Shown: in pieces, positions 1 to 64,000 of the stretch
How the letters are laid out: each line of letters begins with the position of its first letter
How positions within the stretch are numbered: the first letter of the stretch is position 1
Assembly (NCBI RefSeq): GCF_000162875.1
Contig: NZ_GG700630.1
Coordinates: 698,015-762,014, forward strand
Source of the DNA: Slackia exigua ATCC 700122
Lineage (GTDB): Bacteria > Actinomycetota > Coriobacteriia > Coriobacteriales > Eggerthellaceae
Direction: 5' to 3'
DNA: 64,000 bases
Program-made: the position numbers and the translations under genes
The notes under the pieces: model-generated
Database searches by the model: none
Seen by the model: only the letters and a program-made list of their open reading frames with translations
Told to the model about the DNA's origin: nothing

Positions 1-1069
1 ATAGAGCCGCCCCGACGGAAGCGCCCGCAAGTATGCCTGCCTGCTCGGCAATCATGGCGATGCAGATAATTCTCCAGGGAGCATGCCTCGAGCTGCGCCC
101 ATGCGCTGCGATCATGGTCCAGACAAGTATGTCGAAGCTGCAATACCCTGCGGCTATGGCAATACTGCCGAGCCTGTTCGCGTGCGGGGTGAAAACACCG
201 ACGACCATCGCTGCAAGACCTACGATAAGCGCGAAGCTGCAAGCCTTGAACAGAAGATGCATTCTGTCGCGCAAAGGGCCCAGATACAAGGCAAGCACGA
301 ACAGGGCCATGCACCCGCGCGTCACGACGGCATCGAATCCGCGGATGCTGAAAAAAACGTCGGCCGAAACGACGATCTGGGAATAATACATGATGCCGAA
401 CGCCGCGCAGAATGCGCAGATGAGCATGAGAAGGCGGCTGTCGAAGCCATGGTCGGCCTTGGACCTTCCAGGGTTCTTAGGCACGATGATCCTGCACGTC
501 GGGTCATCCCGTCGAGCTGCAAGCATGCGATACACGCCGTACGAAGCGATCGGCAGCAGGGAAAGCACGAATGCCGAAGCGAAAGGCTGCAAGAGCCCGA
601 TAGCAAGATTGACGACCAGTCCTACAGACCAGGCAGACGAAATATGCAGCAAGGCCTTCCGATGCCCCTCTGCAATGCAAATTTCACCCCACGCTATAAC
701 ATAACCGGAAAAACAGGCTCCCGTAAGCAAGGACGCGCATACGAGAAGCACGACGCTTCCGCCGCTCAGGAACGACACGAGACTTCCCGCCACTCCTCCC
801 ACGCCCAGAAGAAACAGAAGCCTGTTGCCCCCTCCAACGAGAAAACCCGAGAAGCGAGAGCTGAGCGCGAACAAGCCGAGAATCAGGATGCTGCACGCGC
901 ACACAGAAAGAAAGCTGAGCGCGAAAATTCCCGATCCGCCGTCTTCAACGAAGCTGTTCGTGAACGCGACGTGGTCCACCCAAGCCCAATAGAGACTTGC
1001 ACCCGATACGGCCAACGGAGATGCCGAACCGGTGAACGCCTTCTTGATGTCTGCGATGCGCGATTCCAC
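1..1069 (-). CDS. LuxR-family membrane regulator, N-terminal membrane domain (3' end beyond window)
   Basis: About 356 codons of a very hydrophobic protein run off the left edge of the window. I chose the GTG at 1067-1069 because an AGGGAGGAGG-type ribosome site lies just upstream; no ATG fits. The visible part has roughly ten membrane segments joined by short Arg/Lys-rich loops and no enzyme motif. In Eggerthellaceae, proteins of this kind with a 10-12-helix membrane half and a C-terminal LuxR HTH are very common next to Tat flavoprotein genes, and the divergent neighbour here is exactly that. The HTH part would lie outside the window, so the regulator call is an inference from the membrane domain and context; an unrelated permease is the alternative. 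Confidence 0.7.
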   Translation of the reverse strand, partial: MESRIADIKKAFTGSASPLAVSGASLYWAWVDHVAFTNSFVEDGGSGIFALSFLSVCACSILILGLFALSSRFSGFLVGGGNRLLFLLGVGGVAGSLVSFLSGGSVVLLVCASLLTGACFSGYVIAWGEICIAEGHRKALLHISSAWSVGLVVNLAIGLLQPFASAFVLSLLPIASYGVYRMLAARRDDPTCRIIVPKNPGRSKADHGFDSRLLMLICAFCAAFGIMYYSQIVVSADVFFSIRGFDAVVTRGCMALFVLALYLGPLRDRMHLLFKACSFALIVGLAAMVVGVFTPHANRLGSIAIAAGYCSFDILVWTMIAAHGRSSRHAPWRIICIAMIAEQAGILAGASVGAAL

Positions 1070-1353
1070 CTCGCCTCCTCCCTTGCGGCTGAACGAACAG
1101 TATAGGCTTCGGCGGGAACGGTCGATGGCTCGTCCAGGACATTGCAGGCGAAGCGCCTGGTGAATGCCATGTAACTACTTATGGGTGATTTTTTCCTCGC
1201 GGCCATTCTCATCATTTAGGCATGTTTTCCGCCCCTGCACGCCTCGATAGGCTTCTCTCGACAGGGCGTCGAGGCGATTCGGACGACGGCTGACAGCTCC
1301 GCCGCGCATAGGAGAAACGCCTCGCACGCATCCGACACAAAGGGAGGAACATC
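1070..1353. promoter_or_regulatory. Divergent control region between membrane regulator and flavoprotein
   Basis: This 284-base gap separates two divergent genes and should hold both promoters and any operator of the regulator. I see no convincing -35/-10 pair. Good ribosome sites are present at both ends (AGGGAGGAGG on the minus side, GGGAGGA on the plus side). Confidence 0.4.
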
Positions 1354-3369
1354 ATGGGATTCGAATTGACACGACGTAATTTCCTCGCCACGGGAGCGTT
1401 CGGGCTCGCCGGGGCGACGATGGCCGGCATGGGGCTGCAATCCTGCGCGAAATCGGAAAGCGCCGCACCGGAAACGAATGGCGCGAAGGCAGACGGAGCA
1501 TCCGTCGATACCATCAACAGTTCGGGGATAGTGGTCGACCCGAACAACGTGACCGAAACCATCGACTGCGGCGTCCTCGTGGTCGGATGCGGGCTTTCCG
1601 GCCTTGCAGCCTCGGTACAGGCCGCCATGAACGGAGACCGCGTCATCGCGCTCGAGGGCCAATCGGTCGTCGGCGGAAACGGACAGGGCGTGGAAGGAAC
1701 CTTTGCCGTCGACAGCCGTTTCCAGAAGGAACAGGGCATCGAAGTCGACAAATCGGTCGTCATGCAGGAAGAGCTCGGCAAGCCGCAATGGTATGTGGAT
1801 GGGTTGTTCTACAAAGACCTGATCAACAATTCCGCAGGAAACCTCGAATGGCTCGCCGACGAGTGCGGCGTCGAATACTCGGGTCTCATCGATAATTATC
1901 CTTTCGGCGCTGGCGGCGGCAAGGTGGACACCTTCCATTGGTACAAAGACGGAGCCGCAGCCGTCGGCTACCTCGTCCCCATGGAGGCCAAAGCACGCGA
2001 GCTCGGCGTAGACATCCGTCTGAATAGTCGCGCACTCGAGTTCTACTATGACGAAAACGGCGATGTGAACGGCGTCTATGCACAGGACGCCTTCGGCGAC
2101 CTGGTGGTTTTCCGCGCTCCTGCCGTCATCGTCGCGACCGGCGGTTTCGCAAATGACGAGAAGAGGCTGCTCAAGCACGGCTTCAACCTCGACATGCTTG
2201 AGCTCATCGGCACACCCGGGCATTGGGGCGACGGCATCAATATGATCCTTGCAGCGGGCGGCATGGAATACACCGGGGTCTGCTACCTGAAATACAACCG
2301 CATCGGCAGGCTTGCCGACATCGCGACGTTCGGTCCCTTCTACGGTGCCTTCTGCTCCGGCGGAAAGGGCATATGGGTCAACAAAGATATGGAACGATTC
2401 GTAGATGAAAGCTGCGCGCGCCGCACGGGCAACAACATCACGCAGTCTGCACCCATCCATCTGCAGGACGGCTACGCCTATCTGGTGTGCGACGCCGACA
2501 TCATCACCTCGCTCAGCAAGGAATTCGCCGACCAGGCGGCCGAATGGGGGGTCGACCTCGATGAGCAGTGGAAGGCCCTCTACGAGAAAGGCGAAGATGC
2601 CTGGCAGGCCGACTCAATCGCAGAGCTCGCCGAGAAAGCAGGCGTCGACGCCAAGGCGCTGCAGGCAGCCGTCGACGAATACAATGCCGACTGCGAAAAA
2701 GGCAAGGACGCATGGTTCGGAAAAGACGCGGAATACCTCGACCCCATCGTCACCCCTCCCTTCACCTTGGCCCGCATCCACGAAGCCATGGAAGGGCCTC
2801 TCGGCGGCGTGACCATCGATCGCAGCTTCCGACCCGTCAAAACCGATGGCGACCGAATGGAAAACGTCTTCTGCATCGGCCTCGACTCCATGATGCTGTA
2901 CCGCGACGTGTATCCGATCGATGTACCCGGAACCGCTTCGGCCGAATGTATCAACGGAGGCAGGACCGCCGCGAAGCACGCGCATGACATCGTGCAGGAG
3001 AAGGGCGTGCATGAGACCGAAGAGGTCGAGGCCGACACCCGCATGAAGGCGAAAAGGGTCATCATGGCTGCAATCGACCTGTTCGCCACCATGGATCTGG
3101 GACTGACCGACCAAGACAGCCCTGCGACCATCAGCATGGACGACCCCAAGTTCGGCGAGTTCTTCGATGCCCTCAAGGGAAGCGAACAGCTTTCCGGCAT
3201 GGAGCTGAGCTCGTGCAGCTTCGAGGCACGCATCGCCGCAGTGCACGTTGCCACCGCCCGCGAAGACAGCCAGCAGAAAAACTACCGATACACGCTTGCG
3301 AGCGCGGACATGACGGTCGACGGTGCGCATGCAAGCTACAACTCGAAAGACGGCCTGAGCGTCGACTAG
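1354..3369 (+). CDS. Tat-exported FAD-binding fumarate-reductase-like flavoprotein
   Basis: 671 residues. The N-terminus carries a twin-arginine signal (TRRNFLATG, residues 5-13) and a Cys at 26-27 in LQSC that resembles a weak lipobox, so the protein is probably folded in the cytoplasm and exported. An FAD Rossmann motif (VVGCGLSGLAASVQA) follows near residue 75. The fold is that of the FAD_binding_2/fumarate reductase flavoprotein family, which passes electrons to a small organic acceptor. The usual catalytic His-Thr-x-Gly-Gly stretch is replaced by GPLGGV, and the C-terminal HGxNRLGG stretch by PGTASAECINGG, so fumarate is an unlikely substrate. A roughly 110-residue C-terminal extension follows the flavin domain. 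No haem or quinone subunit is adjacent. The start has a good GGGAGGA site. Acceptor unknown. Confidence 0.88.
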   Translation: MGFELTRRNFLATGAFGLAGATMAGMGLQSCAKSESAAPETNGAKADGASVDTINSSGIVVDPNNVTETIDCGVLVVGCGLSGLAASVQAAMNGDRVIALEGQSVVGGNGQGVEGTFAVDSRFQKEQGIEVDKSVVMQEELGKPQWYVDGLFYKDLINNSAGNLEWLADECGVEYSGLIDNYPFGAGGGKVDTFHWYKDGAAAVGYLVPMEAKARELGVDIRLNSRALEFYYDENGDVNGVYAQDAFGDLVVFRAPAVIVATGGFANDEKRLLKHGFNLDMLELIGTPGHWGDGINMILAAGGMEYTGVCYLKYNRIGRLADIATFGPFYGAFCSGGKGIWVNKDMERFVDESCARRTGNNITQSAPIHLQDGYAYLVCDADIITSLSKEFADQAAEWGVDLDEQWKALYEKGEDAWQADSIAELAEKAGVDAKALQAAVDEYNADCEKGKDAWFGKDAEYLDPIVTPPFTLARIHEAMEGPLGGVTIDRSFRPVKTDGDRMENVFCIGLDSMMLYRDVYPIDVPGTASAECINGGRTAAKHAHDIVQEKGVHETEEVEADTRMKAKRVIMAAIDLFATMDLGLTDQDSPATISMDDPKFGEFFDALKGSEQLSGMELSSCSFEARIAAVHVATAREDSQQKNYRYTLASADMTVDGAHASYNSKDGLSVD

Positions 3370-3448
3370 TTGAGAGCCTCATAGGTTCCGATCGCCCCCT
3401 CCCTGTTCGGAACCTATGCCCCAGCAGCCAATGCACAGGTCGATCGAT

Positions 3449-3490
3449 AGAAAGCGTCGCGCCGGGATTCTTCTCGATGCGACGCTTTCT
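3449..3490. terminator. Bidirectional terminator-like hairpin
   Basis: AGAAAGCGTCGC at 3449-3460 is perfectly complementary to GCGACGCTTTCT at 3479-3490, with an 18-base loop. It lies between the convergent flavoprotein and recN genes. The A/T-rich stem base could serve as the U-tract in both directions. Confidence 0.65.
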
Positions 3491-3524
3491 TCTGCCTTTC
3501 GCCAGCGCTTCGATACGCGAGGGA

Positions 3525-5159
3525 TCACGCCTTCTCAAGCAGCTCGCGCGCGTGCGCAAGAGACGCCGCGCTCGCACCTCCCGAAAGCATGCGGGCGATC
3601 TCGAAGGCGCGTGCATCGCCCTCCACGGCAGACAGGCTGGTAACGGGAAGTCCGTCGTCGCCTTCGCTCTTGCGCACCACGTAATGCGAATCGGCACGTA
3701 CGGCCACCTGCGCAAGATGGGTGACGACGATGACCTGATGGGTCTTCGCAAGGCGGGCGAGCACATCGGCCAGAGCAGTCGCCACCGACCCTCCGACGCC
3801 TGCATCGACCTCGTCGAACACGAGCGTTTCCCGATCGTCTACGGCACCGAGCGCCACTTTGCAGGCAAGCATGACGCGGCTGATCTCGCCGCCGGACGCG
3901 ATGCGGGACAGAGGCCGGGGCGTCATGGATTCGGACGCACGGTAAAGGAATTCGATCGATGTCGAACCCGAGCCGGTCCAGCGCGCACGATCAAGCCGCA
4001 CGACGCGGCAGACGAGCTGCGCCCCCGACATTTCGAGCCTGGAGAGCTGCTCGTTGACGCGCGCTTCGAAGAGAGGCGCGGCCGCCTCGCGAGCCTCATC
4101 GAGTGCATGGGCCGCCGAGACGAGCGCGGATTCGGCCTCGTCGACGTCGGCCTGCGCGCGGGCGACGAGCTCCGCACCGTGATCCACGGATGACACGATC
4201 TCCTCCGCTCGCGCTCGGGCGGCGAAGACGTCTTCCATGCGCGGGCCGTACGCCCGCATCAGCCCCTGGAGCGCCGAGGCTCGTTCCTGCAGGTCGATAA
4301 GCAACTGCGGGTCCCTGTCGATCGCATCGCGGTATGCGCGCACGTCGCGTTCGACGTCTTCGATGAGATACGCCGCCTCGCGCAACGACTCCGCGCTTCC
4401 CGCCAAGGCGGGATCGGCTCCGGCCATGGCCTCGAGCGCGCCTGCAGCCTCGTTGATGAGCTCGAGCGCACCGCCCTCCGAGGCGATGCGGTCATACGCC
4501 ACGGCGGATGCGCGCGCAAGCTCCTCGGCGTTTTCCGCACGCGGAAGCTGATCCATGACCTCTTCGTATTCTCCCGACAGGGGCGCCACCTCATCGATGC
4601 GCCTCAGGATGAAGCGGGCCTCTTCCACTTGCGCAGACGTTACCCTACTGCGTTCGCGCAGGTCTTCGAGCCGCGCAACGGCGGCTTCGGCTTCACGGAA
4701 ACGACTCCGGTATTCGGAGAGAACGGGTGCGATCGTCGACGCGCCCCAGGCGTCGAGCATGGCCGCATGGTTCGCGGCGCGCATGAGATGCTGATGCTCG
4801 TGCTGCCCGCACAGATCGACGGTGACGCCGAATCGCTCGGACAGCTCGCGCACGCTCGCCATGGAACCGTCGACGGATACGCGGCTGCGTCCGTCAGCGC
4901 CGAGGCGGCGCGCGACGACGTGCCCGTCGGGAGCGACGGCTTCGCCCTTCAAAAAGAACCGACCTTCCACCTGGGCAGACGGTGCCCCTTCGCGAACCGT
5001 TGCGGTATCGGCCCGCTCCCCTACCAGCAGCTTCAGCGCGGACAGGAGGGCGGACTTGCCCGAACCGGTCTCGCCCGTGACGACGGTCAGCCCCTCGCTC
5101 GGACGGAAATCGGCGTCTTCGATGAGGGCTATGTTTCGAACATGCAGTTCATCAAGCAT
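3525..5159 (-). CDS. recN: DNA repair protein RecN
   Basis: 544 residues. SMC-like ATPase that acts early in double-strand break repair. The N-terminus has the typical LDELHVRNIALIED opening followed by a Walker A motif (GETGSGKSALL); a long Arg/Glu/Ala-rich coiled-coil centre follows. The C-terminal half carries the signature SGGEISRVMLA and Walker B LVFDEVDAGVGG, then VVTHLAQVA. Length and order match the family. I start at the ATG at 5157-5159 (MLDEL), since residues upstream do not resemble RecN. Transcribed convergently with the flavoprotein gene. Confidence 0.96.
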   Translation of the reverse strand: MLDELHVRNIALIEDADFRPSEGLTVVTGETGSGKSALLSALKLLVGERADTATVREGAPSAQVEGRFFLKGEAVAPDGHVVARRLGADGRSRVSVDGSMASVRELSERFGVTVDLCGQHEHQHLMRAANHAAMLDAWGASTIAPVLSEYRSRFREAEAAVARLEDLRERSRVTSAQVEEARFILRRIDEVAPLSGEYEEVMDQLPRAENAEELARASAVAYDRIASEGGALELINEAAGALEAMAGADPALAGSAESLREAAYLIEDVERDVRAYRDAIDRDPQLLIDLQERASALQGLMRAYGPRMEDVFAARARAEEIVSSVDHGAELVARAQADVDEAESALVSAAHALDEAREAAAPLFEARVNEQLSRLEMSGAQLVCRVVRLDRARWTGSGSTSIEFLYRASESMTPRPLSRIASGGEISRVMLACKVALGAVDDRETLVFDEVDAGVGGSVATALADVLARLAKTHQVIVVTHLAQVAVRADSHYVVRKSEGDDGLPVTSLSAVEGDARAFEIARMLSGGASAASLAHARELLEKA

Positions 5160-5398
5160 GGGCCACGACCTTTGAAACACGATCATGCGGAAGAAGGCGG
5201 CGGAAAACGGAACCGCGCCTCTCGCGCTCGCAAAGCATTCTTACGCAACCATTCTATATGCCTCGCGATGCCTGCGCGCACCGAAGCTTCATGCATGCTG
5301 AAACCTTCCGAAAATCCGACCATAGCCTGTCCGCCCGCTCAGGCTTTATCATGGATGACTGCATCATGGAGAAGAGAATCTCGTAGAAGGAGCTCTGC

Positions 5399-7087
5399 AT
5401 GCCCGCCGCGCAGGACGTCACGCATCCGTTCGAACCCGTGTTCGACGAACAGTCGCAAGTACTCGTGCTGGGAACGATGCCCTCGCCCCGGTCGCGCAAG
5501 GAAGGCTTCTACTACGCGCATCCGCGCAACCGGTTCTGGCGCGTGATCGCGCAGCTCTTCGACGAACCGTTGGCGCGCACGAACGAGGAACGGATCGACC
5601 AGCTGCTCCGCCACCATATCGCGCTGTGGGACGTGCTCGCCTCATGCCGCATCGCAGGCGCGAAGGATGCGAGCATCCGCGACGCCGTGCCGAACGACCT
5701 TGCGCGCATCATGGATGCGGCGCCCGTCGCGGCCGTCTTCTGCACCGGTACCGCCGCTGCTCAAGCCTATCGTCGCTTCAGCGAACCGAAAACGGGAATC
5801 GCCTGCGTGCAGCTTCCCTCCACGAGCCCCGCGAACGCCGCCATGGGGCTTGATGCGCTCGTGGACGCATACCGGCCGCTGGCTGCGGCCGCAGCCGCAT
5901 CGGAGGCTCCCCTTCTCGACGTGCCCGATGTCGTGAGGCTCGAGCAGGCGATCGCCAACGCAGGCACGCCGCTTTCAACCCTCATGGATCGAGCGGGGGC
6001 ATGGATCGCACATCGCGCCATCGCGAGGATAGAAGCGTTGCGCGACGACGCGAAGGAACCGACCGAGACTAACAAGACGAGCGAAACGACCGGGACGAAC
6101 GAAACGAACGATCGCTCCTGTCCGCACCCTTCGGACGAACCCCGCGCCGGACATGACGGTGCTCGCCGTCGGGCGTGCGACGCATCCAAGATCGTCGTGC
6201 TCTGCGGCAACGGCAACAACGGAGGAGACGGATGGGTCGCGGCGCGCATATTGGCCGATGCCGGCCTGCCTGTAAGCGTCATCTGCGCGAAAGAGCCGCA
6301 CGACCTGCGCGCCCAGCCGGCACGCAATGCCGCGATCGAAGCGCTGACAGCGCTCGAGGAGCATGGCGCACGCGTCCTCGTCTCCCCCGATCCCGCTGCG
6401 CTTGAATCCGAGTTGGAAAGCGCTGCCGTCATCATCGATGCCATCCTCGGCACCGGGTTTTCGGGCGGCTCCGTCGCCGCGCCTTTCGACGCGTGGATCG
6501 AAGCGGCCGTGCGCGCGCGGAACGCGGGCGCCTTCATCATCGCCGCCGACGTGCCGAGCGGCCTTTCCGCCCAGACGGGACGCGCGGTGCGTCCCTGCAT
6601 CAAGGCCGATGAGACCGTGACCATGCTCGCGATGAAGCCGGGTCTTTCGACGCCTTTCGCCTTCGCATGGGCCGGTACGGTGCGCATCGGCGCTATTGCC
6701 TACGTCGAACCCTTGCTCGAACGGATGGCCTGCGAGGACAACGCACCTGCGACCGGCAAAGACGGAAAACCGGACTTCGCTGGTTCTCGTGGCAAGAAAA
6801 CGCCGGGCAAACCCCTGCATGCCAAAGCCGGGGACGAAGACAGGGCCGGCGCAGCTGACGACCAGGCGGATCATGCGGAGGAATCCAGACGACGGGACAT
6901 CGGCGCGGAAGAACCCCGGCGATCCCGCACGCGCACGGAACAGACCGCAAATCCCTCCGCCGTCTGCAGCGCCCTCCGGCAGGATCCCTTCGCGCGCGCA
7001 GAGCAGGAAGACGACGACGGCTACGATCCCTACTCCGACCGGCCGCCCATGCCCGAGCCTGTCTTCCAGCGCGACCCCTGGGCCTAG
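5399..7087 (+). CDS. Fusion: deoxyinosine/uracil-DNA glycosylase (UDG family 6 type) + NAD(P)H-hydrate epimerase
   Basis: 562 residues with two enzyme domains in one frame. Residues ~1-160 match the DNA-deoxyinosine glycosylase group (VLGTMPSPRSRKEGFYYAHP, then RNRFW with the expected catalytic Asn, and LPSTSPAN near the end), which removes deaminated bases. Residues ~178-445 match the YjeF-N/NnrE epimerase that repairs hydrated NAD(P)H: GNGNNGGDG, DAILGTGFSGG, ADVPSGLSAQTG. An insert of ~45 polar residues precedes GNGNNGGDG, and residues ~455-562 form a charged, probably disordered tail. The hydrate dehydratase half (NnrD) is absent here. A clear AAGGAG site precedes the ATG. The reading frame is open across the junction, so a sequencing artefact is unlikely. 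Confidence 0.9.
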   Translation: MPAAQDVTHPFEPVFDEQSQVLVLGTMPSPRSRKEGFYYAHPRNRFWRVIAQLFDEPLARTNEERIDQLLRHHIALWDVLASCRIAGAKDASIRDAVPNDLARIMDAAPVAAVFCTGTAAAQAYRRFSEPKTGIACVQLPSTSPANAAMGLDALVDAYRPLAAAAAASEAPLLDVPDVVRLEQAIANAGTPLSTLMDRAGAWIAHRAIARIEALRDDAKEPTETNKTSETTGTNETNDRSCPHPSDEPRAGHDGARRRACDASKIVVLCGNGNNGGDGWVAARILADAGLPVSVICAKEPHDLRAQPARNAAIEALTALEEHGARVLVSPDPAALESELESAAVIIDAILGTGFSGGSVAAPFDAWIEAAVRARNAGAFIIAADVPSGLSAQTGRAVRPCIKADETVTMLAMKPGLSTPFAFAWAGTVRIGAIAYVEPLLERMACEDNAPATGKDGKPDFAGSRGKKTPGKPLHAKAGDEDRAGAADDQADHAEESRRRDIGAEEPRRSRTRTEQTANPSAVCSALRQDPFARAEQEDDDGYDPYSDRPPMPEPVFQRDPWA

Positions 7088-7168
7088 CCTCTTCCTGCCT
7101 GCAAGCCGGCCTATCGCCTGCGAAGCCATTCCCTGCCCTCTGCGCCACAGCCGGCCTTGTCCGAACGG

Positions 7169-7253
7169 CGCCCCTCGTCTACAGGGCTGCACGTGCGAAA
7201 CCAATAGGCGCGTTGTCGGTGAATATGCGCCCCCCTTCGTCTACAGGGCCGCA
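7169..7253. repeat. Duplicated 3' end of the DltA-like gene
   Basis: A segment centred on CGTCTACAGGG occurs at 7169-7191 and again at 7228-7253, where it spans the stop codon of the DltA-like gene. The outer copy is therefore a copy of the gene's end placed about 60 bases downstream. Confidence 0.6.
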
Positions 7254-8776
7254 AGGGCCACGCGATCGACCTCGCCATCCGGCGTCATGGGGAGCGCGTC
7301 GTGGAAGACGATTTTGCGGGGGATCATGTAGGGCGGGAGATTCGTCTTGAGCGCCCCTTTGAGCTTCAATCCTTCGCGGAAGTCGGATTCGACGCGCGCC
7401 TCGGCGGACACCACATGCGCGACGAGGTGCGTGACGCGCCCGTCCCGCATCGCAGGCACGACCGCAGCCGTCTCGACAGCATCGAGCCTCCGAAGATTCT
7501 CTTCGATATCGCCCAGCTCGATGCGGAAGCCGTCGAGCTTCACCTGCAGGTCAAGACGCCCGCGATAATGCAGCATTCCCTCGGCGTCCAGCCAGCCTTC
7601 GTCGCCCGTGCGGTACGTGCGCACGGGCCTTCCGTCGAGATCCGCAATGCCGAAGGCCTTCGCCGTCAGATCCTCACGACCGAAATACCCCTTGGCCACC
7701 GTGTCGCCTTCGACGACGATCTCGCCATGCCGGCCGGCAGGCACGTCCGATCCGTGCGCGTCCACGACGCGGATGCGCGTGCCCGGCTTCGGCAGCCCGA
7801 CGGCGAGGGGCGCATCGGCCTCGGCCATCTCGGGCGTCACCGTGACGCTCGTCACGGCGACCGTCGATTCCGCGGGTCCGTAGGTGTTCACGATGACCGC
7901 CTTCGGAAAGCGTTTCAGCAAACGACAGGCCGTCGCATTCGTCAATGTCTCGCCGCTGAACAGGAAGAGCTTGAGGTTCTTGAGCAGCGCGCCGTCGAAC
8001 GTCTTCTCGGCGAGGCACGCGTCGACGAACGAGGGCGTCGACACCCACACGTCCACCTTCGATTCCATGAACGCCCGGAACTGCTTCACGAAATCGTCTT
8101 GTGCGGACTTCGTCAGGCTATAGAGCGTTCCGCCCGCCTGAAACGACATGACCTGGCCGAAGATCGAGAGATCGAACGAGAAGGATGCCTTGTTCAAGAA
8201 GGTCAGGCCCTCCTTGCCGATACCGCCCAAGGTCAGCGCCCACCGTGCGAAGCTATCCACGCAATCGGCCGTGACCTGCACGCCCTTGGGCGCGCCGGTC
8301 GCATCGCTCGTGAACAGGATGTAGCAGAGATCCTCTCCGGAAACCCAGGCGGATTCATCGGATACGGCACCTGCGCGCACGCCGTCGGCCACGATGCGCT
8401 CAAGCTCCGCGCGAGGAATGACAAGGCCCCGGGTCGCGACGGTGGGAAAATCCTCGACCGCAAGCACGGTCGGGCTCCCGATCTGGCCGACGATATTGGC
8501 GACGCGATCGCTCGGAACCGTATGGCAGTCGAGAGGAACGTAGGGATGACCGCTCTTCATGCAGGCATGGAAGCACTCGGTCATAAGAGGCGATGTATGC
8601 CCGTAGACCACGACGGGCTCATGGGCGGCGATATCGGCCGTGCGCAGGAAGGCGGCGATGGCTTCGGAGGCGCTCCAATGCGCACGATACGTGGCGAATT
8701 CCCCATCGGACGTCTTCACCGCAAGCGCATCGGGGATGTCCTGAGAATGGCGGCGCATGCGTTCGAGCAGTTCCAT
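7241..8776 (-). CDS. DltA-like D-alanine:carrier-protein ligase (AMP-forming)
   Basis: 511 residues of the adenylate-forming family, closest in layout to DltA, which loads D-alanine on a carrier protein for teichoic acid modification. Visible core motifs: A3 as LFTSDATGAPKGVQ (the usual TSGSTG is altered), A5 NTYGPAESTVAVT, A7 YRTGD, A8 RLDLQVKLDGFRIELGDIE. The A10 motif reads MTPDGEVDR, so the universal catalytic lysine (NGKxDR) is a glutamate. No dltB, dltC or dltD is nearby. The ATG at 8776 has an AAGGGAG site; a GTG six bases earlier overlaps the HAD stop. Translationally coupled to the HAD gene. Substrate and activity are uncertain given the lost lysine. Confidence 0.8.
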   Translation of the reverse strand: MELLERMRRHSQDIPDALAVKTSDGEFATYRAHWSASEAIAAFLRTADIAAHEPVVVYGHTSPLMTECFHACMKSGHPYVPLDCHTVPSDRVANIVGQIGSPTVLAVEDFPTVATRGLVIPRAELERIVADGVRAGAVSDESAWVSGEDLCYILFTSDATGAPKGVQVTADCVDSFARWALTLGGIGKEGLTFLNKASFSFDLSIFGQVMSFQAGGTLYSLTKSAQDDFVKQFRAFMESKVDVWVSTPSFVDACLAEKTFDGALLKNLKLFLFSGETLTNATACRLLKRFPKAVIVNTYGPAESTVAVTSVTVTPEMAEADAPLAVGLPKPGTRIRVVDAHGSDVPAGRHGEIVVEGDTVAKGYFGREDLTAKAFGIADLDGRPVRTYRTGDEGWLDAEGMLHYRGRLDLQVKLDGFRIELGDIEENLRRLDAVETAAVVPAMRDGRVTHLVAHVVSAEARVESDFREGLKLKGALKTNLPPYMIPRKIVFHDALPMTPDGEVDRVALAAL

Positions 8777-8778
8777 CT

Positions 8779-9459
8779 TCACTCCCTTTCTTCCTCGCCA
8801 TGGCGGGGGAAGCCGGCGAGGACGATATCCGCAAGCTCGTCGAAGGTGTCGCAGATCGCATCGGGATGCTCGGCCTCAAGCCTCTCATGGGAGAATGACC
8901 CCCAGCTCACAGCTATGGTCGCGGCGTGAGCGGCCCGCCCCGCCTGCACGTCGAAGGGGCTATCGCCCGCATAGACGCACCGACGAGGATCGATGCCGAG
9001 AAGCGTCGCGCCGTACGCGACCGGCTCGGGATCGGGCTTATGCCGCGCCGTGTCTTCCCTTCCCACCAGCGCGGAGAAGAAGCCGTCCAGACCCAGGATC
9101 TTGAAACCGCGTTGCGCGAGCCAATGCGTCTTGGACGTGACGACGCCCAGGGATATGCCCGCATCCGCAAGGCGCGCCAGCCCCTCGCGCACGCCGGGAA
9201 AGGCGGAGACCGCGGCGTCGTGGTGCGCATGGTTATGCGCGCGGTATGAGTCGAGGAGCAGGCGTTGAATCTCAGGGTCGTCGCTCAGATGCGTCATCTG
9301 CACGTCGAGCGGCTGACCCTGGTTGCTCATGAGCTCATCCTCCGGAAGCTCGACGCCCAGCACCTCGCGGGTACAGTGGCGAAAGCTCGCGAGAATCAAA
9401 TCGTAGGTATCGACGAGGGTGCCGTCGTTGTCGAACAGCACGGCTTCTGGTCGTTGCAT
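8779..9459 (-). CDS. HAD-superfamily phosphatase (phosphoglycolate phosphatase-like)
   Basis: 226 residues. HAD hydrolase with motif I FDNDGTLVDT (nucleophile Asp9), motif II VTSK, and motif IV AGDSPFDVQAG. The alpha-helical cap between motifs I and II is the subtype of Gph/PpaX phosphatases, so a small phosphorylated metabolite is the likely substrate. A strong AAGGAGG site precedes the ATG. First gene of a two-gene unit: its stop abuts the start of the DltA-like gene. The specific substrate cannot be told from sequence. Confidence 0.85.
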   Translation of the reverse strand: MQRPEAVLFDNDGTLVDTYDLILASFRHCTREVLGVELPEDELMSNQGQPLDVQMTHLSDDPEIQRLLLDSYRAHNHAHHDAAVSAFPGVREGLARLADAGISLGVVTSKTHWLAQRGFKILGLDGFFSALVGREDTARHKPDPEPVAYGATLLGIDPRRCVYAGDSPFDVQAGRAAHAATIAVSWGSFSHERLEAEHPDAICDTFDELADIVLAGFPRHGEEERE

Positions 9460-9555
9460 GCGCGAACCTCCTTGGTCATACCGAGCAGAGTATCATGTTC
9501 AAGAAATCACGAAGACGGCTGCACGCCGCCGTTGCTTGCCGGTAAGGAGGAGCAC

Positions 9556-10017
9556 ATGAGGGCTCTTATCCAGCGCGTCTCGCACGCACGCATCACGATC
9601 GACCGCGATGTCGAACGCTCCATCGGGCGCGGCTACGTCATCCTGCTCGGTATCGGGCATGAAGACGACGCAGCCTGCGTCGGCGTGCTCTGGAACAAGA
9701 TCGCGCGGCTGCGCATCTTCGACGACGGGAACGGCAAAGCCAACCTCTCCCTTGCCGACATCGGAGGAGACGTCCTGATCGTCAGCCAGTTCACCCTGTA
9801 CGCGAACTGCCGGCGCGGTGCGCGCCCCTCGTTTTCCAACGCTGCGCGTCCGGATGCGGCCATCCCGCTCTACGAGACGTTCGTCGCCGCGGCCCGCGCC
9901 GACGTCGACCACGTGGAAACCGGCGAGTTCGGTGCGGACATGCAGGTCGAACTGGAAAACGACGGACCTTTCACCATCTGGCTCGACACCGACGACCTCG
10001 CAATCGGACGCCGATGA
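9556..10017 (+). CDS. dtd: D-aminoacyl-tRNA deacylase
   Basis: 153 residues. Removes D-amino acids (and glycine mischarged on tRNA-Ala) from tRNA. It opens with MRALIQRVSHARI, carries the catalytic SQFTLYA motif near residue 79 and the NxGPxT counterpart as ENDGPFT near the C-terminus (Phe in place of the usual Val). The ATG at 9556 follows an AAGGAGG site; upstream in-frame sequence is not family-like. The stop overlaps the next gene's ATG (ATGA at 10014-10017), so dtd and the helicase gene are translationally coupled. Confidence 0.95.
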   Translation: MRALIQRVSHARITIDRDVERSIGRGYVILLGIGHEDDAACVGVLWNKIARLRIFDDGNGKANLSLADIGGDVLIVSQFTLYANCRRGARPSFSNAARPDAAIPLYETFVAAARADVDHVETGEFGADMQVELENDGPFTIWLDTDDLAIGRR

Positions 10018-13000
10018 TTTCAGAGAACATTCTTAAACGTCTGGGAGGATCGCTCGCGCTCAACCGCGCACGCACCATCGCCGCGCGCGGCTATCCCATC
10101 TTCAACCGACGCCTTTCCTACCGCAAGCATCTCACCGTCCTGCATGCTTCGATCGACGACGCGACGACGTCGACGGGGTCGGTGGACGCATCCATCACCG
10201 TGGATGAATCGAACGGATCGGTCGCGGGATACGCATGCGGATGCGCGGAGGCGGCCCGCGCCGACAGGACCGGCCCCTGCAAGCACTGCATGGCCGTCGC
10301 GCTCGACTACAACCGCAACATGAGATCGTACGAAGGCTACGACCCCACCCGCTTCATCAAGACGTCGTCGTGCATCGCCGACTATCTCGACCGCGCGACA
10401 CCCGCCCTGCGCGTGCGCGCCGGCACGGACGGAGACGATCGGGGCAGCATCGACTTCTCTCTCGAACTTGCCTACGACCTCGGCGCATGGAACGCGCGCT
10501 TCAAGATCCGCGGCGCGCACGGATCCTATATCCTGCCGAGCATCTCCGATGTGCTCGACAACGTGAAGGCGGGCGAGTACGTCTCGTACGGCAAGAAGCT
10601 CGGATTCGTCCATGCGCCCGACGCGTTCTCGGCACACGGACGGGACGTGCTCGCGTTCCTCGACCGTGCGCTTGCATCCCGCCGCACGATGGATGCGCAC
10701 GCCCAATGGGGTTTCGGCCTGCGCCGCATCGAGCGCGACCTGCACATCTCCCCGCCTGAGATAGACGAGCTCGTGCGGCTCTTCGAAGAAGAGGGCTTCC
10801 GGCTGCGCGACGGATCGAAGGAAACCTCGCGCGGACGGGCCATGCACGTCGTCGAAGCCGATCCGCCCCTTTCCATCGTCGTCAAACCCCTTGGCGAAAA
10901 CGGTTTCGAGCTCGTCCGTTCCGGCCAGGTGCGTTTCGTGGACTGCGGCCGAACGCTCTACGCCTGGAAGGGCGACGCGTTCTACCGCTGCTCGCCCGCC
11001 ATGCGTGCAGCTGCAGACTTCCTGCTCGACGTGTACGCAAGCCCCGTGCGCCAGCTCCTGTTGACCGAAGACGACGCCGAACGCTTCGTCCCCCTCGTCG
11101 CCGCCTCGCTCGACGGAGCCATCGACGTGCACCTTCCGCCTCAACTCGAAGAGCTCCGCCCGCGCCCTTGCACGCTCGAGTTCTATATCGATCGCGGAGC
11201 CGGCGGCGTGGAATGCCGCCCCGTCGCAGCATACGGATCGCAGTCCCATGGGCTCTTCGCCACGCTCGGACGGCAGGATTACGCCGATGAGACGGCAGAG
11301 GCTCCCGCGCGCGACATCGTTCGCCGCTACTTCCCCGAGATCAGGGAAGACGGCGTCTGCATCATCCCCGACGACGAGACGGACGCGCTCGGCCGCCTGG
11401 CCTTCGAGGGCGTCTCCGAGCTGCAACGCATCGGCGAGGTGTTCGCCACACCCGAATTCAACCGCCTGGCCTCGTCCGCCCGCCCGAGCGTATCGGTCGG
11501 CCTCTCGCTGAAGTCGTCGCTCATCGACGTCAGCTTCGAGGTAGAAGGCATGCCCGCCGACGAGCTTTCCGCCCTGCTTGCAAGCTATCGCAGGCGCAAG
11601 GACTACCATCGCCTCAAGGACGGCACGCTCATCCGCATCGCCGGCGTGGACCTGGCGCGCATCGACGAGGCCGCGAGTCTCATCAACGCCTCGAAGGCGC
11701 AGCTCGACGCCGGACGCGCGACGGCACCGGCCTTCGATGCGTTCGCGCTCGACGCGCTTGCCGACGACGACGCGAAGGATGCCTCGTTCGTCGCGTGGGT
11801 GGACGCCTTCAAGACCATAGACGAAGACGCCTACCGCGTGCCCGTCGGGCTTGCCGCGACGCTGCGCCCCTACCAAGAGGCCGGATTCCGATGGATGTCC
11901 CACCTCATAGACCTCGGGTTCGGCGGCATCCTCGCCGACGAGATGGGCCTCGGCAAGACGCTCCAGCTCATCTGCCTGCTGCTTGCGCGCCGCGACGAGG
12001 CGCGGACGACAGGACCGAGCCTCGTCGTCTGCCCCGCGTCGCTCGTGTACAACTGGGCGGCGGAATTCGAACGGTTCGCCCCGGATCTGCGCGTCGCGGT
12101 CGTAGCGGGGGACGCCGACGCGCGGGCGGAAGCGCGCCGCCGCGCGGACGCCGATGTATTCATCACATCATACGATCTGCTCAAGCGCGATATCGAAGAC
12201 TATGCGGGCATGCGCTTCTGGTGCGAGGCGCTCGACGAGGCCCAGTACGTCAAGAACCACGAGACGCAGGCGGCCGCATCCGTGAAGGCCATAGATGCCG
12301 CGCATCGCATCGCGCTGACGGGAACGCCGATCGAAAACCGCGTCTCCGAAGTCTGGAGCATCTTCGACTACCTGATGCCGGGGCTGCTCGGATCGTACAC
12401 GCGCTTCCGCGACCGGTTCGAGACGCCCATCATGGGCGGCGACGAAGAGGCGGCCGCACGGCTGTCCGCCCTCGTAGGCCCGTTCATCCTGCGGCGCCGG
12501 AAGGCGGACGTCCTGACCGATTTGCCCGAAAAATGGGAGTCGGTCGTCTATGCCCGGCTCGAAGGCGAGCAACGCGCGCTCTATCAGGCGCACGAGCAGT
12601 TGCTTCGCACGAAGATCGCGCACGAGGGCGAAGAGGGGGACGACGGCCGAAGCAAGGTGGAGATACTCGCCGAACTCACGCGCCTGCGCCAGATCGCGCT
12701 CGACCCGAGCCTGCTCTATGCCGACTACCGCGGCGGCGGCGCGAAGGAGCAGGCGATCATGGACACCATCGCGTCCTGCATCGCCTCAGGCGAGAAGGTG
12801 CTCGTATTCTCGCAGTTCACCAGTTATCTGGATATCATCGGAGCGAAGCTTTCCGAGCAAGGCGTGAAGCATTACGTTATCACGGGATCGACGCCCAAGA
12901 AGAAGCGCCTCGCGCTCGTCGACGCCTTCAACGCCGATGACACGCCGGTTTTCCTCATCTCGCTCAAGGCGGGCGGAACGGGGCTCAATCTGACCGGCGC

Positions 13001-13250
13001 CTCGGTGGTGCTGCACGCGGATCCCTGGTGGAATGCCGCGGCGCAGAACCAAGCGACCGACCGCGCGCACCGCATGGGACAGACGCGCATCGTCAACGTG
13101 TACCGGGTGATCGCGAAGGACACAATCGAGGAACGCATCCTGAAGCTTCAGGATGCGAAATCCGACCTGGCCGACCGCATCGTCGGCAGCGGCGGCGGAA
13201 CGTCGCTCGCATCCCTTACGAAGGAAGACCTGCTCGACCTGCTAGGCTAG
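10014..13250 (+). CDS. SWIM zinc-finger SNF2-family helicase
   Basis: 1078 residues. N-terminal SWIM zinc finger (CGCAEAA...CKHC, residues ~75-97), a central bacterial SNF2-associated region (~110-600), then a complete Swi2/Snf2 ATPase from ~620: motif I DEMGLGKT, motif II as DEAQ, ITSYDLLKRD, TGTPIENR, and the C-terminal helicase half with VFSQFTSYLD, SLKAGGTGLNLT and ATDRAHRMGQ. Such proteins are ATP-driven DNA translocases, probably acting on RNA polymerase or protein-DNA complexes; the exact role is not settled. ATGA overlap with dtd. It ends 13 bases from the convergent trpS stop. Confidence 0.94.
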   Translation: MISENILKRLGGSLALNRARTIAARGYPIFNRRLSYRKHLTVLHASIDDATTSTGSVDASITVDESNGSVAGYACGCAEAARADRTGPCKHCMAVALDYNRNMRSYEGYDPTRFIKTSSCIADYLDRATPALRVRAGTDGDDRGSIDFSLELAYDLGAWNARFKIRGAHGSYILPSISDVLDNVKAGEYVSYGKKLGFVHAPDAFSAHGRDVLAFLDRALASRRTMDAHAQWGFGLRRIERDLHISPPEIDELVRLFEEEGFRLRDGSKETSRGRAMHVVEADPPLSIVVKPLGENGFELVRSGQVRFVDCGRTLYAWKGDAFYRCSPAMRAAADFLLDVYASPVRQLLLTEDDAERFVPLVAASLDGAIDVHLPPQLEELRPRPCTLEFYIDRGAGGVECRPVAAYGSQSHGLFATLGRQDYADETAEAPARDIVRRYFPEIREDGVCIIPDDETDALGRLAFEGVSELQRIGEVFATPEFNRLASSARPSVSVGLSLKSSLIDVSFEVEGMPADELSALLASYRRRKDYHRLKDGTLIRIAGVDLARIDEAASLINASKAQLDAGRATAPAFDAFALDALADDDAKDASFVAWVDAFKTIDEDAYRVPVGLAATLRPYQEAGFRWMSHLIDLGFGGILADEMGLGKTLQLICLLLARRDEARTTGPSLVVCPASLVYNWAAEFERFAPDLRVAVVAGDADARAEARRRADADVFITSYDLLKRDIEDYAGMRFWCEALDEAQYVKNHETQAAASVKAIDAAHRIALTGTPIENRVSEVWSIFDYLMPGLLGSYTRFRDRFETPIMGGDEEAAARLSALVGPFILRRRKADVLTDLPEKWESVVYARLEGEQRALYQAHEQLLRTKIAHEGEEGDDGRSKVEILAELTRLRQIALDPSLLYADYRGGGAKEQAIMDTIASCIASGEKVLVFSQFTSYLDIIGAKLSEQGVKHYVITGSTPKKKRLALVDAFNADDTPVFLISLKAGGTGLNLTGASVVLHADPWWNAAAQNQATDRAHRMGQTRIVNVYRVIAKDTIEERILKLQDAKSDLADRIVGSGGGTSLASLTKEDLLDLLG

Positions 13251-13263
13251 GAGAGGCGTTCCT

Positions 13264-14313
13264 CTAATACACCATGCCCATGGCCTCGCGGACCTCCGCG
13301 AGCGTCTGTTCGGCGATGGCGCAGGCCGCCTTGTTGCCCTCATGGATGACGTCCTTGATGTAGTCGAGGTCGCCCTCGAACGCGCGCCGGCGCTCACGGT
13401 GCGGAGCGAGGAATTCGTTCACGCTTTCGGTGACATAACGCTTGAGCTGCCCCGACCCGCCTTCTCCGATCTCTTCGGCGATGTCCGCCTCGGTGCGGCC
13501 GGTGCAGAGCGCCGCCGTGGTCAGCAGCGCGGACACGCCCGGACGCCCTTCCTTGTCGAAGGTGATCATGCGCTCGGAATCGGTCTTGGACTTCTTGACG
13601 AGCTTCGCCGTTTCCTCCGCCGTGGCGCCGAGCATGATGGAGTTGCCGTAGCTCTTCGACATCTTGCGGCCGTCAAGCCCGGGAATCTCGATCGCGTCGG
13701 ACAAGATGCCTTCGGGTTCCGGGAACACCTTGCCGTAGCGCTTGTTGAATCGACGGGCGATCTGGCGCGTGACCTCGATATGGGGTAGCTGATCTTTGCC
13801 GACGGGCACGATGTTGGCCTTGCAGAACAGGATGTCGCAGGCCTGATGGACGGGATAGGTGAGCAGCAGCCCCGTGAGCTCGTGGCCCGAGGCTTCCATC
13901 TCGGATTTCACCGTGGGATTGCGCTGGAGCTCCGCCTCGCTCACGAGCGAGAGGAACGGCAGCATGAGCTGGTTTTCGGCGGGCACGGCGGAATGCGTGA
14001 AGATGGGCGTGCGCGCAGGGTCGATGCCGGCGGCCACGTAGTCCATCACCATGTTGTAGACGTTGTCCTGGATGTGCTCGGTCGTATCTCGGTCGGTGAT
14101 GACCTGGTAGTCGGCGATGAGGATCATGCAATTCACGCCGGCATCCTGCATGGCGACGCGGTTCTGGATGCTGCCGAAGTAGTGCCCCAGGTGCAGACGA
14201 CCCGTCGGGCGGTCGCCCGTGAGCATGCGATAGTTGCCGGGATTGACCTTGATGTCTGCGCGAATCTCGTTGCTGCGTTTGAGGCTCGCGTCGAAGCTGC
14301 CTTCGTTGGGCAT
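13264..14313 (-). CDS. trpS: Tryptophanyl-tRNA synthetase
   Basis: 349 residues. Class I synthetase charging tRNA-Trp. The HIGH-type motif is HLGHYFGSI near residue 40, and the KMSKS motif is intact in GRKMSKSYGNS. Length matches bacterial TrpS. I use the ATG at 14311-14313 (MPNEG); a TTG four codons upstream is possible but less likely. Divergent from yigZ. Confidence 0.96.
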   Translation of the reverse strand: MPNEGSFDASLKRSNEIRADIKVNPGNYRMLTGDRPTGRLHLGHYFGSIQNRVAMQDAGVNCMILIADYQVITDRDTTEHIQDNVYNMVMDYVAAGIDPARTPIFTHSAVPAENQLMLPFLSLVSEAELQRNPTVKSEMEASGHELTGLLLTYPVHQACDILFCKANIVPVGKDQLPHIEVTRQIARRFNKRYGKVFPEPEGILSDAIEIPGLDGRKMSKSYGNSIMLGATAEETAKLVKKSKTDSERMITFDKEGRPGVSALLTTAALCTGRTEADIAEEIGEGGSGQLKRYVTESVNEFLAPHRERRRAFEGDLDYIKDVIHEGNKAACAIAEQTLAEVREAMGMVY

Positions 14314-14485
14314 GCGCGTATCCAATCTACTGTGCGCTCGAAGGCGCGATGGTCTGGGAAGATGGCGGGCGTGAAGGACGTGCGCCGCACGCTATGGTAC
14401 CACGTATCACGTTCTGCACGAGAATCGATGCGGCCTCGTTCGCGGGGATGCTGAGGAACGGCACGACGCATGTCTGCGCTGCAGA

Positions 14486-14524
14486 TTGCGTCGAACTGCC
14501 GCCGGTGCGCTATAGTACCGCATA
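14486..14524 (+). promoter_or_regulatory. Promoter placing transcription start at the yigZ ATG (leaderless)
   Basis: A TATAGT -10 box sits at 14511-14516, only seven bases before the ATG at 14524, and no ribosome-binding site lies between. A weak -35 (TTGCGT, 14486-14491) is 19 bases upstream. Transcription would start at or next to the start codon. Confidence 0.5.
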
Positions 14525-15156
14525 TGCACGCATACGCCACCATATCCGGTCGTTCCACGGCCGAGGTCGAGATCAAGAAGAGCCGCTTCATCGCGAGCCT
14601 CGCGCACGTCGCGGCCGAAGAGGAAGCCCTCGCGTTCATCGAGGAGGTGCGTGCCGCGAACCGCATGGCGCGCCACAACGTCTACGCCTACGTGATGCGC
14701 GATGCGAACGGAGGGCCTGGACGGACGCGCTATTCCGACGACGGGGAGCCTCAGAAGACCGCAGGGCTTCCCACGCTTTCGGTCCTGCAGGGTGCCGGGC
14801 TCCAGGACGTGGTCTGCGTGACCACGCGTTACTTCGGCGGGGTGCTGCTCGGCACGGGCGGGCTCGTGCGCGCCTATTCCCAAGCGGCCCAGGAAGCCGT
14901 CGCGCGGGCCGAGATCATGACGATCTCGCGCTGCGTGGACGCGACCTGCCGCGTTCCCTATGCCCTTTACGACCAGTTCGCGAAGCTCGTGGAAGAATCC
15001 GGCGCGAAGATGCAGGACGCCGCCTGGACGGATGCCGTCACCTGCCGCGTGCGCATGCTCGACGGGACGCAGGACGCGTTCTCCGTCGCCGTGTCCGAGC
15101 TTTCCCGCGGAACCGTGATGCCCGAGGTCGGCGAGCCGTTCGACGCCGCATTCTAG
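14524..15156 (+). CDS. yigZ: YigZ/IMPACT family protein
   Basis: 210 residues. N-terminal UPF0029/IMPACT domain with the family's EIKKSRFIAS opening, a DGEPQKTAG turn, and TTRYFGGVLLGTGGLVRAYS; a shorter C-terminal domain (DUF1949-like) follows from ~140. Bacterial members are linked to translation or ribosome control, but the molecular role is unclear. The start at 14524 fits the domain; no Shine-Dalgarno is present. Confidence 0.93.
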   Translation: MHAYATISGRSTAEVEIKKSRFIASLAHVAAEEEALAFIEEVRAANRMARHNVYAYVMRDANGGPGRTRYSDDGEPQKTAGLPTLSVLQGAGLQDVVCVTTRYFGGVLLGTGGLVRAYSQAAQEAVARAEIMTISRCVDATCRVPYALYDQFAKLVEESGAKMQDAAWTDAVTCRVRMLDGTQDAFSVAVSELSRGTVMPEVGEPFDAAF

Positions 15157-15171
15157 CGGAGGCACTGCGGT

Positions 15172-15335
15172 CGGCCACTCTGCGGTCGCGCGTGGCCGTG
15201 CGGGCCGTGCAGGCGTGTGGGTCATGCGGGCTGCATGGGCCGTGCCGACCGCGCAGGTCGTGCGGGTCGTGCGTGGGCCGTGCGGATCGCGCAGGTCGTG
15301 CGGGTCGTGCGGATCGTATGCGGTCATGCGCCGAA
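15172..15335. repeat. Degenerate 9-bp GC-rich tandem repeat
   Basis: About 16 imperfect copies of a 9-base unit of the type GTCGTGCGG run up to the AT-rich element that follows. A longer sub-block (CGCGCAGGTCGTGCGGGTCG) occurs twice, 30 bases apart, showing recent expansion. The second AT-rich copy at 52.6 kb is preceded by two or three units of the same repeat. Confidence 0.75.
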
Positions 15336-15560
15336 GGCCGTAAGTCAAACCCTTCCTCGATGCCAAAAAATCGAAGCTTAGTATACCCTATAGGGGTATA
15401 TTTTCAGTCCATATGTTGTTATTGCAACGAAGTGACGCTTGATTAAGGGCAGTTTCGTTGTGGGTACAACAGAAATGATGCGCGAGATTCTCTAAACAGC
15501 GATTTTTTGACATCGGCGTCGAATTCGATGGTCGAAAAGGGGCTATACCCCCCTTTTTTT
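15329..15560 (+). ncRNA. Candidate structured RNA element, copy 1
   Basis: AT-rich block matching 52649-52880 without gaps (about 75 percent by eye over 15331-15550). Four possible hairpins: TATACCC/GGGTATA (15382-15400), GTTGT/GCAAC (15415-15428), GTTGT/ACAAC (15457-15470) and AAAAGGGG with CCCCTTTT followed by more T (15535-15560), the last looking like an intrinsic terminator. Where the copies differ inside stems, pairing is kept by G.U on the plus strand but would be A.C on the minus strand, which favours a plus-strand RNA. No promoter is clear, so transcription is not shown. A structured DNA repeat is the alternative. Confidence 0.5.
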
Positions 15561-15880
15561 CATCCATGGATGGTACTGCACAGTCATCACAGTCATCACA
15601 GTCATCACAGTCATCACAGTCATCAAGGCTATCTCAGCCATCACGTTCATCCTGTGCATCCTGGCTATACCCTTTTTATCCATGGATGGCACATTCAGAA
15701 TTGCCGATCAGCTACGCTTGCGTCTTACGCCCCGCCCCATCCATGGATGGAACTGCGAGCCCTCTCCACTCTGCCCGTCTCAAAATCTTATACCCATCCA
15801 TGGATGGAACCGTCCGGCGGACAACAGGCTCAACAGGCGCGCTCGGTGTCGAGGCTATACCCCTGCCCATAGATAGAAAA
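15540..15880. repeat. Cluster of ATCCATGGAT palindromes preceded by TATACCC
   Basis: The palindrome ATCCATGGAT starts at 15562, 15678, 15739 and 15796; the third and fourth extend to CCATCCATGGATGG. A fifth degenerate unit lies near 15867. All units but the third have TATACCC shortly before the palindrome (15544, 15666, 15789, 15856). Intervals of 116, 61 and 57 bases are irregular, unlike CRISPR. The palindromes could be binding sites of a dimeric protein. No gene lies in this stretch. Confidence 0.7.
15581..15625. repeat. Five perfect tandem copies of a 9-mer
   Basis: CAGTCATCA is repeated five times without change at 15581-15625, then decays. It lies inside the palindrome cluster. Perfect copies suggest recent slippage. 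Confidence 0.9.
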
Positions 15881-15913
15881 CTGAACAACATACCGCGAGG
15901 CGGCGGCAGGAAT

Positions 15914-16021
15914 CATGCGGAAACGCCTCGGATATTCAACGGTTGAACGCATGCGGAAACGCCCCGCGCAACTCGCTCGACCCCGCATGCGGAAACGCCC
16001 GGGGCATTCAGCGATTGAACG
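15914..16021. repeat. 36-bp tandem repeat, three units, overlapping a gene end
   Basis: CATGCGGAAACGCC starts at 15914, 15950 and 15986, an exact 36-base period. The third unit contains the stop codon of the minus-strand HTH-membrane gene. Unit 1 still encodes the same last residues and stop in that frame (Ala-Phe-Asn-Arg-stop), so the repeat is a copy of the gene's 3' end; unit 2 has diverged. Confidence 0.85.
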
Positions 16022-16999
16022 CGTGGCGGAACTGGAACATCATCCAATACGCGACGCCGGCGACGGGCCAGATGATCCACGTGATCTCCCAATGCATCGT
16101 GACGAAGCTCGAAAGCAGATAGAGCACCAGGACGACCGACCAGTACGGTCCCGCCACGCTTCTGTTGAACCTTTTCACGGAGCGACGGTAGTCCTCCTCT
16201 TCGAGCAGGGCGTCGAAACCGCCCCAGATGATCGACGCATGGACTATGAGAGCGACGCCCAAAGAAACGATGATCAAAAGAACGACCATGGAAAACAGGC
16301 CGTTCGCTTCGGACTCCTCGAGAGCGTTCACGGCAATCACGGGAACGGCCGCCGCGATGCATAGGGCGACGCCCGTCACCATCTCGCGCAGATGCGTTCC
16401 GGAAAAGGCGTTCTTGCGCTCGCGAACCATACCCTCGACGCCGTATGCCGTGTCGATAGGATTCTTCTTGATGCGCTCGAACCGCTTCAACGCATGCCCC
16501 GATACGATGAACAATCCCACAGCAACTGCAACAACAGGCAGAAGGACGGCGATGCCGATGGAACCAGCCTGGTCTTCGGTCAGGGCGATGCTGCCGTTCG
16601 CGCTCGCGCCCACAAGGAGGAACATGGGGACGAAGGCGAGGATGCACAGGCAGACGCCGAAGGCCACGCGAGACGCCGCACGAGCCGTCGCGTCGATAAA
16701 TGCATTGCCTCGTCGAACGAAACGGAGATAGGCGCATCGTCCGCATCGGAGGTGGCGGCATCTGTGGAAACGGAAGGCGCTTCGACTCCATCCTCCACAT
16801 CGAGATCGTCGCGGATGAGGGAATCAAGACTCAACCCGAAGAGGTCGGCCAGCTTGACGGCCTTGTCCATGTCGGGCATCGACTGGGATCCTTCCCATTT
16901 AGAAACCGACTGGCGAGAAACGCCGAGACGCTCGGCCAGCTGCTCCTGAGACATGCCGGCCTTCTTGCGCAACATGATGATCTTATCCGCGAGGATCAT
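16008..16999 (-). pseudogene. HTH (XRE) regulator with C-terminal membrane domain, split by a one-base frameshift
   Basis: Read as one gene this would be ~330 residues: an N-terminal XRE helix-turn-helix (LRKKAGMSQEQLAERLGVSR, then QSVSKWE), an acidic linker, and five or six membrane segments ending HAFNR. The first part is open from 16999 to ~16700 and the second from ~16697 to 16008, in another frame. The break is at a short T run on the minus strand (16698-16700): adding one base restores FDEAMHFIDATARAASRVAF. It could be a pseudogene, a sequencing error in a homopolymer, or a phase-variable or slippage site. The second part could also start separately at 16667. Intact homologues are probably membrane-anchored regulators. 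Confidence 0.75.
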
Positions 17000-17326
17000 G
17001 GCAATCGTTCCCTTTCATTTCATCTTCCCATAGCGCCGTTTCTCCCGAAGCGATGCTTCGCACCTGCCCGCAGCATCGCTTCGTACGATGCGGATCCTTC
17101 GGCGCCTTCGATGGTCTGAATGTAGGAAAACATGCGGTTGCAGACTACCAATCCGACCGTTCAATTTCGCATCCAGTGGTTGCGGCAGCTTTTTACCTGG
17201 TATGATGCATGTTCTGCATCAGGCTTGAATCTCATGGACGATCGCCGTGCTCGAATCCCATGTCGGTGAATCGTCGGATGGTCCTTCTCGCGTACGGATC
17301 TCGCAGACGATCGCCGTGCCCGAATC
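17000..17326. other. Intergenic region with promoter of the HTH gene and a repeat
   Basis: No coding potential on either strand. Bases 17238-17334 hold the uup-end repeat listed separately. The promoter of the HTH gene should lie in 17000-17160, but I see no convincing boxes. Confidence 0.4.
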
Positions 17327-17334
17327 TCATGTCT
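17238..17334. repeat. Duplicated 3' end of the uup-like gene
   Basis: The segment ACGATCGCCGTGCCCGAATC with CATGTC after it, which spans the uup stop codon at 17307-17333, recurs at 17238-17264 with few changes, 69 bases downstream of the gene. A third partial copy (GAATCTCATG) lies at about 17227. Confidence 0.7.
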
Positions 17335-19348
17335 CGCCGAGCGCATCGGCAACTTCCAGCCATTCGTCTTCCAGGGCCTCTTTATCGGCAGCACGCGCGT
17401 CGAGCTCAGCCTGCAGTTTGCCCAGAAGAACGAAATCGGTCGGATCGGCGGCACTCATCTCCGCGCGTTTGGCATCCACCTTGTTCGACGCGGTATTGAT
17501 GCGGCGCTGCAGGCTTGAAAGCCGTTTCTTCAGCTCGCGCATCTCGGCGTTCGAGAGACGCGGAGACGCAGGCGCACCCGATGATGCGGCCATGCCCGAA
17601 GACGCGAATGCATCCAAGGACGCACGTGCACCCGAAGGCGCAGAAGCCCCTGAAGACACAGACATATCCGAGAATGCGCGCACCCCTGACGTACTCGAGG
17701 ACACGGATGCGTCAGACGATGCGAAGGCCCCTGGGAACGGGCGTGCACCCGAAGATGCAGCCTCATCCGAACCCGCACACGCCGCACCCAAAGAGGCGGA
17801 TCCCGATCCGATCACGTCTGCGAACGAGACGCCGCGCGACGAATCGCGCTCTTCGAGCATCTGCAGGTATTCGTCCACGCCGCGCGGGCAATGCACGACC
17901 TTTCCGCCGATGAGCGCATACTGGTCATCGGTCACGCGCTCCATCAGATGCCGGTCATGCGTCACCATGATAAGCGTGCCCGCCCAGGTATCCAGCACGT
18001 CTTCGAGCATCGCGAGCATGTCGGTATCAAGGTCGTTGCCCGGCTCGTCTAAGATGAGCACGTTGGGTTCCTGAATGAGCGTGAGCATGAGCTGCAGGCG
18101 CCGCTTCTGACCGCCCGAAAGATCGCCCACGCGCGAGAACAGGGCCTTCGACGAGAACCCGAGCCTCTCCAGCAGCTTGGCGGGCGTGGTCTCCTTGCCG
18201 TCTACCACGACGCGCGCCGGATAGCGCGAAAGCACCTCGGTCACACGATACGCATCCTGTTCGGCAAGCTCGTCCAGGCGCTGCGAGAGCACGGCGAACT
18301 TCACCGTCTTGCCGATCTTCACGAAGCCCGCGTCGGGGCGCTGCAAACGCTGCACGACGCGCAGGAGCGTCGTCTTGCCCGCGCCGTTCTCGCCGAGGAT
18401 GCCGACGCGGTCGCCGGGGCCGACCGACCAGTCGACGCCGTTGAGGACCGTACGTCCCCCGAACGACACGCTCACGCCCGTCAGGTCGATGACCTGCTTG
18501 CCCAGACGCTGCATCGCAAGCGTCTTGAGCTCTAGAGGATCGCGCATCGGCGGCACGTCGTTGATCAGGGCCTCGGCGGCTTCGACGTGGAACTTGGGCT
18601 TGGTCGAGCGGGCGCGGGCGCCGCGAGAGAGCCAGGCGAGCTCCTTGCGCGCAAGGTTCTGGCGACGCTGCTCGGTCACGCGCTCCACGCGGTCGCGCTC
18701 GACGCGCTGCAGCATGTAGGCGGAATACCCGCCTTCGAAGGGGATGACGCGCCCCGCGTGCACTTCCCACATACGCGTGCAGACCTCGTCGAGGAACCAG
18801 CGGTCGTGCGTCACCACGAGCAGGGCGCCGGAACCGCGCGGCCAACGGCGCGCCAGATGGGCGGCGAGCCAGGATATGGCCCGCATGTCCAGATGATTCG
18901 TCGGCTCGTCCAGAAGCAGGACGTCGTCGTCGCCCACGAGCAGCCGCGCCAGATCGACGCGGCGGCGCTGTCCGCCTGAAAGCGTGCTCACCTGGGTATT
19001 CCACGGAATATCGGCGACAAGGCTCGACACGACCTCGCGAATGCGCGCGTCGGAGGCCCAGACGTATTCGGGCGCGCCGCCGACGATCGATTCCCTCACG
19101 GTGGACGCATCGTCGAGCGCATCGGTCTGGTCGAGCACGCCCATGCGCAGCCCACGCGTGCGCGTCGCTGCGCCTTCGTCAGGCTCGATCGAGCGCGCGA
19201 GCAGCTTCAGCAGGGACGACTTCCCTTCGCCGTTCTGACCGACGACGCCGATCCTGTCGCCTTCGTGCACGCCGAGCGTCACGCCGTCGAGGACCTTCTT
19301 CGTCGGATATTCCAGATGGACGCCTTCGCATCCGAACATGAACTCCAC
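17327..19348 (-). CDS. ABC-F ATPase, Uup-like, with low-complexity insert
   Basis: 673 residues with two ABC ATPase domains and no membrane segments. Domain 1: Walker A GQNGEGKSSLLKL, signature LSGGQRRRVDLARLL, Walker B LLLDEPTNHLD. Domain 2: GENGAGKTTLLRV, LSGGQKRRLQLM, VLILDEPGNDLD. The last ~70 residues form the Uup-type coiled coil (EMRELKKRLSSLQRRI). Between ~520 and 600 lies an unusual Ser/Ala-rich stretch of imperfect short repeats (ASSGA, GARAS). ABC-F proteins act on the ribosome; Uup also binds DNA branches. The GTG at 19348 follows AAGAGG; an ATG three codons on is possible. Confidence 0.93.
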   Translation of the reverse strand: MEFMFGCEGVHLEYPTKKVLDGVTLGVHEGDRIGVVGQNGEGKSSLLKLLARSIEPDEGAATRTRGLRMGVLDQTDALDDASTVRESIVGGAPEYVWASDARIREVVSSLVADIPWNTQVSTLSGGQRRRVDLARLLVGDDDVLLLDEPTNHLDMRAISWLAAHLARRWPRGSGALLVVTHDRWFLDEVCTRMWEVHAGRVIPFEGGYSAYMLQRVERDRVERVTEQRRQNLARKELAWLSRGARARSTKPKFHVEAAEALINDVPPMRDPLELKTLAMQRLGKQVIDLTGVSVSFGGRTVLNGVDWSVGPGDRVGILGENGAGKTTLLRVVQRLQRPDAGFVKIGKTVKFAVLSQRLDELAEQDAYRVTEVLSRYPARVVVDGKETTPAKLLERLGFSSKALFSRVGDLSGGQKRRLQLMLTLIQEPNVLILDEPGNDLDTDMLAMLEDVLDTWAGTLIMVTHDRHLMERVTDDQYALIGGKVVHCPRGVDEYLQMLEERDSSRGVSFADVIGSGSASLGAACAGSDEAASSGARPFPGAFASSDASVSSSTSGVRAFSDMSVSSGASAPSGARASLDAFASSGMAASSGAPASPRLSNAEMRELKKRLSSLQRRINTASNKVDAKRAEMSAADPTDFVLLGKLQAELDARAADKEALEDEWLEVADALGET

Positions 19349-19357
19349 GCGCGCCTC

Positions 19358-20272
19358 TTACATCTCGGCCAGGTCGTAGGGCGTGGTCTGGTAGACGTAG
19401 TAGTTCAGCCAGTTGGAATACAGCAGCTGGCCTTCTGCGCGCCACGATACGACGGGGCGCTTGGTCGGATCGTCGTCGGGATAGTAGTTGACGGGCACCG
19501 CGATGTCTTTGCCGGCCGCCACATCGCGATCGTATTCGAGCTTCAGCGTGTCGCGGTCGTACTCGGGATGGCCGAACACGAAGATGTGCTTGCTGTTCGT
19601 GCTCTTCGCGATGGACACGCCGCATGCGTCCGAGAACGCGACGACCTCGAGGTCCTGGTTGGCGACGATGTCCTCGTAGTGCACCTCGGTATGGCGCGAA
19701 TGAGGCATGCGGGAGATATCGTTGAACCCGCGCACGAGCGGAGACGAAGGCTTGAGCAGACGGTTTTCGAACACGCCGAAGCATTTCCCATCGAGCATGT
19801 ACTTCGGCACGCCGTAGAAATGCTTCATGGCAGCCTGGGCGCCCCAGCAGATGAAGAGGCAGCAGTGCACGTGGTCGACCGACCAGTCGAACACCTCGCA
19901 GAGCTCGTCCCAGTAATCGACCTGCTCGAAATCGTACGTCTCGATGGGGGCGCCGGTGATGATCAGGCCGTCGTAGCGTTCGTCGCGTACCTCGTCGAAG
20001 GTGCGGTAGAAAGTCTCCAGATGCTCGGCGGACACGTTCTTGGACGCGTGGCTCTTCATGCGCATGAGGTCGATATGGACCTGAAGCGGCGTGTTGGAAA
20101 GCTTGCGCATGATCTGCGTTTCGGTGGTGACCTTGGTGGGCATGAGATTGAGCAGAAGAACGCGCAACGGGCGGATGTCCTGATGCATGGCCCGATGCTC
20201 GGTCATGACGAAGATGTTCTCGCTCTCGAGGATGGACGTCGCCGGAAGGGCGTCGGGAATGCGGATGGGCAT
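19358..20272 (-). CDS. metA: Homoserine O-acetyltransferase (MetA family)
   Basis: 304 residues. First step of methionine synthesis: acylation of homoserine. Motifs: MPIRIPDALPA start, LLLNLMPTK, and the nucleophile in FICWGAQAAMKH. Residue 111 is Glu (TGAPIE), which is known in this family to select acetyl-CoA rather than succinyl-CoA, so I predict the acetyltransferase despite the MetA name. The divergent neighbour is O-acetylhomoserine sulfhydrylase, which supports this. ATG at 20272 has a GAAAGGA site. Confidence 0.94.
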   Translation of the reverse strand: MPIRIPDALPATSILESENIFVMTEHRAMHQDIRPLRVLLLNLMPTKVTTETQIMRKLSNTPLQVHIDLMRMKSHASKNVSAEHLETFYRTFDEVRDERYDGLIITGAPIETYDFEQVDYWDELCEVFDWSVDHVHCCLFICWGAQAAMKHFYGVPKYMLDGKCFGVFENRLLKPSSPLVRGFNDISRMPHSRHTEVHYEDIVANQDLEVVAFSDACGVSIAKSTNSKHIFVFGHPEYDRDTLKLEYDRDVAAGKDIAVPVNYYPDDDPTKRPVVSWRAEGQLLYSNWLNYYVYQTTPYDLAEM

Positions 20273-20365
20273 GGCATGTCCTTTCGAATGATGCATCGCG
20301 CCTGCTGCACCGCACATCGAGGAGCGGCGGGCACGGCCCGGACGCGCGGCCGAGCCATTGCGGCA

Positions 20366-20429
20366 CATTGTAGTCCAACCGTCGGCGATGGCGCGCACAT
20401 GCCCGGCAGCGCGCGTATAATGCGCGTAT
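20366..20429. promoter_or_regulatory. Divergent metA/metY promoter region
   Basis: A perfect TATAAT -10 for metY lies at 20416-20421, inside a direct repeat GCGCGTAT (20411-20418 and 20422-20429, 11-base period) that may be an operator. On the other strand TACAAT (20367-20372 complement) is a likely -10 for metA. No clear -35 boxes. No SAM riboswitch was recognised. Confidence 0.5.
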
Positions 20430-20498
20430 TCATGAACCGGACCTGCAGGCGGCACGCGCCCATCGCGTCGCAACCCGCTCGAATCGATAGGAGACCGT

Positions 20499-21779
20499 AT
20501 GACCGCATCAATCCAGACGACCTGCGTCCAGGGCGGCTACACACCCGGCAACGGGGAACCGCGCCAGATTCCCATCGTCCAGTCGACCACCTTCAAGTAC
20601 GATACGTCCGACCAGATGGGACGCTTGTTCGATCTTGAAGAAGCCGGCTACTTCTACACCCGCCTGCAGAATCCCACGAACGATGCCGTGGCGGCCAAGA
20701 TCTGCGCGCTCGAGGGCGGCAGCGCGGCGATGCTCACAAGCTCGGGACAGGCGGCGAATTTCTTCGCGCTGTTCAATATCGCTGAAGCCGGCGATCACGT
20801 GGTGGCAAGCTCCACCATCTACGGCGGCACGTTCAACCTGATCGCCCATACGATGCGCAAGATGGGCATCGAATGCACCTTCGTCGCGCCGAATGCATCG
20901 CTCGAAGAGCTGGACGCGGCCTTCCGGCCCAACACCAAGGCCGTCTTCGGCGAAACGATCGCGAACCCTGCGCTCGCCGTGCTCGACATCGAGACGTTCG
21001 CGCAGGCCGCGCATGACCACGGCGTGCCGCTCATCGTCGACAACACCTTCCCCACGCCTGTGAACTGTCGCCCGATCGAATGGGGCGCCGATATCGTGAC
21101 GCACTCCACCACCAAGTACATGGACGGGCACGGCTGCGGCGTGGGCGGCGCCATCGTGGACGCCGGACGATTCGACTGGATGGCGCAGGGCGACAGGTTC
21201 CCCGGCCTCACGCAGCCGGACGAGTCGTACCACGGCATCGTGTATGCAGAGAAGTTCGGTTTGGCAGGCGCCTTCATCACGAAGGCGACATCGCAGCTCA
21301 TGCGCGATTTCGGATCCATCCAGAGCCCTCAGAACGCATTCTATCTGAACCTCGGGCTGGAAAGCCTGCACGTGCGCATGCCGCAGCACTGCAGAAACGG
21401 CCTGGCCGTCGCACGGTTCCTCGAGGCATCCGACAAGGTGTCCGTCGTGCGTTACCCCGGGCTTGAGAGCGACCCGGACTACGCGCTCGTGCAGAAGTAC
21501 CTTCCCAACGGAACGTGCGGCGTCGTGAGCTTCGATGTCGCGGGCGGACGCGCCGATGCGGAACGGTTCATGGCCGCGCTCAAGCTGTGCGCGATCGAGA
21601 CGCACGTGGCCGATGCGCGCAGCTGCTGCTTGCATCCTGCCAGCTCGACGCATCGCCAGATGACCGACGGCGAGCTCGTGCGCGCCGGCATCTCGCCTTC
21701 GATGGTGCGTCTGAGCTGTGGCATCGAAGGAACCGACGATTTGGTGGCCGACGTCGCCCAGGCGCTCGAGGCGATGTAG
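20499..21779 (+). CDS. metY: O-acetylhomoserine sulfhydrylase (aminocarboxypropyltransferase)
   Basis: 426 residues. PLP enzyme of the Cys/Met metabolism family that makes homocysteine from O-acetylhomoserine and sulfide (or methionine from methanethiol). The family motif EWGADIVTHSTTKYMDGHG carries the PLP lysine near residue 208; the cofactor site SSGQAANFFA is upstream. Length of ~430 is that of MetY rather than the ~390 of MetB. TAGGAGA precedes the ATG. Works with the divergent metA. Confidence 0.94.
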   Translation: MTASIQTTCVQGGYTPGNGEPRQIPIVQSTTFKYDTSDQMGRLFDLEEAGYFYTRLQNPTNDAVAAKICALEGGSAAMLTSSGQAANFFALFNIAEAGDHVVASSTIYGGTFNLIAHTMRKMGIECTFVAPNASLEELDAAFRPNTKAVFGETIANPALAVLDIETFAQAAHDHGVPLIVDNTFPTPVNCRPIEWGADIVTHSTTKYMDGHGCGVGGAIVDAGRFDWMAQGDRFPGLTQPDESYHGIVYAEKFGLAGAFITKATSQLMRDFGSIQSPQNAFYLNLGLESLHVRMPQHCRNGLAVARFLEASDKVSVVRYPGLESDPDYALVQKYLPNGTCGVVSFDVAGGRADAERFMAALKLCAIETHVADARSCCLHPASSTHRQMTDGELVRAGISPSMVRLSCGIEGTDDLVADVAQALEAM

Positions 21780-21787
21780 GGGGCGCG

Positions 21788-22384
21788 GTGCTTGAATCCA
21801 TAACGCCCTGGGACGCGATCGTCCTGCACGCCATCCATGATGCGTTCGCGAACCCGACGCTCGATGCGATCATGGCATTCTTCACGCACATCGGAAGCGC
21901 CGGTGCCGTCTGGGCCGCGATCGCGCTCGTACTCGCCGCACGGAAGAACACGAGGATCTGGGGAATCGGCATGCTCGTGACGCTTGCGGCCGTAGGCGTT
22001 CTCGGAGAGATCGCCTTGAAGCACCTCGTCATGAGGCCGCGGCCGCCGCTATTCGATTCCGCACTCGCCACGAGCGTGGTGAGGATTCCCGCATCGCCGT
22101 CGTTTCCGTCCATGCATGCGGGATCGTCGTTCGCGGGAGCCGCGTTCCTGGCTCTCGTGCCGATCGGCCTCGACGTGCCGAACGACGCGAAGGTGCGCGC
22201 GGCTGTGCGTGCCGCGCTTCGCGTCGCGCCGTTCGCGCTTGCGGCCGTCATCGCATTTTCAAGGCTATATTTCGCCGTCCATTTCCCCACCGACGTCGCG
22301 GCAGGCATCGTGCTCGGCATCGCGGTCGGCCTTGCCGGCGGATTCGCGACGCGAGCGGTTCTGGAAAGGCGGGAAGCGAGTTAA
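21788..22384 (+). CDS. PAP2-family membrane phosphatase
   Basis: 198 residues starting at a GTG eight bases after the metY stop; a G-rich stretch serves as ribosome site. The three acid phosphatase motifs are present: KHLVMRPRPP, PSFPSMHAGSS (PSMH instead of PSGH) and SRLYFAVHFPTDVAAG. About five to six membrane helices. Members dephosphorylate lipid phosphates such as undecaprenyl pyrophosphate, so a cell-wall lipid recycling role is plausible. Close spacing suggests co-transcription with metY, without an obvious functional tie. Confidence 0.9.
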   Translation: MLESITPWDAIVLHAIHDAFANPTLDAIMAFFTHIGSAGAVWAAIALVLAARKNTRIWGIGMLVTLAAVGVLGEIALKHLVMRPRPPLFDSALATSVVRIPASPSFPSMHAGSSFAGAAFLALVPIGLDVPNDAKVRAAVRAALRVAPFALAAVIAFSRLYFAVHFPTDVAAGIVLGIAVGLAGGFATRAVLERREAS

Positions 22385-22466
22385 AAGCCCTTCGAATATG
22401 TTCAACCATATCGTTCGGATTCGCGGAAGAGGCAAACGTTGCAGACTGCAAGAGCAGCCACGAGGC

Positions 22467-23561
22467 TCACCTCCGCCTTTCGAGGAATTCGCGGAAATAC
22501 GGGAGGTCGAACCCGACCACGCCGCGCCTCCGACCCCCGATGACCCCCGCATCGATGAGCCTGCGACGATACTGCGCGGCAAGAGAGGTCGAGATGCCGA
22601 GGCGGGCGGCCACATCGCCCGTTTTGCTGTCTCCCTCATCCTCCAGCATGGCGTTCACGTATGCGATATCCCCGTCCGAAAGCTCGTTGTATGTGGCGCC
22701 GAGAATCCTCGATTCCATCTCGCTGCGCGCGGCCGCAATGCCCCGCTCGACGTCATTATCCGAAATGGCCTGGCTTTCGATGCTCTCATCCCAAATCCGA
22801 TATCCGACGAGCTGAAGCATGAAGGGAAATCCGTCCACCGCTTCAACCGCACGTTCGAGGCCAAAACCTCCGATCGTCCTGCCGTTCTCTTCAATGGTCT
22901 TCTTGAGAGCGTCTCTGACCTCGAAATCGTCGATCCTGCCGAGCGTTTCTCGTTGAGCGCGACGGAGAAATGAAACGGTCTTGTCTTTGATCAGGGACGA
23001 TACGTTGTGCGGCAACCCCGCCATCACGAGCGAGACCTTGCGTCCCTCCCTCACGAAGTGCTGATAGACCGTCGCGAGGCGAATCATCTCGTCCAGGCTG
23101 CCGTTGACTTCGTCGACCGTGATGAGAAGGCCCGTTTCCGTCTTGTCCAGATCGTCGAGGATCAATTCCATGCGACGGCGCCAGTTGTCCTTGTCGGGAA
23201 CGAACTCGAAACCCACGGACGCGACATCGGATACGCCGAAGCTCGTTATGCGAACGCGATCGGGCGAAGGCACGAGATGCGCCGCCGCACGCCTTGAACG
23301 AATCTCGATGTCGTCGAGCATCCCTTCCCCGCACGTCACTTCCGCGCATACCCAACCCGACGACTCCGCCCTACGGGCGATGCAGGAAAGCAGCGTGGTC
23401 TTGCCCGTGCCGCGAGCTCCCGTAAGGATGGTCGTGAGCTCGGGACGACGGAGGCGGGCCGAGAACGCGCGATCGAAACGCCGCACGATATCGTGCCGTC
23501 CTGCCAGATGATCGGGAACTTCGCCGAAGCTGGGCGTGAATGGGTTCTCGAGATATGTCAT
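22467..23561 (-). CDS. AAA ATPase with C-terminal winged helix
   Basis: 364 residues. Walker A GARGTGKTTLL (~residues 48-58), Walker B-like LLITVDEVNGS (~145-155), a sensor-type LVMAGLPHNV, and a C-terminal winged-helix-like end (TGDVAARLGISTSLAAQYRR). This is the layout of the broad archaeal-type/ORC-like STAND ATPase group found in many anaerobes; biological role unknown. GGAG lies five bases before the ATG. Divergent from another P-loop gene across a palindrome-rich gap. Confidence 0.85.
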   Translation of the reverse strand: MTYLENPFTPSFGEVPDHLAGRHDIVRRFDRAFSARLRRPELTTILTGARGTGKTTLLSCIARRAESSGWVCAEVTCGEGMLDDIEIRSRRAAAHLVPSPDRVRITSFGVSDVASVGFEFVPDKDNWRRRMELILDDLDKTETGLLITVDEVNGSLDEMIRLATVYQHFVREGRKVSLVMAGLPHNVSSLIKDKTVSFLRRAQRETLGRIDDFEVRDALKKTIEENGRTIGGFGLERAVEAVDGFPFMLQLVGYRIWDESIESQAISDNDVERGIAAARSEMESRILGATYNELSDGDIAYVNAMLEDEGDSKTGDVAARLGISTSLAAQYRRRLIDAGVIGGRRRGVVGFDLPYFREFLERRR

Positions 23562-23605
23562 GAGAGCTCCGCTCTTTCCTGCGCGTTTCTTTATGCAAAG
23601 AACAG

Positions 23606-23728
23606 AGAACTAAGCAGTTCTAAGTCTGTATGAGCAAGTATACGGAGGTCCCTCGATCGGCGCAAATAGTGAATCTAGCTCGCAAATTTGAGAGCTTATC
23701 TCGCAAATTTGCGAGCTAGGAGTACAAT
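23606..23728. promoter_or_regulatory. Operator-like palindromes between two ATPase genes
   Basis: AGAACT-AAGC-AGTTCT is a perfect inverted repeat at 23606-23621. CTCGCAAATTTGCGAG at 23700-23715 is a perfect palindrome, and its half CTCGCAAATTTG also occurs at 23679-23690. A TACAAT -10 box follows at 23723-23728, seven bases before the first ATG of the plus-strand gene. The palindrome would cover the promoter, which suggests repression. Confidence 0.6.
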
Positions 23729-23734
23729 GCAGGC

Positions 23735-24943
23735 ATGAACCCAGAAGGCAGGGGGTACGCCATGCCGCATTACGAACGCGAAATAGTATCGACCATAGCC
23801 TCACGCATGAACGAACCCCGCCGTTTCATGCAGATCGTCATGGGGCCTCGTCAAACGGGCAAAAGCACGGCGATTTGGCAAGCTCTTGCGCATGCGGATA
23901 TTCCCCGTATCGTCGAAGAGGTGACGTTTCGAGGCGAATCACCTGATTGGGTGCGCGCACACTGGCAACGGGCACGCAACCTCATTCAGGGAGACCAGAA
24001 GCGCGCCGTACTCGTGCTGGATGAAATTCAGTATGTTTCGAATTGGTCCGCGGTCGTAAAGGAGCTGTGGGATGAAGACGCCCGTGCAGGCATAGACCTT
24101 CGCGTGGTGCTGTCGGGTTCATCGGCAACGCTCATACAGAATGGCCTCAGCGAATCCCTTGCAGGCCGCTTCGAACTCATCCACTGTCCGCACTGGACCT
24201 ATCAAGAATGTCGGGAAGCCTTCGGCTACTCTCTTGACGAATTCCTATATTTCGGCGGCTATCCGGGAACGTCATCGTTCATCGGAGATGAGCCCCGATG
24301 GTATTCCTATATGAATGGATCGATCATCGATCCTGCCATCGCGAATGACGTCATCGGTTTAGCCGATGTTCGCAACCCAGCGCTGATGCGCCGGCTTTTT
24401 TACCTCGGCGCTCCGTATTCTGCGCAGGAGGTCGCTTATCGCAAGATACTGGGACAGCTTGATGACAAGGGGAACACATCGACGATTGCACACTATCTCG
24501 ACCTTCTTTCCGATGCAGGCCTGCTGTGCGGCCTACAGAAATACGACCCTAAGCTTGTTCGTCAAAAGGCGAGTTCACCGCGTCTTGCCGTCTATGACAC
24601 CGGTCTTATGACGGCAACGTACGGTCATAAGAGGAAGACTCTTCTCACCGATCCGAGCGCTCGGGGCCATCTTGTCGAAAGCGCCGTCGGTGCCTATCTC
24701 CTCAACCGATCGAAGTCGGAGAACTTCGATGTCAACTGGTGGCGCGAAGGGAATCATGAGGTCGATTTCGTGGTGTCCTTCGGTGGAGAAACGCTGGCGA
24801 TAGAGGTGAAGAGCGGACGCGTTAAAAAGACGGGCGGAATCGTCGAGTTCATGAATCGCTTTCCGCATGCGCGCGCCATGGTGGTCGGTTCTGCAGCAAC
24901 GAATCTTGAGGACTTCCTCTCGGGCGATGTGCCGTTGTTCTAA
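23735..24943 (+). CDS. ATPase with DUF4143 domain
   Basis: 402 residues. N-terminal P-loop ATPase (Walker A GPRQTGKSTAIW near residue 40; Walker B AVLVLDEIQYV; LSGSSATL), then a winged-helix-like middle (DLLSDAGLLCGLQKY), and a C-terminal DUF4143 domain whose EVDFVV...LAIEVKSG is a PD-(D/E)xK nuclease-type motif. These orphan ATPases are widespread in anaerobes and vary between strains; function unknown. If the -10 at 23723-23728 is used, the mRNA would begin at the ATG at 23735; an internal ATG at 23762 with a GGGGG stretch is the alternative start. Codon use is slightly less GC-rich than the neighbours, hinting at transfer. Confidence 0.88.
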   Translation: MNPEGRGYAMPHYEREIVSTIASRMNEPRRFMQIVMGPRQTGKSTAIWQALAHADIPRIVEEVTFRGESPDWVRAHWQRARNLIQGDQKRAVLVLDEIQYVSNWSAVVKELWDEDARAGIDLRVVLSGSSATLIQNGLSESLAGRFELIHCPHWTYQECREAFGYSLDEFLYFGGYPGTSSFIGDEPRWYSYMNGSIIDPAIANDVIGLADVRNPALMRRLFYLGAPYSAQEVAYRKILGQLDDKGNTSTIAHYLDLLSDAGLLCGLQKYDPKLVRQKASSPRLAVYDTGLMTATYGHKRKTLLTDPSARGHLVESAVGAYLLNRSKSENFDVNWWREGNHEVDFVVSFGGETLAIEVKSGRVKKTGGIVEFMNRFPHARAMVVGSAATNLEDFLSGDVPLF

Positions 24944-25078
24944 AACGGTTTTCGGCACGCTTCTTGCGAAGCCTTATTTCCTTGCCTTTCGAATGGCCAG
25001 CAAAGCACGATGGGCGAATTGATCGTAAATAGCTCAACCATCTTCCTTGCTGCGCGGAAAGCGGCAGTCGTTGCGGAA

Positions 25079-26008
25079 TCAGCCTCTCGCCACCGAATCG
25101 CCCTCGAAGCCCCACATGCGGACTTCGGGTTCCAGACGCACGCCGGAATCGGCTTCCACCGCGTCCTGCACCTCGCCGATAAGCGCTCGCACGTCGGACG
25201 CCGTCGCGCCGCCTGCATTCACGACGAATCCCGAGTGCTTCTCGGACACCTGCGCCCCGCCATGCGCATATCCCTTGAGGCCCGCATCCTGGATGAGTTT
25301 GCCTGCGAAATATCCTTTGGGGCGCTTGAACGTCGACCCTGCGCTCGGCATGTCGAGCGGCTGCTTGTCCGCGCGCCTCTGCTGCAGATCGTCCATGCGC
25401 GCACGAATCGCATCCGTATCGCCTTCCTTGAGCGCAAGCATCGCGGACACCACCACATAGCCGCGATCGTCCATCATGCTGTGGCGGTACCCCCATTGGC
25501 TTTCCCCGCGCGGGACCGGCACGACCTCGCCTTCCGGCGTCACGCAGATGACCTGCTCGCACACATCCATGAACTCGCCGTCGTACGCGCCGGCGTTCAT
25601 GATGGCCGCGCCTCCGACGGTTCCCGGAATTCCACATGCGAATTCATAGCCGGCAAGGCCCGCCTCAAGCGCGGCCTGAGCGACCTCTTCGTTCGTGGCG
25701 CCCGCTTTGGCGAAGATGCGGTTCTTCGTCACCAGGATATCCGAAAGGTTCTCCGCGATGCGCATGACGACGCAGTCGAGCCCCTCATCCGCCACGAGCA
25801 GGTCGCTTCCCCGCCCGACGACGCGCAGCTCGACGCCCGCATCGCGACATGCGCGCACGACGTCGGCGACCTCGTTGATCTCATGCGGGACGACCATGCA
25901 GCGCGCCGGACCGCCGATTCCGAACGTCGTATGCGCGTTCATAGGCTCGTCGATCAGGACGTTGTCGTCCCCGACGATGGCCTTCAGGCTCTTGACCAGC
26001 TCATCCAT
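25079..26008 (-). CDS. murB: UDP-N-acetylenolpyruvoylglucosamine reductase
   Basis: 309 residues. FAD enzyme that reduces UDP-GlcNAc-enolpyruvate to UDP-MurNAc. Motifs: NAHTTFGIGGPA, GRGSDLLVAD, GIPGTVGGAAIMNAGAYDGE, the catalytic Ser in PSAGSTFKRP and the Glu in LEPEVRMWG. I start at 26006-26008 with AAGGGA ten bases upstream; longer starts add non-conserved residues. Downstream of a flavoprotein gene in the same direction. murA lies ~6 kb away on the same strand. Confidence 0.95.
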   Translation of the reverse strand: MDELVKSLKAIVGDDNVLIDEPMNAHTTFGIGGPARCMVVPHEINEVADVVRACRDAGVELRVVGRGSDLLVADEGLDCVVMRIAENLSDILVTKNRIFAKAGATNEEVAQAALEAGLAGYEFACGIPGTVGGAAIMNAGAYDGEFMDVCEQVICVTPEGEVVPVPRGESQWGYRHSMMDDRGYVVVSAMLALKEGDTDAIRARMDDLQQRRADKQPLDMPSAGSTFKRPKGYFAGKLIQDAGLKGYAHGGAQVSEKHSGFVVNAGGATASDVRALIGEVQDAVEADSGVRLEPEVRMWGFEGDSVARG

Positions 26009-26092
26009 GGGTGCCAATCCCTTCGCGTCGTCTTTGGTCGTCTTTGGTCGTCGTCGCCCGGCGTCCATGCCTGACGCCAGATGCGCCCGCAT

Positions 26093-27835
26093 CTATCCTT
26101 CCGCATACTGCGCGATCACGGCTTCCGCCGCGCGCATGCCGTCGACCGCCGCAGACATGATACCGCCTGCGTAGCCGGCTCCCTCTCCCGCAGGGAAAAG
26201 TCCTGTGCGTCCTACCTCTGTGCGCCCTGCGAAAGATACTTCTGCTGCCTCTGACTCGGCGCGGTCGGCGGCAACGCCAACCGCACAGCCGCTTGCACCT
26301 TGCGTATCGCGCAAGCGCGCCTGGAGCGTAGCGCGATCGCGCACGATGCGCACGGGGCTCGAGCTGCGCGCCTCGACGGCCGTCAGAACGGCGTCCGGAT
26401 CGCCGAATCCGCGCATCTTCGCATCGAGCAGAGGCATGGCCTCTCTGATGGCGTCGACAATGAATTCCGGCAGCACGTCATGCAGGTCGCACCACGCAAC
26501 GCCGCGCGCGTACGTCGGCACGACCGTCTGAGGTGGATCCGCCGCGCCTTTTCCTTCCAGGAAATCGCCCAGGGTCTGCGCAGGCGCGCGATAGTCTCCG
26601 CCGCCGGCACGGTACGCCGCCGCCTCGACGCGCCGCTGCAGCTCGATGCCCGCGAACACGTCATCGCCCGGCAGATCGCCCGGCTTCACCTCCACGAGCA
26701 AGGCCGCATTCGCGTTGGCGCCGTCGCGCGCGAAGCGGCTCATGCCGTTCACGCACACGCCGCCCTCCTCGGATGCCGCGCATACCACCTGGCCGCCCGG
26801 GCACATGCAGAACGTGTACACGCCGCGGCCGCTCGGCAGGTGCACCGCAAGCTTGTAATCGGCCGCACCGAGCGCCGGATGCCCGGCCGCAGGCCCGTAT
26901 TGGATCGAATCCACGAGCTTCTGCGGATGCTCGAGGCGTACGCCCATGGCGAACGGCTTGCGCTCGAATACGAATCCCCGGCCGTGAATCATCCGGAAGG
27001 TATCGCGCGCGGAATGCCCGCATGCCACGATCACGTCGCGCGCGGGAATCGTGCATTCCTCTCCCGTCCGCCCGTCGCGCACGCCCACGCCGCAGACCGC
27101 GCCATCGCGCATCGGCAGCTTCGTCATGCGCGCGCGGAAGCGCACCTCTCCGCCCAGCGACTCGATGCGGAACCGCAGGTTCGCCACGATATCGGGCAGC
27201 AGGTCGGTGCCGATATGGGGCTTCGCCTTCCATAGAATCTCTTCGGGCGCGCCCGCCGCGGCGAACGCCTCCAGCACGGTGCGACACCGCGGGTCCTTGA
27301 TATTGGTCGTGAGCTTGCCGTCCGAAAACGTGCCCGCCCCGCCTTCTCCGAACTGGACGTTCGACTCGGCATCCAGCGCGCCGCCCTCCTCGAACGCGCG
27401 CACCGCCTTCGTGCGCGCATGGGCGTCGTCGCCCCGTTCGAGCACGATCGGACGCATCCCCGCCTGGGCAAGCACAAGCGCGGCGAACATCCCTGCAGGC
27501 CCGAAGCCGACCACGATCGGACGAGGAGCGTCCGTATTCGAAACGTCGGCCACGCGATACGGCGTCGGTTCCTCGTACGCGGATATGCGCGCCGGACCCT
27601 TCGATGGACGGGCGAGCACCCGACGCTCGACCGCGTCCGGAACATCGACCGCGAACGTGCCTACGAAGCGCACATGCGCCTTCTTCCGCGCATCGACGCT
27701 GCGACGCATAAGCCTCACGCCTCCGAGAGCCGCAGGCTTCACGCCCAGCACCCGTGCGATGGCCGCACGCGCGATTCCTTCCCCGCCTTCAAGACCGAAA
27801 TCGAGAGGCAGCGCAAGATTGCGTATCTCCAGCAT
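26093..27835 (-). CDS. FAD-dependent dehydrogenase of the COG2509 type
   Basis: 580 residues. An ~85-residue N-terminal domain rich in RKK precedes an FAD Rossmann motif (PIVVGFGPAGMFAALVLAQAG, ~106-125). Later motifs include GGAGTFSDGKL, CGHSARDTFRMI, and near the C-terminus GLFPAGEGAGYAGGI. This is a widespread uncharacterised family of cytoplasmic flavoproteins. It stands in one direction with the BaiN-like gene upstream (12-base gap) and murB downstream, so probably one operon. Substrate unknown. Confidence 0.88.
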   Translation of the reverse strand: MLEIRNLALPLDFGLEGGEGIARAAIARVLGVKPAALGGVRLMRRSVDARKKAHVRFVGTFAVDVPDAVERRVLARPSKGPARISAYEEPTPYRVADVSNTDAPRPIVVGFGPAGMFAALVLAQAGMRPIVLERGDDAHARTKAVRAFEEGGALDAESNVQFGEGGAGTFSDGKLTTNIKDPRCRTVLEAFAAAGAPEEILWKAKPHIGTDLLPDIVANLRFRIESLGGEVRFRARMTKLPMRDGAVCGVGVRDGRTGEECTIPARDVIVACGHSARDTFRMIHGRGFVFERKPFAMGVRLEHPQKLVDSIQYGPAAGHPALGAADYKLAVHLPSGRGVYTFCMCPGGQVVCAASEEGGVCVNGMSRFARDGANANAALLVEVKPGDLPGDDVFAGIELQRRVEAAAYRAGGGDYRAPAQTLGDFLEGKGAADPPQTVVPTYARGVAWCDLHDVLPEFIVDAIREAMPLLDAKMRGFGDPDAVLTAVEARSSSPVRIVRDRATLQARLRDTQGASGCAVGVAADRAESEAAEVSFAGRTEVGRTGLFPAGEGAGYAGGIMSAAVDGMRAAEAVIAQYAEG

Positions 27836-27847
27836 GGCGGTTCCGCG

Positions 27848-29086
27848 CTATTCGAAGAGAAGCTGCGCACCGGCGGCGGCACTGCCTGCCAGCATGCCGC
27901 TCGTCCAGGCCCAATGCAGGTTGTACCCGCCGCAGCGCCCATCCACGTCAAGAGCTTCGCCCGTCACGTAGAGACCGGGATGCAGCGCGCATTCCATCGT
28001 CAGCGGATTGAAGTCCTTGACGTTGTATCCGCCACGTGTGACTTGCGATTTCTTAGGATCGGCGATGCCTTTGACCTTCAAGCCGAACGATTCGGACACC
28101 ATGGCGAGCACCACGGCCTCCTGCTCGGCGATGATCGGCTCGTCGGGGTTAAGCCCTGCCGCCGAGACCACGGCCCGCGCGACATGCGACGGCAAAAGCC
28201 CGCCCATGACCTGGACGGCCGTGCGCGTCGGATGCGCCTGCGCCTGTCCGAAGACGAAATCGACCTTGTCCTGCGGTTCCATATCGGGAAGGAAATCGAT
28301 GAAGACCGTCTGGCCGGGGCGGACGTAGCGCGACATGTCGAAGGCCGCGATGCCCGAGATGCCGTAGTCGCGGAAAAGCACTTCGCCGTAGGTTTCAGGA
28401 CCGTGATAATCGCTCTTGAAATCCGGATCGACGACATCCATCCAAGCGTCGCGCAAATCCGTCGGATCATCGTCGATATACAGGCGCGCCCGGACACGGA
28501 TGCCCGACAGCCCCTTGATATTGGTCGTGTCGGTCTTGAGGGCGGCAAGGACCGGCTGGCATTTCTTGACGCGGATATCGTTCGGCACGAGCCCGGCTGC
28601 AGGGCCGCCTCCTACGGCGACGATGGCGGAATCGAAGGATTCCCTGCCGCCATCGGCCGAAACCACATCCCAGCGGCCGTCCTCGCGCGGCACGGCGCAA
28701 CGCACGGGCAGCCCGCACCTGATGCGCACGCCCGCCTCGTCGAGGCAGAGGCGCAGCACGTCAAGCACGCTCGCCGCCTTGTGCGTATAAGGATAGATGC
28801 GCCCTTCGTCCTCTTGGATGGCCAGAAGCCCCGCATCCGAGAAGAAGAGCTGCACCTCTTCGGGCGGGAGCGCGTCCATGGCGGCCTGCACGAAATCCGG
28901 ACGGTTGTAATCCGAGCTCATGATGTCGGCATTGCTCAGGTTGCAGCGCCCGTTGCCCGTCGCGAGGATGGTCTTGCCGATGCGGTCGGCCGCCTCGAAG
29001 ACGGTGACCTGGGCGCCCTGCCTGCCGGCGCAGATCGCGGCCATGATGCCCGATGCACCTCCGCCGATGACTGCGACTTGATCCAT
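27848..29086 (-). CDS. HI0933/BaiN-type FAD oxidoreductase
   Basis: 412 residues. Opens with the FAD-binding VAVIGGGASGIMAAI and the family signature ILATGNGRCNLSN; the end has LDVDGRCGGYNLHWAWTSG. Members include BaiN, implicated in bile acid dehydroxylation, but most are of unknown substrate. The ATG at 29084-29086 has AAGGAG eight bases upstream. A terminator hairpin lies just before it, so this operon has its own promoter. Confidence 0.9.
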   Translation of the reverse strand: MDQVAVIGGGASGIMAAICAGRQGAQVTVFEAADRIGKTILATGNGRCNLSNADIMSSDYNRPDFVQAAMDALPPEEVQLFFSDAGLLAIQEDEGRIYPYTHKAASVLDVLRLCLDEAGVRIRCGLPVRCAVPREDGRWDVVSADGGRESFDSAIVAVGGGPAAGLVPNDIRVKKCQPVLAALKTDTTNIKGLSGIRVRARLYIDDDPTDLRDAWMDVVDPDFKSDYHGPETYGEVLFRDYGISGIAAFDMSRYVRPGQTVFIDFLPDMEPQDKVDFVFGQAQAHPTRTAVQVMGGLLPSHVARAVVSAAGLNPDEPIIAEQEAVVLAMVSESFGLKVKGIADPKKSQVTRGGYNVKDFNPLTMECALHPGLYVTGEALDVDGRCGGYNLHWAWTSGMLAGSAAAGAQLLFE

Positions 29087-29102
29087 GAACGTCACTCCTT
29101 GC

Positions 29103-29132
29103 ATGAAAACGAGGGCCTGGCGGCCCTCGTTG
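29103..29132 (-). terminator. Intrinsic terminator of the Cys-rich gene
   Basis: AACGAGGGCC (29109-29118) pairs perfectly with GGCCCTCGTT (29123-29132) around a TGGC loop. On the minus strand it is followed by a short T run. It separates the Cys-rich gene from the flavoprotein operon. Confidence 0.75.
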
Positions 29133-29147
29133 CGGACTATGCCGACA

Positions 29148-29486
29148 TCAATGGCGGATAGGGGCCCAGACGCCCTCGAGCTCGGGCATGCCTTCGCCGC
29201 GCGCGGATACCGCCCCGCTTCCCACCTTGGGACCGTGATTGATGAAGAACATGCACGAACGGCACTGCTCCTTCACGGGAATGCTGCGATCGACGTCGGG
29301 GTTGTCGAGTATCTCGAAACCGACGGCCACGCGATGCTGCGGAAGCTTGCATGCGGCATATTTGCAGTCGGCCGGGCAATAATCGTGTCCCAGGCAATGG
29401 GGGCAGTAGCTCTGCATGTCCGCGTCGCATCCGCGCTCATCCCAACATGCCATGCGAATCACCTCGCGAACATCGTGTTTCCCCAT
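29148..29486 (-). CDS. Cysteine-rich hypothetical protein
   Basis: 112 residues with nine cysteines, most in a tight block: YCPHCLGHDYCPADCKYAAC, and a later QCRSC. The spacing suggests bound zinc or Fe-S clusters. I know no named family. An ATG at 29486 or a TTG at 29498 could start it; neither has a good ribosome site. It is followed by an intrinsic terminator and lies downstream of nfu, an Fe-S assembly gene, but with a terminator between them. Confidence 0.7.
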   Translation of the reverse strand: MGKHDVREVIRMACWDERGCDADMQSYCPHCLGHDYCPADCKYAACKLPQHRVAVGFEILDNPDVDRSIPVKEQCRSCMFFINHGPKVGSGAVSARGEGMPELEGVWAPIRH

Positions 29487-29618
29487 TAAGAACGTCAATC
29501 ATACGCATGCATGCGCGCCCTCGGGCGTCCATGGCGCAGGAATGCCGATCGGATACGCCGCACGCGCTGCCTTGACGGCCCGTTCGATTCGCACGAAACC
29601 CGAAAAGGGCTCCGCAAC

Positions 29619-29650
29619 GAAAAACGGGCCGAACGCATGGCGCCGGCCCG
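29619..29650 (-). terminator. Intrinsic terminator of nfu
   Basis: CGGGCCG (29625-29631) pairs with CGGCCCG (29644-29650); five A at 29620-29624 give a U-tract on the minus strand transcript. Confidence 0.75.
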
Positions 29651-29676
29651 CAAACTGTATCAAAACGCAGTCGAAA

Positions 29677-29907
29677 TTAAATGGAGATGACCTTCGCAAC
29701 CTCGGGAACGTGCTCTTTCAGGATGCGTTCGACACCGTTGGCGATAGTCAGCGAGCTGAGCGCGCAGCCGTTGCACGCGCCTTGCAGGCGAACGCGCACG
29801 ATGCCGTCATCGGTGATGTCGACGAGTTCGAGGTCGCCGCCGTCGGCCTGAAGGCTCGGGCGCACCATGTCCAGCACGCGAGACACGCGCTTCTTATCGA
29901 TTTCCAT
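29677..29907 (-). CDS. NifU C-terminal-domain (Nfu) iron-sulfur protein
   Basis: 76 residues, a stand-alone Nfu domain that holds an Fe-S cluster for transfer to target proteins. The metal-binding CNGC motif is in RLQGACNGCALSS; the opening RPSLQADGGDLELVDI is typical. Monocistronic, with its own terminator. Confidence 0.93.
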   Translation of the reverse strand: MEIDKKRVSRVLDMVRPSLQADGGDLELVDITDDGIVRVRLQGACNGCALSSLTIANGVERILKEHVPEVAKVISI

Positions 29908-30071
29908 GATCGTCTCCAGTCTGATTCATGCGCCGTGCGCGAAGCCTTCGCGGGGCGCCGCATTATTTCGTGGGCAACTGTATCACACTTGCGAACGTGC
30001 GCCCCCATCCCCGCATGCCGCACACAAACCATCGACAGCGAAGCGGCGCGGGAAAAGAAGTCTCTCGGCCC

Positions 30072-30920
30072 TTACGCCTCCGTCATGCCCGCGTCTTCCG
30101 CCGGCTGCGGCGCCCCCTGCTGCGGAAGGCGCATGCGCGCAGACCACGCGAGCAGCGCCACGCCCGCGACCAGCACCGGCAGAGAGAGCAGCTGCCCCAT
30201 CGTGAACCAATCGCCCAGCAGATAGCCGATCTGCACGTCAGGCTGGCGGATGAATTCGATCGAGAAGCGGAAGGAGCCGTAGAGCACCATGAATGCGCCC
30301 AGATACGTGCCGCGGAACAGCGGCGGATTCCTGCGCGCGAGGATCATGAGCACGATGAAGATGACGACGCCTTCGAGCAACGCTTCGTAGAGCTGGGACG
30401 GATGGCGCGGCATGCTGCCCGCCGCGCCGCCGAAGACGACGCCCCAGGGCAGATCGGTCACCGATCCCCAAAGCTCGCCGTTGACGAAATTGGCGCAACG
30501 CCCGAAGAACAGGCCGATCGGCGCGGCGATGGCTCCAAGGTCGGCAAGGGTCATGAACGGGATATGCGTCAGGTGCGCCGCCACCGCGCCGCCGAGAAGC
30601 ACGCCTACCATGCCGCCGTGGAAGCTCATGCCGCCCTCGTTGACCGCGAGGATCTTGATCGGGTTGCGCAGGTATTCGCCGTCGCCGTAGAAGAGGCAGT
30701 ATCCGAGGCGCGCGCCGACGTAGAGGCCCACGAACACGCAGAGGATGATCGTGTACAGGGATTCTTCGCCGATAGCGACGCGCCAGCGCTTGGAGATGCG
30801 CGAGACGACGACCGCGGCGAAGAGGAACCCGAGGATGTACGCGATGCCGTACCACCTGACCTGCAGGGGGCCGATCGCAAAGGCGACGGGATCGAGCGCC
30901 TGGTAGATATCGTTCAGCAT
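30072..30920 (-). CDS. lgt: Prolipoprotein diacylglyceryl transferase
   Basis: 282 residues, about seven membrane helices. Adds diacylglyceryl to the lipobox cysteine of prelipoproteins. Signature GRCANFVNGELWG, with HPSQLYEALLEG and GGMSFHGGMVG. TAGGAG, overlapping the stop of the gene upstream, lies five bases before the ATG at 30920, so the two are co-transcribed. Confidence 0.96.
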   Translation of the reverse strand: MLNDIYQALDPVAFAIGPLQVRWYGIAYILGFLFAAVVVSRISKRWRVAIGEESLYTIILCVFVGLYVGARLGYCLFYGDGEYLRNPIKILAVNEGGMSFHGGMVGVLLGGAVAAHLTHIPFMTLADLGAIAAPIGLFFGRCANFVNGELWGSVTDLPWGVVFGGAAGSMPRHPSQLYEALLEGVVIFIVLMILARRNPPLFRGTYLGAFMVLYGSFRFSIEFIRQPDVQIGYLLGDWFTMGQLLSLPVLVAGVALLAWSARMRLPQQGAPQPAEDAGMTEA

Positions 30921-30927
30921 AAGACTC

Positions 30928-32454
30928 CTATGCGGATGCCGCAGCCTGGTCGGCACCGGGATTCCAATCCTTGCCGATGACGGCAAGGATATCGGTCGAG
31001 AAGGAATAGTACACGGGGTCGTAGACGGCGCGCCCCACGCCCAGCGCCGCGACCACGGCCGCGGCTTCTTCGGCATTGTCCTTGTTCTGGTACACGACGA
31101 GCGTCTCGTCGTACACCGCCTGCGACGCGTTGCCGACGGATTCCACCTTGAACCCGTTGGATTCGAGAACGGAGCGCGCCTCGGCGGCCGCGCCTTCGAT
31201 GCCGCTGCCGTTGTTCACCGTGACGGTGAACAACGAGACGTCGACCGAGGCGATCACGTCCTTGGCATCGAGCACGGGCTTCTGCCCCCGGTCGATGCGC
31301 GAGCGCATGTCGTCCCATGAGGACGATTTCAACGTGGAGGCACCCTCTGCGGCGGATGCGGAGACGGGAAGCGTCGCCTCGTAGACGGTCGCATCGCGCA
31401 GGCCGCGCAGGTCGGCATGGAGGGCGCGCAGATCCTTGCTGTTCATGTCCGACGTCAGGCTGTGCCCGACCGTGTCGAGCTTCATGACGAATCCGAACGA
31501 CGATTCATCGGCAAACGCGCGGAAGAGCCCCATGGCCACGGCATCGATGCTGCCCGCCTGCGCCGCCTGGTCGCGACCGACATCGAGGGCCCGACAGACG
31601 GAAACGGCCTCTTGGCCGCTCAGATGCTTGGTCTCGGTGCGCGCGACCGCCATGCCGGCTCCGTCGGCCGCAGCCTTCGCACCGGCGTCTTCCATGACCG
31701 GCAGATCGGCATCGATGCCGCCCATCTCATCGATCAGGGACGCAAGCCCTGCATCGTCGGCATGCATGTAGTGCGCGATCTCGACGCCCGTCAGATTCTC
31801 GACGGCATCCACCAGGCCCGCATCGCCATCGGCGGCGCGCACCGCGCTCATGGTCGACGTGGATCCGTCGGCCAAGGTCGCCTGGACATTCGTCGGGATG
31901 TTGACAAGCGTGATCGTGGAGGATGCCCGGTCGATGCGCGCAAGCACGAGGGCGCGCGTCGCATCCTCGGATTCGCCCGAAGCGAAGTCGGCGGCGATCA
32001 ACGTGTAGAACGGAGCGCCGTCCTCGGCGGCCGCACCGTCCGCGGAAAGCGCCGCGGAAAGAGACTCGGCGTCCTGGGCCTTCAAATCGGCATCGACGGA
32101 GCGCAGGTAGGTGAAGGATCCGACGACGGACGCGACGATCAGGGCCGCGATCACCGCAGCCGCGGCTCCCAGCACCCGGCGGCGCGTACGTCCGGCGCTT
32201 TCGCGCTCGTAGTATTCGCGACGAGACATGCGTTCGGCGTAGTCGCGCGACGACTCGCGCGATGTGACGCGCGGCAGCATCTGATTGATTTCCCCGCGCT
32301 GGGCCACGCGGGCGCGCCGCTCGTTGCGAAAGACGCGATCGCCCGGCAGCATCGACGGACGGCTGCGTGCGCGCGGAATCTTGGTGTTGTCGACCGTCGC
32401 ATTCTGAACCAGGCGCGACGTGCGCTTGAAATCTGAGCTCGAGGGACGTTTCAT
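30928..32454 (-). CDS. LCP-like protein with LytR C-terminal domain
   Basis: 508 residues: an Arg-rich cytoplasmic ~95 residues, one membrane helix (~97-118), an LCP-like external domain (~150-370; TLVNIPTNVQ, LVDAVENLTGVEIAHYM, LIDEMGGIDADLPV), and a LytR_C domain (~410-495; VTVNNGSGIEGAAAEARSVL). LCP enzymes attach glycopolymers to peptidoglycan. Here the conserved Arg-Asp pair of the PRD motif reads PTN, and the acidic residue upstream (SDT) is EDA, so catalytic activity is doubtful. It sits between murA and lgt, in an envelope gene cluster. Confidence 0.82.
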   Translation of the reverse strand: MKRPSSSDFKRTSRLVQNATVDNTKIPRARSRPSMLPGDRVFRNERRARVAQRGEINQMLPRVTSRESSRDYAERMSRREYYERESAGRTRRRVLGAAAAVIAALIVASVVGSFTYLRSVDADLKAQDAESLSAALSADGAAAEDGAPFYTLIAADFASGESEDATRALVLARIDRASSTITLVNIPTNVQATLADGSTSTMSAVRAADGDAGLVDAVENLTGVEIAHYMHADDAGLASLIDEMGGIDADLPVMEDAGAKAAADGAGMAVARTETKHLSGQEAVSVCRALDVGRDQAAQAGSIDAVAMGLFRAFADESSFGFVMKLDTVGHSLTSDMNSKDLRALHADLRGLRDATVYEATLPVSASAAEGASTLKSSSWDDMRSRIDRGQKPVLDAKDVIASVDVSLFTVTVNNGSGIEGAAAEARSVLESNGFKVESVGNASQAVYDETLVVYQNKDNAEEAAAVVAALGVGRAVYDPVYYSFSTDILAVIGKDWNPGADQAAASA

Positions 32455-32472
32455 CGGAGGACCCGGCCCGGC

Positions 32473-33756
32473 CTATTCTTCGAACTCGTCGTCGGGCTCG
32501 CGGCGCAGACGGGCGCCGAGCGCTGCGAGCTTGCCCACGTAGTCTTCGTATCCGCGATCGATATGGTGGATGTTATGCACCTGCGTCGCGCCTTCGGCGA
32601 AGACGCCGGCCAGCACGAGCGCCGCGCCGCACCGCAGGTCGGTCGCTTTCACACCTGTGCCTTGGAGCCTGCTCACGCCTTCCACCACCGCATGATGGTC
32701 CTCGATCGTGACATTGGCGCCCATGCGGACGATCTCCGCAGCGAACATGAAACGGTTCTCGAACACGTTCTCGGTGATGACGGAACTGCCTTCGGCAACG
32801 GCGGCGAGCAGCATGAACTGCGCCTGGAGGTCGGTCGGGAAACCCGGATGCGGCAGCGTCTGGATTTCGACCGCCCGCAGCGGACGGGTGCGCCCGACGC
32901 TGATCCAGTCGTCGCCGATATCCACCGCGCAACCCATTGCGCCGAACTTCATGAGCGCCATGCGCAGGAAGCTCGGATCGATGCCGCGCGCGACGACGGG
33001 GCCGCCCATGAGCGCTCCTCCCATGAGGAAGGTTCCCGCTTCGATACGGTCGCCCACCGTCGTGTGCTCGCAGGGATGCAAGGACGAAAGCGTCACACCT
33101 TCCACCGTGATCGTGGACGATCCGGCACCGAAGACGCGCGCGCCCATGGCGTTGAGCATGTCGGCCAAATCGACGATCTCAGGTTCGCGGGCAGCGTTTT
33201 CTATGACCGTCTCGCCTTCTGCGGTGACGGCGGCCATCATCGTGTTCTCAGTCGCTCCGACGCTCGGGAAGTCGAGCGCGATGTAGGCGCCATGCAGCCC
33301 GTTCGGCGTCGTGGCTTCGATATCGCCGTGAACGGTCTCGAAATGGACGCCGAGCGCCTCGAGGCCGGCCATGTGCATGTCGATCTTGCGGGCGCCCAGG
33401 TTGCAGCCGCCTGGCATGGCGACGCGCGCCCGTCCGAAACGCGCGAGCAGCGGACCGAGGACCGCGATGGATGCACGCATCTTGGAGACCAGCTCGTACG
33501 GGGTCTTCCACGTGTCGACGTCCTCGGTGTCGATGACCAGGGTGTGGCCTTCGCGCGTCACCGACGCGCCCAGGTGCTCGAGCACCTTCGACATGACGGA
33601 GATATCGGATATGAGCGGAACGTTATGGATGATGGATTCGCCCTGGCCGAGAATGGAGGCGGCCACGAGCTTGAGCGCGGAGTTCTTCGCGCCGGAAATC
33701 TCGACTTCGCCGGAAAGCGGGGTACCGCCCTCGACGACGATCATCTCTTTCGACAT
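32473..33756 (-). CDS. murA: UDP-N-acetylglucosamine 1-carboxyvinyltransferase
   Basis: 427 residues. First committed step of peptidoglycan synthesis; target of fosfomycin. Active-site Cys is present in MPGGCNLGARKIDMH (many intrinsically fosfomycin-resistant species have Asp here). GAKNSALKL opens the protein. The ATG at 33756 has AGGAAGG upstream. Followed by the LCP-like gene after 18 bases. Confidence 0.96.
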   Translation of the reverse strand: MSKEMIVVEGGTPLSGEVEISGAKNSALKLVAASILGQGESIIHNVPLISDISVMSKVLEHLGASVTREGHTLVIDTEDVDTWKTPYELVSKMRASIAVLGPLLARFGRARVAMPGGCNLGARKIDMHMAGLEALGVHFETVHGDIEATTPNGLHGAYIALDFPSVGATENTMMAAVTAEGETVIENAAREPEIVDLADMLNAMGARVFGAGSSTITVEGVTLSSLHPCEHTTVGDRIEAGTFLMGGALMGGPVVARGIDPSFLRMALMKFGAMGCAVDIGDDWISVGRTRPLRAVEIQTLPHPGFPTDLQAQFMLLAAVAEGSSVITENVFENRFMFAAEIVRMGANVTIEDHHAVVEGVSRLQGTGVKATDLRCGAALVLAGVFAEGATQVHNIHHIDRGYEDYVGKLAALGARLRREPDDEFEE

Positions 33757-33879
33757 GACCTTCCTATCTTCTAGGTATTCCCTTTTCGCACGCAACGAGC
33801 TCGCGAGATGGTCGGCCCATCGCCGCATCGCCCCGATGAGGCCGCATGGCCTTCTGCGCACGGATAGGATGATTGTACG

Positions 33880-33918
33880 AGAAAAGAAACGAGGGCCGAC
33901 CCAGACGGTCGACCCTCG
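33880..33918 (-). terminator. Intrinsic terminator of rpsB-tsf
   Basis: CGAGGGTCGACC on the minus strand pairs with GGTCGGCCCTCG (one G.U) around a five-base loop, followed by TTTCTTTTC. It lies 36 bases after the tsf stop. Confidence 0.9.
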
Positions 33919-33954
33919 CCAAAAACAACAGCGACGATGCGCCGGCGAAGAAAC

Positions 33955-34821
33955 CTAGGCGGTTTCCCCAAGCGTGAAGCGCTTGAAGCCGGTAACCTTG
34001 ATGGAACCGCCGAGCTGCTTGGCGACGGCGGCGGTGTAGGACGCGATCGTCTGATCGGAATCCTTCACGAACTCCTGCTCGGTCAGGCACTGCTCCTTGT
34101 AGAACTTCTCCATGCGACCGGTGGCGATCTTCTCCTGGATGGCCTCGGGCTTGCCGGATTCGGCCGCCTGGGCCTTGTAGATGCCCATCTCATGCTCGAC
34201 GACGTCGGCGGGGACGTCTTCGCGGGAGACGGAAATCGGGTTGACGGCAGCGACCTGCATCGCAACGTCGCGGCCGTACTGGGCGAACTCGGCGGAGGAG
34301 GCGTCGATGCCGTCCACGTCGAAGGAGACGAGAACGCCCATCTTGCCGCCCATGTGGATATAGGAGGCGACCACGCCGCCTTCGAGGACGGCGAAGCGGG
34401 TGAGCTGCGTGTTCTCGCCCATGATGTGGATGCATTCGGTGACGATGGCTTCGACGGTCTCGCCTTCGAGCTCGGCGGCCTTGAGGGCCTCGAGGTCGGC
34501 GGGCTTGGCGGCGATGGCAGCGCGGGCGATCTTCTCGGCGAACGCCTTGAACTTGTCGTTCATGCCGACGAAGTCGGTCTCGCAGTTGAGCTCGACCAGG
34601 GCGCCGACCTTTGCGTCATCGGACACGAGCGCCATGACGGTGCCTTCGTTGGTGGCGCGCCCGGCCTTCTTGGCCACGGCGGCCAGGCCGCGGGTACGCA
34701 GGACGTCGACGGCCTTTTCCATGTCGCCTTCAGCTTCGACCAGGGCCTTCTTGCACTCCATCATGGCGGCGTCGGTCATTTCGCGGAGCTCTTTGACCAT
34801 AGCGGCGGTAATAGTTGCCAT
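33955..34821 (-). CDS. tsf: Elongation factor Ts
   Basis: 288 residues. Nucleotide exchange factor for EF-Tu. N-terminal UBA-like MVKELREMTDAAMMECKKAL and the EF-Tu-contact motif VELNCETDFVGMND are clear. I prefer the ATG at 34821, five bases after AAAGGA; the ATG two codons upstream is too close to it. Downstream of rpsB as in most bacteria. Confidence 0.97.
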   Translation of the reverse strand: MATITAAMVKELREMTDAAMMECKKALVEAEGDMEKAVDVLRTRGLAAVAKKAGRATNEGTVMALVSDDAKVGALVELNCETDFVGMNDKFKAFAEKIARAAIAAKPADLEALKAAELEGETVEAIVTECIHIMGENTQLTRFAVLEGGVVASYIHMGGKMGVLVSFDVDGIDASSAEFAQYGRDVAMQVAAVNPISVSREDVPADVVEHEMGIYKAQAAESGKPEAIQEKIATGRMEKFYKEQCLTEQEFVKDSDQTIASYTAAVAKQLGGSIKVTGFKRFTLGETA

Positions 34822-34900
34822 TTTCATCCTTTCAGAGGGAGACGCGCCCCGAGGCTCGGGGCGCGATTTCGAACGTACGGACGTGCAGGGCGCCGCAGGA

Positions 34901-35677
34901 TTATTCGGCGGCAGGGGCGTCGGCCGCAGGGGCGGCTTCCGCGGCAGCGGGAGCCTCGGGCTCGGCTGCGGCGGTCATCTGCTCTTCGATGCCCGTGATG
35001 CCCGTGGCGTCGACGATGGCGTCGGCCACGAAGGTGGACAGCAGGTTGACCGAGCGGATGGCGTCGTCGTTCGCGGGGATGCCGTATTCGACGTCGTCGG
35101 GATCGCAGTTGGTGTCGAGCGTGCCGACCACGGGGATGCCGAGGCGCTTGGCCTCATGGATGGCGAGCTGCTCGCGGTTGGTATCCACGACGAAGATGGC
35201 GTCGGGAAGCTTGGCCATGTTGCGGATGCCGTTGAGGTTGGTCTGCAGCTTGGCGAGCTCCTTGCGCAGCAGGGTCTGCTCCTTCTTGGGCAGAAGCGCC
35301 ATGGTGCCGTCGGCTTCCTTGGCTTCGAGCTCTTCCATGCGCTTGACGCGGGAGCGGATGGTCACGAAGTTCGTGAGCATGCCGCCGAGCCAGCGGGAGT
35401 TGACGTAGGGCATGCCGCAGCGGTCGGCCTGCGTGGCGATGGATTCCTGGGCCTGCTTCTTGGTGCCGACGAAGAGGATGGTGCCGCCCTTGGATGCGGT
35501 CTTGGACACGAACGTGTACGCGTTGTCCAAGCCGACGAGGGTCTGCTTGAGATCGATGATGTAGATATCGCCGCGATGGCCGAAGATGTACGGCTTCATC
35601 TTGGGGTTCCAGCGACGGGTCTGATGCCCGAAGTGCGCGCCTGCGTCGAGCAGGGTCTTGATGCCGACTTTCGTCAT
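34901..35677 (-). CDS. rpsB: 30S ribosomal protein S2
   Basis: 258 residues. Small-subunit protein; motifs [33 protein letters not shown] and RWLGGMLTN. The C-terminal ~35 residues are an Ala/Pro/Glu-rich tail not found in short S2 proteins. GGAGAG precedes the ATG. Forms the usual rpsB-tsf pair. Confidence 0.97.
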
Positions 35678-35792
35678 AGCTCTCTCCATTCGTTAAGCCT
35701 CTGCCCAAGGTCTTCCCCGCTCCGCAGCCTTTTTCGGGTGGCCACTCGCGGATGGCGGGTCGCTCGGACATGTGAAATATAGAAACTCAAGC

Positions 35793-35820
35793 AGTATACC
35801 CTTCCCGGAAGGAAAGACAA
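35793..35820 (-). promoter_or_regulatory. rpsB promoter
   Basis: On the minus strand TTGTCT (35815-35820 complement) is 16 bases upstream of TATACT (35793-35798 complement). The spacer is itself palindromic. It would give a leader of ~110 bases before rpsB, long enough for feedback by S2. Confidence 0.65.
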
Positions 35821-35972
35821 CCGCGCCCCGCCGTTCGGGCACGGTTGTTCCACAGGACGCGCATGCAGGCGCGGCGCCTACGCGAAGCGGCCGGGATGCG
35901 GCTGCGCGGTCGCAGGGCGCATGCGGGCGCGATGCCGTTTCCGCTTCGAGCCCGCCCTGCTTCAAGCGGCTT

Positions 35973-37892
35973 CTAGCTCACCCATTCGGGAAGCCGGCCC
36001 GCATCCACGGCGGCCAGCGCGCGCACGACGTTGCGACGGCTGATGGATCCGACGAAGCGCCCGGCCGAGATGACGGGGAGCTTCTTGATGCGGCGCTCGG
36101 CCAGGATCTTGCAGGCGTCTTCCAGCGCCATGCCCGCATCGACCGCGATCACGCGCTTGGTGGCGATTTCCATGACGTTCAGGCTGCGCATCGCATCCAG
36201 ACGATCCTGGAACGTGCGATCCTCGCCGACGCGGAAGACCGTCGAGCCGTCGGAGAACGTGAAGTCCTCGCTGCCCAGATACTTCATCACATCGCCGTCG
36301 GAGATGAAGCCGACGACCGCGCCGGCGCCGTCCGTGACGGGCAGGCCGCTCGTGCCGCTCTGGGCGAAGATCGCCAGGGCATCGCCCACCGTGCCATCCT
36401 CAGGGACGTTCGCGCAGGCGCGGTCCATGACGTCGGAAACGACCCATTCGAGCGCCGGCTTGGAGCGGAGATCGGCGACGGGCGCCTCGTCTGAGAAGGC
36501 GGCGGAAGGAGCTTCGCCCTTCGCATCCTTCACGAGAAGCAGGATGATGAGGAAGACGACGACCATGAGCGCGGATACGCCGATGAACGCCATGCGGTCG
36601 CCCGCGAACGTCTGCATGGCCGCGTCGGATGCGGACATGACCGTCGCGCCCAAAGCCGTCAAGCTCACGATGAACGCCGTTCCGAACGAGATGCCCACCT
36701 GATTGATCGTGGAGGAGATCGCGTTGCCGTGCGGGACCATGTCGTTGGGCAGCGCATTGATGCCCCAGGTGTTGATCGGCATCATGACGCACTGCACGCC
36801 GATGACCATGAGCGTGTAGGGCACGGCGACGATGATGATCGAGGTGTCGATGCCGCACGCGGCAAGACCGCAGGCCGCAAGCGCGGCGACGGCGCCTCCC
36901 GAAAGCGCGATGGCGCGCGCGCCGTAATTGTCGAACAGACGGCCGGCAACGACGCTCATACCAGCGCCGATGGCAGCACCCGGAAGCATGACCAGGCCTG
37001 ATACGGTGGCTGATTCACCAAGCACGCCTTGGATGTAGAGCGGCACGACGACCGAGCAGCCTCCGAACACGGCGGCCTGGAGCAGCGCGACCGCGATGAC
37101 GCCGATACGGTATTCGCGGGTCTTCAGCACGCCCACGCGCAGCATCGGCGACTCGAGCGCGAGCTGACGACGCGCGAACACGCCGAGAAGCGCCAAGCCT
37201 ACGATCATGAGCAGGGCGGACACGACAGGGTTGCCCGAGGCGAACGTGGAAAGCCCGTAGAGCAGCCCCACCATGCCGCAGGCGAGCAGGATGATGGAAG
37301 GAACGTCGAACGATGCGCGTTCGAAGCCTTTCCGGTTTTCGAGGAAGAACCCGGCGACGATGACGACGGCGATGGCGAGCACGACCACGATCACGAAGAG
37401 CGCACGCCAGCCGACCGAATCGATGAGAATGCCCGAGATCGAGGGGCCGACGGCAGGAGCGAAGCTGATGACCAGGCCGACGATGCCCATGGCCGAACCG
37501 CGGCGCTCGCGCGGGAAGAGCAGGATGATGAGCGTGAAGACCATCGGCATGACCACGCCGGTTCCGCACGCCTGCATCACGCGCCCGAGCAGCAGCACGG
37601 GAAACGCCGGGGCGGCAGCCGCGACGAGGGAGCCGAGGGCGAACATCGACAGCCCTCCCATGAACAGCCTGCGTGTGCTGAACCGACCGACGAAGAATGC
37701 GTTCAGGGGAATGACGACGGCCTCAACCAGAGCATATCCCGATGTCAGCCACTGAACCGTCGTCGCATCGACAGCCAAGTCGGCCATGATCGTCGGCAGC
37801 GCCGGCGACAGGAACGTCTGATTGAGGACCACGAGCAGCGTGCCGGCAAGCAGCACGATGACCATGACCTTCTCGTTGCGAGAAAGACCCAT
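35973..37892 (-). CDS. MFS drug-type permease fused to a CBS-domain pair
   Basis: 639 residues. Residues ~1-475 are a 14-helix DHA2/EmrB-type MFS permease (LNQTFLSPALPTIMADL, WLTSGYALVEAVVIPL, GRVMQACGTGVVMP). Residues ~490-635 form two CBS motifs (DVMDRACANVPEDGTVGDAL, SDGDVMKYLG; EIATKRVIAVDAGMALEDA, RIKKLPVISAGRFVGSISRR). CBS pairs bind adenine nucleotides and gate activity, so transport may respond to cell energy state. An MFS-CBS fusion is uncommon. The start at 37892 opens the first helix. Substrate unknown. Confidence 0.9.
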   Translation of the reverse strand: MGLSRNEKVMVIVLLAGTLLVVLNQTFLSPALPTIMADLAVDATTVQWLTSGYALVEAVVIPLNAFFVGRFSTRRLFMGGLSMFALGSLVAAAAPAFPVLLLGRVMQACGTGVVMPMVFTLIILLFPRERRGSAMGIVGLVISFAPAVGPSISGILIDSVGWRALFVIVVVLAIAVVIVAGFFLENRKGFERASFDVPSIILLACGMVGLLYGLSTFASGNPVVSALLMIVGLALLGVFARRQLALESPMLRVGVLKTREYRIGVIAVALLQAAVFGGCSVVVPLYIQGVLGESATVSGLVMLPGAAIGAGMSVVAGRLFDNYGARAIALSGGAVAALAACGLAACGIDTSIIIVAVPYTLMVIGVQCVMMPINTWGINALPNDMVPHGNAISSTINQVGISFGTAFIVSLTALGATVMSASDAAMQTFAGDRMAFIGVSALMVVVFLIILLLVKDAKGEAPSAAFSDEAPVADLRSKPALEWVVSDVMDRACANVPEDGTVGDALAIFAQSGTSGLPVTDGAGAVVGFISDGDVMKYLGSEDFTFSDGSTVFRVGEDRTFQDRLDAMRSLNVMEIATKRVIAVDAGMALEDACKILAERRIKKLPVISAGRFVGSISRRNVVRALAAVDAGRLPEWVS

Positions 37893-38126
37893 GCGAATTA
37901 CCTCTTCTGTTAGGAGTGGTTGGCCCGACCATAGTAGGAACATTCCGGCCGAAAGAACGGGAACGCGGCGGCCATACATCGAATGAACGTCTTTCATCCA
38001 TCATTCATCTGGGATTATGAAGGAATCGTCTCCCAGGATCGAACGAATGCGCAGGCCGGTTCCCGCCGTTTCGCGAAACGCCGCCCGTCGCGCGCGGAAC
38101 GTTGCCCTGCGGTCGCCCCGCCCCGC

Positions 38127-38966
38127 TCAGGCGCGCGTGTTGATATGCACGTGAGGCGCGTCGACATACCCATGCATGGCGCCCATATAGACGAAGTAAT
38201 CCGCGACCTCGTCCGCGAGGCTTTGATCGTGCGTCGCGATGACGAGCGTCTTGCCGGCCGCCTTCAGCTCCTTGAAGAACCCGAGCAGCCACCGGCGCGT
38301 TTTCCGATCGAGCCCGTTGAGAGGCTCATCGAAGCAGTATGCGTCGGGATTCATGCTCATGATGCAGGCGATCGCGACCTTCTTCTTCTCGCCGCCGGAC
38401 AGATGGTACGGCGCGCGCGAACGCAGGCGGTCGAGACCCATCATCGAGCAGGCATCGTCGACCCTGCGCGCGGTCTCGGCCTCGGAAAGCCCCATCTGAC
38501 GAGGGCCGAACGCGATCTCATCCTCGACGCTCGAACAGAAGAGCTGAGCGTCGGAATCCTGGAAAACGAACCCTACGCGCTGGTGGAGCCGCTTGGCGAA
38601 GGACGCGTCCTTCATCGCGCGCGCATCCACCTCGACGCCGTCGAACCGATAGCTTCCGCGTTGCGCGAACACGAGCCCGTTCATCGCGCGCAGAAGCGTG
38701 GACTTCCCGCTGCCGTTGTCCCCCATCAGCACCGCGCTGTCACCGATGGCGATCGACAGGTCGATGTGCGAGAGGACGGGCTCGTCATCGTAGGCGAAGC
38801 AGAAATCGCGGAATTCCATGAGCGGCGTGCGCGATGCATGGGGCGCATCGTGGTCGTGGGCGGGCGGCTCTCTGTCCGCATCGGGACGGGTCGAGCGCAC
38901 CGGCGCCGATTCCTTCCACGCGATCGGCGGCTCCGCGTCCGCGTCGGGATAGGTTCCGGAAATCAT
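38127..38966 (-). CDS. cbiO: ECF transporter ATP-binding protein (CbiO-like)
   Basis: 279 residues. ATPase of an energy-coupling factor metal transporter. Walker A GDNGSGKSTLL, signature LSGGEKKKVAIA, Walker B AYCFDEPLNGLD, and a switch His in ATHDQSL. The ATG at 38966 overlaps the cbiQ stop (ATGA); this adds an Asp/Pro-rich ~50-residue leader before the ABC core at MEFRDFCFAYDDE. Translational coupling supports this start. Confidence 0.92.
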   Translation of the reverse strand: MISGTYPDADAEPPIAWKESAPVRSTRPDADREPPAHDHDAPHASRTPLMEFRDFCFAYDDEPVLSHIDLSIAIGDSAVLMGDNGSGKSTLLRAMNGLVFAQRGSYRFDGVEVDARAMKDASFAKRLHQRVGFVFQDSDAQLFCSSVEDEIAFGPRQMGLSEAETARRVDDACSMMGLDRLRSRAPYHLSGGEKKKVAIACIMSMNPDAYCFDEPLNGLDRKTRRWLLGFFKELKAAGKTLVIATHDQSLADEVADYFVYMGAMHGYVDAPHVHINTRA

Positions 38967-39829
38967 CGGGGCATCAGTCCTTGAAGGTACATGAACGCGG
39001 CCGCAAGGCACGCGATCAGACAGATCCAGCATGCATCGACCGCAGGCCGCGCAGGGCCCTTGGCGTGCGTCTCGTATTCCCCGTCGAATCCTCGGCAGCG
39101 CATGGCATCGAAGGTGACGTCGGCGGATTCCTTCGATTTCAGGAACACGACCCCTGAGACGCCGCCCACCGCATCGCCCTTGCGCGCGTTACGGCCCACG
39201 CTGCGCAGCTTCAGCGCGGTGAGGACTTCGAGCGCGACTTCCCCGAGACGCACGATGTTCTTGAGCGCCAGATCCATGGTCAGGATGAAGAGGCTCGGCA
39301 CGCGAAACGTACGCAAAGCGGATGTGAGCTGGTTATAGGGCGTGGTCACGGCCATCGTCAACGCGATGGAGACCGATACGAGCACCTTGACGGACAGCAG
39401 AACGGCCGAGTGGGGCTGCCCGAAGAAGGCGGCGGGGGCCATGAGCGCGAAGGTGAGCGCCGATGAAACGAGCGCGACGCCCACGACGCGCTTGAGATGC
39501 GCCGCCGGCAGCAGGCAGAGACGCGCGAGCACGCCCGCAAGCACGATGAGCGTGAACACGAAGTTCGTCGAAAGCGATGTCATGAGAATGCAGGCGAAAG
39601 CGACGAAGAGCTTCACGGGCGCCGTCGGAGAAAACGGAGCCGATGCGCCGTCATCAAGCCTGAACTGGGAAAGCACCGTCGCGATGGACGACATGCTTCC
39701 CGAGATGTAGCGATCGCGGTCATGCGGAGGCACGAAGTCCTCGGACGCAAGAAGCCATGGCGGCAGGGCGTTCCGCATACGCGGCGCGCCGCAGACGGCC
39801 TCGGCCCCGCCTTCCCTCATATCTTTCAC
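38963..39829 (-). CDS. cbiQ: ECF transporter transmembrane T component (CbiQ-like)
   Basis: 288 residues with about six helices. The T-component coupling motifs appear as ALKLRSVGRNARKG and FDAMRCRGFDGEYE. Starts at a GTG (39829) after a G-rich site. Couples the CbiO ATPase to the CbiM substrate-binding unit encoded just upstream. Confidence 0.9.
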   Translation of the reverse strand: MKDMREGGAEAVCGAPRMRNALPPWLLASEDFVPPHDRDRYISGSMSSIATVLSQFRLDDGASAPFSPTAPVKLFVAFACILMTSLSTNFVFTLIVLAGVLARLCLLPAAHLKRVVGVALVSSALTFALMAPAAFFGQPHSAVLLSVKVLVSVSIALTMAVTTPYNQLTSALRTFRVPSLFILTMDLALKNIVRLGEVALEVLTALKLRSVGRNARKGDAVGGVSGVVFLKSKESADVTFDAMRCRGFDGEYETHAKGPARPAVDACWICLIACLAAAFMYLQGLMPR

Positions 39830-39851
39830 GATTCCCCCTGCGCATCCGTAT

Positions 39852-39890
39852 CCGAGCGTGAGGCCGGACTATGCCGCGCCTCACGCTCGG
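39852..39890. terminator. Strong 13-bp hairpin between cbiM and cbiQ
   Basis: CCGAGCGTGAGGC (39852-39864) is perfectly complementary to GCCTCACGCTCGG (39878-39890). There is no T run, so it is more likely an mRNA stability or processing structure than a terminator. Confidence 0.6.
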
Positions 39891-39930
39891 ATTGTACCTA
39901 CGCCGCGCGGGCACGGCGCGTCCATACGCG

Positions 39931-39960
39931 AAAAACCCGCGAGCCGCTATGCGCGGCTCG
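39931..39960 (-). terminator. Intrinsic terminator overlapping the cbiM stop
   Basis: CGAGCCGC and GCGGCTCG pair around a short loop and are followed on the minus strand by CGGGTTTTT. The cbiM stop codon lies inside. It would reduce read-through into cbiQO. Confidence 0.75.
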
Positions 39961-40951
39961 AAGGGCCGTCGAAATCGACCGTGGGCTTCGACGCGAACGC
40001 GAACAGGCGGAATGCGATCACAAGCAGCGCAACGCCGATGATGGCGCTCAATATGTATCCGACGGCTTCGGGCATGGCGCCGATGGAATAATCGGGCATG
40101 GCGGCCGCCCATTCCCAACCCTCGAAGCCGGCGGGCGTGTAGCCGACAAGATCCGCGAGGTCTTCCGCACCCCATTCCCCCCAGGCATCGCCCGTGGCGA
40201 TAAGCCCGAGCGGGGTCAGCACCACGAGGGCGGCGATCAGCGCGAACGCCGGCGCGAGCGCGCGCCCGGACGGCGTGGCGGCATCTTCGAGGCCGAATCC
40301 GGGAACCGTGCGGCGCAGAAACGCGAGAATGCCCGCCGTGAAGATGACTTCGACCGGACCCCAGACGGCGAGGTGCCCGATGAGCATGGCCGGAACCGAA
40401 ACCGAAAGGGGGTACGGGCAGTACAGGGCCGCGCCGGCGGCATCGGTGAAAAGAATGGGCTGGATGCCGAACTCCAGCGCGGCGCACAAAGCGGCGCAAT
40501 TGATGCCGACGTATGCGCCGATGCCTGCGGCGACGAGCTCGCGCTTCAGGTCGGAGGAACCGCCGCGAACGAGCGAGTAGACGCCGTAGCCCACGAACGG
40601 CATGACGACGGCCATGTTGAAGCAGTTGGCGCCCAGGGCCAGAATGCCGCCGTCGCCGAAAAGCACGGCCTGGATGATGAGCGCGATGGATACCGCGATC
40701 GTGGCGGCCCAGGGGCCGAACAGCACGGCGACCAACGTCGCGCAGACGGCATGGCCCGTCGATCCGCCCGGAATGGGAATATTGAACATCATGGAGAGGA
40801 AGCAGAACGCCGCCGCGATGCCGAGCAGGGGCATCTTTTCGCGCGGCACCGTCTCGCGCACCTTCTTGATGGCGAATCCCCAAATGGGGACCATTACGGC
40901 GCCGAAAACGCCGCAGGTGGACGGACTCAGGTAGTTCTCTGGAATATGCAT
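39947..40951 (-). CDS. cbiM: ECF cobalt/nickel transporter S component with C-terminal CbiN-like part
   Basis: 334 residues. Opens MHIPENYLSP; the His2-containing N-terminus binds the metal in this family. About seven helices (MFNIPIPGGSTGHAV, GDGGILALGANCFNMA) form the CbiM core. Residues ~240-334 resemble the PDGLE/CbiN part that is separate in some species (TPLGLIATGDAWGEWG, final helix). Whether Co or Ni is carried cannot be told. No cobalamin riboswitch was recognised upstream. Start at 40951 with AAAGGGA. Confidence 0.92.
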   Translation of the reverse strand: MHIPENYLSPSTCGVFGAVMVPIWGFAIKKVRETVPREKMPLLGIAAAFCFLSMMFNIPIPGGSTGHAVCATLVAVLFGPWAATIAVSIALIIQAVLFGDGGILALGANCFNMAVVMPFVGYGVYSLVRGGSSDLKRELVAAGIGAYVGINCAALCAALEFGIQPILFTDAAGAALYCPYPLSVSVPAMLIGHLAVWGPVEVIFTAGILAFLRRTVPGFGLEDAATPSGRALAPAFALIAALVVLTPLGLIATGDAWGEWGAEDLADLVGYTPAGFEGWEWAAAMPDYSIGAMPEAVGYILSAIIGVALLVIAFRLFAFASKPTVDFDGPSSRA

Positions 40952-41343
40952 GGCGCATCCCTTTCCGGTCGGGAAGGCCTCGCGCAATGAGGGAGCGCCG
41001 TCGGAGATGCGCACGCACGCGGCCCTTCCCTGACCGAGCGCCTATGCATCCCTCTGACCATCCCTTTCTCCGCTTGGCCTCAAGTATTACGTTATTTCAA
41101 ATCGTAGCACTTTTTCGCATGAAAACGATGCGTAACGAAATGAGAAGAATCGCAACGGACGCCCTGCGCAGGCGAACGCGCATTATATAATGCTCCTCCA
41201 AACCACGCGCCGCTGCGCGCACGGCACCTTCCGATAGACGTGCTCATCAACGCCATGCCTTCGATGACCCCTGATGAACCCGCCGATCGGGGATCGTCCG
41301 CCGCAGGCGACGCACCCTTTGCACGAACGAAAGAAGATGACCC
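40952..41343. promoter_or_regulatory. Divergent region with a palindromic TATAAT box
   Basis: 392 bases without a gene. GCATTATATAATGC (41180-41193) is a perfect 14-base palindrome giving a TATAAT -10 on each strand. From it the plus-strand leader to the TIM-barrel gene would be ~150 bases. An AT-rich patch at 41085-41120 probably holds the cbiM promoter. Confidence 0.5.
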
Positions 41344-42087
41344 ATGTCTGATTTCATCGCCCCTGAATACGATTCCGTGCGCCGTGACCTCAAGACGATC
41401 GAAGACATCGAGGCCTCGACCCTGCGCCCGCTGGCCCCGAAGCAGATCAGCGGCATCTATCGCAGGGCCGAGCTGCCGGTGCCCGAAGTCATCGACCGCT
41501 GCGCAGGCATATCCATCTTCGGCCGCACGCTCAAGTCCTGGATCTTCTCAACCGACATCGCCGTCATCCGCAACTGCGACGCCGATGCCGTGCTGTCCGT
41601 CTACCCGTTCACCTGTCAGCCCATCATCACCAAAGCGCTGATCGCGACATCGGAGCGTCCGGTCTTCACCGGCGTGTCCGGCGGAAAGACCACGGGCACG
41701 CGCTCGGTCGAGCTCGCGCTCGAATCCGACATGCAGGGGGCGGCGGGCGTCGTCGTGAACTCTCCCACCCCCGTCGCGGTCATCAGCAGCATCTCGCGGC
41801 TGATCGACATCCCCGTCATCGCGACGGTCACCGACTTCGACGACATCGTCCTCGAGAAAATCGAGGCCGGGGCCCGCATCATCAACGTCGCCGCCGGCGT
41901 GCGCACGGCCGATGTGGTGCGCGAGCTGCGCGCCGTATTGCCCGATGTGCCTATCATCGCATCGGGCGGCAAGACCGACGAAAGCATCCTGACGACCATC
42001 GAAGCCGGCGCCGACGCCATCTCCTGGACCCCGCCGAACATCCAGGAGATCCAGCACATCGTCATGGAGCACTATCGTTCCATGTAG
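41344..42087 (+). CDS. TIM-barrel protein of unknown function
   Basis: 247 residues. The alternating pattern and a C-terminal phosphate-binding type motif (VPIIASGGKTDESI, then GADAISWTPP) suggest a ribulose-phosphate-binding or aldolase-like barrel. PVFTGVSGGKTTGTRS is an additional glycine-rich loop. Similar proteins are often annotated only as hydrolase. The next gene is serine acetyltransferase, so a link to sulfur or serine metabolism is possible but unproven. Ribosome site weak. Confidence 0.75.
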   Translation: MSDFIAPEYDSVRRDLKTIEDIEASTLRPLAPKQISGIYRRAELPVPEVIDRCAGISIFGRTLKSWIFSTDIAVIRNCDADAVLSVYPFTCQPIITKALIATSERPVFTGVSGGKTTGTRSVELALESDMQGAAGVVVNSPTPVAVISSISRLIDIPVIATVTDFDDIVLEKIEAGARIINVAAGVRTADVVRELRAVLPDVPIIASGGKTDESILTTIEAGADAISWTPPNIQEIQHIVMEHYRSM

Positions 42088-42202
42088 CACCCCGTGCGAC
42101 GAGGCGCCGGCCCGATCGAAGAGCCTCGGACGCGCCGGCCTTCGCCGCATTCGTTCGCACCATCGACCGTCCGTATTCCCTACCAGAAGAAACGAGCATA
42201 CG

Positions 42203-43123
42203 ATGTTCAATGAGAAGCTCGACGGAATCGTCGACCAGATCGCCCGGAAATACGACGTGCAGGAAATCTCCTTCACCGATCCCCAGCGTCACTTCCCCAG
42301 CCGCACCGCCATCATCGACATCGTGAAGAACGTCCGGCGCGTCATGTTCCCCCGCTATTTCGGAGACGAGGTCCCGTGCGGCTCGGGTCCCAAGTACTTC
42401 ATCGGCGACACGCTGTCGAAGGTGGAATGCGCGCTGCACGAACAGGTGCGGGAGGCGCTGCTCTTCCGCGACGGCGATGCGATCGGCTACCACGACGCCG
42501 ACACGCGCGCGAGCGAGATCTGCTCGACGTTCTTCTACCGCCTGCCCGCGTTGCAGGACCTGCTTCTGAAGGACGTGCAGGCGGCCTTCGACGGCGATCC
42601 GGCGGCGCAGAGCAAGGAAGAGATCATCTTCTCGTATCCGGGATTCTTCGCCATCTACGTCTACCGCCTCGCGCATGAGCTGTATCTGCAGAACGTGCCC
42701 CTGATTCCGCGCATCATGAGCGAGTACGCGCACAGCGGCACCGGCGTGGACATCAACGCGGGCGCCACGATCGGCGAATACTTCTTCATCGACCATGCAA
42801 CCGGCGTCGTCATCGGCGAGACCACCGTGGTGGGCGATCACGTGAAGATCTACCAGGGCGTCACGCTCGGCGCGCTTTCGACGCGCGCAGGGCAGAAGCT
42901 CAAGGGCATCAAGCGCCATCCCACCATCGAAGACCATGTGACCATCTATTCGGGCGCGAGCATCCTCGGCGGAGAAACGGTGATCGGCGAGGGATCGGTC
43001 ATTGCGGGCAACGCCTTCGTCACCTCGTCGGTGCCGAAGAATTCGCGCGTGGCGCTCAAGAACCAGGAAGTGCGCGTGCGCCAGCCCGGCGAGCAGGAAG
43101 ACCCCTGGTTCTACGTCATCTAA
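42203..43123 (+). CDS. Serine O-acetyltransferase (EpsC/SrpH type)
   Basis: 306 residues. Makes O-acetylserine for cysteine synthesis. N-terminal helical domain (~1-170) and a C-terminal left-handed beta-helix with hexapeptides: GTGVDINAGATIGEYFFIDH, VVIGETTVVGDHVKIYQGVT. The catalytic His/Asp pair is in FFIDHATG. No O-acetylserine sulfhydrylase is adjacent. Same strand as the TIM-barrel gene, 115 bases apart. Confidence 0.92.
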   Translation: MFNEKLDGIVDQIARKYDVQEISFTDPQRHFPSRTAIIDIVKNVRRVMFPRYFGDEVPCGSGPKYFIGDTLSKVECALHEQVREALLFRDGDAIGYHDADTRASEICSTFFYRLPALQDLLLKDVQAAFDGDPAAQSKEEIIFSYPGFFAIYVYRLAHELYLQNVPLIPRIMSEYAHSGTGVDINAGATIGEYFFIDHATGVVIGETTVVGDHVKIYQGVTLGALSTRAGQKLKGIKRHPTIEDHVTIYSGASILGGETVIGEGSVIAGNAFVTSSVPKNSRVALKNQEVRVRQPGEQEDPWFYVI

Positions 43124-43322
43124 GATCGGTCGGCACGGCCGCCTGCACGGCTTCGGCGGCCTTCAGTCGGCTTCAGGATCGAGGGAAGGCGGCATCGATG
43201 GCGATGGCGGCGCCTGTTTCAGCCGCGCCGTTCTCTATGCAGCGCCCTCGATGCCGCTGGCATGGCCATCGGTCTCGCTTCCTTCGATAACCCGCACAGA
43301 CTACCCGTTCGAACCTGCCGCG

Positions 43323-44096
43323 CTACACGGCGAACGTCGCGCGCACCAGGTATTCGATATTTCCCTTCGTGCCGGTGATGGGGCTTTCGACGACGCCCGA
43401 GACGGTGAAGCCCGCCTTCGCGAGCGCCGCTTTCACCTCTTCGACCGTGCGCAGGCGCACCGCCTCGTCGGTGACGATGCCATGGTCGGTCTCGCCGTGC
43501 GCGCTTTCGAACTGGGGCTTGACGAGCGCGATAAGGACGCTGCCCGCATGGCACAGCCGGGCGAACACCCCGGCGAGCGACGCGAGCCCGATGAACGAGA
43601 GGTCGGCCACGAGCACATCGAACGGAGCGCCGAGATCGGCAGGGTCGGCCGTGCGGATATTGGTGCGCTCGAAGACGCGCGTGCGCGGGTCGGTGCGCAC
43701 CTGCCAGGCAAGCATGCCGTAGTTCACGTCCACGCAGGCGACGCCCTTCGCGCCGCGCTGCAGGAGGCAGTCGCTGAATCCGCCGGTCGAGCTGCCGATA
43801 TCGATGCAGGAGCATCCTTCGACCGCCTGCTCGAAAGCATCGAGCGCCCCTTCGAGCTTATAGCCTCCGCGCGATACGTACTTGCGCCGGCCCTTGACCG
43901 ATAGGTCGGCATCGGGAGCGACCGGAACCGCGGCGCTCGCGGCGAACGCATCGTTCACCTTGACCTCGCGGGCGAGCACCGCGCGCAGGACGGCTTCCCT
44001 GTCGGGAAACATGCCGCGATCGACGAGCTCGTCATCCAGCCGGCGCTTCTTCGCCTTGCGCGCAGCGCTCTGCGCGCCCGATGCATGCGGCGACAT
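43323..44096 (-). CDS. tlyA: TlyA-family rRNA 2'-O-methyltransferase
   Basis: 257 residues. S4 domain (KKRRLDDELVDRGMFPDREA, ~15-80) followed by an FtsJ-like methyltransferase with YVSRGGYKLEGALDAF, DIGSSTGGFSDCLLQRGA and DLSFIGL. Homologues methylate 16S and 23S rRNA (sensitivity to capreomycin). The ATG at 44096 has AAGG eight bases upstream and lies 10 bases after dxs. Confidence 0.94.
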   Translation of the reverse strand: MSPHASGAQSAARKAKKRRLDDELVDRGMFPDREAVLRAVLAREVKVNDAFAASAAVPVAPDADLSVKGRRKYVSRGGYKLEGALDAFEQAVEGCSCIDIGSSTGGFSDCLLQRGAKGVACVDVNYGMLAWQVRTDPRTRVFERTNIRTADPADLGAPFDVLVADLSFIGLASLAGVFARLCHAGSVLIALVKPQFESAHGETDHGIVTDEAVRLRTVEEVKAALAKAGFTVSGVVESPITGTKGNIEYLVRATFAV

Positions 44097-44106
44097 CGCA
44101 GGAGCC

Positions 44107-46008
44107 TTATGCGAGCGTGACCGACAGGCGTTCGGCGACCGATCGCGCGATGCCTTCGGCATCGATGCCTATCGCATGATGCAGCAGCGGCACCTTGCCC
44201 TGCTGAACGAACTCGTCAGGAATGCCGATGGTCATCATGTCGGGAATGCGCGCCAGGTCGCGTGCGTGATCGACGACCTCGTGGATGACCGCCTCGCCGA
44301 CGCCGCCCTGGATGACGCCTTCCTCGAGGGTCACGATAAGCCTGCAGTCGCGCGCGGCGGACATGACGGCCTCCATATCGAGCGGCTTCACCCAACGCAT
44401 ATCCACGACGCGCACCGAAAGCCCTGCGGCCTCGAGCGCGTCGGCCGCGCCCTCGGCCTCCTGCACCATGCGTCCGAACGCGAGCAGCGCGACATCGGAG
44501 CCTTCCCGCACCAGACGCGACACGCCCGGCTCGAAGGTTTCGGGCTCGGAAGGAAGCGCGACGCCGCGGCCGGCCCCGCGCGGATAGCGCAGGGCGACGG
44601 GACCGTCCAACGCCAGGGCCGTATGCAGGGCGGATACGAGTTCCGCCTCGTCTGAAGGCGCGAGCACGCGCATATGGGGAACCATGCGCGTATAGACCAG
44701 ATCGAAAACGCCATGATGCGTGGGGCCGTCGTCGCCGACGAGCCCGCCGCGATCGATGGCGAAGACCACGTGCAGGTCGGGCAAGGCGTTGTCGATGATC
44801 ATCTGGTCGATGGCGCGCTGCAGGAATGTGGAATAGAGCGCAACGACCGGAAGCTTGCCGCTCGCGGCAAGACCGCTCGCAAGACCGACGGCATGCTCCT
44901 CGGCGATGCCCACGTCGATGAACCGATCGGGGAATTCGGACGAGAACTTCGCCAGGCCGGTGCCGTCCTTCATCGCGGCCGTGATGGCCACGACGTCTTC
45001 GTTGTCCTTCGCTTCGCGCACGAGCGCATCGGAAAACACGTTCGTGTACTTCGGGGCGGCATTATTGGATGCAAGGGGCTTGCCGGTGCGTATGTCGAAC
45101 GGGCTGATGCCATGGAATATGCTGGGGTTCTTCTCGGCCGGGCCGTAGCCGCGGCCCTTCTTCGTGACCACGTGGATGAGCACGGGGACGTCCGAATCCA
45201 GCACGGCGGAAAGGATGCTCTTGAGCGCCGGGATGTCATGGCCGTCGATAGGAGCGGTGCACACGAGCCCGAGCTGCTCGAACAGCATCTCGTCGGGAAT
45301 GATGAACTGCTTGATGGAGTCTTTCAGGCCGCGGCTGATGTTCAGGAAGCCGCGCGACGCCTTCCCGCCCGATTCCAGACGCTCTTGCAGCTGGTCCTTG
45401 CGCGTGGTGTAGGCGCGCGAGGCGCGCATGCGGCCGAGGTAGTTGGCCATGGCGCCGACGCTGCGTGAAATGGACATCTCATTGTCGTTCAGAATGACGG
45501 CCATCTGGGTCTGCGTCTGGCCGATGTGGTTCAAGGCTTCGAAGGCCATACCGCCCGACAGCGCGGCATCGCCGATGATAGCCGCTACCTTCTCATGGCT
45601 TCCGCGCAGGTCGCGGGCCATCGCGCAGCCGAGCGCGACCGAAAGCGAATCGGATGCGTGACCCGAGGGATGCACGTCGTAGGGGCTTTCGGACGGCTTC
45701 GGAAAGCCAGAGATGCCTCCGAGAGTCCTGAGCGTATCGAAGTCCTTTGCGCGACCGGTGACGAGCTTATGCGCATAAGCCTGATGCCCCACGTCGAAGA
45801 CGAGCTTGTCGGTCGGACAATCCATGACGGCGTGGCACGCGAGGATGAGCTCGACCACGCCGAGGCTCGGGCCGATGTGGCCGCCGTTGTTCGACGTGGT
45901 GTAGATGATCTGCTCGCGAATCTCATGGGCGAGACGTGCGAGCTGATCGTCCGTGAGCGTCTTAAGATCGGCCGGAGACTCGATCGAGTCAAGCAAGCGA
46001 ATAACCAT
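44107..46008 (-). CDS. dxs: 1-deoxy-D-xylulose-5-phosphate synthase
   Basis: 633 residues. Thiamine-diphosphate enzyme that opens the non-mevalonate isoprenoid pathway. Features: GGHIGPSLGVVEL, FDVGHQAYAHKL, ThDP motif GDAALSGGMAFEALN, and the central DVGIAEEHAVGLASG with the catalytic Glu. Length matches. No ribosome site is evident before the ATG at 46008. Part of the nusB-xseB-dxs-tlyA run. Confidence 0.96.
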   Translation of the reverse strand: MVIRLLDSIESPADLKTLTDDQLARLAHEIREQIIYTTSNNGGHIGPSLGVVELILACHAVMDCPTDKLVFDVGHQAYAHKLVTGRAKDFDTLRTLGGISGFPKPSESPYDVHPSGHASDSLSVALGCAMARDLRGSHEKVAAIIGDAALSGGMAFEALNHIGQTQTQMAVILNDNEMSISRSVGAMANYLGRMRASRAYTTRKDQLQERLESGGKASRGFLNISRGLKDSIKQFIIPDEMLFEQLGLVCTAPIDGHDIPALKSILSAVLDSDVPVLIHVVTKKGRGYGPAEKNPSIFHGISPFDIRTGKPLASNNAAPKYTNVFSDALVREAKDNEDVVAITAAMKDGTGLAKFSSEFPDRFIDVGIAEEHAVGLASGLAASGKLPVVALYSTFLQRAIDQMIIDNALPDLHVVFAIDRGGLVGDDGPTHHGVFDLVYTRMVPHMRVLAPSDEAELVSALHTALALDGPVALRYPRGAGRGVALPSEPETFEPGVSRLVREGSDVALLAFGRMVQEAEGAADALEAAGLSVRVVDMRWVKPLDMEAVMSAARDCRLIVTLEEGVIQGGVGEAVIHEVVDHARDLARIPDMMTIGIPDEFVQQGKVPLLHHAIGIDAEGIARSVAERLSVTLA

Positions 46009-46028
46009 AGGCGGAAGGTTCGGCAGGT

Positions 46029-46301
46029 CTACAGGCCCGCGTCGCCGTCCCTCCTCTCGGATTGACCGGACGCCGTATCGTCGCCGATGGCTTCGGACGA
46101 CGCGGGGGAAGGATTCCCGGCGACAGCATCATCATCGGTGCTGGTCAGCTGTTCAAGAAGATCAGTTGCCTGCATGCCGAGCTTCACGGCCTCGTCATAG
46201 AGCGCAAGCGCTTCGTCAAGAGTCACGCCCTCTTCCCTGACCTGGCCGTCGATCGCCGTCAGACGATCGCGTATCTCCGTGAACCCACGCTGATCTTCCA
46301 T
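46029..46301 (-). CDS. xseB: Exodeoxyribonuclease VII small subunit
   Basis: 90 residues. Core ~1-55 (LTAIDGQVREEGVTLDEALA, LYDEAVKL) is XseB; the rest is a polar tail. It partners with XseA, whose gene is not in this window. AAGGAC overlaps the nusB stop. Confidence 0.9.
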   Translation of the reverse strand: MEDQRGFTEIRDRLTAIDGQVREEGVTLDEALALYDEAVKLGMQATDLLEQLTSTDDDAVAGNPSPASSEAIGDDTASGQSERRDGDAGL

Positions 46302-46312
46302 GGGAAACGTCC

Positions 46313-46969
46313 TTAGTCCTCGACCGAAAGCGCAACGGCGGCGACCTCGGGAGCAGCCGGAGCTGCGCCGTCGGCGACGAAAGCCGCCGATACCTCGGGT
46401 TCGGCAGTTGCAGCGGTTCCTTTGACCGTTTCGATGGGTTCGGATTCGACCGCATCTTCAGACCCGTCGGCCGCAGGGGATTCCGCCGGCTCGGCGGACG
46501 CGGCATCATCGGGCGCGGACGCCGCATCGGAATCGGAGCCGGAACCGGATGCCTGCTCGTCCAGATCGCGCGCGACGCGACCGAGCAGGCCGTTGATGAA
46601 GCGGTAGGAATCGTCTCCGCCGAATTCCTTGGCGATTTCGACGGCTTCGTTGATGGATACGGGAATCGGCACCGCGTCGACGTACTTCATCTCGTACACG
46701 GTGATGCGCAGAAGCTCGCGATCGACCATGGGCATGCGGTTGACGGCCCAATTCGCAGAGCGTTCGCTGATGATGCGGTCGATTTCCGCACGATGGGCGG
46801 AAAAGCCCAGCAGCAGAAGACGGCCGTATTCATTGAGACCGGCTTCCTCGGGGATATCGCCTTCTTCGAGGATCCGGTCCACCGGCTTACCGATGATTTC
46901 GCTCTGATACAGCACCGAGGCGGCCGAACGGCGGCCGAAGGTGTGTTCTTGACGCTTGGCTTTTCCCAT
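46313..46969 (-). CDS. nusB: Transcription antitermination protein NusB with long acidic tail
   Basis: 218 residues. The all-helical NusB domain covers ~1-140 (RRSAASVLYQSEI, VDRELLRITVYEM, SINEAVEIAKEFGGDDSYRF, INGLLGRVA). It binds boxA RNA with S10 to help transcribe rRNA operons. The last ~75 residues are an Ala/Asp/Glu/Pro-rich disordered tail that is unusual for the family. Confidence 0.95.
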   Translation of the reverse strand: MGKAKRQEHTFGRRSAASVLYQSEIIGKPVDRILEEGDIPEEAGLNEYGRLLLLGFSAHRAEIDRIISERSANWAVNRMPMVDRELLRITVYEMKYVDAVPIPVSINEAVEIAKEFGGDDSYRFINGLLGRVARDLDEQASGSGSDSDAASAPDDAASAEPAESPAADGSEDAVESEPIETVKGTAATAEPEVSAAFVADGAAPAAPEVAAVALSVED

Positions 46970-46981
46970 GTGGCGCTGACC

Positions 46982-47338
46982 CTATTCTCCGAAGACGATG
47001 CCGTCGACGAAGACGTCGACCGACGCGACGGCGAAGCCGATCTGCGTTGCGACCGCATCCACGACCGCCGTGCGGACCTTTTCGGCCACCTCGGGGATGA
47101 CCTTGCCGTATTCGACGTCGATATGGACGGCCACGTTGATCTGCTGCGCGTCATCCATCGTGACGTCGACCGCAGGAGCAGGCTGGGCGCTCTTGGGCGC
47201 GAAGCGCGAACGAAGCCCGGAAAGGGACGACGCGCCGACGCTGGCCACGCCTTCAATGTCTTTCGCCGCGAGGGAAACGATGGTTTCCATGACGCCCGGC
47301 GCGAGGCCGAGGCCGTCGATATACAGTTCTTCGCTCAT
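46982..47338 (-). CDS. Asp23/Gls24 family protein
   Basis: 118 residues. DUF322 fold: ELYIDGLGLAPGVMETIVSLA, DVEYGKVIPEVAEKVRTAVV. Members are envelope-stress proteins or, as here, small cytosolic homologues encoded between acc and nusB. AAAGGA is six bases before the ATG at 47338. In one run with nusB (12-base gap). Confidence 0.9.
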   Translation of the reverse strand: MSEELYIDGLGLAPGVMETIVSLAAKDIEGVASVGASSLSGLRSRFAPKSAQPAPAVDVTMDDAQQINVAVHIDVEYGKVIPEVAEKVRTAVVDAVATQIGFAVASVDVFVDGIVFGE

Positions 47339-47479
47339 GGCTGGTCCTTTCATGGAGCCCGTATATACGCAGTTGCCCATTGTACCGCACGCGGCCGCTC
47401 GCAATCGAAGGCGCGCCTGTTCGATGAAGAAAGACCATGAGGAGCCGGATCGCCTGAACCGCATAAGGCCGAATCGCCC

Positions 47480-47640
47480 GGACCGAGGCCATGCCCGCCC
47501 GCAGCCATGCCCGGGCCGAACGAAGCCACGCCCGGGCCACGGCCACGCTCTGACCGCAGCCATGCCCTGACCGCGACCATACTCGGACCGCAACCATGAA
47601 CGCAGAGCCGCGACCATGCCTGGACCGCGGCCGTGAATGC
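47480..47640. repeat. Degenerate 17-19-bp tandem repeat
   Basis: About eight imperfect units of the type GACCGCAGCCATGCCCT lie 3' of accC, just beyond its terminator-like hairpin. The rest of the 395-base gap 47339-47733 shows no gene. Confidence 0.7.
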
Positions 47641-47646
47641 AAAGCC

Positions 47647-47683
47647 GCCCCGCATCCTCTTCTTTTCGAAGGATACGGGGCGA
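47647..47683 (-). terminator. Terminator-like hairpin after accC
   Basis: CGCCCCGTATCC on the minus strand pairs with GGATGCGGGGCG (one G.U) around a 13-base loop. The following T run is short (CTTTG), so termination may be weak. Confidence 0.6.
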
Positions 47684-47733
47684 CCTGGAAACGGACTATC
47701 CGTCCGAAGATGCCGCTTCGACGCGCATGCGCG

Positions 47734-49074
47734 CTAGAACGCGATGTCGATGAAGTCGGTGCGCGCTTCCCCGGCCTGGAAGATGGCCGTATCGAGCACG
47801 CGCTTGTGGAACGGGATCGTGGTCGGGATGCCCTCGATGGCGAATTCGTCGAGCGCGCGGCGGGCGCGCTGGAGCGCCTCTTCGCGATCGGATCCCCAGA
47901 CGATGAGCTTGGCGACCATGGAATCGTAGTAGGGCGAGATCTTCGCGCCTTGGGTGAGGTATGTCTCGATGCGCACGCCGGGACCGGTCGGCACCTCGAA
48001 ACGCGTGATGGTGCCGGGGCTCGGACGGAAATCGTTGTCCGGATCCTCGGCGTTGATGCGGAACTCGATGGCATGTCCGTTCGGCGAGAACGGCGCGCGC
48101 GACGCGCACCGCATCGGTTCGCCCGCAGCGATACGCAGCTGCTCCTTGATGATGTCCACGCCGGTGATCTGCTCGGTGACGGGATGCTCCACCTGCACGC
48201 GCGTGTTCATCTCCATGAAGTAGAATTTGCCGGACTCGTCGAGCAGGAACTCGATCGTGCCGGCATTGCGGTAGTCGACCGCGCGCACGGCCTTGATGGC
48301 GGCGACGCCCATCGCGCGACGCAGCTCGGGCGTGAGCGCCGGCGACGGCGCTTCCTCGAGCAGCTTCTGATGGCGACGCTGGATGGAGCAGTCGCGTTCG
48401 CAGAGCGAGATATGGTTGCCGAAGTCGTCGGCCAGAACCTGGATTTCCACGTGGCGCGGGCGCAGCACAAGCTTTTCCAGGTAGACGTCTCCGTTGCCGA
48501 ACGCCGCTTGGGCCTCGGCCTTGGCAGCCGAGAACGCGCCGTCCAGATCCTTCGGATCGTGCACCTCGCGCATGCCCTTGCCGCCGCCGCCGGCCGATGC
48601 CTTGATGAGCACCGGGTAGCCGACGCGATCGGCGAAGGCGCGGGCATCCTCGACGTCTTCGATCACGCCATCGGAGCCGGGAACGGTGGGGACGCCGCAA
48701 GCGGTCATCGTCTCGCGGGCGGCCGCCTTGTTGCCCATGCGTTCGATGCAGTCGGGCGACGGGCCGATGAAGACGAGATCGTTGTCGGCGCAGGCGCGAG
48801 CGAAGTCGGCGTTTTCAGCGAGGAAGCCGTAACCGGGGTGCACGGCTTCGCAGCCGGTGGTGTTCGCCGCCGCAATGATATTCGACATGACCAGGTACGA
48901 CTTGCCGGCAGGCGCAGGTCCGATGCAGACCGCCTCGTCGGCGTAGCGAACGGGCAGCGTGTCGCGGTCGGCCTCGGAATACACCGCGACCGTCTTCACG
49001 CCCAGCTCGCGGGCCGCGCGCATGATGCGCAGGGCCACTTCGCCGCGATTGGCGATGAGAATCTTCTTGAACAT
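47734..49074 (-). CDS. accC: Biotin carboxylase
   Basis: 446 residues. ATP-dependent carboxylation of biotin on a carrier protein. KILIANRGEVALRIMRAARE, HPGYGFLAENADFA, ATP-grasp loop SAGGGGKGMR, FMEMNTRVQVEHPVTE, and GHAIEFRINAEDP are all present. It begins five bases after the carboxyltransferase/BCCP gene, so the two form one enzyme, most likely a two-subunit pyruvate carboxylase rather than acetyl-CoA carboxylase. Confidence 0.95.
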   Translation of the reverse strand: MFKKILIANRGEVALRIMRAARELGVKTVAVYSEADRDTLPVRYADEAVCIGPAPAGKSYLVMSNIIAAANTTGCEAVHPGYGFLAENADFARACADNDLVFIGPSPDCIERMGNKAAARETMTACGVPTVPGSDGVIEDVEDARAFADRVGYPVLIKASAGGGGKGMREVHDPKDLDGAFSAAKAEAQAAFGNGDVYLEKLVLRPRHVEIQVLADDFGNHISLCERDCSIQRRHQKLLEEAPSPALTPELRRAMGVAAIKAVRAVDYRNAGTIEFLLDESGKFYFMEMNTRVQVEHPVTEQITGVDIIKEQLRIAAGEPMRCASRAPFSPNGHAIEFRINAEDPDNDFRPSPGTITRFEVPTGPGVRIETYLTQGAKISPYYDSMVAKLIVWGSDREEALQRARRALDEFAIEGIPTTIPFHKRVLDTAIFQAGEARTDFIDIAF

Positions 49075-49079
49075 GGGAT

Positions 49080-50969
49080 CTACGCTCCCTCGCCCGCGTC
49101 GGCCTCGCGATACGGTTCGATATAGAAGAGCGCCGTGCCGTATTCGACCGGCGAGGCGTCTTCGACGCAGATCTCGCGCACGATGCCCATCTGGGGCGCG
49201 CCGATTTCGTTCATGAGCTTCATGGCTTCGACGATGCAAAGCGTCTCGCCGGCAGCGACCTCGTCGCCCACCTTGACGAAGGCAGGCTCGCCGGGAGCGG
49301 GGGCGGCGTAGAAGGTGCCGACCATCGGGGCGGAAACCTTCACCCAGTTGGCAGGACGGGAATCTTCCTCGGCAGCAGGCGCGGCCGCAGGGGCTGCGGC
49401 AGGCTGGGCGGCAGGAGCCGCTGCTGCGACGGGAGCTGCGGCAGCGGAAGCCGCGGGAGCCGCGCCGGGCATCCTGATGCTGATGCGCATGCCGTCCTCT
49501 TCGACGGTGATTTCGCCTACGCCGGAATCCTCGACGACCTTCGCGAGCTCGCGAATCTGGCTGATATCCACGTAATCGTCCTCCTTGGTCTGGTTGGACT
49601 CGTTTTCGAGCAGGAACTCCACCTTCTCGGTGGCGCGATGCTTGGACAGGTAGTTGCGCGCCTCGTTCGGGAAGAGGGCGTACATGAGCACGTCTTCCTC
49701 GGATTGGGCGAGGTCGCCGATCTCTTCCGCGACCTCATCGTAGGTAGTGGTGACGAGTGCGGCGGGAGACACGTCGGGAGGCAGCACGCTGTCGGATGCG
49801 CCGACGACCTTCTTGAAGACGTCGGGGTCGATCGGACCGGGCGCCTTGCCGTAGTATCCGCACAGGTAGTCCTTCATTTCCTTGGAGACGATGCTCCAGC
49901 GGGAGCCGGTGAGCACGTTGAGGACGGCCTGCGTGCCGACGATCTGGCTCATGGGCGTGACGAGCGGCGGATAGCCGACCTCGGCGCGCACCTTCGGGAT
50001 TTCGACCAGCACCTCGTCCAGGCGATCGGTCGCCTTCTGGATTTCCAGCTGGGCCACGAGGTTCGACATCATGCCGCCGGGCACCTGATGGCTGAAGACC
50101 TTCATGTGCGCGAGCGACGTCACGCCGCGGTTATAGTGGCCGCGCTTGCGGACCTCTTCCCAGTAATCGGCGATTTCGAACAGGAGATCGATGTCGTAGC
50201 CTGTGTCGTACTTGCTTTCGCGCAGCGCGGCGACGACGGTTTCGACCGCGGGATGGCTGTTGCCGAAGGCGAGCGGGGCGGACGCGGTGTCGGCCACGGC
50301 GACGCCGGCTTCGGCGGCCTTGAGGATGTTGGTGGGCGCCATGCCGCCGACGTAGTGGCAATGCAGATGAACCGGCAGGCCGACTTCGGCATTCAAGACG
50401 CTGACCAGGCGTTCCGTGCGATATGGCGTGAGCATGCCCGCCATGTCCTTGATGGCGATGGAGTCGGCACCAAGATCTTTGAGCTGCTGGGCGTATTCGA
50501 TATAGGCATCCAGCGTGTGCACCGGCGAGACGGTGTAGGAGATGGCCGGTTCGAACCAGCCGCCGCAGGCCTTGACCGCCTCGGCGCTGTCGATGACGTT
50601 GCGGATGTCGTTCAGGGCGTCGAAGACGCGGAAGACCTGCACGCCGTTCTTCTTGGCGCACGCCGTGAAGCGGTTGATGATGTCTTTGGAATAGTGCTTG
50701 TAGCCGACCAGGTTCTGACCGCGCGTCAGCATGGAGAGATCGGTGTTGGGGGTCAGGCGCTTGATGGAACGCAGGCGTTCCCAGGGGTTTTCGTCCAGGA
50801 ACCTCAGGCAGGTGTCGAACGTGGCGCCGCCCCAGGCCTCGATGGCCCAGTAGCCGACCTTGTCCATCTTCGGCAGGATGGGCAGCATATCGCCCAACTG
50901 CATACGCGTCGCCCAAAGGCTCTGCTGGCCGTCACGGATGGTGGTATCCATGAGCTGCAAACCTGGCAT
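49080..50969 (-). CDS. Pyruvate/oxaloacetate carboxyltransferase fused to an AccB-type biotin carrier
   Basis: 629 residues. Residues ~1-460 are the carboxyltransferase of PycB/OadA (LMDTTIRDGQQSLWATRM, metal ligands in HLHCHYVGGM, carbamylated Lys in DSIAIKDMAGM). Residues ~478-510 are an AccB-type opening (DISQIRELAKVVEDSGVGEI), then an Ala/Pro linker and a biotinyl domain (~550-620) with the biotin lysine in VEAMKLMNE. The AccB-like carrier in an OadA-type chain is notable. With AccC it probably makes oxaloacetate from pyruvate; no sodium-pump subunits are seen, so the decarboxylase role is less likely. Confidence 0.93.
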   Translation of the reverse strand: MPGLQLMDTTIRDGQQSLWATRMQLGDMLPILPKMDKVGYWAIEAWGGATFDTCLRFLDENPWERLRSIKRLTPNTDLSMLTRGQNLVGYKHYSKDIINRFTACAKKNGVQVFRVFDALNDIRNVIDSAEAVKACGGWFEPAISYTVSPVHTLDAYIEYAQQLKDLGADSIAIKDMAGMLTPYRTERLVSVLNAEVGLPVHLHCHYVGGMAPTNILKAAEAGVAVADTASAPLAFGNSHPAVETVVAALRESKYDTGYDIDLLFEIADYWEEVRKRGHYNRGVTSLAHMKVFSHQVPGGMMSNLVAQLEIQKATDRLDEVLVEIPKVRAEVGYPPLVTPMSQIVGTQAVLNVLTGSRWSIVSKEMKDYLCGYYGKAPGPIDPDVFKKVVGASDSVLPPDVSPAALVTTTYDEVAEEIGDLAQSEEDVLMYALFPNEARNYLSKHRATEKVEFLLENESNQTKEDDYVDISQIRELAKVVEDSGVGEITVEEDGMRISIRMPGAAPAASAAAAPVAAAAPAAQPAAAPAAAPAAEEDSRPANWVKVSAPMVGTFYAAPAPGEPAFVKVGDEVAAGETLCIVEAMKLMNEIGAPQMGIVREICVEDASPVEYGTALFYIEPYREADAGEGA

Positions 50970-51186
50970 GCTTCACCTCTTCGGAGTCGATTCGCCGCGC
51001 TTCCCCGCGCAGTCGATAGCTGATCATTATACGCAGCGCGTCGGAAACGCCCCGCGTCAGCTTGGTGAACATCAGGTAAAAGGCAGAGCTGGTGTGAGCG
51101 GGCGACTGAGGGGATCGCGCGACTGCAAGGCTCGGCGATCAGACGATGCGAACCGCCCGTGCCCGACGACGCGAACCGCCCGTGCG

Positions 51187-51393
51187 CTAGAGATACTTCG
51201 ATGCGATGTCGGCAGCGGAGATGGTTTCGGGATCGGCATCGAACGCGGCCTTAGCGGCTTCCCACGCCTGAAGGTCGAGCTCGTCTTCGATGCACTCGAG
51301 AGCTGCATTGCCCGCGGAATCAATGCCTAGGGAACCGATAGCCATCTTGGAGCCCTCGGCGGAAACCTTCTTTTTTTCAAAGCGCATAGCCAT
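51187..51393 (-). CDS. Small conserved-looking protein, function unknown
   Basis: 68 residues. Basic N-terminus (MAMRFEKKKVSAEGSK) and an acidic, probably helical C-terminal half (CIEDELDLQAWEAAKAAFD). A very strong GGAGGGAGG site five bases before the ATG makes it a real gene. No family recognised. Alone between the carboxyltransferase gene and a plus-strand operon. Confidence 0.7.
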   Translation of the reverse strand: MAMRFEKKKVSAEGSKMAIGSLGIDSAGNAALECIEDELDLQAWEAAKAAFDADPETISAADIASKYL

Positions 51394-51549
51394 ACGGACC
51401 TCCCTCCACGTTTCAGCATCCTAGCATGGAATCCATCCCGTCCGATCAGCATCTGTTGGAGGCTTTACTTTGAGCCACGTCTTCATACTGTCTTCGGATG
51501 GAGACAGGATAAGCAAAACGAAGACCCATACTCCGTTCTCCTCGTGTCG

Positions 51550-51578
51550 TTGACAAAGAGTTAGCCCGCACATACACT
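51550..51578 (+). promoter_or_regulatory. Strong sigma-70 promoter of the zinc-ribbon/haem-protein pair
   Basis: TTGACA (51550-51555), a 17-base spacer, then TACACT (51573-51578). The start would be near 51585, about 29 bases before the ATG at 51614. One of the best consensus promoters in the window. Confidence 0.8.
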
Positions 51579-51613
51579 CTGGAAAACGCAGTTCCGAAAG
51601 ACGGAGCCTTGCC

Positions 51614-51895
51614 ATGGATGATGCGCAGATGCGGGGAAGCACTCTGACTCCCGAACAAGAAGCCGAATTGCACGACAAGGATGTCAAACGCGCGAATTTC
51701 TGCTTGAACCTATGCCCAGGGTGCAGGGCGGCTCGCAAGAAGCAGCATGGGTTCTGGTATCAGGCGGTACGCGCGAGTGACGACAAGCTGTGCCCCTGGT
51801 GCTCCTCATACGCTCGGGCAGTGGGCAAACGCGCCTACGAACCCGTTTCCGATGAAGAGATCGACGCCATTCCTGGACTCGAGAAGACCAGATGA
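51614..51895 (+). CDS. Small zinc-ribbon-like protein
   Basis: 93 residues. Cysteines at 30, 34, 37, 60 and 63 (CLNLCPGC and CPWC) suggest a zinc ribbon or rubredoxin-like metal site. Not assigned to a family. GGAG precedes the ATG. Its stop overlaps the next start (ATGA), so the two proteins are made together and may work together. Confidence 0.75.
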   Translation: MDDAQMRGSTLTPEQEAELHDKDVKRANFCLNLCPGCRAARKKQHGFWYQAVRASDDKLCPWCSSYARAVGKRAYEPVSDEEIDAIPGLEKTR

Positions 51896-52407
51896 CCCGC
51901 CTCGAAGACCACTATCGGCTGCATCCCTTCCCCTTCTTCGTCGTCCATATGGCGGGAATCGTCGTATTCTTGGCTTCCATCATCTCCGGCATCATGCTCA
52001 TGACGAACCCGAGTCTGGACAACACCGCGCACATGGTGCACCGCATCTCCAGCGCGGCGCTGCTTCTCCTGTTCGTCGCGGGCATGGCGGAGGCCGTCAT
52101 CGTGAAAGCAAGGAATGCGGACAGGTCCAACCCTCCGTTCGGATACCGCTATCACGCGCTCGCTGATTCGGGATTCAAACGCGACGCCGCCATCTACGCT
52201 GCCCACAGCGTTATTTCGTGGATCGTTTTGCCTTTGGCGCTCGTCGTCATGATCCTGTCGGGATTCCCGTTCGCAGGCTGCCTGCACAGTGCGCATCCGG
52301 TTCTCGGCGCTGCCTTCGTGATCCTCGTGGCGGCACACACGGTTCTCAGCGTCCCTGCGCGGCGCATCCGGGAGGAGATGGACAGGCGTCACGGACCGGC
52401 TGCATGA
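51892..52407 (+). CDS. Four-helix membrane protein with cytochrome b-like histidines
   Basis: 171 residues, four predicted helices (~13-37, 51-71, 104-127, 134-155). Histidines 19, 47, 50, 105, 135 and 149 lie in or at the ends of helices; 135 and 149 are 14 apart in one helix, the spacing of haem b ligands in cytochrome b-type proteins. This resembles DUF4405/cytochrome b561-like proteins. Haem binding is an inference. Coupled by ATGA to the Cys-rich gene. Confidence 0.7.
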   Translation: MTRLEDHYRLHPFPFFVVHMAGIVVFLASIISGIMLMTNPSLDNTAHMVHRISSAALLLLFVAGMAEAVIVKARNADRSNPPFGYRYHALADSGFKRDAAIYAAHSVISWIVLPLALVVMILSGFPFAGCLHSAHPVLGAAFVILVAAHTVLSVPARRIREEMDRRHGPAA

Positions 52408-52648
52408 CCGCCAGCCAGGCCCGGCCTCCTCTCAGAGGCCGATCGAGAAATGTCGCCGACGTCCATGAATACGAACGCGACTCCGTATCCGATGTCCGTT
52501 CTGATTGAAGAATGAATAGAAGGAGCGTCTTCCTTGTCGTCATGCCGTGCGCGAATTTCCATCGTTGCATCGATCGTCATCATGTAGGTTCGTCTTTCAT
52601 GTCTAACCTAATCCCTATCTAACCTGCTCCCGGGTCGCGCGGGTCGTG
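52408..52648. other. Intergenic, no clear gene
   Basis: A short minus-strand reading frame from 52583 (MMTIDATMEIRARHDDK...) could be a remnant, but it has no ribosome site and I recognise no family. From 52631 two or three degenerate 9-bp GC-rich units lead into the AT-rich element. Confidence 0.3.
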
Positions 52649-52880
52649 TGCCGAAGGCTGCAAGTCAAACCCTCCCTCAATGCCAAAAAATCAGAGTTTT
52701 GTATACCCTGTAGGGGTATATTTTCGATACATAAGTTGTAATTACAACTAAATAGTGCATCGCATAAGGCAGTTTCGTTGTAGTTACGACAAAAATAAGG
52801 TTCGAGATTCTCTAAACAGCCATATTTTGACACCGGCATCGGATTTCTCGTCGAAAAAGGGGCTATACCCCCTCCCCTAT
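52649..52880 (+). ncRNA. Candidate structured RNA element, copy 2
   Basis: Gapless partner of 15329-15560, offset by exactly 37,320 bases. The hairpins are kept: TATACCC/GGGTATA (52702-52720), a perfect AGTTGTAATTACAACT (52734-52749), GTTGT/ACGAC with one G.U (52777-52790), and AGGGG/CCCCT (52859-52873), here with a weak T run. Most conserved blocks are the hairpins and the boxes TGCCAAAAAATC, AGTTTCGTTGT, CGAGATTCTCTAAACAGC and TTTTGACA. Confidence 0.5.
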
Positions 52881-53264
52881 TTTGCTCTCTCTTTGATGCA
52901 AGCAGAACGCCGTTGGCAGGTAGATTGATGGAATGGAACCGATAAAATGAAGCCTTGCTCCTGCCCCAACCCGCTATGCTCCCATATCAACCCACTATGA
53001 AAAAGGGAAATGGACGCGAATCCGCAATCAGGCGGCATGCACAGGATACGCGCGTAGAAGTCTTACCACGTGCGAAGAAAACCGCCCGACTCGCTTTGAA
53101 CCGCACCTTCGAAATCCGTCTCAGTTTCCTCAGTCTGAATATCGAAGACGCAGCTCGCGTGGAGCCGGGCGGTGTGGTATCACCGTCGTGCTGGGACGCG
53201 GCGATGTATGCGACGGTTGCGCAGCAGGTTGCGCGACAGCCTTACAACGATCCGCGCGGCGGTC
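52881..53264. other. Intergenic, nothing recognised
   Basis: 384 bases after the AT-rich element with no convincing gene on either strand. It holds the 3' flank of efp; no terminator is evident. Confidence 0.3.
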
Positions 53265-53828
53265 CTACATACGCTTGACGAAGCGACCGTCGCGCGTGTC
53301 GATCTGGAGAACGTCGCCGACGTTCACGTACATCGGGACCTTCACCTCGGCGCCGGTCTCGAGCGTGGCGGGCTTGGTGGAACCCTGGACGGTATCGCCC
53401 TTGAAGCCCGGCTCGGTGTCGGCGACCGTGAGCTCGACGAACATCTGCGGCTCGACGCCGAGCAGCTCGCCGTCGGCGTATTCGAGCGTGACCTCGTCGT
53501 TTTCCTTCAGCCACTGGGCGTTTTCGCCCACCTGGTCGGCCGGCAGGGAAATCTGCTCGTAGCTCTGCGGATCCATGAAGTAGAAATCCACGCCGTCGTT
53601 GTAGAGGTACTGCATCGTGGACTGCTCGAGACGGACGGTCTCGAACTTGAAGCCGGCGTTCACCGTGTCGGAAAGCACGCGGCCGTTGCGGATGTCGCGC
53701 ATCTTCATGCGCACGAACGCGCTGCCCTTGCCCGGCTTGACGTGCTGGAATTCAACGATCTTGCACTTCTTGCCGTTGTAGACGATGCACATGCCGTTCT
53801 TGAAATCGGCGGTGGAGATGGTTGCCAT
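53265..53828 (-). CDS. efp: Elongation factor P
   Basis: 187 residues. Relieves ribosome stalling at polyproline. N-terminal KOW-like domain with the tip loop HVKPGKGSAFVR (Lys at the modified position), two OB domains, and the C-terminal signature STKPATLETGAEVKVPMYVN. No epmA or epmB is nearby, so the lysine's modification, if any, is not shown. ATG at 53828 with GGAAGG. Downstream of pepP as in many bacteria. Confidence 0.97.
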   Translation of the reverse strand: MATISTADFKNGMCIVYNGKKCKIVEFQHVKPGKGSAFVRMKMRDIRNGRVLSDTVNAGFKFETVRLEQSTMQYLYNDGVDFYFMDPQSYEQISLPADQVGENAQWLKENDEVTLEYADGELLGVEPQMFVELTVADTEPGFKGDTVQGSTKPATLETGAEVKVPMYVNVGDVLQIDTRDGRFVKRM

Positions 53829-53912
53829 GGGCTGTTCCCTTCCTATACGCCAGGCGCGCGCCTGGAAGACCTGCATTCCGCCAAGTCGTCCTACCCGGCT
53901 GGATTCACGGCG

Positions 53913-55037
53913 CTAAATTATAACCAGTTCGTGGGTCGATGCGGTGAAAACCTCAAAACCATCGGCAGTTACCACGCCGAAGTCCTCGAGCCGGCATCCC
54001 GCTTCCCCGCTCAGGTACACGCCCGGCTCCACGGTCACGACGTTGCCGGCCTCGAGCGGCGCCTCGTTTCGCGGAGAGAGCACCGGGAGCTCGTGGATGT
54101 CGATGCCGACCCCATGCCCGAGCCCATGTCCCATCTTGCCGGCGAATCCATGCTCTGCCAGCACGTATTCCGCGCGCTCATGCGCAGCGCGCCCGGTCAC
54201 GCCGGGGCGCAGCATGGCCTCGACCGTCTCGTTCGCCGCCCGCACGGCATCGAAGATCGCCCGCGTCCGCTCGGTCGCATGGCCCACGGCGACGGTACGC
54301 GTCATGTCGGAGCAGTAGCCGCGCGCCCGCGCGCCAAAGTCCATGACCACAAGATCGCCGTCCTCCAAGCGCTTATCGCCCGGAATGCTGTGCGGTGACG
54401 CCCCGTTGGCGCCCGATGCGACGATGGATGCGAACGCGAGGTCTTCCGCGCCCATCTTGCGCATCGTCTGCTCAAGCTCGAAAGCCACCTCGCGCTCGGT
54501 CATGCCCGCACGCATGAAGCCGACGATGTATTCGAACGCCGCGTCGGTGATGGCCTGGGCCGCACGCAGACGCTCGATCTCGGCTCCATCCTTCACGGCG
54601 CGCAGCCGTTTGACGGCATCGGTCGTCTCCACAAGCGTCGGCGACCAGTCCACCGCGGCGAACGCTTCTTCAAGACGGCGGAATTCACCCAGTTCCATGC
54701 TGTCTTCGATGCCGAAGCCGCACAGATCACGCCCGCGTTGCGCGCCCCGCGCCTCATGGAAGGCCGCGAACGACGCGGCCGCCCAGCGCGCATGCGTCAT
54801 GCGTTCCTCGTCGACGGTCCACTCCTCCGCATCGGCCGCCACGCGGCAGGCATCCGCATAGCGCGAGTCGGTATGCAGAACCGCCGTCTTCGGCGTGACG
54901 AAGGCAAGGTGCGCCGGCTCGTCGTCGAAGACGTCCTCCCACCCGGTCAGCCACTTCACGTTCGACAGATCGCGGCAGTAGAAGTCGGCGACCCCTTCGG
55001 CCGCCATCATCGCGCGCATGCGTTCCAATCTGGTCAT
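53913..55037 (-). CDS. pepP: Xaa-Pro aminopeptidase (M24 family)
   Basis: 374 residues. Creatinase-like N-domain (~1-135), then the pita-bread M24 domain. Metal ligands: Asp in VVMDFGARARGYCSDMTRT (two Asp), His in GHGLGHGVGIDIHE, Glu in TVEPGVYL and the final Glu in GCRLEDFGV. Removes an N-terminal residue before proline. AAGGAG lies eight bases before the ATG at 55037. Confidence 0.94.
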   Translation of the reverse strand: MTRLERMRAMMAAEGVADFYCRDLSNVKWLTGWEDVFDDEPAHLAFVTPKTAVLHTDSRYADACRVAADAEEWTVDEERMTHARWAAASFAAFHEARGAQRGRDLCGFGIEDSMELGEFRRLEEAFAAVDWSPTLVETTDAVKRLRAVKDGAEIERLRAAQAITDAAFEYIVGFMRAGMTEREVAFELEQTMRKMGAEDLAFASIVASGANGASPHSIPGDKRLEDGDLVVMDFGARARGYCSDMTRTVAVGHATERTRAIFDAVRAANETVEAMLRPGVTGRAAHERAEYVLAEHGFAGKMGHGLGHGVGIDIHELPVLSPRNEAPLEAGNVVTVEPGVYLSGEAGCRLEDFGVVTADGFEVFTASTHELVII

Positions 55038-55139
55038 CGGCAAGCTCCTTCGAATCGTCGGCAGCGCCGTGCGGCGCTCCGTCTTGCATATACAGAAACA
55101 GACGCGAGTCAACGAACGACCGCGCATGGTCGTCGCGAG

Positions 55140-55260
55140 GCGTGGCCGCCTGGGCTGACGCCGCATCCGCGCGCTCTCCGCAACGGATCTGCCCGTCGAG
55201 GCGTGGCCGCCTGGGCTGACGCCGCATCCGCGCGCTCTCGCGCGAATCTGCCCGTCGAAG
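55140..55260. repeat. 61-bp tandem duplication
   Basis: A 61-base unit at 55140-55200 (starting GCGTGGCCGCCTGGGCTGAC) is repeated at 55201-55260 with a few changes near its end. It fills the gap between pepP and the shikimate-kinase-like gene, where aroB and aroQ are found in related gene orders. Confidence 0.9.
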
Positions 55261-55317
55261 CACGGTCGTCTTCGTGCCGAAGGGAAAACGTTTGGAACAA
55301 CAACCGCCTCTCTTCGG

Positions 55318-55845
55318 CTACTTCACGTAGATGCCCCGTCCTTTCAGAACCGCCGTCACACGGGCGCAGGCCTCGGTCGTCGACAGCCCTTCGACGTCGA
55401 CGCAGGCGCAGGCCACCTCCTCGAGCATCGGACGACGCGCGTCCATGATCGAATGCGCGTCGCATCCTTGCGCGAGCAGCGGACGCGTGCGCAGACTCCT
55501 GATGCGCTTCATCGCGCCGTCGCACGAAGAATCGAGGAAGATGGCGAAGCCGCGCTCCGTCAGGATGCGCCTGCCTTCGGGCGTGGCGACGGCGCCTTCG
55601 CTGCATGACACGATGGCCGGTCCCAGATCGGCGCACGCCGCAAGCGCATGCACCTCGCATGCGCGAAACTTTTCTTCACCCATGTCTTTGAACAGGCGCG
55701 ACGAATCCCGGTGATACATATTGCGCATATAGGAATCGACGTCGACGGCGGCCACGCCCAGCATGCGGGCCAATCGCCGTGCGATCGTGGTCTTGCCGAC
55801 CCCCATGATGCCGACGAGAAAGACATTGGTCTTGAGCGTTGGCAT
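55318..55845 (-). CDS. Shikimate kinase-like protein with altered substrate site
   Basis: 175 residues. P-loop GIMGVGKTTIARRLA, the DxD of DVDSY, FRACE (Arg/Glu of the shikimate site), lid RTRPLL and an RRPM end are all recognisable. But the invariant GGG of the shikimate site reads SCSEGAV. This glycine loop holds shikimate in known enzymes, so function is uncertain. GAGGTGA overlaps the stop of the gene upstream; the two form a unit. It is a divergent AroK or an inactive relic still under some constraint. Confidence 0.75.
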   Translation of the reverse strand: MPTLKTNVFLVGIMGVGKTTIARRLARMLGVAAVDVDSYMRNMYHRDSSRLFKDMGEEKFRACEVHALAACADLGPAIVSCSEGAVATPEGRRILTERGFAIFLDSSCDGAMKRIRSLRTRPLLAQGCDAHSIMDARRPMLEEVACACVDVEGLSTTEACARVTAVLKGRGIYVK

Positions 55846-55850
55846 GCCGC

Positions 55851-56990
55851 TCACCTCGACGCCGTCTTGATGCGCGCACGATAGGCATCCAACGCGCGCG
55901 CGACATCGGAAAGGGGCCCTTCGCCGAACGTGCGCACGTAGGCTTCGGCCAACACGCAGGCGACCGCGGATTCCGCGCATACGGAAGAGAACGGCGCAAG
56001 GCACGCGATGCCGAGGGCATCGGGCGACGCCGCTTGCTCGAGCGTGGTCAGATCGATGCTCGAAAGAATATGCTCTCCCTGATAGCAAGGTAAAACGGTA
56101 GAGATGCAGACGATCGGGGCGCCGGTGGACATGCCGCCCGCCACGCCTCCCTGCACGTTGCGCGCGTAGGTGAAGCCGCGCGTGCGATCGACCTGCACGC
56201 GATCGGGAAACGCGCCGTCCGATGCATGCGCGGATGCATCGCCGAACGCGACCGACGACACCGAAGGCGCGCCCATGACGGCCGCGGCGATGAGCGCCGC
56301 AAGGCCGCGGACGGGATCGGTCGCGGATCCCAGGCCGGGCACGCAGCCTGTCGCCACGACGCAGAACGCGCCGGGAAGAGGCTCGCCTGCCGTGCGTGCG
56401 GCGTCGAGCGCCTCGACCATGAGGCGCGAAGCCTGCGGATCGGGGCAGCGCACGGCGGACGTCTCGATATCGAGCGGCGCGAACAGCGCCGCCTTCTGCG
56501 CGTCCAGGTCGCGAAGCTCGACCGAGCCTATGCGCGAAGAGAACGAGCGCACATCGACGCCCAGCTCGGCCAGAAACGCCCGGGCGGCGAACGCGGCGGC
56601 CGCGCGCACGATCGCATGGCGCAGCGTGACGGCCTGCAGAGCGGACGCGCAGTCGTCTTCGTTCATGCGCAGGAAGAATGCCAGGTCGGCCGTGCCGAAG
56701 CGCGGTGTCTGCGAGCCGTGGGCATCGAGGGCCTCGGAAAAGACGGTGCCGGCGAAATCGACTTCGAGCAGAAGCGGCGCGGCGGAAGACCGATCGCGGG
56801 CAAGCCCCGACAGCACGGTTGCGCGCGGAAGGACCTGGGGCGCATCGGGTGCGGAGCAGAAAAGCAGAGCTTCGGCCGCGCGATCGAGATCGGTCTGCGC
56901 ATCGGAGCGCTGCAGGGCGATGCCCGCAGGCATTCCCTCGATAACGGCTATGTAGCGGTCCGCCGAATGTCGCGTGACGTCGATGCGCAT
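55851..56990 (-). CDS. Chorismate synthase homologue lacking catalytic residues
   Basis: 379 residues. The fold can be followed along its whole length: IEGMPAGIAL matches VDGVPPGI, GTADLAFFLR matches the RPGHAD region, VPGLGSATDPVRGLAALIAA matches the GLGEPVFD region, and NVQGGVAGGMSTGAPI matches NHAGGILGGISSG. Yet by my hand alignment the FGESHG His is Ser, the RPGHAD His is Thr, the GRSSARET block is gone and the C-terminal GRHDP Arg/Asp are lost. It is probably no longer a chorismate synthase. I place the start at the ATG at 56990 (GGAGAGG site), since a promoter -10 lies between it and a longer start. Confidence 0.7.
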   Translation of the reverse strand: MRIDVTRHSADRYIAVIEGMPAGIALQRSDAQTDLDRAAEALLFCSAPDAPQVLPRATVLSGLARDRSSAAPLLLEVDFAGTVFSEALDAHGSQTPRFGTADLAFFLRMNEDDCASALQAVTLRHAIVRAAAAFAARAFLAELGVDVRSFSSRIGSVELRDLDAQKAALFAPLDIETSAVRCPDPQASRLMVEALDAARTAGEPLPGAFCVVATGCVPGLGSATDPVRGLAALIAAAVMGAPSVSSVAFGDASAHASDGAFPDRVQVDRTRGFTYARNVQGGVAGGMSTGAPIVCISTVLPCYQGEHILSSIDLTTLEQAASPDALGIACLAPFSSVCAESAVACVLAEAYVRTFGEGPLSDVARALDAYRARIKTASR

Positions 56991-57016
56991 GCCCTCTCCC
57001 ACTCCCACGTTCGCGA

Positions 57017-57048
57017 GCGATTGTAGCACGGGGAAAACGTGCATCTAA
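57017..57048 (-). promoter_or_regulatory. Extended -10 promoter of the aroC-like gene
   Basis: On the minus strand TGCTACAAT (TACAAT is 57020-57025 complement) is an extended -10; a weak -35 TTAGAT is 17 bases upstream. The start would be near 57013, leaving a ~22-base leader to the ATG at 56990. Confidence 0.5.
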
Positions 57049-57097
57049 GACGCAGCATAGGCTGGAACAGCATCGACACAGAGCGCTCGGACGGCGG

Positions 57098-57595
57098 CTA
57101 CGACTCGGCGTCCATGCCGGCAAGGATACGGCGGTCGACGGCGCGCAGCACGTGCATATAGGCGAGGTCGGCTGTGCAGAGAGGATCGACGTAGAACGCG
57201 CGCATGCCGTGCAGATGCGCGCCCAGCACGTCGGTCGCAAGCTGGTCTCCTATACCGACGGTCGCTTCCTTGTAGGTTCCCATCAGGCGCAACGCGCGCC
57301 CGTAGGAAAACGGCAGCGGCTTGCATGCCTTCGCCACGATAGGAAGTCCGAGATCGCGCGCATGGTCGTACGCGCTCGCATGGCAGTTGTTCGAAAGGAT
57401 GCAGGCACGCACGCCGTAGGCGCCGAGCCCTTCGAGCCACGCCCTCACGTCGTCAGGCGCCGCGTGGGTATCGCGCGCGACGAGCGTGTTATCCATGTCG
57501 AGCAGCACGCAGGAGATGCCGGCATCCTTCAGGTCGCGCGCTGGATCGATGGCGGTCACACGCGTGAAATGCCTGTCGGGACGGAAGAGATGCAT
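57098..57595 (-). CDS. yqeG: YqeG-family HAD phosphatase
   Basis: 165 residues. HAD IIIA-type with nucleophile motif LLDMDNTLVARD (~30-41), ILSNN, the KPLPFSYGRAL lysine and VGIGDQLATDVLGAH. Homologues in Firmicutes sit next to shikimate and ribosome GTPase genes; the role is probably ribosome-related or phosphoglycerolipid dephosphorylation, not settled. Downstream of mltG. Confidence 0.9.
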   Translation of the reverse strand: MHLFRPDRHFTRVTAIDPARDLKDAGISCVLLDMDNTLVARDTHAAPDDVRAWLEGLGAYGVRACILSNNCHASAYDHARDLGLPIVAKACKPLPFSYGRALRLMGTYKEATVGIGDQLATDVLGAHLHGMRAFYVDPLCTADLAYMHVLRAVDRRILAGMDAES

Positions 57596-57616
57596 GCGAA
57601 ACGGGGGACGGCGGAA

Positions 57617-58804
57617 CTACGACGCCTTCGAGGCCGTGTACTCCTGGTACTTGGCGATGGCGGCGTTATGCTCGTCGAGCGTCTTCGAGAACGCGTGGTC
57701 GGAATACCCCTTCTCATTCACGATGAAGAAGTACAGGTAATCGGTCGTCGCGGGATTGCAGGCGGCCTTGAGCGATTCGATGCTCGGATTGCAGATAGGC
57801 CCTGCCGGAAGACCCTTGTTGAGATACGTGTTGTACGGGCTTTCGGTCTGAAGATCCTCGGGCGTGACCTCCCCGCCCGTCACATAGCCCATCGTGGCGT
57901 CGGACTGCAGCGCCATATCGGCCGCAAGGCGGTTGTAGAAGACGGAAGAGACCTGCGCGCGTTCATCGGGATGGTTGGCATCGGGCGCCGCCTCCTTCTC
58001 GATGACGGACGCCATCACGAGCACTTGGTAGGCGCTTAAGCCCTTCGAAGTGGGATACGAATAGTCGAGCGAGGCGACCTCGGTCGCATACTGATCGAGC
58101 ATCATGCGGATGACGTCGTCGGCCGTCTTCGCCCCTGAAAGATCGTAGGTCTTCGGAAAGAGGAATCCTTCGAGGGAATCGTCATAGGCGTCGGAAAGAA
58201 ACGGGTAATCGGACACGTAGTTGGATGCGACGGCCTGCTTCGTGAAATCGTCCGCCGTGATCGAGCCGGAAGTCGACTTCTCGACGGCGGACGCGATCTG
58301 CGCGACCGTATAGCCTTCCGGGATGGTGAGCGTGTCGGCGCTCGAGGCGCCCGACACGATGGTCTTGGCGACCTGCTCGAGCGTCATGCCCGCGGTGAAC
58401 GTGTACACGCCCGACTTGAACCGGGAATCCAGCCCGGCGCCCTTCGCATAGGCCAGAAACTCGTCGGCATCGGGAACGACCCCGGACGACTCCAGAAGCT
58501 TCGCGGTATTGGAGGCCGTCGACCCGTCGGGAATGGTGACCTTGACGTCGGCGGCGACAGCGACCTGCGAGCCGTCGATGTCCTCGGCTTCCGCAGAGCA
58601 TCCGCGCAGAAGCGACGTGGCGGCGAACGCGGCGATGGCCAGGACGACGATGGCGATGATGGCGCCTACCGCGTAGGGGACCTTGCTCTTGCGCGGCCGG
58701 ATGTGAGACGTGTCGTAGGTTTTGAATTGGCGCTCGCCTTGGGCATGCACCGCACGGGCACGATGGTTCGGATGGTTGCTGTACGTAATCTGCCTACGGG
58801 GCAT
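57617..58804 (-). CDS. mltG: Endolytic murein transglycosylase MltG
   Basis: 395 residues. Basic N-terminus, one membrane helix (~43-65), then a LysM-like and YceG domain. The catalytic Glu is in MASVIEKEA; also GFLFPKTYDL, SVFYNRL, and LPAGPICNPSIESLKA. Cuts nascent glycan strands near the membrane and helps set their length. It directly follows ruvX, the usual alaS-ruvX-mltG order. Confidence 0.95.
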   Translation of the reverse strand: MPRRQITYSNHPNHRARAVHAQGERQFKTYDTSHIRPRKSKVPYAVGAIIAIVVLAIAAFAATSLLRGCSAEAEDIDGSQVAVAADVKVTIPDGSTASNTAKLLESSGVVPDADEFLAYAKGAGLDSRFKSGVYTFTAGMTLEQVAKTIVSGASSADTLTIPEGYTVAQIASAVEKSTSGSITADDFTKQAVASNYVSDYPFLSDAYDDSLEGFLFPKTYDLSGAKTADDVIRMMLDQYATEVASLDYSYPTSKGLSAYQVLVMASVIEKEAAPDANHPDERAQVSSVFYNRLAADMALQSDATMGYVTGGEVTPEDLQTESPYNTYLNKGLPAGPICNPSIESLKAACNPATTDYLYFFIVNEKGYSDHAFSKTLDEHNAAIAKYQEYTASKAS

Positions 58805-58812
58805 GCCAGATC

Positions 58813-59274
58813 CTAACGTTGTTCGGAAGCGTCGTGACCCTGCGCAGGAGCTGCGCCCTTCGAAGCCGGGTTCGAATCAAGCCACGACTGGAGAAATATA
58901 CTCGCTGCGATCATGTCCACTTTACCGCGCATCGCCCGCTCGTCATAGCCCCCTTCACGCAAAAATCTCTTGGCCTCAGACGAGCTCAAGCGTTCATCGG
59001 AAAAATAAAGGGGCAGGTCGCAGGCTTTCGCAATGCGCTGAGCACGCTCTTTGAGGGAAGCGGCCTGGGGCCCCTGCTCTCCGGCGAGGGTGAAGGGAAG
59101 CCCGCAGACCAGAGCATCGGGCATCCAATCTTCGACGAGCATGCGGAAGGATGCCGCGTGCCCGAGGACCTCGGCCGCGGGAAGGACCTTGAGCGGCGAC
59201 GCGACGCGACCGGCGGGATCGCTGATCGCGATGCCGATGCGCGCGTCGCCGATATCGAGGGCCATGTACCTCAC
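58813..59274 (-). CDS. ruvX: RuvX/YqgF Holliday junction resolvase-like nuclease
   Basis: 153 residues. RNase H-like fold: ALDIGDARIGIAISDPAG, VCGLPFTLAGEQGPQA, the DERLSSSEAKRFL motif and a final Asp in KVDMIAAS. Members process pre-16S rRNA 5' ends. I take the GTG at 59274, nine bases after AGGAAAG which overlaps the alaS stop; an ATG three codons later is possible. Confidence 0.94.
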   Translation of the reverse strand: MRYMALDIGDARIGIAISDPAGRVASPLKVLPAAEVLGHAASFRMLVEDWMPDALVCGLPFTLAGEQGPQAASLKERAQRIAKACDLPLYFSDERLSSSEAKRFLREGGYDERAMRGKVDMIAASIFLQSWLDSNPASKGAAPAQGHDASEQR

Positions 59275-59287
59275 GTGCGCGACTTTC

Positions 59288-61939
59288 CTAGGCGCCGAGG
59301 AACGCGCGGGCCGCCTCAAGCGCGGCATCCATGCCGGATGCGTCCTTGCCGCCGGCCTGAGCCATCGTCGGCTTGCCGCCGCCGCCTCCCTTGATGTGGG
59401 AGGACGCCTGCTTGATGACGTCCTTGGCATTGAAGCCCGCAGCCACGGCCTCGTCGGAGGCGGCGGCCATGATGATCGGCTTGCCGTCGGTCACGGCGCC
59501 GAGCACGAGCGCGCCGGGCTTCGGCATACGTGCGCGGACGACGTCCCAGACGTTGCGCATGGCGCCGCCGTCGAGCCCGTCCACACGGATCACGATCAGC
59601 GGATACCCCACATCGACCATCGCGTCCAGATACGCCGACGCATCGGATTCGGCGGCCGCCTGCTTGGCGCGGCGCGCCTCGGCTTCGAATTCCTTGATAG
59701 TCGCCAGGTTCGCGGCGACGCGTGCGGCGACGTCGAGCGGAGCGGACTTGAGCGCGGACGCCGCGGCGTCCAGCTCGGCGGCGCGGGTGTTCAGATAGTC
59801 GAGCGCGGCATAGCTGGTCACCGCCTCGATTCGGCGCGTGTTGGCGGCGACGCTCGTCTCGGCGACGACCTTCAGCAGGCCGATTTCGGCCGTATTGCGC
59901 ACATGGCAGCCGCCGCAGAGCTCGCGGGAGAAGCCGCCGGCCTCGACGACGCGTACCGTGTCGCCGTACTTCTCGCCGAACAGCGCCGTCACGCCGGATG
60001 CGCGCGCCTCATCGAGCGAGGTCTCGTAGATATTCATATCGGTGGCGGACATGATGACCGCATTCGCGAGGTCTTCGACCTGCTTGATCTCGTCGGCCGT
60101 CATCGGCGCGAAATGCGCGAAGTCGAATCGCAGGCGGTCGGGACCGACATAGCTGCCGGCTTGGTTGACGTGATCGCCCAAGACCTGGCGCAACGCGGCA
60201 TGCAGGATGTGCGTCGCGGTATGGTTGCGCGTGATGCGCGCGCGACGGTCGGCGTCCACGGCGGCGGCGACGTCCTCTCCCACCGACAGAGACCCCTTGA
60301 CGACCTTCACGCGATGGCAGATGAGGCCCGCTTCGGGAGCCTTGGTGTCTTCGACCTGCGCGTAGCCGCCGGCGCCTTCGATGGTGCCCGTGTCGCCGAC
60401 CTCGCCGCCCATCTCGGCGTAGAATGGAGTCTTCGCAAGCACGAGCTCGGCCTCTTCGCCCTGCTCGATGCGGGCGACGCGCGCGCCGTCCTTGATGAGG
60501 GCGACGATGGAAGAGGCGGCTTCGGTATGCTCGTAGCCCACGAAGATGTTGGCGCCGACTTCCTTCAGGGTCTCGGCGTGCACGCCGCCGTAGGTGCTCC
60601 ACGCGGCCTCGGCGTCGCCCTTGGTGGCGGCGCGGGCGCGGGAACGCTGCTCTTCCATGCAGGCGTCGAAGCCCGCATGATCGACCGTGACGCCGCTTTC
60701 GGAGCAGATCTCCTCGGTCAGCTCGATCGGGAACCCGTAGGTGTCATGAAGCGTGAAGGCCGTCTGGCCGGGAAGGACGGAGCCGTCCAGCGCAGAAAGC
60801 TCGTCGACCAGATAGGCCTGGCCCGTGCGCAGCGTGCGGCCGAAGCGCTCCTCCTCGGAGAGGATGATGCGCTCGACGAGCTCGCGGTTGTCGACGATTT
60901 CGGGATAGACGTCGCCCATGAGCTCGATGATCTTCGCAAGGTATTCGCCGAGGAACGGGCCTTCGATGCCGAGCTTATGGCCGTGCATGACGGCGCGGCG
61001 CAGCAGGCGGCGCAGCACGTAGCCGCGGCCTTCGTTGGACGGCAGGATGCCGTCGGCGATCATGAAGGCGACGCTGCGGCTGTGATCGGCGCAGATGCGC
61101 AACGAAAGATCCACCTTGGCCTGCGCGCCGTCGCCGGCGGTCGCGTTCGTGCCGCCCCGATAGGACGCGCCGGAGAGGCGCTCTCCGACGGCGACCAGGT
61201 CGCGCAGCACGTCGGTCTCGTAGTTGGACTGGACGCCCTGCATGATGGCGGCCATGCGTTCAAGGCCCATGCCCGTATCGATGTTCTTCGTGGGAAGCGG
61301 CGCGAGCGTGCCGTCCTCCTGACCGTCGAACTGGGTGAAGACGCAGTTCCAGAACTCGAGGAAGCGGTCGCCGTCGTCGCCGGGGGCATCTCCCTCGAAA
61401 TCGGGACCCTGATCGAAATAGATCTCGGAGCAGGGGCCGCACGGGCCGGTGGGGCCGGCGCGCCAGAAATTGTCGTCCTCGCCCAGACGGGTGATATGGC
61501 TTTCGAGAACGCCGAGGGATTTCCAGATCTCGATGGTCTCGTCGTCGTCTTCGAACACGGTGAAGTAGAGGCGGTCCTTGGGAAGCTCGAGCACCTCGGT
61601 CGAGAACTCATAGGCCCAGGTGCACATCTCGTGCTTGAAGTAGACGCCGAAGCTGAAGTTGCCGAGCATCTCGAAGAAGCTCAGATGACGGCCCGTCGTG
61701 CCGATGATGTCGATATCGTTGGTGCGCACGCACTTCTGGACGGTGGTGGCGCCGATGTAGTTCGGGTCGAATTCCTTGACGTGCAGGAAGTAGGGCTTGA
61801 ACTGGACCATGCCGGCGCTCGTGAGCAGAAGGCTCGGGTCATCGGGGATCAGCGACGAGGAAGGCAGGCGCTTGCAGCCCTTTTCCTCGAAGAATCGCAG
61901 ATACTTCTCGCGAATTTCCGCGGTGGTCATGTATTTCAT
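59288..61939 (-). CDS. alaS: Alanyl-tRNA synthetase
   Basis: 883 residues. Class II synthetase with editing. Catalytic domain (EIREKYLRFFEEKGCKRLPS, GTTGRHLSFFEMLGNFSFG), editing-site metal motif HTATHILHAAL and CGGCHVRNTAEIG, and the C-Ala domain ending in GGGGKPTMAQAGGKD. Length is complete. Start at 61939 or three codons later. Confidence 0.97.
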   Translation of the reverse strand: MKYMTTAEIREKYLRFFEEKGCKRLPSSSLIPDDPSLLLTSAGMVQFKPYFLHVKEFDPNYIGATTVQKCVRTNDIDIIGTTGRHLSFFEMLGNFSFGVYFKHEMCTWAYEFSTEVLELPKDRLYFTVFEDDDETIEIWKSLGVLESHITRLGEDDNFWRAGPTGPCGPCSEIYFDQGPDFEGDAPGDDGDRFLEFWNCVFTQFDGQEDGTLAPLPTKNIDTGMGLERMAAIMQGVQSNYETDVLRDLVAVGERLSGASYRGGTNATAGDGAQAKVDLSLRICADHSRSVAFMIADGILPSNEGRGYVLRRLLRRAVMHGHKLGIEGPFLGEYLAKIIELMGDVYPEIVDNRELVERIILSEEERFGRTLRTGQAYLVDELSALDGSVLPGQTAFTLHDTYGFPIELTEEICSESGVTVDHAGFDACMEEQRSRARAATKGDAEAAWSTYGGVHAETLKEVGANIFVGYEHTEAASSIVALIKDGARVARIEQGEEAELVLAKTPFYAEMGGEVGDTGTIEGAGGYAQVEDTKAPEAGLICHRVKVVKGSLSVGEDVAAAVDADRRARITRNHTATHILHAALRQVLGDHVNQAGSYVGPDRLRFDFAHFAPMTADEIKQVEDLANAVIMSATDMNIYETSLDEARASGVTALFGEKYGDTVRVVEAGGFSRELCGGCHVRNTAEIGLLKVVAETSVAANTRRIEAVTSYAALDYLNTRAAELDAAASALKSAPLDVAARVAANLATIKEFEAEARRAKQAAAESDASAYLDAMVDVGYPLIVIRVDGLDGGAMRNVWDVVRARMPKPGALVLGAVTDGKPIIMAAASDEAVAAGFNAKDVIKQASSHIKGGGGGKPTMAQAGGKDASGMDAALEAARAFLGA

Positions 61940-62106
61940 GCGGGTAATCTCACTCTCCCCTACGCGCCCGAAGGCGTACTGCCGTCTGGTCATTCGGGCA
62001 TTGTATCGCAGCGCCTTGCGCGCCTGCGCCTAGACGTGCGCGTTTGCACGGAGCGGACACGAGCATCCATAGATTCTTTATGCAAAGAGAAAAGACGGCC
62101 CTCCCT

Positions 62107-62190
62107 CCGGTTTCATGCGGAAAGGAGCGCCGCTTCCGGCTTCATGCGAGCGGGAACGTCCGCCCTGCCGCCTGCGTCATGCGGGAAGGG
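62107..62190. repeat. Degenerate TTCATGCGGAAAGG-type repeat
   Basis: Three imperfect units with CATGCG at 62112, 62141 and 62176, just 3' of the permease gene. The core CATGCGGAAA recalls the 36-bp repeat at 15.9 kb. Confidence 0.5.
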
Positions 62191-62198
62191 ACGACGCC

Positions 62199-63665
62199 CT
62201 ACTTCTGGCGGCGCGACACCGAGACATCGAGCCCGACGTCGGTGCGGTCGGGATTCGCTTCGGCACGTCCCTGCGCCGAAGCGTCGGCGCCGGCATCGGC
62301 GTCGCCGCGCTCATGGCGGTAGGATGCGCTCGAACGACCGGCCTTGCGCGCGGAGCCTTTGCCGTCGCCGCCGAGCTTGCCCGTGAGGGCGGGCGAGATG
62401 GACGTCGTCAGCCATGCCGCGGCGCCCGTCGGCTTCTTAGGCTTGGGGGCGGGGGCGATGGCGTCGGCCACGGCGTCCGGCTTCGTGCCGGGAACCTCCT
62501 GCGACGAGGGCGAGCCTTTGAAGAAGACGCCGTCCTCGGCCACGACCTGCAGACCCGTGCCGCGCTCGTAGTAGTAGACGAACAGGGCCTTCGCAAGCGC
62601 CGCCACGGGGATGGAGATGAGCATGCCCACGACGCTTCCGAACAGACCTTGGACGGCCGATCCGGCCGCGCTGCCGATGAACAGGGCCAAGATGACGAGC
62701 ACCGGATGCACGTCGACCGAGTTGGCCATAAGCTTGGGCTGCACGAAGGTATAGACCGCTTCTTGGATGACGATCGTGCCGATGAACACGACGAGCGCAA
62801 GCACGGGATTCGTGAACGCGGCGATGACCACGACCAGGATGAGGCCGATCCAATGCCCGATGACGGGGATGACGTTGAAGACGCCCACGATGATGGCGAG
62901 GATGCCCGCGTTCGGAACGCCTGCGACGATGTAGAGGATGCCGCACGCGATGCCGACGATCGTGCAGACCGCGAGCGTGGCGAGCAGATAGCCGTCGATG
63001 ATGCGCGTCGTGGTGCGGCGCAGCATGTCGAAGCCTTCCCTGCGCGATTCGGGCACGAGGCGCGCCATCTCGCGGCTGAGGGCCGGCAGCTCCATGAGCA
63101 GCCAGAACGCCACGACAAGCGCGAAGCCGATGATCATGAGCGAATTCGCGAGGCCGGCGCCGAACTCGACGATGCCGGTGGCCGAAGATGCCGCGAAATC
63201 GTTCGCCCAGGAGATGAGCGACGACGACATGGAATCGACCCATTCGGACACGCGCGTGTTCTGCATGATGTCGGCGTAGCGGGCCGAGAAATCGTTCCAC
63301 ATGCGGGTCGCTTCCTGCACATACGACGGCACGGATGCGATGAGGCTGCTCAGCTGATCGCCCAGACCGAAGGCCGGCGAGAACATAACGATGCCCAAAA
63401 GCCCCAGCACAAGCGCGAAGAGCAGGTACGACAGGGCCGTGCCCAGAACGCGCGGGATGCCGTGCGCTTCGAAGAATGCGACGGGCTTGCGCAGGATGAG
63501 CACGAAGATCGCCGCCCACACGACGATGGCGATCGGCGTCGACAGCACGCCCGACACATACCCTGCGGCAGCGATGATGAGCACGATGCCGATAATGGAC
63601 CAGACCTGATAGAAATGACGCTTGGCGGTATCCGTCCTGATAGACGAGGGCAGCTGGCGGTCCAT
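62199..63665 (-). CDS. AI-2E family permease
   Basis: 488 residues, seven to eight membrane helices in the typical order, with a long polar C-terminal tail (~385-488). PSYVQEATRMWNDF and the late GHWIGLILVVVIAAFTNPVLA are family features. The family includes AI-2 exporters and Na+/H+ antiporters; the actual substrate is unknown. Followed upstream by a small gene with a six-base gap. Confidence 0.92.
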   Translation of the reverse strand: MDRQLPSSIRTDTAKRHFYQVWSIIGIVLIIAAAGYVSGVLSTPIAIVVWAAIFVLILRKPVAFFEAHGIPRVLGTALSYLLFALVLGLLGIVMFSPAFGLGDQLSSLIASVPSYVQEATRMWNDFSARYADIMQNTRVSEWVDSMSSSLISWANDFAASSATGIVEFGAGLANSLMIIGFALVVAFWLLMELPALSREMARLVPESRREGFDMLRRTTTRIIDGYLLATLAVCTIVGIACGILYIVAGVPNAGILAIIVGVFNVIPVIGHWIGLILVVVIAAFTNPVLALVVFIGTIVIQEAVYTFVQPKLMANSVDVHPVLVILALFIGSAAGSAVQGLFGSVVGMLISIPVAALAKALFVYYYERGTGLQVVAEDGVFFKGSPSSQEVPGTKPDAVADAIAPAPKPKKPTGAAAWLTTSISPALTGKLGGDGKGSARKAGRSSASYRHERGDADAGADASAQGRAEANPDRTDVGLDVSVSRRQK

Positions 63666-63671
63666 AGGATC

Positions 63672-63998
63672 TTATGCACGCTCGCTTTCGACGTCGGAGG
63701 CACGGCCCGCGGAGGGCGCCAGGGGAACCTGGACGTACTTGGATGCCTGATCCTTGGCGGCCTTGGGCCCTTCGCGATCGACCGTTGGCGCGCACGCCTC
63801 GGAAGCCGCGGCCGCCTCGGCGGCGAACCCGACCGATTCGTCCGACGCCTTCTTCGCGCCGACCGCGCCGCGCACCGCCTCGACCACGTTGTTGACCATG
63901 CGGGAAGGCGTCGTGGCGACATCGTCCACCGCGGAAGCGGCGTTGGCGACATGCCCGGTGATGGCATCCACGTTCTCAAGGATCCCGTCGACGCGCAT
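63672..63998 (-). CDS. Small helical protein, probably a 5'-truncated DUF948-like gene
   Basis: 108 residues visible. DGILENVDAITGHVANAASA, VDDVATTPSRMVNNVVEAV resembles the end of DUF948 proteins, which usually have an N-terminal membrane helix. The first ATG is two bases from the window edge, so the true start is probably outside. An Ala-rich tail follows. Confidence 0.6.
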   Translation of the reverse strand: MRVDGILENVDAITGHVANAASAVDDVATTPSRMVNNVVEAVRGAVGAKKASDESVGFAAEAAAASEACAPTVDREGPKAAKDQASKYVQVPLAPSAGRASDVESERA

Positions 63999-64000
63999 GA

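Follow-up and report, generated by a model that had tools for sequence, protein, structure and literature searches.

Short, noncoding sequences dispersed through the intergenic regions of one species or a close group, with inverted arms that form hairpins, are familiar as MITE, ERIC/IRU and REPIN/BIME repeats; REP/REPIN sequences are mobilised by RAYT, a Y1 transposase. The spreading of transcription-factor sites by repeats is well known in eukaryotes; to our knowledge, the spreading of sites for bacterial repressors has rarely been documented, and the literature yielded nothing relevant on a CsoR-controlled small RNA or on a repeat carrying a repressor operator. CsoR is a Cu(I)-sensing repressor. 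Its type 2 operators have the consensus ATATACCCCTNAGGGGTATAT in S. lividans and the general form TAC-X9-GTA (PMC3902906). Sibling small RNAs, finally, occur as several similar structured copies.

The element described here bears comparison with each of these. It is short, noncoding, dispersed, intergenic, restricted to one species and bounded by inverted, hairpin-forming arms, as are MITE, ERIC/IRU and REPIN/BIME sequences, but differs from them in carrying a repressor operator and in that neither a target-site duplication nor a transposase was found in a partial search. Its arms, ATACCCC-CTAAGC...TTTTTTGnCA, match no arm set known to us. With the type 2 operators of csoR-copA and copZA promoters it shares TACCC-N5-GGGTA, the AT-rich flanks and TAC-X9-GTA (PMC3902906; congener csoR promoters), but while congeners have one or two such sites before csoR, the element places eight in dispersed repeats away from copper genes. 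It resembles sibling small RNAs in its several structured copies, some with a terminator-like end, and departs from them in its unconserved T-run, its unclear plus-strand promoter and an upstream arm that is part of the repeat.

The original prediction concerned 15329-15560 of the window (the whole 64,000-nucleotide stretch analysed), described as the first of two copies of a candidate small RNA aligning without a gap to 52649-52880, at about 75% identity by eye. The gapless alignment holds over some 223 bases; identity by BLAST is higher, at 81%, and the AT-rich island is confirmed, with a G+C content of 39-48% in the element compared with 56-63% in its flanks. The count of two needs correction, since the suggested search for further copies, made by BLAST in the species' own genome (2.10 Mb, two contigs), added six more at 73-94% identity. 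There are thus eight copies (c1-c8), of which c1 and c6 lie within the window, with E-values of 1e-26 to 1e-118 that far exceed chance; a covariance model built from the eight recovers the same eight in the genome. The features of the two window copies are as follows.

15329-15554, plus strand (orientation of the original prediction): element copy c1, aligned with seven other copies; covariance model 224.7 bits
15333-15355, plus strand: short outer stem GAAGG...CCTTC of the MFE structure, kept in part by other copies
15358-15381, plus strand: left arm of c1, CGATGCCAAAAAATCGAAGCTTAG, pairing with the right arm (helix 1); arm profile E 2.1e-5
15380-15407, minus strand: promoter-like CTGAAA-16-TATACT over the operator of c1; PWM score 9.8
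15382-15400, unstranded: predicted CsoR operator of c1, TATACCCTATAGGGGTATA (TAC-X9-GTA), close to the site at the species' own csoR promoter and to congener csoR operators
15415-15470, plus strand: central long hairpin of c1 with two GTTG...CAAC palindromes, from folding, copy alignment and pairing statistics
15490-15517, plus strand: right arm of c1, CTCTAAACAGCGATTTTTTGACATCGG, a conserved alignment block; arm profile E 3.3e-6
15539-15560, plus strand: terminator-like terminal hairpin GGGG-CTATA-CCCC and T-run of c1, from the copy alignment
52650-52872, plus strand: element copy c6, from BLAST alignment; covariance model 200.5 bits
52680-52700, plus strand: left arm of c6; arm profile E 0.0014
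52702-52720, unstranded: predicted CsoR operator of c6, TATACCCTGTAGGGGTATA, from the operator pattern search
52735-52790, plus strand: central long hairpin of c6, from folding and pairing statistics
52810-52837, plus strand: right arm of c6, CTCTAAACAGCCATATTTTGACACCGG; arm profile E 2.9e-5
52859-52871, plus strand: terminal hairpin GGGG-CTATA-CCCC of c6, its T-run degenerate

The four shared hairpins or palindromes of the original prediction are present in both window copies. Seen as a whole, the element is an imperfect palindrome with left arm CGATGCCAAAAAATCGAAGCTTAG and right arm CTCTAAACAGCGATTTTTTGACATCGG. Between the arms lie the 19-bp palindrome TATACCC-N5-GGGTATA (15382-15400 and 52702-52720) and the long hairpin, whose GTTG...CAAC palindromes occupy 15415-15428 and 15457-15470 in c1 and 52735-52748 and 52777-52790 in c6. 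Outside the arms are the GAAGG/CCTTC stem on the left and GGGG-CTATA-CCCC on the right (15539-15551 and 52859-52871). The most invariant part of the alignment (permutation P 0.003) is a block of 24 columns at the 19-bp palindrome, 21 of them invariant, compared with 2 in the central loop. Variable columns coincide between subgroups in three of four comparisons (P about 1e-3 to 7e-5), the comparison of c1-c4 with c5/c7 not being significant. The location of the operator in the most invariant block, together with the coinciding variable columns, indicates that positions are constrained. Copy c5 combines two subtypes as a mosaic, its left part like c7 (86%) and its right like c1 (94%), as expected of recombining repeats.

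All eight copies are intergenic, and their neighbouring genes differ, with none in common. Flanking genes are convergent at c1, c6 and c7; c2 lies between two divergent genes, tauE-like and argG, and c3, c4, c5 and c8 have a tandem setting, between genes running against the element. The right-hand gene is convergent to the element in seven of the eight. A Fur-ferritin pair lies to the left of c3. That copy also shows a 19-bp tandem duplication (AAATGATGCACAAGATTCT) in the interval between central hairpin and right arm (L003, about 1640-1680). Copy c4 (C1:342613) is interrupted by some 830 inserted bp that have GGGGATGCGGAC and GTCCGCATCCCC at their two ends and are accompanied by a duplicated AAA, from which we take the insertion to be an IS3-type element. 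The same IS, recognised by its end GTCCGCATCCCC, is found inside c4 (L013, 4168-4990) and adjoining a more distant family member in L126 (about 980-1020), and may prefer these repeats as sites. The surroundings of c1 are themselves repetitive. On the 3' side, 15560-15900 is a degenerate tandem array in which CCATCCATGGATGG occurs several times and GGCTATACCC(C) is repeated at 15665 and 15855, one of the two followed by a T-run; it looks as if the element end and flank had been duplicated. A (CATCACAGT)n tract lies at about 15580-15625. On the 5' side, 15160-15328 is a degenerate GTGCGGGTC-like repeat, and about 120 bp of it are also present at c2, so that the block common to c1 and c2 exceeds the element.

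The element family is species-specific within the genomes searched. BLAST did not find it in 60 relatives, 11 of them of the same genus, and the covariance model gave no convincing copy elsewhere among 138 genomes of the family, its two weak matches in other genera being short and unpersuasive. Neither was it found in 398 genomes of the class or in the plasmids, phages and viral contigs searched. The operator pattern by itself matches in seven viral contigs; an exact match in a Lachnospiraceae MAG is put down to chance, the rest of the element being dissimilar there.

The 19-bp palindrome can be compared with a known site. Judged against the published description (PMC3902906), all eight copies have the features of type 2 operators, namely TAC-X9-GTA, two G/C tracts and AT-rich inverted flanks. 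The genome encodes a single CsoR-family protein, in which the Cys-His-Cys arrangement typical of Cu(I) sensors is present; its gene is followed by copA, and directly upstream of the csoR start is TATACCCCTATGGGGTAAC, which the palindrome of the element resembles. Operator-like sites with at most two mismatches number 12 in the genome, eight in the elements and one before csoR, and all eight perfect 17-base sites fall within element copies. In each of the ten congeners with csoR, such a site, mismatched at no more than one position, immediately precedes that gene; in five (L092, L093, L094, L096 and L097) it is flanked by a good -35 and a good -10. The c8 site TATACCCTCAAGGGGTATA equals the csoR operator of congener G005 at 19 of 19 bases. 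The perfect 17-base sites checked in congeners were at csoR or in tRNA-Ser, with one G009 site outside the check; the conserved site ATACCCCAAAAGGGTAT lies in the variable arm of tRNA-Ser and was therefore rejected as a CsoR site. From these resemblances, CsoR of this species would very probably bind the element sites in vitro. Copper-regulated transcription from the copies in vivo, predicted from the same sequences, is plausible but leans slightly to the doubtful side, and the operator might instead be conserved for transposition.

A weak covariance-model match at C1:214334, together with sampled stretches of the genome (554 kb in all), revealed more distant relatives. Across 400 kb of the genome, a profile of the arms marked five loci outside the window (L119, L121, L122, L126 and L134), mostly as inverted pairs, and it found no arms in 400 kb of congener G005. 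Extrapolation gives a rough estimate of 25 further members, which leans high because the L121 (D1) stretch had been chosen for its known match and L119, L126, L134 and D1 had themselves contributed to the profile. The eight copies are thus one subfamily of a wider inverted-arm repeat family. In L119, L126 and L134 the inner end of an arm reads ATACCCCCTAA; the eight-copy subfamily has ATACCCC-TATAGGGTATA-CTAAGC, in which an inverted insertion of 11 bp within ATACCCCCTAA makes the operator complete. As TACCC-N5-GGGTA was not found in L119, L122, L126, L134 or D1, the full operator is a feature of the eight-copy subfamily. The cores of D1, D2, L119 and L122 also differ from that of the subfamily. 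An arm-like unit (CTGnCAAAATATCnnnGCTTTGCGAAAAA) recurs in direct orientation outside one arm, from which a hairpin separates it, in D1 (L084, 2290-2540), L119, L122 and L134, a layout that is iteron-like.

With eight noncoding copies of about 225 bp and paired arms, the subfamily corresponds to the usual description of a MITE as short, noncoding, multicopy and bounded by inverted repeats. No consistent direct repeat indicative of target-site duplication was seen at the copy ends, a weak test given their uncertain boundaries, and congener synteny, in which only genes align, gave no empty site. Neither BLAST nor the covariance model found a longer element with the subfamily sequence in the genome, part of which was also searched with the arms. 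That the family is a transposition-type repeat we regard as likely. Our favoured description, of a species-specific, dispersed, MITE/REPIN-like inverted-repeat family with an eight-copy subfamily bearing a complete CsoR operator, seems to us reasonably probable.

Such a subfamily could have arisen by insertion of the 11-bp palindrome TATAGGGTATA into the left arm, converting the half-site ATACCCC/CTAAGC to TATACCCCTATAGGGTATA; the insertion would have come first and the spread of the subfamily second. In the most likely mechanism, copper-free CsoR would bind each copy and block a promoter overlapping the operator; once copper released it, transcripts, either short and noncoding or reading through, would start from each copy. 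These might run outward on the minus strand, or form on the plus strand a hairpin RNA some 150 nt long that ends at the GGGG-CCCC stem, or both, and the copies could jointly titrate CsoR. The outcome might be a small RNA, titration of CsoR alone, or transcription reading through into adjacent genes, the Fur-ferritin pair at c3 for instance; the next start codons lie some 300-900 bp downstream of the operator, so that it is not evident that the neighbours would be controlled directly. Counting against this scheme are the right-hand 150 bp, conserved though they lie outside any minus-strand transcript from the operator, and the uneven promoter quality. We advance only tentatively the fuller proposal that a mobile-type repeat captured a CsoR operator, or made one by templated insertion, and spread it to eight places where the repressor now controls noncoding transcripts or neighbours, a repeat-driven expansion of a metal regulon that possibly includes copper-induced sibling RNAs.

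The original prediction left a choice between a plus-strand RNA family and a structured mobile repeat. In its RNA form the element would be a set of plus-strand sibling small RNAs, each an independent gene with a CsoR-controlled 5' promoter, a long central hairpin, a conserved single-stranded UUCUCUAAACAGC and a terminator, induced by copper. Some evidence points this way. The remark that changes at the second and third hairpins preserve G.U pairs on the plus strand is borne out (GTTGTTATTGCAAC vs GTTGTAATTACAAC, GTTGTGGGTACAAC vs GTTGTAGTTACGAC), and over the eight copies, with helices picked without G.U pairs and the count therefore strand-neutral, eight columns are G.U-compatible on the plus strand compared with two A.C columns compatible with the minus. 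That bias is not significant (P 0.11-0.18), and leans towards a plus-strand RNA without proving it. In the proposed covariation check, cells of the consensus structure are paired at 94.0% compared with 92.3% in column shuffles, and seven pairs have changed on both sides compared with 3.4 expected; these double-sided changes are strand-neutral, and the copies are mutually related. The orientation of the operator agrees with the sense direction in most congener sites (three to four C followed by four to five G), and the convergent right-hand gene at seven of eight copies also suits such RNAs.

Other properties fit small RNA genes poorly. The left arm would lie upstream of the supposed promoter, yet it pairs with the right arm, and the relatives D1, D2, L119 and L122 have different cores. 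Folding beats shuffles on both strands (z -3.2 and -2.2 on the plus, -4.9 and -2.7 on the minus). The terminator proposed for c1 does have its hairpin and T-run, but the full run is found only in c1, c3 and c4 and is missing in five of eight; the terminal hairpin is broken in c7 and a minus-strand T4 occurs in all eight, so no conserved intrinsic terminator was found across the copies. By a simple sigma-70 score, plus-strand promoter candidates at the operator reach 5.4-5.9, none convincing, while CTGAAA-16-TATACT, which spans the palindrome on the minus strand of c1, c3 and c7, scores 9.8, compared with 7.1-12.4 for congener csoR promoters; the minus-strand -10 lacks its key last T (T6) in c5 and c6. 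The species' own csoR promoter scores only 1.6, which makes this score a weak guide. Moreover, the best-conserved hairpin matches a CsoR operator, so its conservation could be explained without any RNA. Independent small RNA genes seem to us rather unlikely, and of the two original options the mobile repeat is better supported, by the inverted arms, folding on both strands, dispersal, species restriction and the wider family.

One may also ask whether the operator likeness is an accident in a plain, decaying MITE/REPIN-type repeat, arising from palindromic arms that end ATACCCCC. The other family members have the half-site only, and the palindrome would result from inserting 11 inverted bp, with no selection for CsoR binding. 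Such a coincidence is nonetheless unlikely when set against the full identity of c8 to a congener csoR operator, the exact TAC-X9-GTA spacing in every copy and the near absence of such sites elsewhere. A riboswitch or leader controlling a downstream gene, to which the structure and the terminator-like hairpin end of three copies might have pointed, is highly improbable and was rejected because the downstream genes have no common class, three copies lying between convergent genes, and because, in line with the original view that no known riboswitch matches, Rfam gave no meaningful match at gathering or relaxed thresholds.

The element carries a caution: a palindrome that is conserved and whose changes are G.U-compatible may belong to a DNA operator within a repeat and not to an RNA. 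Should CsoR bind all eight copies, they would constitute a small, countable metal regulon rewired by a repeat, and the relatives without the full operator would, if this is true, represent the 'before' state of that rewiring.
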